Shown here piece after piece: positions 1 to 33,436 of a stretch of DNA of 33,436 nt. The DNA comes from a bacterium (GTDB taxonomy: Bacteria; UBA6262; WVXT01). The translations under genes were made by a program, and so were the position numbers. Positions within the stretch are counted from its first letter, which is position 1. Every line of letters begins with the position of its first letter. Under the pieces are notes generated by a model, which saw nothing but the letters and a program-made list of their open reading frames with translations, was not told where the DNA came from and made no database searches. The stretch is taken from assembly GCA_035530055.1 (NCBI GenBank), contig DATKVN010000052.1, positions 1 to 33,436 on the forward strand, given 5' to 3'.

Positions 1-197
1 TATCAGGTTGGGATGGAACCCGATCCCTACGCTGGATTTCCTCGATTTCATCGGGGGTTCCGGGAAGAATCTCCCTTTCGGGAGGACTCCAATAATTGGA
101 GTAGCACCGCTTGCGGTGCGTTAACGCGAAACAAGTTTCGCTACTCCAAAAACCTCTGGAGTCTTGTTAGCTTGTAATTCTTATTTAAGGTAAAATT
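1..197. other. Upstream flank with hairpin repeat, no gene called
   Basis: All three forward frames are open for roughly the first 90 bases, so the tail of a gene cut by the window edge is possible, but no frame gives a recognisable protein. An inverted repeat pairs GGAACCCGAT at 16-25 with ATCGGGGGTTCC at 51-62. A GGAGTA...TACTCC hairpin-repeat unit occupies 98-147. The AAGG at about 186-189 is the ribosome binding site of the next gene. Confidence 0.5.
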
Positions 198-599
198 ATG
201 GCCAGAGAAAAAATTCTAATTATCGATGATGAACAGGACTTGGTTAAGTTGGTGAAAGAGATTCTGGAAATCGAGGATTTCCAGGTGAGTTATGCTTATG
301 ATGGTGAGGAGGGATTGAGAAAAGCGACTAGTGAAATTCCGGATCTAATTCTTTTAGATATTAAAATGCCCGGCATCAATGGTTTCCAGGTATTAGAGAG
401 CTTGAAAATAGATAAGGCTACTTCACACATTCCAGTGGTAATGCTCACTACCAGCACCCTCAGGCGAGATCGCGATAAAGCGTTCGACCTGGGTGCAGTG
501 GACTACGTGATCAAGTCATTGGAGGGTTTTGAACTGGGGGAGCGAATCCATAAGATATTGAGTGATCGCTTTAAAGATAAGAATAACACGGGTAGATAA
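198..599 (+). CDS. Receiver-only response regulator (CheY-like), Lys-Ser variant
   Basis: This 133-residue protein is a single phosphoreceiver domain with no output domain, so it probably acts by protein-protein contact as CheY or Spo0F do. The acidic pair D10/D11, the phosphoacceptor D54 (in LLDIKMPG), the switch threonine T84 and the conserved lysine K106 are all visible. The residue after the lysine is Ser rather than the near-universal Pro, a change at the alpha5/beta5 contact surface. It is the first gene of a run of five response regulators and a kinase in 5 kb. AAGG lies about 8 bases before the ATG. The family assignment is secure; the partner kinase is unknown, with the kinase at 2092 the nearest candidate. 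Confidence 0.93.
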   Translation: MAREKILIIDDEQDLVKLVKEILEIEDFQVSYAYDGEEGLRKATSEIPDLILLDIKMPGINGFQVLESLKIDKATSHIPVVMLTTSTLRRDRDKAFDLGAVDYVIKSLEGFELGERIHKILSDRFKDKNNTGR

Positions 600-671
600 A
601 AGAAAGGTATTGGAAGTTAGCATTATACGGTTTTTGACCGGGGAAAGGAATATAAGAAAGATAAAAGACAT

Positions 672-1364
672 ATGAAAAAGAAAATCTTAGTCGTCGATGA
701 TGATGCGGTAGTAGTTGAACTCCTGAAAGAAATCTTGACCACACAGAATTTCAGAGTTATCTCCGCTAGAAATGGTGACGAAGCAATAAGGAAAGTGCGA
801 GAAGAAAAGCCAGACACCGTCGTTTTAGATGTGGTGCTTCCCGGCTTGAATGGTTTTGACGTGTGTCGGGTTTTGAAACAGGATAAGATGACCCATTCTA
901 TTCCTATCATAATGTTAAGTGGCAAGGCTATGGAAACCAGAGACAAAGTTACTGGATTTGAGGCAGGAGCTGATGATTATTTAACTAAACCCTTCGAGGC
1001 TAAAGAGCTGGTTGCCCGCATAAGAGCTTTATTAAGGCGCTATGAGCTTTCTGAGGACTTTGAGGAGGTCGTAGAAAAGGAGGGGATTTCTCTCGATGTT
1101 ACCAGAGCTACAGTGCGGGTGAAAGGAAAACTTGTGAACCTGAGACCAAAAGAATTCGATTTACTCTACCTGTTGATGAAGAAGGCAGGTCGTGTTTTGA
1201 ATCGCTCATATTTATTGGTAAGTATATGGGGCTATGAGTATTTTGGTGCTACCAGAACAGTGGATGTGCATATAAGGAGACTCAGGGAAAAATTGGGAGA
1301 AGGGGCTGCAAAAAAGATAAAAACTGTAGAAGGAAAAGGATATATGTTTGTGGAAGGGGAGTAA
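672..1364 (+). CDS. OmpR/PhoB-family response regulator
   Basis: A full-length 230-residue two-domain regulator. Residues 1-120 are the receiver (D9-D11 acidic cluster, phosphoacceptor D53, Lys-Pro in YLTKPFE). Residues 130-230 are the winged-helix DNA-binding domain, with the LRPKEFDLLYLL transactivation-loop region, a TRTVDVHIRRLREKL recognition helix and a C-terminal wing ending KTVEGKGYMF. The domain order and the VDVHI-RLREKL signature are typical of PhoB/PhoP/WalR-type regulators. The sequence alone does not decide among them. A PhoB role is suggested by the TTAACA array starting five bases after its stop and by the PiT/PhoU-like genes further along. Its ribosome binding site is weak. 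Confidence 0.93.
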   Translation: MKKKILVVDDDAVVVELLKEILTTQNFRVISARNGDEAIRKVREEKPDTVVLDVVLPGLNGFDVCRVLKQDKMTHSIPIIMLSGKAMETRDKVTGFEAGADDYLTKPFEAKELVARIRALLRRYELSEDFEEVVEKEGISLDVTRATVRVKGKLVNLRPKEFDLLYLLMKKAGRVLNRSYLLVSIWGYEYFGATRTVDVHIRRLREKLGEGAAKKIKTVEGKGYMFVEGE

Positions 1365-1368
1365 AAAG

Positions 1369-1407
1369 TTAACATAGATTTAACATTTTTGTAACACTGT
1401 TGTAATA
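1369..1407 (+). promoter_or_regulatory. Pho-box-like array: four TTAACA-type direct repeats, 11-bp period
   Basis: TTAACA at 1369, TTAACA at 1380, GTAACA at 1391 and GTAATA at 1402 start exactly 11 bp apart. This matches the architecture of PhoP (Bacillus) boxes, TT(A/T/C)ACA repeats bound by a tandem OmpR-family dimer. A plausible -10 (TAAGAT at 1417-1422 or TATATT at 1422-1427) follows at the spacing expected when such a box replaces the -35. The likely target is the receiver/kinase operon from 1636. The binding protein is inferred. Confidence 0.6.
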
Positions 1408-1445
1408 AGTCTATGGTAAGATATATTTTGGAGCATTGGAATTTT

Positions 1446-1616
1446 CCCGATTGAAAATCGGGATGCACCAATTGAATTTGTGCCTGTAATAGGAAAGGAG
1501 TAGCAGAGATTGCTCTGCGTTAACTAATCGCGAAACAAGTTTCGCTACTCCAGAAGACTCTGGAGTAGCAGCCTTCAGTCTGCGTTTAGAATTTGTGGGC
1601 ACGGTTTTAGCCGTGC
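1446..1616. repeat. Cluster of hairpin repeats in the leader of the 1636 gene
   Basis: The palindrome CCCGATTGAAAATCGGG is at 1446-1462. GGAGTA followed by hairpin GCAGAGATTGCTCTGC is at 1497-1518. Hairpin GCGAAACAAGTTTCGC plus TACTCC is at 1530-1551. GGAGTA plus a mismatched GCAGCCTTCAGTCTGC is at 1562-1583. GCACGG/CCGTGC pairs at 1599-1616. All lie between the pho-box-like array and the start codon at 1636, so they would be in the 5' leader of that transcript. Confidence 0.8.
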
Positions 1617-1635
1617 AAAATAGAAAGGTTCTATA

Positions 1636-2076
1636 ATGAAAGAGAAAATTCTTTTTGTTGATGATGATCCAGATATTGTTAGGCTGGTAAAGGAGACTCT
1701 CCTTGATGAAGGGTTCGAGTTTGTTTCTGCTGAGGACGGCGAAGGTGGCATAAAGGAGGCTCAAACGTCCCATCCTGACCTAATTATTCTGGACATGCAG
1801 CTTCCGGACATAGACGGGTTTGAGATTTGTCGGAGACTAAAAGCCGAGGAAGGGTGCAAACATATACCTATAATAATGTTAACAGGCAAGTTTAAAGAGA
1901 CTTCTGATAAAGTTGAGGGATTAGTGGATGGTGCGGATGACTATGTGCTAAAACCCTTTGAGACTCAGGAACTATTGGCACGAATACGAGCAGTGCTCCG
2001 GGAGTACAAACATTTTGGTCCAAAGCACCTGGTGAAAGACCATCTGGACGAGTTAAGACGGAAGAAAAAGGATTAA
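1636..2076 (+). CDS. Receiver-only response regulator with basic tail
   Basis: A 146-residue protein with an intact receiver domain in residues 1-120: acidic cluster D9-D11, phosphoacceptor D53, T83 and K106-P107. A roughly 20-residue charged tail ends in RRKKKD and resembles no known output domain. It is followed after 15 bp by the membrane histidine kinase at 2092, so the two are probably co-transcribed and this is the most likely phosphorylation partner. AAAGG lies 8 bases upstream of the ATG. The leader carries a hairpin cluster and a pho-box-like array. Confidence 0.93.
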   Translation: MKEKILFVDDDPDIVRLVKETLLDEGFEFVSAEDGEGGIKEAQTSHPDLIILDMQLPDIDGFEICRRLKAEEGCKHIPIIMLTGKFKETSDKVEGLVDGADDYVLKPFETQELLARIRAVLREYKHFGPKHLVKDHLDELRRKKKD

Positions 2077-2091
2077 TCCTCGGGAGGCAGA

Positions 2092-3513
2092 ATGCGTCTT
2101 AGAACAAAGTTCAGCTTCTTTGCTATTCTTATATTGGTGGTAGCTTTACTGGGAATGAGCGTGATTCTGTTCATTTTTGAGAAGAAACATCTTTTGCAGA
2201 CAATGAGAGAAAGCCAGGTAAATACCATAAAGGGTTTGACAGAGGTCTGCAAGGAGGCGATAATTAGCGAAGACGATCTGCTTCTTATGAATTACATCAA
2301 GGTGGTTAAGAGGACTACAGGGGTAATTTATGCCATGTTCGTAGACGATGAAGGAAAAGTGGTAGTGCATACCGATACTAATCTTCACGGTTATGTGTAT
2401 CGGGATTCTATAGGAATAAAAGCTCAGAACTCAGAGGACTTGTTGGTTCAATCTTATAAGGGAATAGAAGGTGGTGAGCTCATTGATGTCTCACTTCCTG
2501 TCTTATTGGGAGAGGATAGGTTGGGTACTGCCCGAGTTGGATTTTCTAAAGCAGTGTTGAATAGAGTTGTGGAAGATACATTATCCCTGACCCGTCGTCG
2601 TATCCTTGTGGTAACAGGTGTTGCCTTTTCTTTCGGGATTTTTGGTGCGTTTATTCTGGCTCAGCTAATGAGTCGTCCAATCAGGAAGCTTACTGAAGGT
2701 GCAAAGTCTATCGGACAGGGGAACCTGGAACAGAAGATTTTAGTCAAGAGTAGAGATGAACTTGGCGATTTAGCAGGTGAATTTAACAGGATGGCAAAAA
2801 AGCTTAAAGAGCTTGACCAGATGAAAGACGACTTCGTTTCCAGCGTCTCCCACGAGCTCCGCTCACCTCTAACCTCAATTAAAGGCTATGTCGATTTTAT
2901 CTTGAGGGGAAAAGCTGGGCCACTTAATAAGAAGCTCATAGAATATTTGACAATTGTCAAGAACAACACTTCTCGACTGGGGATGTTCATAAATGACATC
3001 CTCGATTTAGCAAAAATTGAAGCCAAGCGTTTTGAGCTGGGAAAAGAAGCTTTAGAGCTTTCACCGCTCATAGAGGAAATGGTTACATTTTTCCGGCCCC
3101 AAGCAGAAGAGGGCAAGATCCAATTGGAGGCAGTCGTTCCTACCAGTATCTCTTTGGTTTCCGCCGACCAGGATAAACTTAGACAGGTTTTCACAAACCT
3201 TCTCAGTAATGCTTTCAAATTTACTCCTGAGGGAGGAAAAGTAACTATAGAAGCGAAAAATTCAGGATCGGGAAACTTCGTAGAGATTGCTGTTAAAGAC
3301 ACAGGAGTGGGCATTGCCAAGGAGGACTTGCAAAAAGTTTTCGACAAATTCCAACAGGTTAAGTCATCTGGAGGTAAAGTGAAAATAGTGAAAGGCACAG
3401 GGCTGGGCTTGGCCATCATTAGGGGAATCGTCGAGGCACATGGTGGTCGGATTTGGGTAGAGAGTGAACTCAATAAGGGAAGCAATTTTATTTTTACTTT
3501 ACATAAGGCATAA
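2092..3513 (+). CDS. Membrane sensor histidine kinase (HAMP, HisKA, HATPase_c)
   Basis: A 473-residue class I sensor kinase. Hydrophobic segment 1 spans about residues 8-29, an extracytoplasmic sensing region about 30-169, and segment 2 about 170-192. A HAMP linker (SRPIRKLTEGAKSIGQGNLEQ) follows. The HisKA dimerisation helix carries phosphoacceptor H254 in SVSHELRSPL. The ATP-binding domain has an N box (N373, SNAFKF), G1 DTGVG at 403-407 and G2 GTGLGL at 435-440. The catalytic set is complete. The overall plan resembles PhoR/WalK kinases but has no PAS domain. The ribosome binding site is GGGAGG. It sits between two receiver proteins, which suggests a multi-component phosphorelay. Confidence 0.95.
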   Translation: MRLRTKFSFFAILILVVALLGMSVILFIFEKKHLLQTMRESQVNTIKGLTEVCKEAIISEDDLLLMNYIKVVKRTTGVIYAMFVDDEGKVVVHTDTNLHGYVYRDSIGIKAQNSEDLLVQSYKGIEGGELIDVSLPVLLGEDRLGTARVGFSKAVLNRVVEDTLSLTRRRILVVTGVAFSFGIFGAFILAQLMSRPIRKLTEGAKSIGQGNLEQKILVKSRDELGDLAGEFNRMAKKLKELDQMKDDFVSSVSHELRSPLTSIKGYVDFILRGKAGPLNKKLIEYLTIVKNNTSRLGMFINDILDLAKIEAKRFELGKEALELSPLIEEMVTFFRPQAEEGKIQLEAVVPTSISLVSADQDKLRQVFTNLLSNAFKFTPEGGKVTIEAKNSGSGNFVEIAVKDTGVGIAKEDLQKVFDKFQQVKSSGGKVKIVKGTGLGLAIIRGIVEAHGGRIWVESELNKGSNFIFTLHKA

Positions 3514-3538
3514 TATATAATATAATGCAGAGAGAAAT

Positions 3539-4471
3539 ATGAACAAGGAAAAGATTCTGGTAATAGAGGACGAAGAGGACATTGCTAATCTGGTCAAAAC
3601 TACCCTTGAGGGCGAAGGTTTCGAGGTCACAGTTGGTTACAGTGGGGAAGAGGGACTGGAAAAGATTCATCGGGTCCCGCCGGATCTCGTAGTTTTAGAT
3701 TTAGGGCTTCCTGGTATGAGTGGCTATCAGGTTTGCCAGAAGATTAGAGAAGATGTTTCTTTAGCTCATATACCTATAATCATGTTAACTGCCAAGGGCT
3801 CTACATCGGATAAAGTCATTGGATTGAGCTATGCTCCTGATGACTATATTACCAAGCCTTTCCAGGAAGAAGAACTTGTTGCCCGCGTGAAAACGCATTT
3901 GACTCGCACTGCCAGTGACCTCTCCGCTAATCCTTTAACCAAATTGCCTGGCAACATTTCCCTCGTCGAGGCGTTAAAGAAGTGTCTAAGCCGGGACCGT
4001 CTATTTGCTGTCTTGTATTTAGATTTGAGTAATTTTAAAGCTTTCAACGATAAATATAGTTATCTCAGGGGCGACAAAGTTCTTCGCGTTACAGCTCAAA
4101 TCATTCTCAAGGCAGTTAAACAGAAAGGCAATCCAGATGACTTTATTGGTCACATTGGAGGGGATGATTTCATCGTAGTTACTAGCCCGGATAAAGTTGA
4201 TGCCCTCTGTAGAGGTATCATTAAAGACTTTAACCAGGAGATTCCCAGTCTCTACGACGAAGAAGATAGAAAAAGAAAATATATTATAACCAAGGATCGG
4301 CTCAATAAAATTACGAAGTTTCCATTGATGATTATTGCTATCGGAGTAGTTACAAATAAATCGAGGAAATTCGCCAGTCCTGCTGAGATTAGCGACGTGG
4401 GTGCTGAACTGAAAAAATATGCTAAGCTCAAAAAAGGGAGCAGTTACGTTGTAGATAAAAGGGAAGATTAG
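3539..4471 (+). CDS. Response regulator with GGDEF-like (GGDDF) output
   Basis: A 310-residue protein. Residues 1-120 are a receiver (D54, K106-P107). Residues 131-305 resemble a diguanylate cyclase domain: NPLTKLPGN corresponds to the usual LTGLPNR, YLDLSNFKAFND to the substrate and metal loop, and HIGGDDF (207-211) to the GG(D/E)EF signature. The fourth signature residue is Asp instead of Glu, and a roughly 25-residue charged insertion lies near 230-255. It may make cyclic di-GMP weakly, bind GTP, or act as an inactive sensor domain. It starts 25 bp after the kinase and is probably in the same operon. GAGAGA precedes the ATG. Confidence 0.88.
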   Translation: MNKEKILVIEDEEDIANLVKTTLEGEGFEVTVGYSGEEGLEKIHRVPPDLVVLDLGLPGMSGYQVCQKIREDVSLAHIPIIMLTAKGSTSDKVIGLSYAPDDYITKPFQEEELVARVKTHLTRTASDLSANPLTKLPGNISLVEALKKCLSRDRLFAVLYLDLSNFKAFNDKYSYLRGDKVLRVTAQIILKAVKQKGNPDDFIGHIGGDDFIVVTSPDKVDALCRGIIKDFNQEIPSLYDEEDRKRKYIITKDRLNKITKFPLMIIAIGVVTNKSRKFASPAEISDVGAELKKYAKLKKGSSYVVDKRED

Positions 4472-4503
4472 AAAGGCAAATTTTTATATAAAAGAAGGCG
4501 GCG

Positions 4504-5199
4504 ATGTTAAAGAAAACAATTTTGGTGATAGACGATGATGCGTCGATTTTGAAACTGGTCAGCAACGTCTTGATAGAAGAGGGGTTTAGTGTAATTACTG
4601 CCAATTGTGGAGAAGAAGGGATTAAGAAAGTTCATCGTTCAAAGCCAAATTTAGTTATTTTGGATTTGAGGCTGCCCGATATGGATGGTTTTCAAATTTG
4701 TCAAACTTTGAAGAAGGATAAGATTGTAAGTAATATCCCAATTATAATGCTCACCGTTAAATCTACAAAGTCCTCAACTGTTGCCGGATTGGAGATGGGC
4801 GCTGATGACTATATTGTTAAACCTTTTAATCAAGAAGAATTAGTTGCTCGAGTGAAGACAGTGCTGCGTCGAGCTGGTGGAGAAGAAGAAGTAGAAGAAA
4901 TTTTAAAGTATGGAGATATGCGCTTAAATTTGGATAAACATGCTGTATCCATAAAAAATAAGCAGATTGATTTAACACCTATGGAATTTAATTTACTTCA
5001 CATTTTGGTAAAAAAGAAGGGGCATGTGCTTAACAGAAATTTCTTGTTGGAGACAGTATGGGGCTACGAATACTTTGGCACTACTCGTACTGTTGATGTT
5101 CATATCGGACGACTGCGAGAGAAGTTGGCCTCCCTGGGTGAAAAGATTGAAACTGTAGAAGGGGTAGGCTACAGGTTAATCGATGAGGGGAAAGACTGA
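4504..5199 (+). CDS. OmpR/PhoB-family response regulator
   Basis: A full-length 231-residue regulator of the same architecture as the protein at 672: receiver with acidic D10-D12, phosphoacceptor D54 and the Lys-Pro of YIVKPFN, then a winged helix with LTPMEFNLLHILV, WGYEYFGTTRTVDVHI, RLREKL and a final VEGVGYRL. The last 100 residues are so close to those of the 672 protein that the two look like paralogues that arose within this cluster. It begins 32 bp after the GGDDF protein and ends the signalling run. Its target promoters cannot be read from the window. Confidence 0.93.
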   Translation: MLKKTILVIDDDASILKLVSNVLIEEGFSVITANCGEEGIKKVHRSKPNLVILDLRLPDMDGFQICQTLKKDKIVSNIPIIMLTVKSTKSSTVAGLEMGADDYIVKPFNQEELVARVKTVLRRAGGEEEVEEILKYGDMRLNLDKHAVSIKNKQIDLTPMEFNLLHILVKKKGHVLNRNFLLETVWGYEYFGTTRTVDVHIGRLREKLASLGEKIETVEGVGYRLIDEGKD

Positions 5200-5212
5200 C
5201 GTTAAAGATTTC

Positions 5213-5269
5213 GCATCCCGATTTTCAATTGGGGTAGGGCACAATTTTCACGATTGAAAATCGGGATGC
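5213..5269. repeat. Head-to-head pair of CCCGATTGAAAATCGGG-type repeats
   Basis: The 17 bases from 5213 (GCATCCCGATTTTCAAT) are the exact reverse complement of 5253-5269, with a short AT-rich middle. The right-hand copy is close to a self-complementary hairpin of the family seen at 1446 and 12720. The element lies between the end of the regulator gene and the secE promoter and could also act as a weak bidirectional terminator. Confidence 0.75.
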
Positions 5270-5279
5270 ATTTTTTTGG

Positions 5280-5308
5280 TTGACAGATTTCCCACATTTT
5301 TGTTATAT
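5280..5308 (+). promoter_or_regulatory. Sigma70-type promoter for secE-nusG-rplK-rplA
   Basis: A consensus -35 TTGACA (5280-5285), a 17-base spacer and TTATAT (5303-5308) or TATATA one base later. It lies about 24-30 bases upstream of the secE start, giving a short leader. Confidence 0.75.
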
Positions 5309-5331
5309 AGAACAATCTACGAATCGAATGG

Positions 5332-5526
5332 GTGAAAATTGTGTTTAAAAAACCAATTCAGTTTTTGAGAGAAGTTATAGAAGAGCTACGAAAGGTTTCC
5401 TGGTCGAATAGGAAACAGGTAATCGGGTCGGCAATGGTGGTGATTCTTTTAGTTATTGCCGTGGCTATTTTTGTAGGTCTGGTAGACTTTGGGCTGTCCA
5501 TAATTCTGGGAATATTAATAAAGTAG
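5332..5526 (+). CDS. secE: Preprotein translocase subunit SecE
   Basis: A 64-residue protein of the short single-span SecE type found in most bacteria. Residues 10-30 form the amphipathic surface helix with the conserved EELRKVSW motif, and residues 33-60 are the single transmembrane helix. SecE clamps SecY in the plasma-membrane protein-export channel. The start is GTG. An ATG four bases earlier is out of frame. The gene lies directly upstream of nusG as in most bacteria, and the consensus promoter ends about 24 bases before it. Confidence 0.95.
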   Translation: MKIVFKKPIQFLREVIEELRKVSWSNRKQVIGSAMVVILLVIAVAIFVGLVDFGLSIILGILIK

Positions 5527-5547
5527 TCAACGCCTAAGAGGGAAAAG

Positions 5548-6081
5548 TTGATAGAGAAAAAATGGTATATTGTTCATGCTTATACGGGGCATGAGGATAA
5601 AGTCAGAGGATACCTGGAGAAGCTGATAAGTTCTGGGGGAATGAAAGACAAAATATCAAACATATTAATTCCCACTGAAGAAATTGTGGAAATACGAAAG
5701 AATAAGAAAAAGATTAGCAAGCGGAAATTTTTCCCGGGTTACGTTATAGTTGAAATGGTAATCGATAATGAAACCTATTGGGCTGTACGCAATATTCCTG
5801 GAGTAACTGGTTTCCTCGGTGGGGTGAAACCTGTGCCTCTTAGACCAGAAGAATTGGACAATATCGTGGCAATCACTCAACGAGAAGCACAGGCAAAACC
5901 AAAGCCGGCAGTGATGTTTGAAAAAGACGAGAGTGTCAGAGTTATAGAGGGGCCATTTGAAAATTTTGTTGGCGTAGTGGAAGACGTCAATGAGGAAAAA
6001 GGCAAACTGAAAGTAATGGTAACAATCTTTGGACGAGCTACTCCCGTGGAGCTCGATTTTTTACAGGTAGAAAAGATATAG
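5548..6081 (+). CDS. nusG: Transcription antitermination factor NusG
   Basis: A 177-residue NusG of ordinary length. The N-terminal NGN domain begins [16 protein letters not shown] and contains the [11 protein letters not shown] core and the [12 protein letters not shown] segment. The C-terminal KOW domain (about residues 125-177) has [17 protein letters not shown] and ends in [11 protein letters not shown]. NusG binds the RNA polymerase clamp and links it to Rho or to ribosomal protein S10. Translation appears to start at TTG, 21 bases after the secE stop, with GAGGGAAAAG before it. No unusual insertion (domain II) is present. Confidence 0.96.
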
Positions 6082-6094
6082 GAAGGAAGATTTT

Positions 6095-6520
6095 ATGGCA
6101 AAAAAAGTAAAAGGCATAATAAAATTACAGATACCCGCAGGGGGAGCTAATCCTGCTCCTCCAGTCGGACCCGCCTTGGGACAACATGGAGTAAATATTA
6201 TGGAGTTCTGTAAGGCATTCAATGAGAGAACGGCTAGTCAGGAACCGGGAATGCTTATTCCAGTTGTAATCACTGTATATCAAGACAGAAGCTTTACCTT
6301 TGTGACCAAGGTCCCTCCAGTAGCTGCATTGTTGAAGAAAGCTGCGGGCATAGCCAAAGCCTCGGGAGAGCCCAATAAGACGAAAGTAGCTAAGGTGAGT
6401 AAGAAGCAAGTACGTGAAATTGCAGAGAAGAAAATGGCTGATCTAAATGCAAACGATATGGAAGGTGCAGTTAAGATGGTAGAGGGAACTGCAAGGAGCA
6501 TGGGGATAGAAATAGAATAG
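6095..6520 (+). CDS. rplK: 50S ribosomal protein L11
   Basis: A 141-residue L11 of normal length. The N-terminal domain shows the hallmark [28 protein letters not shown], in pieces at residues 7-36. The C-terminal rRNA-binding domain contains [12 protein letters not shown] and the terminal [15 protein letters not shown]11 and the 23S GTPase-associated centre form the stalk base for elongation factors and RelA. It starts 13 bp after nusG with GGAAG upstream and belongs to the same operon. Confidence 0.97.
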
Positions 6521-6541
6521 AAATTTTGTAGGTCCCAATTC

Positions 6542-6603
6542 ATCCAGCCCCTGAGATTCGATTTTTGCAGAGGCTGGATTCATCGTCCCGATTTTCAATG
6601 GGG
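6542..6603 (+). repeat. Stem-loop plus CCCGATTTTCAATGGGG repeat between rplK and rplA
   Basis: ATCCAGCCCCTG (6542-6553) pairs with CAGAGGCTGGAT (6568-6579) with one mismatch. A copy of the CCCGATTTTCAAT repeat follows at 6587-6603. The stem could be a transcript-level regulatory structure. L1 is known to bind leader RNAs that mimic its rRNA site, but no match to such a site was established here. Confidence 0.55.
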
Positions 6604-6635
6604 AACATCTGTAGGTAAATCGTACAAGGAAAATT

Positions 6636-7322
6636 ATGAGAAGAGGTAAGCGGTACCACGAATTATCTAAATTAATTGAGAAAGATAAAGGTTACAGTGT
6701 AGAAGAGGCAGTAGTGTTGGTTAAGAAGGCTGCCAATGCCAAGTTTGACGAGACTATCGAATTGTGCCTGCGACTGGGAATTGATCCTAAGCGGCAAGAC
6801 CAAATAGTAAGAGGAACTGTCTTATTGCCACATGGTACAGGAAAGAGTAAAGTGGTGGCTGTTGTAGTTAAGGGAGAGAAGGCAAAAGAGGCAGAAAAAG
6901 CAGGAGCAGATTTTGTGGGAGGAGAAGATTTAATTGAAAAGATAGCCAAGGAGACTATTAAATTTGATGCGTTAATAGCTACTCCCGATTGTATGCGTGA
7001 CTTGAGTAAGTTGGGAAAGATACTCGGACCGAAGGGATTGATGCCCAGTCCCAAAACAGGGACTGTCACATTCGAGATTGCTGATGTGATAAAAAAGATT
7101 AAAGCTGGTCAAATTGAATTTCGAATCGATGGTTACGGAATTATCCATTTAAGTGTGGGTAAAGCTTCTTTTGATGAGAAGAAACTGGTGGATAATATAA
7201 ATACTGTGATAGGAGAAATACAGCGAGTTAGACCACCTACTGTTAAAGGTCAATATCTAAGAAGCATAAGCGTTTCCTCAACAATGGGTCCAGGAATAAA
7301 GGTGAGTTTGCCTAAAATATAA
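6636..7322 (+). CDS. rplA: 50S ribosomal protein L1
   Basis: A 228-residue L1. Recognisable segments are the N-terminal RRGKRYHEL, FDETIELCLRLGIDPKRQDQ, VRGTVLLPHGTGK, the domain II hinge with ATPDCMRDLSKLGKILGP and KGLMPSPKTGTV, and the C-terminal SISVSSTMGPGIKV. L1 forms the mobile stalk that releases E-site tRNA. It is the last gene of this operon fragment: the next genes should be rplJ and rplL but are absent. AAGGA precedes the ATG. Confidence 0.97.
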   Translation: MRRGKRYHELSKLIEKDKGYSVEEAVVLVKKAANAKFDETIELCLRLGIDPKRQDQIVRGTVLLPHGTGKSKVVAVVVKGEKAKEAEKAGADFVGGEDLIEKIAKETIKFDALIATPDCMRDLSKLGKILGPKGLMPSPKTGTVTFEIADVIKKIKAGQIEFRIDGYGIIHLSVGKASFDEKKLVDNINTVIGEIQRVRPPTVKGQYLRSISVSSTMGPGIKVSLPKI

Positions 7323-7360
7323 GGTATCGGGAAAAGATTTATATTTTGAAGAGATTTTTC

Positions 7361-7397
7361 AGCGAAGGCTCCGATGAATCGGAGACTTCGCTTTTTT
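7361..7397 (+). terminator. Intrinsic terminator after rplA
   Basis: AGCGAAG (7361-7367) pairs with CTTCGCT (7386-7392), and CTCCGA (7369-7374) with TCGGAG (7379-7384), forming a long GC-rich stem followed by six T residues (7392-7397). It could also act as an attenuator in front of a missing rplJ. Confidence 0.8.
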
Positions 7398-7594
7398 ATT
7401 GTGTCGGACCCCGCCCTTTCGTGAAAGAGCTGGGCGAATGCCTATCTGGTCGCCTAAGGTTGGAGGAGCAAAAGTGGATACAAAAAATAAGTAAAAGAGA
7501 CTTTATAATAGAATTTCGGCGTTTATCGTACTTAATGATATTAGATGGAAATAGGTAAGTCGGGTTGTTACTAAAAGAAACTTAAACTTTTTAC
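7398..7594 (+). other. Gene-free gap with possible vestigial rplJ leader
   Basis: No protein is supported here. GGGCGA (7432-7437) can pair with TCGCC (7450-7454). A strong Shine-Dalgarno GGAGGAG (7462-7468) lies five bases before GTG at 7474, but that frame closes after six codons (TAA at 7492-7494). In position it corresponds to the rplA-rplJ leader of other bacteria. The match to the known L10 leader structure is only an impression. Confidence 0.3.
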
Positions 7595-7622
7595 TTGACA
7601 AATCTTGTAGATATATTATACT
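7595..7622 (+). promoter_or_regulatory. Sigma70-type promoter for the HTH gene
   Basis: TTGACA (7595-7600), a 16-base spacer and TATACT (7617-7622), about 65 bases before the start codon at 7688. Confidence 0.65.
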
Positions 7623-7687
7623 TAAAGCAAGACATAGATATTAAATGATAAAACATATCTCTAAAAGTTTCTAAAAAGGTGAATCTG

Positions 7688-7918
7688 ATGAAAGACATAA
7701 TGAGCACTAAAGAGCTGTCCCAATATATAGGATTGAGCAAGTCTAAAATTTATCAATTAATCCGCCAGAAAAAAATTCCGGCTTCTAAGATTGGCAGACA
7801 ATATAAGTTTCCTAAAGAGATGGTCGATGCTTGGTTAAAAGAGAAAATTATTACTTTACCTAAAGAGTCCCCGACGAAGCTTCCGCCGGAAAAGAGCAAA
7901 AAGGACGAGAGGACTTGA
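7688..7918 (+). CDS. Small helix-turn-helix protein (excisionase/MerR-like, HTH_17)
   Basis: A 76-residue protein whose first 50 residues form the winged-helix excisionase-type DNA-binding domain: STKELSQYIGLSKSKIYQLI, then RQKKIPASKIGRQYKF and the capping helix PKEMVDAWL. The remaining 25 residues are a charged, proline-containing tail. Such proteins act as excisionases or as small repressors and activators. The ATG at 7688 is preferred because AAGGTG lies about seven bases before it. A GTG at 7679 would add three residues. It has its own promoter. An IS605-type right-end relic begins about 30 bases after it, so it may be part of a decayed mobile region. No integrase is nearby. Confidence 0.82.
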   Translation: MKDIMSTKELSQYIGLSKSKIYQLIRQKKIPASKIGRQYKFPKEMVDAWLKEKIITLPKESPTKLPPEKSKKDERT

Positions 7919-7949
7919 ACAGACTGGTAAGATTGAGTAGACCCATAGT

Positions 7950-8089
7950 TATAGGATTAAATACCGCTGGACGAGCGGGAATCAACGCTTGTGGAGTTGG
8001 AACGGTAGTTCCGATGATGAAGCAAGAAAAAGAATGTCCCGATGTGACATCGGGACAGAAGCCACAAGGCTTGCCCTGTGGAGCGTCAC
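7950..8089 (+). mobile_element. Solo IS605-type right end (tnpB 3' relic, omega-RNA-like)
   Basis: This stretch aligns closely with the 3' end of the intact tnpB at 22982-23121, sharing for example GGAGTTGG, GTAGTTCCGA, AAAAAGAATGTCCCGAT and the terminal GGAGCGTCAC, after which the sequences diverge completely. No upstream tnpB body is present. Hairpin 1 (8036-8043 with 8049-8056) is conserved. Hairpin 2 (8062-8069, CTTG loop, 8074-8081) keeps its shape although most of its stem bases differ from the tnpB copy. In TnpB systems this region is the scaffold of the guide RNA, and the bases just beyond 8089 would be the guide. Confidence 0.75.
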
Positions 8090-8121
8090 TAAGCTTTTAA
8101 AACAGAGGAGGTGAGAAAGAG

Positions 8122-8472
8122 ATGGGAGAAAAGGTAGCAAGGGTCGGTGTAAAGAGACAGGAAGGTTATCTCTATTTCATCGACAAGCAAGGAGATGTTT
8201 CTCGGGCGAAGATGGCCCGCGGTGGCAAGAAAGGCGGGGGTCCTGTAAAGGTTACTAGAGTTGGTGTTAAAAAGGCCCGTGGTTATCTCTATTACCTTGA
8301 TAAGCAAGGAGATGTTTCTCGGGCGACGATGGCCCGCGGCGGTAAGAAGAAGAAAAAGAAGAAAAAAGCCGCCAAAAAGAAAACTACCAGAAAAAAAAGG
8401 AGGAAAACAATGGTAAAGAAAAAGAAAGCAAAAAAGAAGAAGAAAGCAACAAAAAAGAAGAAAAAGGGATAA
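8122..8472 (+). CDS. Histone-like lysine-rich protein with duplicated 33-residue module
   Basis: A 116-residue, extremely basic protein. Residues 5-37 and 44-76 are two copies of a module reading roughly V-x-RVGVK-x4-GYLYF-DKQGDVSRA-MARGGKK. The copies are also nearly identical as DNA (8134-8232 and 8251-8349), implying a recent duplication. Residues 75-116 are an almost pure Lys/Arg/Ala/Thr tail like those of histone H1-type bacterial proteins. It is likely to bind nucleic acid non-specifically. The function of the module is unknown to me. The ribosome binding site GAGGAGGTG (8104-8112) is strong, suggesting high expression. A second strong Shine-Dalgarno lies inside the gene ahead of Met97. 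Confidence 0.85.
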   Translation: MGEKVARVGVKRQEGYLYFIDKQGDVSRAKMARGGKKGGGPVKVTRVGVKKARGYLYYLDKQGDVSRATMARGGKKKKKKKKAAKKKTTRKKRRKTMVKKKKAKKKKKATKKKKKG

Positions 8473-8499
8473 TTAATAGACTCAAAATTTTGCACTGCA

Positions 8500-8655
8500 A
8501 GGTGACCCCTTGTTGGAGGACAATTGCTGGCGTTCTGTATTCCAGAGAAGCGGGTGGTATAACGCTTGAGTGTGTTGAGGAAAATAAATAATTCTGTTTG
8601 AAGAATCCGAAATTTTCCAGCAATTTGCTTTTATCCACAAGGGGTCTTTTTTTAT
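8500..8655 (+). ncRNA. Candidate structured RNA with built-in intrinsic terminator
   Basis: GACCCCTTGT (8504-8513) is fully complementary to ACAAGGGGTC (8637-8646), and the helix extends inward through TGGA/TCCA with one bulge. AATTGCTGG (8522-8530) pairs perfectly with CCAGCAATT (8617-8625). The enclosed 86 bases can form small hairpins, for example ATTCT/AGAAT near 8591-8606. Seven Ts follow the closing stem (8647-8653). Two nested long-range helices plus a terminator suggest a discrete RNA of about 150 nt or a structured 3' UTR of the histone-like gene. No clear promoter precedes it. I could not match it to a named family. Confidence 0.5.
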
Positions 8656-8665
8656 TTCTCGAAGA

Positions 8666-8767
8666 GAAAATGGGGTCAGTTCTATTTTTGGCCCTATCAC
8701 AACTCTATTTAACTATTTTAACGAATCAAAAATAGAGCTGACCCCATTTTCCCTGACCCCATTTTCC
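8666..8767. repeat. MITE-like inverted repeat (GGGGTCAG...CTGACCCC)
   Basis: The 25-base arm 8666-8690 and the arm 8727-8751 are inverted copies with one mismatch, separated by 36 AT-rich bases. A truncated third copy of the arm end, CCTGACCCCATTTTCC, follows at 8752-8767, and another fragment stands at 14282-14296. The structure suggests a non-autonomous element mobilised in trans. No cognate transposase was seen in the window. It abuts the tpiA promoter. Confidence 0.75.
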
Positions 8768-8779
8768 TTACATTTTTTC

Positions 8780-8808
8780 TTGACACTATGGAAAATGTGC
8801 ATTATAAT
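8780..8808 (+). promoter_or_regulatory. Perfect-consensus sigma70 promoter for tpiA
   Basis: TTGACA (8780-8785), a 17-base spacer and TATAAT (8803-8808), about 105 bases before the TTG start. It begins 12 bases after the MITE-like repeat, so the insertion may have brought or displaced regulatory sequence. Confidence 0.85.
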
Positions 8809-8913
8809 AATTTCTAGTCGTAGTTTTTGGGTCTTTTTGGATTTGTTGGGTTTATTTTTTGCTTGTTTTCGTGCTACTAAATTTGCTAAAATTATATTCT
8901 AAGGAGAGAAAAA

Positions 8914-9663
8914 TTGAGGAAACCGATTATCGCTGGTAACTGGAAAATGAATAAGTTGACCTCAGAAGCAGTGGAGTTAGCCCGTGAAGTAAAAAACAAA
9001 ACAGGGACTATTGCAGATAGGGAAATAGTTCTCTGTCCCCCTTTCACTGTTCTTTCCTCAGTAAAGGAAGTAATTAAAGGTTCCTCGATAAAATTGGGTG
9101 CCCAGAATATGTACTGGGAAGTTCGCGGAGCATATACTGGAGAAGTATCGCCAACGATGCTCAAAGATATTGGCTGTAATTATGTAATTTTAGGTCACTC
9201 AGAGCGACGCCAATATTTTGGCGAAACAAATGAGACAGTAAATAAGAAAGCGAAGATAGCTTTTTCTATCGGTCTTATTCCTATTGTTTGTGTAGGGGAA
9301 ACGCTCCGACAGAGAGAAAAAGGAGAAACTTTAACAGTAATAGAAGAACAGGTTAAAACAGGACTATCTGGGTTGACAAAAGAAGAAAGTAAAGGATTGG
9401 TAGTGGCTTATGAACCTGTCTGGGCTATCGGTACGGGAAAGACAGCTACGCCTGAGGAGGCTGAAGAGGTGCAGCGATTTATTCGGAAATTGTTAGGGCA
9501 AATGTTTGGAAAGGAGAATGCTCAGGCAATCAGAATTTTATACGGAGGAAGTATTAATCCTGATAATATTTCGGTTCTAATGTCTTGTGAAGATATAGAC
9601 GGAGGGTTAATAGGCGGAGCAAGTCTAAATGTAGAATCTTTTTTGAAGGTTGTGCGCTATTAG
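8914..9663 (+). CDS. tpiA: Triosephosphate isomerase
   Basis: A 249-residue TIM-barrel enzyme of normal length that interconverts dihydroxyacetone phosphate and glyceraldehyde 3-phosphate in the cytosol. N9 and K11 (AGNWKMN), the electrophile H95 (LGHSERR), the catalytic base E167 (AYEPVWAIGTG), the flexible loop 6 and the phosphate-binding YGGSINPDN are all present. The start is TTG with AAGGAG seven bases upstream. It has its own consensus promoter and heads a carbon-metabolism stretch with rpiB and transketolase. Confidence 0.97.
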   Translation: MRKPIIAGNWKMNKLTSEAVELAREVKNKTGTIADREIVLCPPFTVLSSVKEVIKGSSIKLGAQNMYWEVRGAYTGEVSPTMLKDIGCNYVILGHSERRQYFGETNETVNKKAKIAFSIGLIPIVCVGETLRQREKGETLTVIEEQVKTGLSGLTKEESKGLVVAYEPVWAIGTGKTATPEEAEEVQRFIRKLLGQMFGKENAQAIRILYGGSINPDNISVLMSCEDIDGGLIGGASLNVESFLKVVRY

Positions 9664-9695
9664 TGTGCCTTTTGGTATTCCTCCAATTCCAAATA

Positions 9696-9720
9696 GGAGT
9701 AGCAGACTTCAGTCTGCGTT
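9696..9720. repeat. Hairpin repeat unit (GGAGTA + GCAGACTTCAGTCTGC)
   Basis: GGAGTA (9696-9701) is followed by the 16-base hairpin core GCAGACTTCAGTCTGC (9702-9717) and GTT. It lies ten bases before the rpiB start codon, so it may take the place of a conventional ribosome binding site, which is not visible. Confidence 0.8.
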
Positions 9721-9729
9721 TGAAAAAAG

Positions 9730-10182
9730 ATGAAAATTGCTATTGGCTCTGACCATCAAGGATTCAAGTTAAAAGTGGAGTTGAAAGAGAAACTTCAAAA
9801 ATTAAATCATGAAGTGGGCGATTTTGGCTGTTTCTCAGAAGAAGCCTGTGATTACCCGGATTATGCAGTGCAGGTTGCTGAAGCTGTTGCTCGTGGAGAG
9901 TATAACAAGGGGATTCTTATATGTAAGAGCGGGATAGGAATGAGCATTACCGCTAACAAAGTTCCTGGAATTTTAGCAGCTTTAGTTCGTGATGAAGAAA
10001 TGGCAAAGTTGGCATCTGAACATAACAATGCCAACATTATCTGCCTGAGCTCTAATCTTGATCAAAAGAGAATGATGAATATAGTTGCTAGTTGGCTTAA
10101 CACTCCTTTTGGGTGGGAGAGGCATCTCCGCAGGATAAATAAGATTAAGGAGATCGAAAATAAGTATTTAAAGCAGAAATGA
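9730..10182 (+). CDS. rpiB: Ribose-5-phosphate isomerase B
   Basis: A 150-residue RpiB/LacAB-family isomerase that interconverts ribose 5-phosphate and ribulose 5-phosphate. It shows GSDHQGF (D8, H9), DYPDYA, the catalytic C65 within ILICKSGIGMS, the EHNNANI segment (H98, N99) and a basic RHLRRI near 131-136 for phosphate binding. The usual Gly-Thr after the catalytic cysteine is Lys-Ser, a mild deviation. It fits functionally with the split transketolase downstream in the non-oxidative pentose phosphate pathway. Confidence 0.94.
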   Translation: MKIAIGSDHQGFKLKVELKEKLQKLNHEVGDFGCFSEEACDYPDYAVQVAEAVARGEYNKGILICKSGIGMSITANKVPGILAALVRDEEMAKLASEHNNANIICLSSNLDQKRMMNIVASWLNTPFGWERHLRRINKIKEIENKYLKQK

Positions 10183-10218
10183 AACCCGATGGTCTTAAAG
10201 TCCCGCCCATTTATTATT

Positions 10219-10282
10219 GGAGTAGCAGACTTTAGTCTGCGTGTAAATCGCAACCTAAAGGTTGTGGCTACAGTCTGCGTTT
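10219..10282. repeat. Hairpin repeat cluster before the DnaA-like gene
   Basis: GGAGTA plus hairpin GCAGACTTTAGTCTGC (10219-10240), a second hairpin GCAACCTAAAGGTTGT (10250-10265), and a fragment GGCTACAGTCTGCGTTT (10266-10282). It ends 18 bases before the start codon at 10301. Confidence 0.8.
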
Positions 10283-10300
10283 ATTGTTTAGGTGGTTAAC

Positions 10301-12154
10301 ATGATTGAACGTTGGAGCATGAGTTTTTCTCCGACTCAAAGGGGAGAAAAGAGATACAAGATAAGAGTCTATGGAGAACAGAGGGATCTTAGGGACTTAA
10401 TAGACAAGATTGGAAATATCTGCAGTCGCCCTTTTGTTCCTCGGGATAAAGAATACAACTGGGCCTTTTATGTTTATAATGTTGACTCCCAGGTAAAAGA
10501 AAAAATTATCAAAATACTGGATGAATCTATGAAAGCCCCCAAACCCTCTGTTTCCAAGGTAAAAGATTCAGGAGAAATTCAGAAGAAAGAGGTGAGCGTA
10601 GAGCCGAAAAAGGCAAAGGCTGAAAAACCCGTTAAACCCATCGGGGAGCTCAAGTTGAATCCAGCATATACTTTTGAGAATTTCGTCGTTGGTCCCTCTA
10701 ACAGATTCACCCACGCAGCTACTCAGGCTGTGGCAAAAAGTCCAGGAGAAATATATAATCCTTTATTTATCTACGGTGGGGTGGGATTGGGGAAAACTCA
10801 TTTACTTCATGCGATTGGACATTATGTCAAAAGTAAAAAATCAGACGCAAAGATACTCTATGTTACTACTGAAACGTTCATGAATGAAGTTATCGAAGCC
10901 ATTGGCAAAGGAACGATAGAAGAGTTTAGAGAACGTTATCGGCAAGTAGACCTCTTGTTAATTGATGACATTCAATTTTTGGTTGAGGCAGAGTCAACCC
11001 AGGAAGAATTCTTCCATACCTTCAATGTGCTTCACGATGCCCACAAACAGATTGTAATTAGTTCAGATAAGCCTCCCAAACAGCTGACCACTTTAGAGGA
11101 GAGATTGAAGTCGAGATTCGAATGGGGTTTGATTGCTGATATCAAGTCCCCCAATTTAGAAACAAGAGTTGCTATTCTTAAGAAGAAAGAAGAGCTTGAA
11201 CAATTAGACCTTAGTGATAACATACTTGTATATGTTGCCGGCAAATTGAAATCTAACGTTCGCGAACTCGAAGGTTTCCTGAAGCGAATTAATGCCTATG
11301 GTCAATTAACCAAACAGGAGATAACCATAGATTTAGTTCGGGAATTGATGAATGATCTTCTGCCTGAAAAAGAAAGAGAAGAGTTCTTAGAGGTAAAGCC
11401 ACCAGAGACAAAAGAGCCTAAATTAGAAGAAGAAAAGAAAGTGGCTCCCCCTCCGTTAGAAGTCGAGGAGGAGAGAAAGTGCTTGACTTGTGGGCAGAAT
11501 CTTGCCTATGTTGAACAATACGATCGCTGGTATTGCCATAATTGCAAAAAATATGCTCCTAAAGAAATTCCTGAAATGGCAACACCTGAAGTTCCTCCAC
11601 CAGAGGAAAAGGTGATTGAAGAGGAAGTCGAGGAAATTAAGAGGGAAAGAGTTCCACCACCGACTGAGGAAAAAGAAGTGAAAGCGGCAAAGGAGCCAGA
11701 ACCTGCTCCGGAAGTCTCACCTCCACCTGTGGAGCGAGCGCCAGTTGATAAATCATTACGGAAAGTAGAAGTAGGCTACTTTTATCCACAAGACCGCAAT
11801 AAAGAGATTGAAGAACTTAAAACACAATTTGATGAAGTATTAAAAAAACATAAGTTGAAATTCCGGTTGGAGGCAGTTTTTGAGAAAGATTATAAAGCGG
11901 AAAAGAAAATAAATTATGGAATGTTTGCTGAACTTTGTAAAACAGGTAATGTGAGAATTGCTGTAGTCTTAGGACCTCCGCCGGGCAGTAGTTTATCAGC
12001 AACTGAGTTTTCCAGAATGCTGGGAGCAATTTTGGATGACGCAAATATTTCTCTTCATTTTGTTCCTTATAGTGATGTTAAAAAAAGGTATAAATATCTC
12101 AATATGCTTCTCGATATTGCCGTGATAGGGCACAAGGAACTTTTCCCAAAATAG
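10301..12154 (+). CDS. DnaA-type AAA+ ATPase with zinc ribbon, lacking the origin-binding domain
   Basis: A 617-residue protein. Residues 1-78 form an unknown N-terminal domain unlike DnaA domain I. Residues 117-350 are a complete DnaA ATPase core: [13 protein letters not shown], Walker A GGVGLGKT (159-166), Walker [10 protein letters not shown] (218-226), sensor I SSD near 255, arginine-finger box LKSRFEWGL (R272) and sensor II NVRELEG (R321). Where DnaA has its helix-turn-helix domain IV there is instead a Pro/Glu-rich linker, a four-cysteine zinc ribbon (C394, C397, C412, C415), a second acidic linker and a C-terminal alpha/beta domain (485-617) I do not recognise. It is unlikely to be the replication initiator. 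The ATG at 10301 has AGGTGG five bases upstream. Two receiver proteins follow. Confidence 0.88.
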
Positions 12155-12158
12155 TATT

Positions 12159-12200
12159 AAAAGATAGTTTGTTTATCGCACTTTCCAGAAACTATCTTTT
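12159..12200. terminator. 12-bp inverted repeat after the DnaA-like gene
   Basis: AAAAGATAGTTT (12159-12170) and AAACTATCTTTT (12189-12200) are perfect inverted copies with an 18-base loop, starting four bases after the stop. The AT-rich stem and lack of a clean T-run make it a weak terminator candidate. A diverged copy of 12189-12215 recurs at about 12957-12982. Confidence 0.4.
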
Positions 12201-12233
12201 GGATGTCATGAGTGGCCCTGATGAAACAGGAAT

Positions 12234-12296
12234 GTTAACGCAGAGCAAGCTCTGCTACTCCAAAGTCTTTTGGAGTAGCGAAACTTGTTTCGCGAT
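12234..12296. repeat. Two-unit hairpin repeat before the 12316 gene
   Basis: GTTAAC is followed by hairpin GCAGAGCAAGCTCTGC (12240-12255) and TACTCC, then GGAGTA (12272-12277) with hairpin GCGAAACTTGTTTCGC (12278-12293). The two units face away from each other, and the element ends about 20 bases before the start codon. Confidence 0.8.
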
Positions 12297-12315
12297 AATA
12301 GAGAGGAAGAAGAAA

Positions 12316-12684
12316 ATGGCCAAGATATTAATAGTAGAGGATGACCCTACTACTGTGCAATTGATTGAGTTTCTTTTAAAGAAGAATAATTTCGAAGTTC
12401 TTATTGCTTATAATGGAGTAGAAGCTTTGCAGATAGCCAAAAAAGAGAAATCGGATTTGATATTGATGGATGTTATGATGCCTAAGATGGACGGAATCGA
12501 AGCTATTGAGAAATTGAAAAAAGATGAAAATACTCGGGATATCCCAATTATAATCCTTTCAGCTTTAGGACAAGAGATGGATGTAATGAGGGGGCTACAA
12601 GCGGGAGCTTCAAGCTACATCGTTAAACCTTTTAGCCCTCAGGAGTTACTTACCGAAATAAATACAAAATTGACAAAAAAGTAG
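12316..12684 (+). CDS. Receiver-only response regulator
   Basis: A 122-residue CheY-type receiver with acidic D9/D10, phosphoacceptor D52 in LMDVMMPKMDG, switch S82 and K104-P105. The common GADDY loop is GASSY. A longer open frame reaches back to 12169 but runs through the hairpin repeat, and GAGAGGAAG sits a few bases before the ATG at 12316, so the short start is chosen. It follows the DnaA-like protein by 161 bases. A functional link is possible but not shown. Confidence 0.9.
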   Translation: MAKILIVEDDPTTVQLIEFLLKKNNFEVLIAYNGVEALQIAKKEKSDLILMDVMMPKMDGIEAIEKLKKDENTRDIPIIILSALGQEMDVMRGLQAGASSYIVKPFSPQELLTEINTKLTKK

Positions 12685-13076
12685 CGCGGGATTTGGTTTT
12701 TGGTAATTAAAATCATGTTCCCGATTGAAAATCGGGACGAGCGACAAATGGCATAGCTGTGTTAGGAGTAGCGAGACTTGTTTCGCGATTGGTGGGCGCA
12801 GAGATGGAGTAGCGAGACTTGTCTCGCGATTAGTTATCGCAGAGCAAGCTCTGCTACTCCTAACGCACCGCAAGCGGTGATGCTACTCCAACTTCCGCTT
12901 TAGCGGAAGGATATGTCGTTCTCGTTTTTTGGCTAAAAATTCCGATACTCTTCACAAACTGTCTTTTAAATGTCGGGAGTGGTGAAGCAAGGCTTCGCCT
13001 CATAAAAGTCCGTGGAAGCTTTGCCTAAGGGCGAGGGATGACTGGGAAAAGAGTTGTTGGAAAGTAGGAGGAAAAG
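12685..13076. repeat. 392-base gap packed with hairpin repeats
   Basis: No gene is supported. Contents in order: CCCGATTGAAAATCGGG (12720-12736). GGAGTA plus GCGAGACTTGTTTCGC (12765-12786). GGAGTA plus GCGAGACTTGTCTCGC (12806-12827). GCAGAGCAAGCTCTGC plus TACTCC (12839-12860). GCACCGCAAGCGGTGA then GCTACTCC (12865-12889). CTTCCGCTTTAGCGGAAG (12892-12909). A 17-base motif TTTTTGGCTAAAAATTC (12926-12942) is shared with 15417-15433. A stretch near 12957-12982 is similar to 12189-12215. AGGAGG at 13066-13071 serves the next gene. Confidence 0.8.
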
Positions 13077-13469
13077 ATGTCGAAATTAAACATTTTAATT
13101 GTAGAAGATGATCCTCAGACGGTAAAACTAATTAAGTTTATTTTAGAGAAAGAAGACTATTCGACAATTTCAGCAAAAGATGGGGAAGAGGGATTACAAA
13201 TGGCGAGAGAGAAGAAGCCTGATCTGATTGTTCTAGATTTGATGCTTCCGGGAATGGATGGATATCGGGTGTGTGAAATTTTAAAAGCTAATCCAGTTAC
13301 TAAAGAGATACCGGTTATAGTGCTTACCGCTCTTGATACTGGTGTGGACTTTGAAAAAGCCTTAGAGAAGAAAGCTGACTGGTACATAACTAAGCCCTTC
13401 GAACCCCAACACCTACTAAAGCGAGTTAATTATTTAATCGAAAAAAGAAAAAAAGATGAAAATAAATGA
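13077..13469 (+). CDS. Receiver-only response regulator overlapping transketolase
   Basis: A 130-residue receiver domain with acidic E10/D11/D12, phosphoacceptor D54, T84 and K106-P107. The usual GADDY loop reads KADWY. A strong AGGAGG lies six bases before the ATG. The last 14 bases overlap the start of the transketolase N-terminal gene, so the two are translated from one message and probably coupled. Such an arrangement of a stand-alone receiver with transketolase suggests co-regulation but does not show a direct role. Confidence 0.92.
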   Translation: MSKLNILIVEDDPQTVKLIKFILEKEDYSTISAKDGEEGLQMAREKKPDLIVLDLMLPGMDGYRVCEILKANPVTKEIPVIVLTALDTGVDFEKALEKKADWYITKPFEPQHLLKRVNYLIEKRKKDENK

Positions 13470-14286
13470 ACAGACCAAGAAACTGGATAAGATAGCCAGA
13501 CAGGTAAGAAAAAATATCATTGAAATGCTTGTCCAGGCGGGGTCGGGCCATCCCGGTGGGGCTCTTTCAGCGTGTGACATTATGGTAGCTCTCTATTTTT
13601 CTGTGATGAGGCATAACCCTCAAAATCCTCAATGGAGAGAGAGGGACAGGTTCATTCTTTCTAAGGGACATAGCTGTCCTGCGATGTACGCTTGTTTAGC
13701 GCGAGCTGGATACTTTCCTTTGCAAGAGCTTAGTACCCTGAGAAAACTTGGTAGCCGGCTCCAGGGTCACCCTTCTAAGACCGACGGTTTACCCGGAATA
13801 GAAGTTTCCACTGGTTCACTTGGACAGGGTCTCTCTATCGCCAATGGTATTGCCCTGGGGCTCAGGCTGGATAAAATAGATGCTCGCGTCTACTGCTTGA
13901 TGGGCGACGGCGAGATAGAAGAAGGACAAATCTGGGAAGCAGCAATGACGACTTCCCATTACCACATAGACAATCTTTGTGGAATTGTCGATAATAATGG
14001 ATTGCAGATAGATGGAACAATTGATGAGATAATGAGTCCAAATCCCATCTCTGAAAAATGGAAGGCTTTTGGTTGGAATACTATCGAAATTGATGGGAAC
14101 AAAATGGAAGAGATCCTGGAGGCATTTGCTGAAGCGAAAACAATTAAAAGGAAACCAACAGTTATTATAGCAAAGACCATAAAAGGGAAGGGTGTCTCCT
14201 TTATGGAGAATGCTGTTGAATGGCATGGGAAAGCGCCTTCGAAGGAACAGGCGAAAGTTGCCTTGAAGGATTTAGAAGGTTCCTGA
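13456..14286 (+). CDS. Transketolase, N-terminal subunit
   Basis: A 276-residue thiamine-diphosphate-binding half of a split transketolase, as found in many archaea and bacteria. Visible are GSGHPGG (29-35), SKGHSCPAMYA, GHPSKTDGLPG and STGSLGQGLS. The diphosphate and metal motif starts GDGEIEEGQIWEA and continues to VDNNGLQIDG. A WHGKAP near the end matches the substrate-binding end of the domain. It transfers two-carbon ketol units in the non-oxidative pentose phosphate pathway together with the C-terminal subunit 73 bases downstream. Its start codon overlaps the preceding receiver gene. Confidence 0.95.
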   Translation: MKINEQTKKLDKIARQVRKNIIEMLVQAGSGHPGGALSACDIMVALYFSVMRHNPQNPQWRERDRFILSKGHSCPAMYACLARAGYFPLQELSTLRKLGSRLQGHPSKTDGLPGIEVSTGSLGQGLSIANGIALGLRLDKIDARVYCLMGDGEIEEGQIWEAAMTTSHYHIDNLCGIVDNNGLQIDGTIDEIMSPNPISEKWKAFGWNTIEIDGNKMEEILEAFAEAKTIKRKPTVIIAKTIKGKGVSFMENAVEWHGKAPSKEQAKVALKDLEGS

Positions 14287-14316
14287 CCCCATTTTCTACC
14301 GATTGAAAAATCGGGG
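14282..14316. repeat. Repeat fragments between transketolase halves
   Basis: CCTGACCCCATTTTCT (14282-14297) is a single arm end of the MITE-like repeat at 8666. It overlaps the stop codon of the upstream gene. It is followed by CCGATTGAAAAATCGGGG (14299-14316), a copy of the CCCGATT hairpin family. Confidence 0.7.
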
Positions 14317-14359
14317 TTTCAGTGTTTATCAATGAGATTAGAAAGAGAGAATACAATCA

Positions 14360-15301
14360 ATGGTTGAGATGAAAGCAACGAGAGATGGATATGGGGAAGG
14401 ATTGGTAGCTCTGGGAGAGAAGAATCCTCAGGTGGTGGTCTTGTCAGCCGACCTCACCGATTCCACGAGAGCTTCAATGTTCAAGAAGAGATTTCCAGAA
14501 AGGTTCTTTACAATGGGAGTTGCTGAAGCTGATATGATTGGTACTGCGGGCGGATTATCCTTAGTGGATAAAATTCCCTTCTGCTGCACTCTGGGAGTTT
14601 TTGCCTCTGGTCGCGTCTGGGATCAAGTGAGAGTCACAATCTGTTACAGTAATCTAAATGTAAAGATAGGCGGAAGTCACGGAGGAATTTCGGTTGGCCC
14701 TGATGGTGCTACCCATCAGTCTATTGAGGAGATTACTCTTATGCGAGTTTTGCCTAATATGAAGGTCGTTGTTCCCTGCGATGCTATTGAGACAAGAAAG
14801 GCTACCATTCAGGCGGGAGAAGTATCGGGACCGGTGTATATAAGATTTGGTAGACCACCCATCCCCATAATTACAACAGAAGATACTCCATTTCTTCTTG
14901 GTAAGGCAATAACAATGCGTAAGGGTAAGGATGTAGCAATCTTTGCCTGTGGAATTATGGTGTATGAGGCCTTGGAAGCAGCAAGGGAGCTGGATAAAAA
15001 GGGAATTTCGGCAGGGATAATTAATTTACATACAGTGAAGCCTATTGATGAGGAGATAATATTTAAGGCAGCAAAAGAGACAGGAGCTATTGTTACTGCC
15101 GAAGAACATCAACTTTCCGGAGGGTTTGGCAGTGCAGTGACTGAGGTGGCGGTGAAGCAGTATCCCGTGCCAGTGGAAATGGTAGGAATTAAAGATCACT
15201 TCGGTAAGTCAGGAAGTCCTCAGGAGTTAATGCAAGATTTTGGGTTGACACGATTTGATATTATAAAAGCAGTAGAAAAGGTATTGAAAAGAAAAGGGTA
15301 G
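14360..15301 (+). CDS. Transketolase, C-terminal subunit
   Basis: A 313-residue partner of the gene at 13456, carrying the pyrimidine-binding domain and the C-terminal domain. The catalytic glutamate that activates the thiazolium is E56 in MGVAEADMIG. SHGGISVGPDGATHQSIEE and YIRFGRPP are typical of this half. Residues 190-313 form the transketolase C domain (IINLHTVKPID, EEHQLSGGFGSAV). Both halves are full length for the split form, so the pair should be active. An ATG at 14369 is an alternative start. Confidence 0.95.
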   Translation: MVEMKATRDGYGEGLVALGEKNPQVVVLSADLTDSTRASMFKKRFPERFFTMGVAEADMIGTAGGLSLVDKIPFCCTLGVFASGRVWDQVRVTICYSNLNVKIGGSHGGISVGPDGATHQSIEEITLMRVLPNMKVVVPCDAIETRKATIQAGEVSGPVYIRFGRPPIPIITTEDTPFLLGKAITMRKGKDVAIFACGIMVYEALEAARELDKKGISAGIINLHTVKPIDEEIIFKAAKETGAIVTAEEHQLSGGFGSAVTEVAVKQYPVPVEMVGIKDHFGKSGSPQELMQDFGLTRFDIIKAVEKVLKRKG

Positions 15302-15307
15302 TGCTCT

Positions 15308-15456
15308 GGTATTTGGTTCGCTCGCTAATAATTTTTTGCTCTGCGAGCATCGCCAAAAATCTCAGGAGTTTACCGAAATTCCCGTTGGTCAGTTTCGGCT
15401 AAACTCTATTCTTCGATTTTTGGCTAAAAATTCTAATGCTCGCTACACCAAATACT
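15308..15456. repeat. Large imperfect nested palindrome
   Basis: GTATTTGGT (15309-15317) pairs with ACCAAATAC (15447-15455). Inside it GAGCAT and CCAAAAATC pair with GATTTTTGG and ATGCTC, and at the centre GAGTTTACCGAAA pairs with TTTCGGCTAAACTC with one extra base. The whole could fold as one roughly 150-base hairpin in RNA or as a cruciform. It fills most of the gap before the phosphate transporter gene and shares TTTTTGGCTAAAAATTC with 12926-12942. Confidence 0.65.
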
Positions 15457-15538
15457 CTCGCTTAGGGTAAGAGAAAATAGCTGTCCTGATGAATTGGGAC
15501 AAAAGAGAGCATCTTCGCGCCATAGACAAGGGGTATAG

Positions 15539-16555
15539 TTGGATCCATTTACGATAGCCATATTGCTCGTTGCTGTTGCATTGTTTTTCGACTACTGTAA
15601 TGGTGCTCACGATTCCTCGAATATTGTCGCTACCATGGTTTCTTCTCGGGCAATATCACCCATCTGGGCATTAATCATTACTGCCGTATTTGAGTTTACC
15701 GGAGCCTATTTTCTGGGAACAGCTGTGGCCCAGACAATAGGGAAAGGAATTGTCAACCCCGAAGTTATTAAAGTAATCCCTAATGGTATCATAATAATAT
15801 TTGCTGCTTTAATAGCTGCAATTATCTGGAACCTCTTCACCTGGTATTTTGGAATTCCTACCAGTTCTTCTCATGCCTTGATTGGAGGTCTCCTGGGCGC
15901 ATTTGTCGTGGGCAGGGGATTTTCGATTGTCAACTGGAATAGGGTTGCGGGTATCTTTTTGGTTCTGGTAGCATCTCCCATAGTCGGTTTAATTCTAGGT
16001 TTTCTATTTACTAAGATTGCCTACTCCTTTTCTCAGTGGTCTTCTCCCAGAGCCAATAGTCTATTCAAAAGATTGCAGGTTGGCGCTTCGGTTCTTCTGG
16101 CTCTTTCCCATGGAACAAATGATGCTCAGAAGACAATGGGAGTAATTACATTTTCTCTGGTCGTCTTGGGACTTTACCATCCGCCATCAGGAACTTTTCC
16201 TATTCCTCGCTGGGTAGTTGTTGCCTGTGCTGGCACTATTGCCTTAGGAATCTTAAGTGGAGGCTGGCGGATTATTAAGACTTTAGGCGTCAAGATTTAC
16301 AGAATTCGTCCTATTCATGGATTCACTGCTCAGAGCTGTTCAGCGATTATTATCTATGGGGCAGCGCTTTTCGGCTTTCCCGTGTCCACAACCCAAATAG
16401 CTACTTCCACAATTATGGGCGCTGGTTCAGCGGAGAGGCCAAAGGCTGTCAGATGGGAAGTGGTCAGGGAAATTTTTATTACTTGGTTTGTTACCATTCC
16501 AGTTACCGCCATACTCTCCATATTCTTCTACCTTCTTATTAATAAATTGTTGTAA
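15539..16555 (+). CDS. PiT-family inorganic phosphate transporter
   Basis: A 338-residue integral membrane protein with about ten hydrophobic segments. It carries both PiT signatures: N-terminal CNGAHDSSNIVATMVSSRA and, in the second half, LSHGTNDAQKTMGVI. SSSHALIGGLLGA in the first repeat and GFPVSTTQIATSTIMGAG in the second are the matching inverted-repeat motifs. Members move phosphate, usually as a metal-phosphate complex, with protons or sodium across the plasma membrane. The start is TTG with AAGGGG upstream. The PhoU-like gene follows after 13 bases, the usual arrangement. Confidence 0.95.
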   Translation: MDPFTIAILLVAVALFFDYCNGAHDSSNIVATMVSSRAISPIWALIITAVFEFTGAYFLGTAVAQTIGKGIVNPEVIKVIPNGIIIIFAALIAAIIWNLFTWYFGIPTSSSHALIGGLLGAFVVGRGFSIVNWNRVAGIFLVLVASPIVGLILGFLFTKIAYSFSQWSSPRANSLFKRLQVGASVLLALSHGTNDAQKTMGVITFSLVVLGLYHPPSGTFPIPRWVVVACAGTIALGILSGGWRIIKTLGVKIYRIRPIHGFTAQSCSAIIIYGAALFGFPVSTTQIATSTIMGAGSAERPKAVRWEVVREIFITWFVTIPVTAILSIFFYLLINKLL

Positions 16556-16568
16556 GGGAGAAAAATTT

Positions 16569-17171
16569 ATGAGACTGTTTCCTAAAAAGAGAGATTTTTT
16601 TAAGATGCTTGCCCAACAGGCAGTAAAGAGCGAAGAAGGAATGGTTGCTCTTAGAGATTTCATTGAGGAGGTAACCGAGGAGAAAGGCAACAGTGTCAAA
16701 GAGATTGAGAAAGAGGCTGATGAAGCAAGACGCATTCTGATTGAGGAATTGACTAAATCATTTGTCACACCAATAGATAGAGAAGATATCTTTGCCCTTT
16801 CTCGGGCAATCGATGATATGGTAGATTATGCCAAAAGTACAGTTAACGAAATGCTACTTTTTAAAGTAGAGACAAATGAGCATCTTAGAAAGATGGCTCA
16901 GGCTCTCTGCGAATCTGCTCAACATTTATGTCTGGCAGTACAGGAATTGAAAAGAAAACATAAATCCTGCCTTCAACATCTCATAAGAGCAAAGAAAGTG
17001 GAGAACTATGTAGAACACCTCTATCATGAGGCACTGGCAGAATTGTTTCAGAGTAAAGATTTCATATATATTTTAAAATTGCGGGAAATTTACAGGCACC
17101 TCTCAAATGCTGCAGACAGGGGAGACGAAGCAGCCGATATCATCGGTGATATCGTGGTAAAGATTACTTAA
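16569..17171 (+). CDS. PhoU-like (DUF47) phosphate transport regulator
   Basis: A 200-residue all-helical protein of the DUF47/PhoU-like family, typically encoded beside PiT transporters and thought to modulate them. Visible are a KEIEKEADEARR helix, TPIDREDIFALSRAIDDMVDYA (a metal-binding helix pair typical of the family) and the C-terminal LREIYRHLSNAADRGDEAADIIGDI. The ATG at 16569 follows GGGAG directly after the transporter stop. A longer open frame from 16488 overlaps the transporter and is not used. Together with the upstream transporter it forms a two-gene phosphate-uptake unit. Confidence 0.92.
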   Translation: MRLFPKKRDFFKMLAQQAVKSEEGMVALRDFIEEVTEEKGNSVKEIEKEADEARRILIEELTKSFVTPIDREDIFALSRAIDDMVDYAKSTVNEMLLFKVETNEHLRKMAQALCESAQHLCLAVQELKRKHKSCLQHLIRAKKVENYVEHLYHEALAELFQSKDFIYILKLREIYRHLSNAADRGDEAADIIGDIVVKIT

Positions 17172-17174
17172 AAA

Positions 17175-17999
17175 ATGATTGAAGAGAGTTTAAAAACATT
17201 ACAGGAGATAGTAAAAGCTAACTGTTCCCGAGCCCCGGGTAAGCCCAGAATCGGCTTGATTTTAGGTTCGGGTCTGGGAGGAATTGCTGATGATGTTAGA
17301 GAAGCCTGCTCCATTCCCTATAGTCAGATTCCCCATTTTGTCCATCCCACCATAGAAGGTCATGCGGGAGAGATGGTTCTTGGCAAATTGGAAGGCAAAG
17401 AGGTCTGTGTAATGAAGGGAAGAGTCCACTTCTATGAAGGCTACACCATGAGAGAAATTACTTATCCCGTAAGGCTAATGGCTGGTCTGGGAATAGAAAA
17501 TCTAATCATTACCGGCGCAGCAGGAGGAATAAATGAAAATTTTGAGCCAGGAGACCTGGTACTGATTACCGACCATATAAATTTTATGGGAGATAATCCT
17601 CTAATAGGAGATAGAACTAAAAGACAGTCAATCACTTTCACTAATATGAAAAATGTCTATGACAGAGATTTAATTAGGATTGTTCTAAGTTGTGCTAAAG
17701 CCCTGAAGATTAAACTTCAACAAGGAGTTTACATTGGTGTGACAGGACCTTCTTACGAGACCCCGGCAGAAATAGAGATGACTCGCAGAATGGGAGGAGA
17801 CTTAGTGGGTATGTCCGTTGTGCCCGAGTCAATTGTAGGTAAACAGCTGGGATTGAAGATTCTGGGCATCTCCTGTGTGACCAATATGGCAACGGGAACC
17901 TCGAAAGAACCAATGAACCACCAGTCTGTCTTGAGAGTAGCAGAAAGAGCAAAGGCGAAGCTCTCCAGATTATTAAAAGAAATAGTGAAAAGAATATAA
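17175..17999 (+). CDS. Purine nucleoside phosphorylase
   Basis: A 274-residue trimeric-type PNP that splits purine nucleosides with phosphate to base and ribose 1-phosphate. Key segments: LGSGLGG phosphate loop (31-36), HPTIEGHAGE, GRVHFYEGY, ITGAAGGIN, the base-binding GPSYETPAE and MGGDLVGMSVVPE, and CVTNMATG. It begins three bases after the PhoU-like gene without a clear ribosome binding site, suggesting translational coupling. With rpiB and transketolase it can feed ribose phosphate to central metabolism. Confidence 0.94.
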   Translation: MIEESLKTLQEIVKANCSRAPGKPRIGLILGSGLGGIADDVREACSIPYSQIPHFVHPTIEGHAGEMVLGKLEGKEVCVMKGRVHFYEGYTMREITYPVRLMAGLGIENLIITGAAGGINENFEPGDLVLITDHINFMGDNPLIGDRTKRQSITFTNMKNVYDRDLIRIVLSCAKALKIKLQQGVYIGVTGPSYETPAEIEMTRRMGGDLVGMSVVPESIVGKQLGLKILGISCVTNMATGTSKEPMNHQSVLRVAERAKAKLSRLLKEIVKRI

Positions 18000-18026
18000 C
18001 CGGAGATAGCAAGGGAGGAGAAATAG

Positions 18027-18263
18027 ATGCCTGACCGAGAAATCTACAACGAGCGTTTTAGAACTGACAGAGGAAAGACCTTCTTTTTCGACGTGAAAGA
18101 AAACGTGAGTGGAAGATTTGTGAAGATTACTGAGTCCATCTCCCTGGGAGGAGAGAGGTACAAGAGAAATTTCATTACTGTATCTGAAGAATCCCTTGGG
18201 GAATTTATTACTTTAGCCCAGAAAGTAGTGGAAATAATTAAGTCTCACAGAGAAAACAAATAG
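18027..18263 (+). CDS. PUR-alpha-like nucleic-acid-binding protein (DUF3276 type)
   Basis: A 78-residue protein with one PUR repeat: RGKTFFFDVKENVSGRFVKI followed by TESISLGGERYKRNFITV and a helix EESLGEFITLAQKVVEII. Bacterial members such as Borrelia BpuR bind single-stranded nucleic acids as dimers. A strong GGGAGGAG precedes the ATG. It lies between two nucleoside phosphorylases and is probably in their operon, which suggests a regulatory rather than enzymatic role. The fold assignment is confident, its target unknown. Confidence 0.85.
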   Translation: MPDREIYNERFRTDRGKTFFFDVKENVSGRFVKITESISLGGERYKRNFITVSEESLGEFITLAQKVVEIIKSHRENK

Positions 18264-18305
18264 TTCGAACAATCTTCATAGTAGCAACAGCGAGGAGGTA
18301 AGATA

Positions 18306-19169
18306 ATGGAGAAAGTTAAAATTGGGGTAATAGGAGGTAGTGGTATTTATGACATCGAGGGAATTACCGAAACACGTAAACAGAAAATAAGCACTCCCTT
18401 CGGCGACCCTTCTGATACAATTGTCATTGGTAATCTGGAAGGGATTCCTGTTGCCTTTCTACCCCGGCACGGCAGAGGACATTTCATAATGCCTTCAGAG
18501 CTCAATTCCAGAGCGAACATCTATGCTCTCAAAAGTTTAGGAGTAGAACAGATAATCTCTATTTCAGCATGCGGTAGTCTCAAAGAGGAACTGAAACCCA
18601 GAGACATAGTAATTCCCGACCAGTTATTTGACCGCACTCGTCAAAGACCGTATACTTTCTTTGGTGAGGGCATCGTTGCCCACATCGGTTTTGCCAATCC
18701 CTACTGTCCTGAATTGAGTCAGACTCTCTATCAAGCAGCAAAAGACCTGAGGCTTTCAGTCCACCTGAGTGGCACATATGTTTGTATTGAGGGACCCCAA
18801 TTTTCCACCAAAGCAGAATCTAAAGTCTTCCGCTCTTTAGGATTTTCTATTATTGGAATGACCAATCTCCCGGAAGCAAAACTTGCTCGGGAAGCAGAAA
18901 TCTGTTATGCTACTTTAGGGTTAGTTACCGACTATGATGTGTGGAAAGAAGGCGAAGAAGTCAGCGTGGAAAGAGTCGTCGGGAATCTTCTCGCCAATAT
19001 TGAGAATGTAAAGAAGTTAATCAAGGCCGTCATTCCCAGATTAGAACGGGAGAGGAAGTGTGAATGTGCTTCAGCTCTCGCTTATGCCATTCAGACACAC
19101 AAATGGGCAATAAATAGAAGAACAGCCAAGAAACTCAATCTGTTAATAGGCAAATATCTAAAAAAGTAG
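18306..19169 (+). CDS. mtnP: S-methyl-5'-thioadenosine phosphorylase family
   Basis: A 287-residue member of the MTAP branch of the trimeric PNP family. GGSGIYDIEG, TPFGDPSD, LPRHGRGH, NSRANIYALKSLG, SACGSLKE, EGPQFSTKAES, GMTNLPEAKLAREAE and VTDYDVWKE are visible. The NLPEAKLAREAE and TDYD pattern favours methylthioadenosine over inosine or guanosine as substrate. The enzyme recycles methylthioadenosine from polyamine synthesis or radical-SAM reactions to adenine and methylthioribose 1-phosphate. GAGGAGG precedes the ATG. No other methionine-salvage gene is present, so the fate of methylthioribose phosphate is open. Confidence 0.9.
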   Translation: MEKVKIGVIGGSGIYDIEGITETRKQKISTPFGDPSDTIVIGNLEGIPVAFLPRHGRGHFIMPSELNSRANIYALKSLGVEQIISISACGSLKEELKPRDIVIPDQLFDRTRQRPYTFFGEGIVAHIGFANPYCPELSQTLYQAAKDLRLSVHLSGTYVCIEGPQFSTKAESKVFRSLGFSIIGMTNLPEAKLAREAEICYATLGLVTDYDVWKEGEEVSVERVVGNLLANIENVKKLIKAVIPRLERERKCECASALAYAIQTHKWAINRRTAKKLNLLIGKYLKK

Positions 19170-19171
19170 CT

Positions 19172-19220
19172 GCAGAGCGGAGCTCTGCCTCAATGTAGGG
19201 GCGACACTCCGTGGTCGCCC
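19172..19220. repeat. Two hairpin repeats including GTAGGGGCGAC-ACTCCGTG-GTCGCCC
   Basis: GCAGAGC/GCTCTGC (19172-19188) is followed by GGGCGAC, loop ACTCCGTG, GTCGCCC (19199-19220). A second copy of the latter at 33311-33332 has a G-C pair where this one has A-T, with the same loop. Confidence 0.75.
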
Positions 19221-19249
19221 AATTCTGCCCTAGAATTGACGGAACCATC

Positions 19250-20503
19250 ATGAATCTGAAATTAAAGAAAGGAGACATCTACTTATTTAAGGGCCCCTGC
19301 CTTTTGAGAGTTAATGGAGGCAAGTTCGAAGCAGTAGGAAAAACTCTGGAAAATCCTGAAGAAGTTACAATCCCCAAGGGAAAGTCTATTCCGGTAGAGG
19401 CTTTAATAGATGGGGAACTGGTGTTAGACTTCGAGGAAGGCGGAGAAAGAGAGCACCTATCTGAACGCACAATTCCAGATTCCTGGGATGGGTTAACCGA
19501 GCAGTTAAGTAAAAAAGGAGCGAGGATAATTCTAATTTTAGGAGAGACAGATACCGGAAAGACTTTCTTTTCCAGTTATTTAGCCAATAGACTCCTTACC
19601 CATGGATTGAAAGTAGGTATTCTCGATTGTGATACAGGTCAGAGTGATATTGGTCCACCGGGAACAATCGGACTGGCAGTTTTACACAGGCAGATAGTCT
19701 TCCCCAGTGAAGTGGAACCAACTACCCTCTATTTTACCGGCTCCAACTCTCCTGCTTTCCATTTTCTTCCCTCACTGGTTGGGCTCAAAAGATTAGCTGA
19801 CCGCGGACTAACTCTTGCCGATATACTTATCATCGATACGCCCGGTTGGGTCCAGGGAGAGAAAGCCCGCGCTCTCCATCGCTCAGAAATAGAGATGCTC
19901 GGTCCGGATGTAATCATTTTGCTCGAGAGAAGCGATGAGCTGGAACATCTAGTCAAAAATTATCCTCAAGAGAAAATCTTTCGTTTACCTGTTAGTAAAG
20001 GTCCTTCACCAAGAAGCCATGAGGAGAGGAAGGCCCTGCGGGAAATGATGTATAAGAAGTATTTTAAACAAGCCAGTTATCTAGAGCTGGACCTCGACGA
20101 AATCCAAACAGACCGTGCATATTTCAAAACAGGTAAGGAAATAAAATTAAAAGATATTCATTATCTCTGGGCAGAGAGACTTTCCAGTCGGGAAGGGATT
20201 CTCGTGGTAACAGAGGAGCCATTGTCTGAGGAAGAATCCATTATGGTAAGAAGAGAAACAGGTGTTTACAATCTGAAAAATATCATTACTGGCAATGAAA
20301 AGAACATCTTGATAGGACTTTTGGATTACATAAGTGAAGTTCTGGGGATAGGAATTATTGATAGAATAGATTATAAAGGAAGAAAAATAAAAATATTCAC
20401 TCCCGTAAAAGAAAAAGAAAAGATTAGAACAATCCAGTTCGGTTCCCTGAGATTGACACCAGAGGGAACCGAAGCAGGATTTGTTGAACCGGGATATTTT
20501 TAA
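19250..20503 (+). CDS. Clp1-type polynucleotide 5'-hydroxyl kinase
   Basis: A 417-residue protein with the three-part plan of archaeal and eukaryotic Clp1/Grc3. Residues 1-70 form an N-terminal beta domain (KGDIYLFKGPCLLRVNGG, VTIPKGKSIPVEAL). The kinase core has Walker A GETDTGKT (98-105), the clasp LDCDTGQSDIGPPGTIGLAV and the IIDTPGWVQG motif. A C-terminal domain of about 110 residues follows. The family phosphorylates 5'-OH ends of RNA or DNA. The ATG at 19250 is chosen because a GTG at 19211 would lie in a hairpin repeat. Such kinases are uncommon in bacteria, so transfer from archaea is plausible. The following HAD gene starts one base after its stop. Confidence 0.85.
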   Translation: MNLKLKKGDIYLFKGPCLLRVNGGKFEAVGKTLENPEEVTIPKGKSIPVEALIDGELVLDFEEGGEREHLSERTIPDSWDGLTEQLSKKGARIILILGETDTGKTFFSSYLANRLLTHGLKVGILDCDTGQSDIGPPGTIGLAVLHRQIVFPSEVEPTTLYFTGSNSPAFHFLPSLVGLKRLADRGLTLADILIIDTPGWVQGEKARALHRSEIEMLGPDVIILLERSDELEHLVKNYPQEKIFRLPVSKGPSPRSHEERKALREMMYKKYFKQASYLELDLDEIQTDRAYFKTGKEIKLKDIHYLWAERLSSREGILVVTEEPLSEEESIMVRRETGVYNLKNIITGNEKNILIGLLDYISEVLGIGIIDRIDYKGRKIKIFTPVKEKEKIRTIQFGSLRLTPEGTEAGFVEPGYF

Positions 20504-20504
20504 G

Positions 20505-21188
20505 ATGATAAAAGCAATTATTTTTGACATAGATAATACCTTGGTAGACTTTATGAAAGTAAAGCGTGTAGCAGTAGAAGCCGCAGTAGAGGCAATGATT
20601 GATGCTGGATTGAAGATGCCCAAAGAGGAAATGGTAGATAAAATTCACAAAGCATACGGAGAAGAGGGGATTGAAGACCAGCACATATTCGATAAAGTTT
20701 TACAGCAGGAGTTTGGCCACATCGATTATAGAATCCTCGCCTCAGGCATCATTGGCTATCGCAAAGCAAAAGAAGGGACAATGAACCTCTATCCCCACGT
20801 CCACCTCACCCTGACTACTTTAGCAAAGATGGGAATAAAGATGATAATCGTTACCGATGCTCCCAGGCTTCCCGTATGGATGAGGATTTGTGCCTTAGAG
20901 TTGCAGCACTACTTCGAGCGTGTGCTCTCCTACGAGGACACTGGAGAGAAGAAACCATCTCCCAAACCCTTCCGGATGGCCCTCGATATCCTCAAGGTCA
21001 AACCTGAAGAAACATTAATGGTGGGAGACTGGGCAGAGCGCGATGTAGTGGGAGCAAAGAAAATGGGAATAAAAACAGCCTTTGCTCGCTATGGCGATAG
21101 GTTTGGCACCAAGGATTCGGGAGCAGATTACGACCTCAACGATATTCTGGAACTTGTGGACATCGTCCAAAAAGAAAACAAGAAATAA
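20505..21188 (+). CDS. HAD-superfamily hydrolase (phosphatase)
   Basis: A 227-residue HAD phosphatase with all four motifs: nucleophile DIDNT (D8, D10), the threonine of IIVTDAP near 114-120, the lysine of KKPSPKPF and the metal-binding MVGDWAERD. A helical cap of about 85 residues lies between motifs I and II, as in C1-type (phosphoglycolate phosphatase-like) members. The start is one base after the Clp1-like kinase stop, so the two are translationally coupled. A substrate connected to 5'-phosphorylated nucleic acid or nucleotides is possible but unproven. Confidence 0.88.
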   Translation: MIKAIIFDIDNTLVDFMKVKRVAVEAAVEAMIDAGLKMPKEEMVDKIHKAYGEEGIEDQHIFDKVLQQEFGHIDYRILASGIIGYRKAKEGTMNLYPHVHLTLTTLAKMGIKMIIVTDAPRLPVWMRICALELQHYFERVLSYEDTGEKKPSPKPFRMALDILKVKPEETLMVGDWAERDVVGAKKMGIKTAFARYGDRFGTKDSGADYDLNDILELVDIVQKENKK

Positions 21189-21218
21189 TTTCACCAATAA
21201 TAAGGAGAATTACAAATT

Positions 21219-21782
21219 ATGAAAGCCAAAAGATGCATATTAATCACTATTTTAATATTTTCTCTCTCTTTACAAGTTGTTTTAGCCCTCCCAGCAAAAG
21301 ATGTAAAACCGATTCCCAACAGGTTATACTATCCAGCAGTCCACGAACTCTTGAAGCAAGCAGAAAAATCTATTCAGGTAGTGATGTTTGAAATGTTCTA
21401 CTACCCAAAATATCCGGAAAGCCTGGAAAACCAGTTAGTTCAAGATTTAATAGATGCTCACAAAAGAGGAGTAAATATAGAAGTAATCTTAGAACAGGGC
21501 GCCTTTGGAAGAATCACCAGAAGGAACAAAAGAGAGGGAGGATTTATGCTCTCCCAAGCTGGTGTTAAGGTATACTTCGAGTCCCGCTCCAAGACCACCC
21601 ACAATAAACTCATCATAGTAGACGAAAGATACACCATAATCGGCAGCACCAACTGGAACTATTATGCATTAGAGAAAAATAACGAAGCTTCCGTCCTCAT
21701 AGATTCTATCCCCCTTGCCAAATTTTATCTTGAAGAGTTCAACAGAATCAAATCCGAATGTCCCCCACTCAACAAAAAATAG
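21219..21782 (+). CDS. Secreted single-HKD phospholipase D-family nuclease
   Basis: A 187-residue protein with a hydrophobic signal segment (residues 5-24, cleavage plausible after VLA) and one HKD motif: H128, K130, D135, then GSTNWN (142-147) and the downstream E156 of NNEAS. This is the size and layout of Nuc-type endonucleases, which pair two subunits to build one active site. Export to the periplasm or beyond would allow it to degrade DNA. AAGGAG lies upstream. A role beside ComEC-type DNA uptake is speculation. Confidence 0.87.
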   Translation: MKAKRCILITILIFSLSLQVVLALPAKDVKPIPNRLYYPAVHELLKQAEKSIQVVMFEMFYYPKYPESLENQLVQDLIDAHKRGVNIEVILEQGAFGRITRRNKREGGFMLSQAGVKVYFESRSKTTHNKLIIVDERYTIIGSTNWNYYALEKNNEASVLIDSIPLAKFYLEEFNRIKSECPPLNKK

Positions 21783-21839
21783 TTCAAATCGTTGACAAGT
21801 AAAAAGTTATACAGGTTATTTAGAATCGGGCCAAGAAAA

Positions 21840-21859
21840 CTACGGGGCTTGCCCCGTGG
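21840..21859 (+). mobile_element. Left-end hairpin of the TnpB element
   Basis: CTACGGGG, loop CTTG, CCCCGTGG form an 8-bp stem about 60 bases upstream of tnpB. The stem length and CTTG loop match the right-end hairpin at 23094-23113 and that of the relic at 8062-8081, as expected of the subterminal palindromes of IS200/IS605-type ends. The exact left boundary is not resolved. Confidence 0.6.
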
Positions 21860-21920
21860 ATGAATTGGCGAAAATCTTTTAAAAAATACTCGACATTTAA
21901 AAGCTACAGCAAAAAGGGAA

Positions 21921-23153
21921 ATGAAAATATTAAAGGGTTTCAAATATAAACTTTGCCCGACGGAAGAACAAAAGCAATTACTGTTACAACACGGTGGGAA
22001 TGCTCGCTTCCTATGGAATTATCTTTTAGCGGATAATATTAAACATCATAAACAAACTGGGAAATTCAAGTTTGCTCACGAAATGACTGTGAATGTCCCA
22101 AAAATTAAAAAAGAATATGATTTCTTAAAATTGTCTTTTTCTCAATCTTTACAGATGGTTGCAAGGCAGTTGGACAAAGCCTTAGAAGATTGTTTTAAAA
22201 ATGGAAAAGGTTTCCCCCAATTTAAAAAGAAACAGAAAGAAAATGACAGTTTTACAGTGCCACAAAAATGGAGATTAGGGAAGGGTTTTGTTTTTATACC
22301 GAAAACAGGAGAAGTTAAATGGATAAAACATAGGGCACTTCAAGGAAAACCTAAATCGATTACGATTTCTCAAGATGGAGATCAATGGTATTGTTCTGTT
22401 CTTTGTGAAATTGAAATTCCAGATATAGAAAAAAGTACTGATAATATTGTTGGGGTTGATGTTGGTTTAAAGAATTTTGCTACTCTTTCTGATGGCACTA
22501 TTATTGAAAATCCAAGAAATTTAATGAAATTGGAAGAAAAATTAAAGAAAGAACAAAGGGAATTGAGTAAAAAACAAAAAGATAGCAAAAACAGATATAA
22601 GCAACGTAAAAAAGTTCAGAAAATACATCGTAAGATTAGAAATGCAAGATTAGTTTTTCTTCATAAGACAACCTCGAATATGATAGCCAAGTATTCTGGG
22701 TTTGTTTCGGAAGACTTAAATATAAAGGGAACGATGAAAAATCATCATCTTGCTAAATCTATTGCGGATGTATCGTGGTATAAGTTCAAACGACAACTTG
22801 AATACAAGTCATTGTGGAATGGGGAATACTTCCTTCAAATAGGAAGGTTCGAGCCTACAAGTAAAACTTGTAGTAATTGCGGATATGTTCAAGAAATGCC
22901 TTTGAGCAAAAGAAATTTTAATTGCCCAAGTTGTGGTCTTTCAACCCACAGAGATTTAAATGCTTCCATAAATATTTTAAATATAGGATTAGCTACCCTT
23001 GGACGGAGGGAAAGTAACGCCTGTGGAGTTGGGACGATAGTTCCGACAACGAAGCAGGAAAAAGAATGTCCCGATATGACATCGGGACAGAAGCCCCGAT
23101 GCTTGCGTCGGGGAGCGTCACCCTCTCGTGACCCCGTGATTCATAAAATCTAA
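21921..23153 (+). CDS. tnpB: TnpB RNA-guided nuclease (IS605/IS1341 type, no TnpA)
   Basis: A 410-residue TnpB. The N-terminal HTH_OrfB_IS605 region (residues 1-40) is followed by the wedge-like beta domain. The RuvC-like nuclease has D180 (VGVDVGLKNFATL), E264 (SEDLNIKG) and D345 (THRDLNAS), with a zinc finger CSNC (317-320)/CPSC (335-338). All three catalytic acids and four cysteines are present, so it should be active. No tnpA transposase accompanies it. The last 60 residues overlap the presumptive guide-RNA region, and about ten codons after 23121 appear to be host sequence beyond the element end. Confidence 0.93.
   Translation: MKILKGFKYKLCPTEEQKQLLLQHGGNARFLWNYLLADNIKHHKQTGKFKFAHEMTVNVPKIKKEYDFLKLSFSQSLQMVARQLDKALEDCFKNGKGFPQFKKKQKENDSFTVPQKWRLGKGFVFIPKTGEVKWIKHRALQGKPKSITISQDGDQWYCSVLCEIEIPDIEKSTDNIVGVDVGLKNFATLSDGTIIENPRNLMKLEEKLKKEQRELSKKQKDSKNRYKQRKKVQKIHRKIRNARLVFLHKTTSNMIAKYSGFVSEDLNIKGTMKNHHLAKSIADVSWYKFKRQLEYKSLWNGEYFLQIGRFEPTSKTCSNCGYVQEMPLSKRNFNCPSCGLSTHRDLNASINILNIGLATLGRRESNACGVGTIVPTTKQEKECPDMTSGQKPRCLRRGASPSRDPVIHKI
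23000..23137 (+). ncRNA. Presumptive omega-RNA (right end) of the tnpB element
   Basis: It is defined by homology to the relic at 7950-8089 and by analogy with known TnpB guide RNAs that overlap the 3' end of tnpB. Hairpin 1 GTCCCGAT/ATCGGGAC is at 23068-23088, and hairpin 2 CCCCGATG-CTTG-CGTCGGGG at 23094-23113. The conserved terminal AGCGTCAC ends at 23121. The roughly 16 bases from 23122 would be the guide. The 5' end is a guess. Confidence 0.6.
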
Positions 23154-23183
23154 AGGAAGAGAATTTTGGAAAGGAGTAAAAGG

Positions 23184-23840
23184 ATGGTTTATAAATTTTT
23201 AAGAAGATGGAAGGGTCTGTCTGTTGCAGGGCTGGTAGTGTTTCTTCTCTCTTCGGTAGTGGTGGGAGCAGAAAAGAGGAAAGAAGCCCTGGAGACCATC
23301 AGTGTTACAAGAGTTAAAGTGGAGCCAATTGAGGATGAAGAAGGAGTAGTAGGAGTTGCTAAGGTGATGCTCAATGAATGTATCGTGGTGCGAGAAATAA
23401 AAGTAATGAAAGTTGACGATAAAACAATGTTGAAATTTCCTGAATACATAAGCAAGAAGGGGATTGTCTATCCTCAAATAAAGTTCTTAACAAAAGAAGC
23501 GAGAAATACTGTAGTAAAAGCAATTGAGACGGGAGAGCCCTCTGAAAATAAGGTTGAACTGGTCTCTTTCAAAGTTACGGATTGGTTCAGGTTAAGGAGA
23601 GCTGGGCAGAGGAAAGTTAATGTGGAAGTTACCTTCAATAATGCAGTCGCTGTCTCCTGTGGAATAATGGAAGGTAAGAGGGGCCCTTGGATTGCCTGGC
23701 CAGCGAGGCCACCTGAAAAGGGCAGGCATAGCTGGATAAAACAAATTTATATTTACGATAAGGGAGTTAAAAAGGCTGTAGAGAAATTATTATTGACCAA
23801 ATACGAAGCAATGTTACAAGAAGAAGGTGAACAGTGGTAG
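23184..23840 (+). CDS. Tandem SpoVG-domain protein with signal peptide
   Basis: A 218-residue protein. Residues 1-29 form a signal peptide (basic start KFLRRWK, hydrophobic 11-28, cleavage site VVGA). Residues 39-116 and 125-212 are two SpoVG-like domains. The first shows ISVTRVKVEPIEDEEGVVGVAKVMLN, in part, with VVREIKVM and FPEY. The second shows VSFKVTDWF, NNAVAVSCGIMEG, GPWIAWPARPPEKG and a terminal helix. SpoVG proteins are cytoplasmic DNA- or RNA-binding regulators, so an exported double-domain form is unexpected. The ATG at 23184 has AAGGAG eight bases upstream. It could instead be membrane-anchored with the domains outside. Confidence 0.78.
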   Translation: MVYKFLRRWKGLSVAGLVVFLLSSVVVGAEKRKEALETISVTRVKVEPIEDEEGVVGVAKVMLNECIVVREIKVMKVDDKTMLKFPEYISKKGIVYPQIKFLTKEARNTVVKAIETGEPSENKVELVSFKVTDWFRLRRAGQRKVNVEVTFNNAVAVSCGIMEGKRGPWIAWPARPPEKGRHSWIKQIYIYDKGVKKAVEKLLLTKYEAMLQEEGEQW

Positions 23841-23889
23841 CTGAGAAAATAAATCGCATATAAATAGGGAGTCTGTTTATTAGAATCCT

Positions 23890-24825
23890 ATGAGAAAACT
23901 TGTTATTTTAAAATCGATTGGGGTTCTTTTTTTATCTATTGGTCTTTCTCGTGGAGCGTCGCCAGGAGATGTTGTAATTAATGAAATTGCTTGGATGGGC
24001 ACTACTTGCTCATCTTATGATGAATGGATAGAATTATATAACAACTCCAGCCTTTCTATTGACTTAACTGGTTGGAGTCTAAAAGCAGCCGATGGAACAC
24101 CCGATATTTCTCTGGTTGTAATTATTCCGGCCAAAGGTTACTTTCTCTTGGAAAGAACAGATGATCAAACAATAAAAGATTTGGAGGCTGACCAAATCTA
24201 TACAGGTGTTTTAGAAAACACAAGTGAAGACTTCCAACTCAGGGATGCTTCGGGTAATTTAATTGATTCAGTACCTTGTGAAACAAACGGAGATTGGTTC
24301 GCAGGAGAAAAGGACGGTGCTTATACAATGGAAAGGATAGATTCCGGTTCTCCTGGGACTACAAAGAATAACTGGCATACTAATGATGGAATTACGAGAA
24401 ACGGTACTGATGCTGAGGGCAATCCGATTAATGGCACTCCTAAGGCTGAAAACAGCAAAGGGTTTGGGACTCAGCCGGAAGAAGAACCTACCACAAAGAC
24501 AGTTGAAGTCACTAGTTCTCCCTTTTTCCCTTATAACGATATAAGTAGTAGGCCAACTGAGGGGAAAATAAAATATAATGTACCCGATGGTTCAAGAATT
24601 ACGTTGAGAATTTTTGACGTTAGAGGGAGGTTGGTTAGGGTGCTGATCGACCAAGAGGTGGATTCTGACGGGGAAGGCTCTGTAACCTGGGATGGCACGG
24701 ATGATTCTGGAGACACAATCGTGCCAATTGGAATTTATATCTGTCACATTGAGGCACTGAACGAAAACACAGGAAAGGTAACTAAAAAAACAGACACAAT
24801 AGTGGTAGGAAGAAAACTTAGATAG
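23890..24825 (+). CDS. Secreted lamin-tail-domain protein with FlgD-like C-terminus
   Basis: A 311-residue exported protein. Residues 1-22 are a signal peptide. Residues 25-150 are a lamin tail domain (VVINEIAWMGT, DEWIELYNNSS, IDLTGWSLKA, FLLERTDD). A short low-complexity linker near 190-205 contains PEEEPTTK. Residues 207-311 resemble the FlgD-type immunoglobulin fold (SSPFFPYND, LRIFDVRGRLVRVL, VTWDGTDDSGDTIVPIGIYI). Such combinations are common on cell surfaces of candidate-phylum and Bacteroidota-like bacteria. The stop is four bases before the next start, implying co-translation with the PorV-like protein. Confidence 0.85.
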   Translation: MRKLVILKSIGVLFLSIGLSRGASPGDVVINEIAWMGTTCSSYDEWIELYNNSSLSIDLTGWSLKAADGTPDISLVVIIPAKGYFLLERTDDQTIKDLEADQIYTGVLENTSEDFQLRDASGNLIDSVPCETNGDWFAGEKDGAYTMERIDSGSPGTTKNNWHTNDGITRNGTDAEGNPINGTPKAENSKGFGTQPEEEPTTKTVEVTSSPFFPYNDISSRPTEGKIKYNVPDGSRITLRIFDVRGRLVRVLIDQEVDSDGEGSVTWDGTDDSGDTIVPIGIYICHIEALNENTGKVTKKTDTIVVGRKLR

Positions 24826-24829
24826 AGAT

Positions 24830-25708
24830 ATGATAAGGAAAACTTTTCTCGTAATTTCTGCTTTTTTGCTTTTCTACTTCTCCAACATTTTACCCAGTTA
24901 TGGGGCTTTTGAAGAGAAGGGAGCGGGAGCTCGCCCAATGGGGATGGCTGGAGCGTTTACAGGTGTGGCTGATGACATTAATGCTATTTACTGGAATCCC
25001 GCTGGATTGGAACTAGTCAAAGAAGTAGAGGCTATGACGATGACCACTCGACTTTTCGGGCTGAAAGATTTGACATATTATCTGTTTGGGGCAGTAGTTC
25101 CTACTAAAAAAATAGGAACTTTTGGATTATCTTATTCACAGTTCGGGTGTTCAGAATATAGAGAGAGTCAGACTATTATTTCTTCCGGGCAGAGTTTGGG
25201 GAGTGGTATATATTTCGGCTTCAATATGAAAATTATGAGTCTAAAGATCAAAGGAGCCAGCGCAAACTCAGAATATGGTAGGGCTTCGGCTTTTGGTCTG
25301 GATGTGGGAGCTCTTGCCGATATTAGTTCTAAGTTCAGGCTGGGAGTTATGGCAATGAATCTAAATAGTCCCCGGCTTGGTAGCTCCCCGGAGAATTTAG
25401 CCCAGATGATTAGGGTGGGGGTATCTTTTCAGCCTCTTTCTGGTTACATTACCTCTCTCGATTTGCATCTACCAATGAGTTCGATAATGGTTGAGCCTGA
25501 GATAAGAGCTGGTTTTGAGGTCATCCTGAATAGAAATTTTACTTTGCGTGTCGGGATAGGGAACGACCCAGCGAGATTTACTGGAGGTTTTGGCTTTCGC
25601 TGGAACATATTCAAATTCGATTATGCATTTTTGAGTCATCCTTTCCTGAACGGTCAGCATTTGTTCTCTTTCTCTCTACATTTGGGCAACCAGACTATGC
25701 AAAATTAA
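24830..25708 (+). CDS. PorV/UPF0164-like outer-membrane beta-barrel protein
   Basis: A 292-residue protein with a signal peptide (1-25, cleaved near SYGA) and the family N-terminal motif GARPMGMAGAFTGVADDINAIYWNPAGL (split here as residues about 33-60). The rest alternates glycine and aromatic residues in short beta strands, as in FadL/PorV barrels. PorV-type proteins act in outer-membrane shuttling or as channels. Being translated from the same message as the lamin-tail/FlgD-like secreted protein suggests a surface-export role, which is inference. Confidence 0.82.
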   Translation: MIRKTFLVISAFLLFYFSNILPSYGAFEEKGAGARPMGMAGAFTGVADDINAIYWNPAGLELVKEVEAMTMTTRLFGLKDLTYYLFGAVVPTKKIGTFGLSYSQFGCSEYRESQTIISSGQSLGSGIYFGFNMKIMSLKIKGASANSEYGRASAFGLDVGALADISSKFRLGVMAMNLNSPRLGSSPENLAQMIRVGVSFQPLSGYITSLDLHLPMSSIMVEPEIRAGFEVILNRNFTLRVGIGNDPARFTGGFGFRWNIFKFDYAFLSHPFLNGQHLFSFSLHLGNQTMQN

Positions 25709-25710
25709 TT

Positions 25711-25728
25711 GGCACTCTAAAGAGTGCC
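25711..25728. repeat. Perfect 8-2-8 palindrome
   Basis: GGCACTCT-AA-AGAGTGCC stands ten bases before the next start codon. It has the same layout as the exchangeable hairpin cores elsewhere but a different sequence. Confidence 0.6.
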
Positions 25729-25737
25729 CGACCAGTA

Positions 25738-27744
25738 ATGATGGTAAGAATTGTTGCTATTATCTTTGTTTCGTTTATAATTTCGATGACCAATCTGGGT
25801 TCACCAGTGATAGGTCAAGTTGCATTTGAAGAGGATGAGGCAGAGACAATATCTCCCGGGGCAGTGGATAAGGAAGAACTTGCTGAGTTGAAAGACCATC
25901 CACTCGATTTAAATACTGTCTCTTTCGACCAATTGTTAAAGCTTCCTGTAATTGATTCGCGCTTGGCAAGGGCAGTCATTCTCTATCGCCAACAGAGGGG
26001 ATTTACAGAAGTGGAAGAACTTAAGAATGTGCCAGGGATGAGTGATGAGATATTTGAGGGAATAGCTCCCTATATTAAGGTTGAACCAATAGGAGTGCCT
26101 GTAGCCCTGCAAGGTGATTTCCGATGGAGAATGAAGATGGCAAAGCCGGATAGTGAAGCTTATCTTAATGCTGACCCTAAATTTCAGAATCCCCCATATG
26201 TTTATAATCGCACAAGGTTGAAATATGGAAATCACTATGAAGCCGGGTGGGTCCTTCGTCACGGGGGTGCTCAGTCAGACAGTGGTTCGGAACCTGCAAT
26301 TAGTTTTCATAATCTCTGGAAATACTATTTGACCAAATATTGGCTGGTAATGCGAGATGTTTATTCCTTTGATAAGATAGTCATTGGGAATTATAAGCTT
26401 CAGTATAATCAGGGATTAATTTTCTATTATCCTCTGGCAACAGAATTGGTCAGACCAGTAAAGATTAAAGCAAAAGGTATTGCTGAGGATAAAGGGACAG
26501 CACCAAATGTTTGTTTCAGAGGAGTGGCAGTAAATAAAAGAATAAAACAATTCGACTTGGGTTTCTTCTATTCGAATAAGAAGCTTGATGCGTCCTTGAA
26601 TCCAGATGGTACTGTGAAAGAGAGCCTGGTCGCTATTAGAGCAAATATGGGATATATTACCAGTGATAAAGAACTGGAGAGAAACGACAAGTTGACTGAG
26701 GAACTGATTGGCGGTAGGATAGCCTTTAATTTCTTAAGAGATTCACAGATTGGTTTTATGGGTTACCAGAGTAAATATAGCCCCAGTATTAATCCATCGG
26801 AAGAGAAAGGATACTATCTATTTCGAGGAGAGAGGAACAGGGTTTTCGGGTTCGATTTTAATACCTGGTATAAAAAATTGAATCTTTACGCTGAATATGC
26901 CAAGTGCATAAGTTATGGTGAAGCATGGTTGGTTCAGCCTATGCTCAAATTAAGCAACTTTACTTTATGGGCGATTATCTATAAATATGACCCAGATTAC
27001 TATAACGAACATAGTAGTGCCACCACTATAGTTGGGCGTAAAGATGAAGACTGGAATGAAAATGGAGTATTCCTTGGTGGAAAGTATGAGGATAGAGAGA
27101 GAGAAGTGCAAATTTATTTTAGGCCTGTTGGCCATCCTTGGAGAGAAGATAATTTAATGCCCACAAAGGATAAGGAGTTCTGGTTCAATATTAAACAAAG
27201 AGTATCAAGGAAGCTGGAACTATATTTCCGACAGTGGAACCACTGGTATGATAAAAAGATAGAAAATAGAGATTTATACCAGAGCTGGAAGAAAACGAGA
27301 GTGCAGGTTACCTGGAATCCGGATGGCAAGGTGAGGTTTAAGGTAAGGTGGGATGGGAGAAAGAATAGTATTTATGAGCTTAAGCAAGTGGATAGAGGAC
27401 ACTTAATTTTTGGCGACCTCAAATACAATGCAACTCGTAAGTTAAAACTTGAAGGGAGGCTCATCTTCTTCGAAGCTGAGCCAGGAGTTGCTATGAGCGA
27501 AATTGAATTCTTATGGCCTATGGGTTTGACTCCCTTCCATTGGTGGACTTATGGTAAAGGTGTAAGGTACTACTTAATGGTAACACAAGAAATTACAAAA
27601 AATACCAGGCTATGGATTAAATATGAAAATACACGCTATTACAATGATTATGGCATAAGCAGTCCGGAAAATAAAGAAGAGTTAGATAAGATAATCGGAA
27701 GCAGAAGACACGTGTTCAGGTTACAGTGGGATGTGAAGTGGTGA
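25738..27744 (+). CDS. Helix-hairpin-helix protein with outer-membrane barrel-like body
   Basis: A 668-residue exported protein. Residues 1-27 are a signal peptide. Residues 57-122 contain a ComEA-like double helix-hairpin-helix: LDLNTVSFDQLLKLPVIDSRLARAVI, in outline, then FTEVEELKNVPGMSDEIFEGIAPYI. About 540 residues follow that are rich in aromatic and charged beta-strand patterns (repeated W, Y and alternating hydrophobics), ending in RLQWDVKW, as in an outer-membrane barrel. The usual GIG hairpin glycines are changed (PVID, PGMS), so DNA binding by these motifs is doubtful. Similar HHH-barrel proteins occur in Bacteroidota and candidate phyla with unknown function. Confidence 0.75.
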   Translation: MMVRIVAIIFVSFIISMTNLGSPVIGQVAFEEDEAETISPGAVDKEELAELKDHPLDLNTVSFDQLLKLPVIDSRLARAVILYRQQRGFTEVEELKNVPGMSDEIFEGIAPYIKVEPIGVPVALQGDFRWRMKMAKPDSEAYLNADPKFQNPPYVYNRTRLKYGNHYEAGWVLRHGGAQSDSGSEPAISFHNLWKYYLTKYWLVMRDVYSFDKIVIGNYKLQYNQGLIFYYPLATELVRPVKIKAKGIAEDKGTAPNVCFRGVAVNKRIKQFDLGFFYSNKKLDASLNPDGTVKESLVAIRANMGYITSDKELERNDKLTEELIGGRIAFNFLRDSQIGFMGYQSKYSPSINPSEEKGYYLFRGERNRVFGFDFNTWYKKLNLYAEYAKCISYGEAWLVQPMLKLSNFTLWAIIYKYDPDYYNEHSSATTIVGRKDEDWNENGVFLGGKYEDREREVQIYFRPVGHPWREDNLMPTKDKEFWFNIKQRVSRKLELYFRQWNHWYDKKIENRDLYQSWKKTRVQVTWNPDGKVRFKVRWDGRKNSIYELKQVDRGHLIFGDLKYNATRKLKLEGRLIFFEAEPGVAMSEIEFLWPMGLTPFHWWTYGKGVRYYLMVTQEITKNTRLWIKYENTRYYNDYGISSPENKEELDKIIGSRRHVFRLQWDVKW

Positions 27745-27786
27745 GACCATCAGAAACTTCGAAAATAGGTGGGGTACAAAGGAAAG

Positions 27787-28962
27787 ATGAAAAAAGAGAG
27801 AATTGTTTTTGTGTTGGTTAGTATTTTTTGTTTTTTGGTTTCGAGAGTTGACGCGCTTACTTATCTGGGAGTTTCTCACTTAGGAGATCCCATTTCTGGA
27901 ATTGGGGCTCGATCTATGGGAATGGGAGGGACATCAATTGCCAGTGCAACCGATTCTTCTTCTATCTTTGTAAATCCCTCCTGTCTCGGGGTTTTGGAGA
28001 AGAAGGAATTTTCATTAGCCCTGGGAATAGCGCCGGTTGTAGAAAAAGTGGTTACAGAAGATGAATTGACTTATTTTAATTCTCATTACTATTTTCAACT
28101 CAACAGTGCTGTAGTTGCTTTCCCGGTTAAAAGAAAGTTAATGCTGGCTTTAGGGCTTGCTCCCTTATACGACAACAATTACCAGCATGAGAAGTCCATC
28201 TTTGATGCAGGCTCGCCGGGCGAGAAAATTGGCTCTGCCAGTATCAATGGAAAAGGAACCCTCTATGCCTATAGTTTAGGAGGAGCATGGAAGCCCACGC
28301 CATATTTATATATAGGTGGAACGATTAACTTCTTGGAAGGAGAGAGTAGTCTTAAGAGCAGTTCGACTATTTACGCTTCTCCTCCAACTGCCGTAACCGA
28401 GCTCAAATCAAAGATTTCTGGTTTTAACTTCACGCTCGGAGGAATGCTTTATTTCACTGATGAGTTTAGAGCTGGATTTATTGTTAACACAAAGGGAAAA
28501 GTCAATGATAAATGGGAAGCAGATTATCCTACGTCCAAAGAAGAAGGCAAAACAGAGCTGAAATTTCCTCTGTCTTACGGCCTTGGTGTAGCCTATACTT
28601 TCATTGATGAAATCTCTACCACAATAGCGGCTGAGATTATCTTTAGCGAATGGTCGAGATTTAAATCGGGAACCAATTACCGGGATACCTTTGAATTTCG
28701 TATTGGTGCAGAGCACTACCTGAGAGATGCTCTTTGTTTAAGATATGGTTTCTATTTTCAACCCTTTTATGGCAGTAAAGAGTTTCAGATGGTCTCCTTT
28801 ACTGGAGGCCTGGGATACAGATTTAACGATATATTATCTTTCGATTTTGCCGGGGAGTTCGGCAAAAGGAATTATTATGGAGATGCTGCCTTCTTTGAGG
28901 AGCGTCAGAGAATAGATGAGACGGTAATGAGGATACTGGTAGCCATAAGAGTTCAACATTAA
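27787..28962 (+). CDS. FadL/PorV-like outer-membrane protein
   Basis: A 391-residue protein with a signal peptide (1-23, ending VDA), then SGIGARSMGMGGTSIASATD and SSSIFVNPS, the counterpart of the N-terminal motif in the PorV-like protein at 24830. Beta-barrel strands with aromatic girdles fill the remainder. It probably forms a transport channel or assembly factor in the outer membrane. AAAGGAAAG precedes the ATG at 27787, and an upstream in-frame codon at 27769 is less likely. It closes the envelope cluster. Confidence 0.82.
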   Translation: MKKERIVFVLVSIFCFLVSRVDALTYLGVSHLGDPISGIGARSMGMGGTSIASATDSSSIFVNPSCLGVLEKKEFSLALGIAPVVEKVVTEDELTYFNSHYYFQLNSAVVAFPVKRKLMLALGLAPLYDNNYQHEKSIFDAGSPGEKIGSASINGKGTLYAYSLGGAWKPTPYLYIGGTINFLEGESSLKSSSTIYASPPTAVTELKSKISGFNFTLGGMLYFTDEFRAGFIVNTKGKVNDKWEADYPTSKEEGKTELKFPLSYGLGVAYTFIDEISTTIAAEIIFSEWSRFKSGTNYRDTFEFRIGAEHYLRDALCLRYGFYFQPFYGSKEFQMVSFTGGLGYRFNDILSFDFAGEFGKRNYYGDAAFFEERQRIDETVMRILVAIRVQH

Positions 28963-29123
28963 AAAGCTATGTGCTTTAACACATAGAGGAATCAGATTAT
29001 GATCTAAACTTCTAGTTTAGCATAAACAAGGGGCCTATGGATTCAAAAAAGAGTACTTGACTTTTTATTGGTTGGTGTGCTAAATTAAATTAGTTAATTT
29101 TGTTTTAAAAAGGGGGGCGTATT
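28963..29123 (+). promoter_or_regulatory. Intergenic hairpins and promoter of the FAH-family gene
   Basis: CTATGTG/CACATAG (28967-28986) and CTAAACT/AGTTTAG (29004-29020) are hairpins without T-runs. A promoter is at TTGACT (29057-29062), an 18-base spacer, then TAAATT (29081-29086). AGGGGGG lies before the ATG at 29124. Confidence 0.6.
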
Positions 29124-30077
29124 ATGAAATTTGTAACTTTTGAAGAAAGAGGAAGGTTAAGAGTTGGTGTGGTCGTGGATAATAATGTGATAGACCTGAA
29201 TGGAGCATGTATTAGCTATTTATCCAAGGTTAAAAAGGTTACCAATCCCGAGGAAACCGCCTGCCGGACTGTACCCGTTTCCATGGTGGAATTTATTGCA
29301 GCTGGAGAGCCCGCGCTTAAAGCAGCCAAAGAGATAGTTGGTTATGTTGAAGGTGAAAAATTCAATGTGCCGGGTGCTGTTTTTCCCCTGGAAAAAGTGA
29401 AATTGAAAGCTCCCATACCGAGACCGCCTAAGATAGTCTGTATTGGCATAAATTATGAAGACTATCGCAAGCAGTTGGGTTATCCCAAGCCTGAGGTTCC
29501 TATCTTTTTTATCAGAGCCCAATCCACGGTGACAGGTCCTGATGAGCCTATTGTCATACCGAAAGGCGGGAAATGGCCCGGGACAACTTCTAAATGTCTT
29601 TTCCAGGAGTGGGAGTTCACTGTAGTGATTGGGAAGAAGGGCAAGCATATTCCCAAAGAGAAAGCGTATGATTATATTTTTGGATATACAATGATTGTAG
29701 ATGTCACAGCTCACGATATAGAGATGATTCAGCCAGGCCATGTAATGTACCAGCAGAGGTGCAAGGCGTTTGACACTTTTTGCCCTATGGGTCCCTGGAT
29801 TGTGACTAAGGATGAAGTTCCTGACCCACATAATGTGAAAATGATTAGAAAGAGAAATGGCAAAGTCGAGTGCGAATCGAACACGAAGAATTTAATTTTT
29901 AAGATACCGGAAATTCTCGAATTCTTAAGCGATATTATGACTTTGGAGCCGGGAGACATATTTTCCACGGCCAGTCCTCCAGCAGGTCCTGAAGAAGGGC
30001 TTCAGCCGGGCGATGTGATTGAGTCTATTGCTGAGGGAATAGTTAATTTGAGAAACCCTATTATCATGGAAAAATAA
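29124..30077 (+). CDS. Fumarylacetoacetate hydrolase (FAH)-family protein
   Basis: A 317-residue enzyme with an N-terminal MKFVTFEERG cap region and the FAH catalytic domain. Metal ligands E162 and E164 (LFQEWEFTVVIGKKG) and D193 (VDVTAHDIE) are present, with KAFDTFCPMGPW and TLEPGDIFSTASPP. The family includes hydratases, isomerases, decarboxylases and acylpyruvases acting on 2-oxo acids of aromatic and sugar breakdown. The usual TGTPxGVG ending is STASPPAGPEEG, so the substrate may differ. It has its own promoter and no pathway genes beside it. Confidence 0.88.
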   Translation: MKFVTFEERGRLRVGVVVDNNVIDLNGACISYLSKVKKVTNPEETACRTVPVSMVEFIAAGEPALKAAKEIVGYVEGEKFNVPGAVFPLEKVKLKAPIPRPPKIVCIGINYEDYRKQLGYPKPEVPIFFIRAQSTVTGPDEPIVIPKGGKWPGTTSKCLFQEWEFTVVIGKKGKHIPKEKAYDYIFGYTMIVDVTAHDIEMIQPGHVMYQQRCKAFDTFCPMGPWIVTKDEVPDPHNVKMIRKRNGKVECESNTKNLIFKIPEILEFLSDIMTLEPGDIFSTASPPAGPEEGLQPGDVIESIAEGIVNLRNPIIMEK

Positions 30078-30173
30078 TTACACAAAAGAAGCCTGCTTAA
30101 TAGTAAATCTCACCACATTTCTCCTATCTCAGAGATTCGTATCAACTGAATCGGCCTCACACAAGGACAATGA

Positions 30174-32522
30174 ATGAGGAGATTTGGTTTAACGCCACTC
30201 ATCTTGACTGTTATCAGCTATATTTTAGGAATTCTCCTGGGCAATTTCTTCGCGGGAGCTAAATATTTCTGGTTTCTAATAATTTTTTTATCTTTCTTCG
30301 GACTGGCTTCAATTTTCTATTTTATTCTTCAGCGAAAACCAGGAACTATTGTTTTAATCTTTTCCGTTTTAGCCTTCCTCGCTTTGGGTATTGCTCGACA
30401 TTTGGGAACCCGCCTTCTACCTCCTGATGAGATAAGCCGCTGTATTTCTTTTCAAACTCCGAAGAGAAGTCGTCTTACTGGTGTTGTAGTTTCAATTCCT
30501 AATAAGGCATCAGAAAAAATCAATTTTGTTTTAGCTTGCGAAAGATTAACCACTGATAAGAGAGAAATAGAAGTAACAGGAAAAACGCAGGTCTTTCTCT
30601 ATACTTCTGAGCCTATCCAGATAAATTATGGAGATAGACTGAACATTTATGGTAGACTTTCCTCTCCTTTTGCGTTAACTAACCCGGGAGTATTCGACTA
30701 TCGAAAATATCTAAGCTATCGGAATATCCATTCGCTTTTTTCCGTCTACAGGAGTGAAGATATTGAAATATCAGGGCGGGGAAAGATAGGCATCTTCCGT
30801 TCGGTTATTTTAAGAATTCGAAGAAGAATAGAATTCGTTATCAAGAACACCCTGCCTCAATTGGAATCTTCAATTCTTGCGGGGGTGATGCTGGGAGAGA
30901 GAACTGCTTTACCCAGACAGATTCAAGGGATATTTACTGATGCCGGAGTAATCCACACATTGGCTGTGAGCGGGTTGCACGTTGGGTTAGTCCTTTTCAT
31001 ATTCTATGCCTTCTTTCGGGTAATGGGAATTCCCAAAAAGACAACCTATTTTTTGACAATATTGGTGGTCATTCTATATGCTCAGGTGGCTGGTGGTCGG
31101 CCCTCTGCTATAAGGGCATCGATTATGGCTACCTGCGGGCTGGTGGCAATTCTTTTGGAACGGGATAAACATCTATATAATAGTTTAGCTCTGGCTGCTT
31201 TGATTATTCTACTGTTGAATCCTTTTACTCTATTTGATGTTGGGTTTCAACTCTCATTTATGGCAACCTTAGGAATCCTCTATCTTACTCCCCATTTCCT
31301 GGGTTATTTTCGTTTCAGTAAACCTCGTAAGTTCATTACTTACATTTTAACTTCGCTGGGAGTCTCTGCTGGAGCATTGGTTGGTGTCTATCCCATAGTT
31401 GCCTTCTACTTTAATAAAATTTCCTTAATTGCTCTAATCTCCAACATTCTGGTTGTTCCTCAGGTTGCTATAATTATAGCCCTGGGATTTGCCGCGTCAA
31501 TATTTGGTCTTTTCTCACTGGGGCTTGCTCAGGTCATTAACACAATTAACAGGCTATTCATAATTATTCTACTCAGATGTGTTGGATTTTTTGCTTCATT
31601 ACCATTCTCGTTTAAATACGTAGTGAGTCCTTCTCTTATATTTTTGTTAGCTTACTACCTTTTCTTTGTCTTTTTGCCGAAAATAGAATCTTCCCGCTTT
31701 GCTCGCAGGCTTCTCTTGTTTTTTCCCCTTATTTTTCTGTTCTCAATAACTGGAAAGAAACTATTACCTTCTCATAATCTATCGATTACTTTTCTCGATG
31801 TAGGACAGGGAGATGCCATCCACCTTAGACTGCCTGACAGGAGAGACATATTAATAGACGGTGGTGGCGTAATAGGAAAATTCGATATAGGAGAAAAAGT
31901 AGTAATTCCTTGCTTATTGAAAAATGGCGTCTCCAGGATAGACGCTATCTTTTTGACTCACCCCCATTATAACCATATAAGAGGTTTAATTCCTATTTTG
32001 AAAAAATTTAAAGTAAAAAAAGTGTACTATAATGGACAAAATTACAATGATGACCTTGTTGATGAGTTCTTTCAGATTATCAAAGAGAAGAGAATTCCCC
32101 TGAAATATATAGCTTATGACGAAAAAGTTGAATATAAAGATGTAAAACTTCATATTCTGAATCCCAGAATTATGAGAGAGAATATTGATAGTAATTCTTT
32201 GGTTATGAAGTTGAGCTACAGAGATTTTGGAATTTTATTCACAGGAGATATTGATTATGAGGTCCAGGAGGAGTTAACCAGAGAAGAGATTGAAAGCGAT
32301 ATTCTGCAGATACCTAATCATGGTAGAGGGATGGTATCTCCAAAATTCTTATATAAAGTGGCTCCTAAATATGGTATAATACCAACCAAATTTCAAGTTA
32401 GAAAATTGGAAGAAAGGTATAGTAAGATAAAATTTTTCTCTACTTCTAAGAATGGCGCTATCGTTATAAGAACTGATGGGAAGTCTTTCCAGATAGAACC
32501 AATGAGAGAGGGGGAATATTGA
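30174..32522 (+). CDS. comEC: ComEC/Rec2-family DNA internalisation protein, degenerate MBL site
   Basis: A 782-residue membrane protein of usual ComEC size and order: hydrophobic N-terminal region and DUF4131-like soluble part (30-215), the Competence domain with about eight membrane segments (235-510, including GLHVGLV, GGRPSAIRA and DVGFQLSFMATLGIL), then a metallo-beta-lactamase domain from about 535 (ITFLDVGQGDAIHL). The metal motif is THPHYNH (595-601) with Asn instead of Asp, and the later GHHGS motif is NHGR (715-718). The channel part looks intact, the nuclease part doubtful. It overlaps argB by four bases. Confidence 0.9.
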   Translation: MRRFGLTPLILTVISYILGILLGNFFAGAKYFWFLIIFLSFFGLASIFYFILQRKPGTIVLIFSVLAFLALGIARHLGTRLLPPDEISRCISFQTPKRSRLTGVVVSIPNKASEKINFVLACERLTTDKREIEVTGKTQVFLYTSEPIQINYGDRLNIYGRLSSPFALTNPGVFDYRKYLSYRNIHSLFSVYRSEDIEISGRGKIGIFRSVILRIRRRIEFVIKNTLPQLESSILAGVMLGERTALPRQIQGIFTDAGVIHTLAVSGLHVGLVLFIFYAFFRVMGIPKKTTYFLTILVVILYAQVAGGRPSAIRASIMATCGLVAILLERDKHLYNSLALAALIILLLNPFTLFDVGFQLSFMATLGILYLTPHFLGYFRFSKPRKFITYILTSLGVSAGALVGVYPIVAFYFNKISLIALISNILVVPQVAIIIALGFAASIFGLFSLGLAQVINTINRLFIIILLRCVGFFASLPFSFKYVVSPSLIFLLAYYLFFVFLPKIESSRFARRLLLFFPLIFLFSITGKKLLPSHNLSITFLDVGQGDAIHLRLPDRRDILIDGGGVIGKFDIGEKVVIPCLLKNGVSRIDAIFLTHPHYNHIRGLIPILKKFKVKKVYYNGQNYNDDLVDEFFQIIKEKRIPLKYIAYDEKVEYKDVKLHILNPRIMRENIDSNSLVMKLSYRDFGILFTGDIDYEVQEELTREEIESDILQIPNHGRGMVSPKFLYKVAPKYGIIPTKFQVRKLEERYSKIKFFSTSKNGAIVIRTDGKSFQIEPMREGEY

Positions 32523-33310
32523 AAGAATTATTAGTAATAAAGATTGGCGGGAAACTTTTGAAACAGGCAGTGTTGGATAGTCACCTGGAAAATGTTATCT
32601 CGCTGGCAAAGGGAGGGAAACATCCAGTCATTGTTCATGGTGGTGGGCTGGAAATTACTGAAAAGCTGGGTGGTTTGGGTAAGAAGACGAGATTTGTCAA
32701 AGGACAAAGGTACACAGATGGTGAAAGTCTGGAAATTGTGGAAATGGTTCTGGCAGGTATAAATCGCAGGATAGTGAGGAGGATTAATCTTTTGGGAGGG
32801 AGGGCTGTGGGCATTTCAGGGAAGGATGCTTTTTTAGTAGAAGCGAAGAAGCTGGAAGGAAAACATGATCTGGGATATGTGGCTGAAGTGGAGAGGGTAA
32901 ATCCTGAAATTCTACACATCCTTTTGGATAATGGTTTCATCCCGGTTATCTCTCCTATGGCTATGGATAAGAAAGGAGTCACTTATAACATCAATGCCGA
33001 TATCTTTGCCTCCCAATTTTCAGCAAATATTGGAGCAGAAAGATTAGTCTTCTTAACTGATGTGCCCGGCATTCTGGAAAATCCTCAAGATGAGAAGTCT
33101 GTAATCGAACAGATAAAAATAAAAGAGGTTGAGGAGCTGGTGAGAAAGGGAACGATTACTGCGGGGATGATTCCTAAGATAAATTCCTGCGTCCAAGCCC
33201 TCCAGAAAGGTGTAAAAGAGATAGATGTCCTTGATGGTCGAAAAAAAGATGCTCTTTCACCTCTCATTGATAAACAGATGAAATTGGAAGGAACGAAAAT
33301 AATAGAGTAG
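32519..33310 (+). CDS. argB: Acetylglutamate kinase
   Basis: A 263-residue amino-acid kinase. KIGGK at the N-terminus, VHGGG (39-43), an LGYVAEVERVNPEIL segment, NINADIFASQFSANIGAERLVFLTDVPGIL and the C-terminal TAGMIPKI are typical of ArgB, which phosphorylates N-acetylglutamate in arginine synthesis. The substrate loop reads RYTDGESLEIVEMV, which is also close to LysZ-type kinases that use LysW-bound aminoadipate or glutamate, so the carrier-bound alternative cannot be excluded. The start TTG overlaps the comEC stop. No other arg genes lie in the window. Confidence 0.88.
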   Translation: MKELLVIKIGGKLLKQAVLDSHLENVISLAKGGKHPVIVHGGGLEITEKLGGLGKKTRFVKGQRYTDGESLEIVEMVLAGINRRIVRRINLLGGRAVGISGKDAFLVEAKKLEGKHDLGYVAEVERVNPEILHILLDNGFIPVISPMAMDKKGVTYNINADIFASQFSANIGAERLVFLTDVPGILENPQDEKSVIEQIKIKEVEELVRKGTITAGMIPKINSCVQALQKGVKEIDVLDGRKKDALSPLIDKQMKLEGTKIIE

Positions 33311-33358
33311 GGGCGGCACTCCGTGGCCGCCCGAAAGGAAGCAAAGCTTACGCTTTGC
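33311..33358. repeat. Two hairpin repeats before the last gene
   Basis: GGGCGGC-ACTCCGTG-GCCGCCC (33311-33332) begins right after the argB stop and is a second copy of the element at 19199-19220. GCAAAGC/GCTTTGC (33341-33358), followed by TGCTAC, resembles the exchangeable hairpin cores. Confidence 0.75.
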
Positions 33359-33379
33359 TGCTACAAGTGGTGGTATGTG

Positions 33380-33436
33380 ATGGATTATTCGGTTGTGATT
33401 CCTGTTTATAACGAAAGGGATAATATCGAGATTTTA
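33380..33436 (+). CDS. Family 2 glycosyltransferase, N-terminal fragment (cut by window end)
   Basis: The 19 codons from ATG at 33380 read MDYSVVIPVYNERDNIEIL and stay open to the window edge. The SVVIPVYNERDNI pattern is the nucleotide-sugar-binding start of GT2 enzymes such as dolichol-phosphate mannosyltransferase-like or undecaprenyl-phosphate sugar transferases. The rest of the gene lies outside, so the substrate cannot be judged. Confidence 0.8.
   Translation, partial: MDYSVVIPVYNERDNIEIL

Follow-up and report, generated by a model that had tools for sequence, protein, structure and literature searches.

DnaA, one of the most conserved bacterial proteins, is equated with replication initiation. 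In the E. coli protein, Lys243 is needed for the interactions of domain III and contributes to oligomerisation at oriC and to unwinding, and Val211 and Arg245 bind single-stranded DNA (review PMC5742627); the residues of Thermotoga DnaA that correspond to those motifs are Val176 and Lys209 (PMC10316083). Hda and DnaC/DnaI/IstB are DnaA-like ATPases without a domain that binds DnaA boxes, and the NtrC-type bEBPs are AAA+ switches linked to a receiver.

Another described system becomes relevant because of the genes that surround the locus in related bacteria. The enzymes DeoC and RpiB, together with shell proteins, are the signature of the SPU microcompartments, which have been proposed to use the products of DNA degradation (PMC4207490, PMC8217296), and the two enzymes are common to all SPU subtypes (PMC8217296). 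DnaA is not mentioned in the main text of either article.

The window, i.e. the whole stretch of 33,436 nucleotides that was analysed, encodes a paralog of DnaA. The family to which it belongs appears to go back to an early duplication of the DnaA ATPase core, which lost its DNA-reading part, acquired two unrecognised domains and has been maintained beside two-component genes in at least three phyla. We found no earlier description of this family in the open-access literature that was searched, most subscription journals being outside the scope of the search.

Architecture and motifs of the DnaA paralog

The gene (10301–12154, on the forward strand like its domains, the two receivers and the isomerase and transketolase genes located below) encodes 617 amino acids from the ATG at 10301. 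A GTG at 10292 is also in frame; the ATG start is backed by orthologues that have the same N-terminus (MIERW...). Orthologues of the same length are found in three other genomes of the window's genus, which excludes that the gene is a misassembled fusion.

The DnaA-type AAA+ core and its lid lie at 10658–11377, as supported by profile matches, the motif table and the tree. The protein matches Bac_DnaA of Pfam (E=1.5e-73) up to and including the lid region, where the profile match ends. Its score with the NCBIfam DnaA equivalog model is 382.9 bits, above the cut-off of 343.9, and automated pipelines would therefore label it "chromosomal replication initiator", which can misdirect the prediction of origins and the use of marker genes in these phyla. 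It scores below the cut-off of the Hda model (124 bits, cut-off 194.8) and below those of all the NCBIfam models of DnaC, DnaI and IstB; a match to the Pfam IstB family is above its cut-off, and is explained by the shared AAA+ core. The sigma-54 activation AAA+ domain and the DNA-binding domain of the NtrC-type bEBPs are absent from the Pfam and NCBIfam results for this protein.

The initial annotation credited the core with every DnaA motif. The Walker A and B motifs (11 and 10 residues, respectively), sensor I (SSD), box VII with the arginine finger (RLKSRF) and sensor II (NVRELEG) are indeed present, but the position of E. coli K243, which we take to be aligned with Lys209 of the Thermotoga protein, is occupied by an alanine. 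This position is a lysine or an arginine in 30 of 30 DnaAs, versus none of 67 paralogs. In the subfamily of the window protein, D269, R281, R285 and R334, that is, the sensor I aspartate, the box VII arginine, the arginine finger and the sensor II arginine, are retained in 45–48 of the 48 sequences. A divergent Elusimicrobiota subfamily, examined in 20 members, retains Walker A and B and has lost nearly all of sensor I, the arginine finger and sensor II; this decay is also visible by eye.

ATP-dependent oligomerisation, which had been expected from the motifs, is plausible for the window protein, but ATP-driven assembly cannot be the mechanism of the whole family, since the arginine finger and sensor II are missing from this large Elusimicrobiota subfamily, and since there are stand-alone proteins that consist of the N- and C-terminal domains without any AAA+ module. 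In many Elusimicrobiota, the outer domains persist despite the decay of the arginine finger and sensor II. It may be that, in the lineages whose paralogs have no arginine finger, the protein is a static, nucleotide-bound scaffold.

The N-terminal domain (10301–10531, approximately 77 residues) was delimited from an alignment of 47 members; it has conserved W, P, R and RP residues, of which P44, W5, P11 and R18 are invariant or nearly so. A single-sequence model predicts a beta-beta-alpha-beta-alpha fold, with pLDDT values mostly between 60 and 84 in this domain; the full-length AlphaFold model, made without an alignment, is poor outside the N-terminal domain and was left out of the fold search. 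The C-terminal domain (11753–12151, 133 residues, delimited from a model and alignments) is modelled from eight sequences as four beta-alpha units (pLDDT 82, pTM 0.77). Its top structural matches are the MID domain of Argonaute (E=6e-5, TM 0.57–0.60) and lumazine synthase, with TM values of about 0.5–0.6, and we treat this modest resemblance as a generic likeness between alpha/beta folds. The nucleotide-binding function of Argonaute MID gives a weak lead, according to which the C-terminal domain may bind nucleotides.

No family was found for either domain in Pfam, against which all members were scanned, or in PDB profile searches, the matches being at chance level in both cases. The N-terminal domain is not a divergent DnaA domain I (profile–profile probability 1.2% and no Pfam match, with positive controls at 99%). 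Domain IV of DnaA has no Pfam match in the window protein, and the C-terminal domain (residues 485–617) is not a divergent form of it: the profile–profile probability is 0.1%, in a comparison in which two subfamilies of the C-terminal domain find each other at 99.2%. A degenerate receiver was likewise excluded by profile comparison. The initial annotation was therefore right to describe a DnaA-derived protein which has lost the helix-turn-helix of domain IV, in which domain I is replaced, and which ends with about 130 residues of unrecognised alpha/beta sequence. The two domain families, which are outside Pfam, are supplied here for curation.

The four-cysteine zinc ribbon noticed from the sequence (approximately 11474–11545, a stretch of 22 residues) is present between two acidic, proline-rich linkers, and gives weak ribbon-type matches. 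It does not belong to the core design of the family. A pattern count finds it in only 13 of 68 paralogs, from the window's genus and the second phylum described below, and in none from the window's sister family or from the sampled Elusimicrobiota. The ribbon is a lineage-specific accessory of the family, whose most constant components are the N- and C-terminal domains.

The stand-alone N–C proteins devoid of AAA+ sit directly upstream in several loci, which implies that the outer domains can be found together in a protein that has no ATPase. In loci L074, L087, L088, L154, L172 and L174, the main gene is preceded by one such protein or by two in tandem. Other variants of the architecture were also observed. 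A protein of 922 residues in L085 contains two N-terminal domains. In L090, L093, L096 and L099, the paralogs are longer (869–1034 residues), and a long unrecognised N-terminal region replaces the detectable N-terminal domain; triosephosphate isomerase and DeoC are present in these four loci, with no pilT or kinase nearby.

Distribution of the family and its relation to DnaA

Each of the six genomes of the window's phylum has a second Bac_DnaA gene, of DnaA length. The C-terminal domain is detected in five of the six; the sixth copy, which is cut by a contig end, has the N-terminal domain and the AAA+ core. Outside this phylum, the C-terminal domain was found in one of 92 genomes drawn, and that genome led to a second phylum. 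A 56-member profile detects it in 16 of 16 genomes of that phylum and in 244 of 341 Elusimicrobiota genomes. The second phylum is presumably distinct from the Elusimicrobiota, considering that the two genome lists (16 and 341) share no place. A scan of named genomes returned three Elusimicrobia as well as four metagenome-assembled genomes, whose titles are "Clostridia bacterium" or "bacterium", and a scan of viral contigs for the C-terminal domain gave no match. The AAA+ core and the C-terminal domain occur in one protein in 51 loci over three phyla, most of which also have the N-terminal domain; in some, the latter is undetectable, cut off, or encoded by a separate upstream ORF.

The genome of the window contains a separate, complete dnaA, with domains I and IV (G000:C21), so that the paralog is neither the only nor the canonical initiator gene of this genome. 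In a tree of 65 ATPase cores, from which the very long-branched rows and the divergent Elusimicrobiota subfamily were left out, 37 paralogs and 28 DnaAs are on opposite sides of one branch, with a support of 100/100; this tree is unrooted, holds only a small number of DnaAs from outside, and samples none of the DnaAs of the second phylum. A larger, quick tree agrees with the split, apart from long branches whose position is unsure. Since the paralogs of three phyla lie on one side, the simplest reading is that a single old duplication likely occurred before the Elusimicrobiota and the two smaller phyla split.

Taken together, the absence of domain IV, the presence of a separate dnaA and the change at the K243 position suggest that the paralog is probably not a replication initiator. 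The proposal that it represents a new class of DnaA-derived machine is retained insofar as it is probably a non-initiator with new domains, but it is not a local novelty: the family is old and extends over at least three phyla.

Signalling, pilus and catabolic genes around the paralog

In the window, the paralog is preceded by genes for triosephosphate isomerase and an RpiB-type isomerase (8914–10182) and followed by two stand-alone receivers, a split transketolase (N and C halves, 13456–15301), a phosphate transporter and nucleoside phosphorylases; the isomerase and transketolase genes are conserved neighbours. Receiver 1 (12316–12684, PF00072, E=2.5e-32) is in an ORF that spans 12169–12684, the conserved protein starting at MAKILIVEDD, and receiver 2 is at 13077–13469 (PF00072, E=1e-30).

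The tie between the paralog and the two receivers, which had been noted in the window, is conserved. The receivers that accompany the paralog in the two other phyla share 48–63% identity with receiver 1, and those of the sister family and of the second phylum share 50–59% identity with receiver 2. Receivers 1 and 2 are less similar to the other receivers of the window (35–46%). The higher identity across lineages shows that each of them is the same positional partner of the paralog from one lineage to the next. In the second phylum, receivers follow the paralog in the seven loci examined, three of which have a kinase in between. In Elusimicrobiota, a histidine kinase is directly downstream of the paralog in 29 of 40 loci, and a stand-alone receiver is found just beyond in only seven. 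In the window's phylum, neither a kinase nor pilT is adjacent to the paralog. The conserved neighbourhood and the orthology of the receivers suggest that the paralog may be controlled by phosphorylation, although the receivers could have another target within the locus.

Four loci of the second phylum have a further receiver-like protein beside the paralog (L154:10369-10845, L172:10118-10588, L174:7549-8025 and L169:6846-7349), in which the usual phospho-acceptor aspartate looks replaced by a glutamate (..DLIITEL..); these are probably pseudo-receivers. The window itself has another two-component cluster (198–5199), with a histidine kinase and five receiver-containing proteins, including two OmpR-like regulators and a receiver–GGDEF-like protein. 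It adjoins nusG-L11-L1, and its receivers differ from the pair that accompanies the DnaA paralog.

The survey of neighbours confirms that receivers and kinases recur, and adds a pilT and deoxyribose/nucleoside-catabolism context, present mainly in relatives, which the initial annotation had missed. Over the 51 loci, which are from related genomes so that the counts are not independent, and with genes named by similarity to reference proteins identified by reading rather than by curated models, the neighbours are DeoC (30 loci), RpiB (27), BMC-H and triosephosphate isomerase (19 each), the N half of transketolase (16), EutN/CcmL and DeoB (13 each), PNP (10) and PduL (5). The pilT gene is upstream of the paralog in 24 of 40 Elusimicrobiota loci. 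All 244 Elusimicrobiota genomes that have the C-terminal domain have a PilT-like protein (E<=1e-60); 43 genomes have PilT without the C-terminal domain, and the 54 without PilT, 34 of which were assigned by elimination, all lack it. The losses cluster in related genomes, and are not independent events. In the window genome, PilT-like genes are on other contigs, one of them in a pilB-pilT-pilC-pilin group.

Two further genes of the window were noted. The first (8122–8472) encodes a small protein with two near-identical repeats (RVGVK..GYLY..DKQGDVSRA.MARGGKK) and a very lysine-rich, histone-H1-like tail; it is conserved in the sister genomes L009 and L010, where it likewise follows the L11-L1 ribosomal genes. 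The second (21921–23153) encodes a TnpB-like protein of the IS200/IS605 type, with a zinc-finger motif near its end, amid metabolic and envelope genes.

Proposed function, alternatives and known systems

We give about an even chance to the following hypothesis: the DnaA paralog family, which probably has one origin, is a non-initiator AAA+ scaffold that is controlled by a two-component system and acts on a cytoplasmic client. Domain IV, which reads DnaA boxes, and domain I have given way to two unrelated domains. A sensor kinase would phosphorylate its cognate receivers, which would then bind the N- or the C-terminal domain in trans, and this binding would switch the assembly of the ATP-bound scaffold, at least in proteins whose arginine finger survives. 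The assembled scaffold would act on its client, which is the weakest step of the proposal; the best candidates, according to the neighbourhood, are PilT, the ATPase of type IV pilus retraction, and the programme of deoxyribose/nucleoside catabolism. This hypothesis connects signalling with pilus retraction and the use of nucleosides, in a way that can be tested, in bacteria that have been little studied. A more specific version, a DNA-scavenging control machine in which the phosphorelay-gated, DnaA-derived scaffold couples type IV pilus retraction, for DNA capture and uptake, to deoxyribonucleoside catabolism, is quite improbable in our opinion.

Other functions must be considered. The proximity of the core to DnaA, which the equivalog score illustrates, and the intact arginine finger and sensor II, which make mixed assembly with DnaA conceivable, would fit a replication regulator similar to Hda or DnaC, whose core would bind DnaA or the replicative helicase and thereby control initiation. 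We regard this as unlikely, however: the scores with the Hda and DnaC/DnaI models are far below the cut-offs, the first 30 residues show no clamp-binding sequence of the Hda type, the AAA+ interface is decayed in a large subfamily, and synteny is with catabolic, pilT and two-component genes rather than with replication genes. The adjacency of two-component and catabolic genes could instead point to an AAA+ activator of transcription that receives its signal from receivers in trans and targets the surrounding catabolic genes. DnaA is also a transcription factor, which we count in favour of this possibility. We hold it for equally unlikely, since Pfam and profile searches found no helix-turn-helix or other DNA-binding domain and the core no longer has one of the basic residues of DnaA; nucleic acid binding by the ribbon is conceivable, yet the ribbon is not conserved.

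The paralog could also be an accessory factor of SPU microcompartments, involved for example in their assembly, positioning or cargo control, as might be expected from the shell genes that accompany it, with DeoC and RpiB, in 19 of the 51 loci. On the contrary, the shell domain is found in none of six genomes (that of the window and five relatives): the window locus has RpiB but lacks DeoC and shell genes in its vicinity, and PF00936 finds no match in the genome. Among the sampled Elusimicrobiota, shell genes are present in 17 of 35 genomes that have the C-terminal domain, but also in 8 of 20 that have pilT without it, and in 1 of 15 that are pilT-negative. With shell genes absent from the six genomes and present in only part of the Elusimicrobiota, the shell is optional, and it is the catabolic and signalling neighbours that are more widespread. 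A role restricted to microcompartments is excluded as a general explanation, since the protein persists without any shell gene; an accessory role, to which we give a low probability overall, could still hold within the lineages that bear microcompartments.

Regarding known systems, the paralog is close to the SPU loci by its gene context in many Elusimicrobiota, where it is surrounded by DeoC, RpiB and often shell genes, whereas the window's phylum has the paralog and no shell genes. The NtrC-type bEBPs are a mechanistic analogy only, and we claim no membership: the receivers of the paralog are separate proteins, its AAA+ module is of the DnaA family, and no DNA-binding domain was found. It has in common with Hda and DnaC/DnaI/IstB a DnaA-like ATPase devoid of the DnaA-box-binding domain, but it is larger, as had been noted, with new N- and C-terminal domains and another gene context. 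With DnaA itself (TIGR00362, PF00308) it shares the AAA+ core, with Walker A and B, sensor I, box VII, the arginine finger and sensor II; it differs by the absence of domain IV, of a detectable domain I and of the lysine at the K243 position, by its two new domains, and by being encoded in addition to the dnaA of its genome. As far as can be judged from these comparisons, the DnaA-clade AAA+ module is of a known kind, and what appears to be new is its combination with two domains that are outside Pfam.
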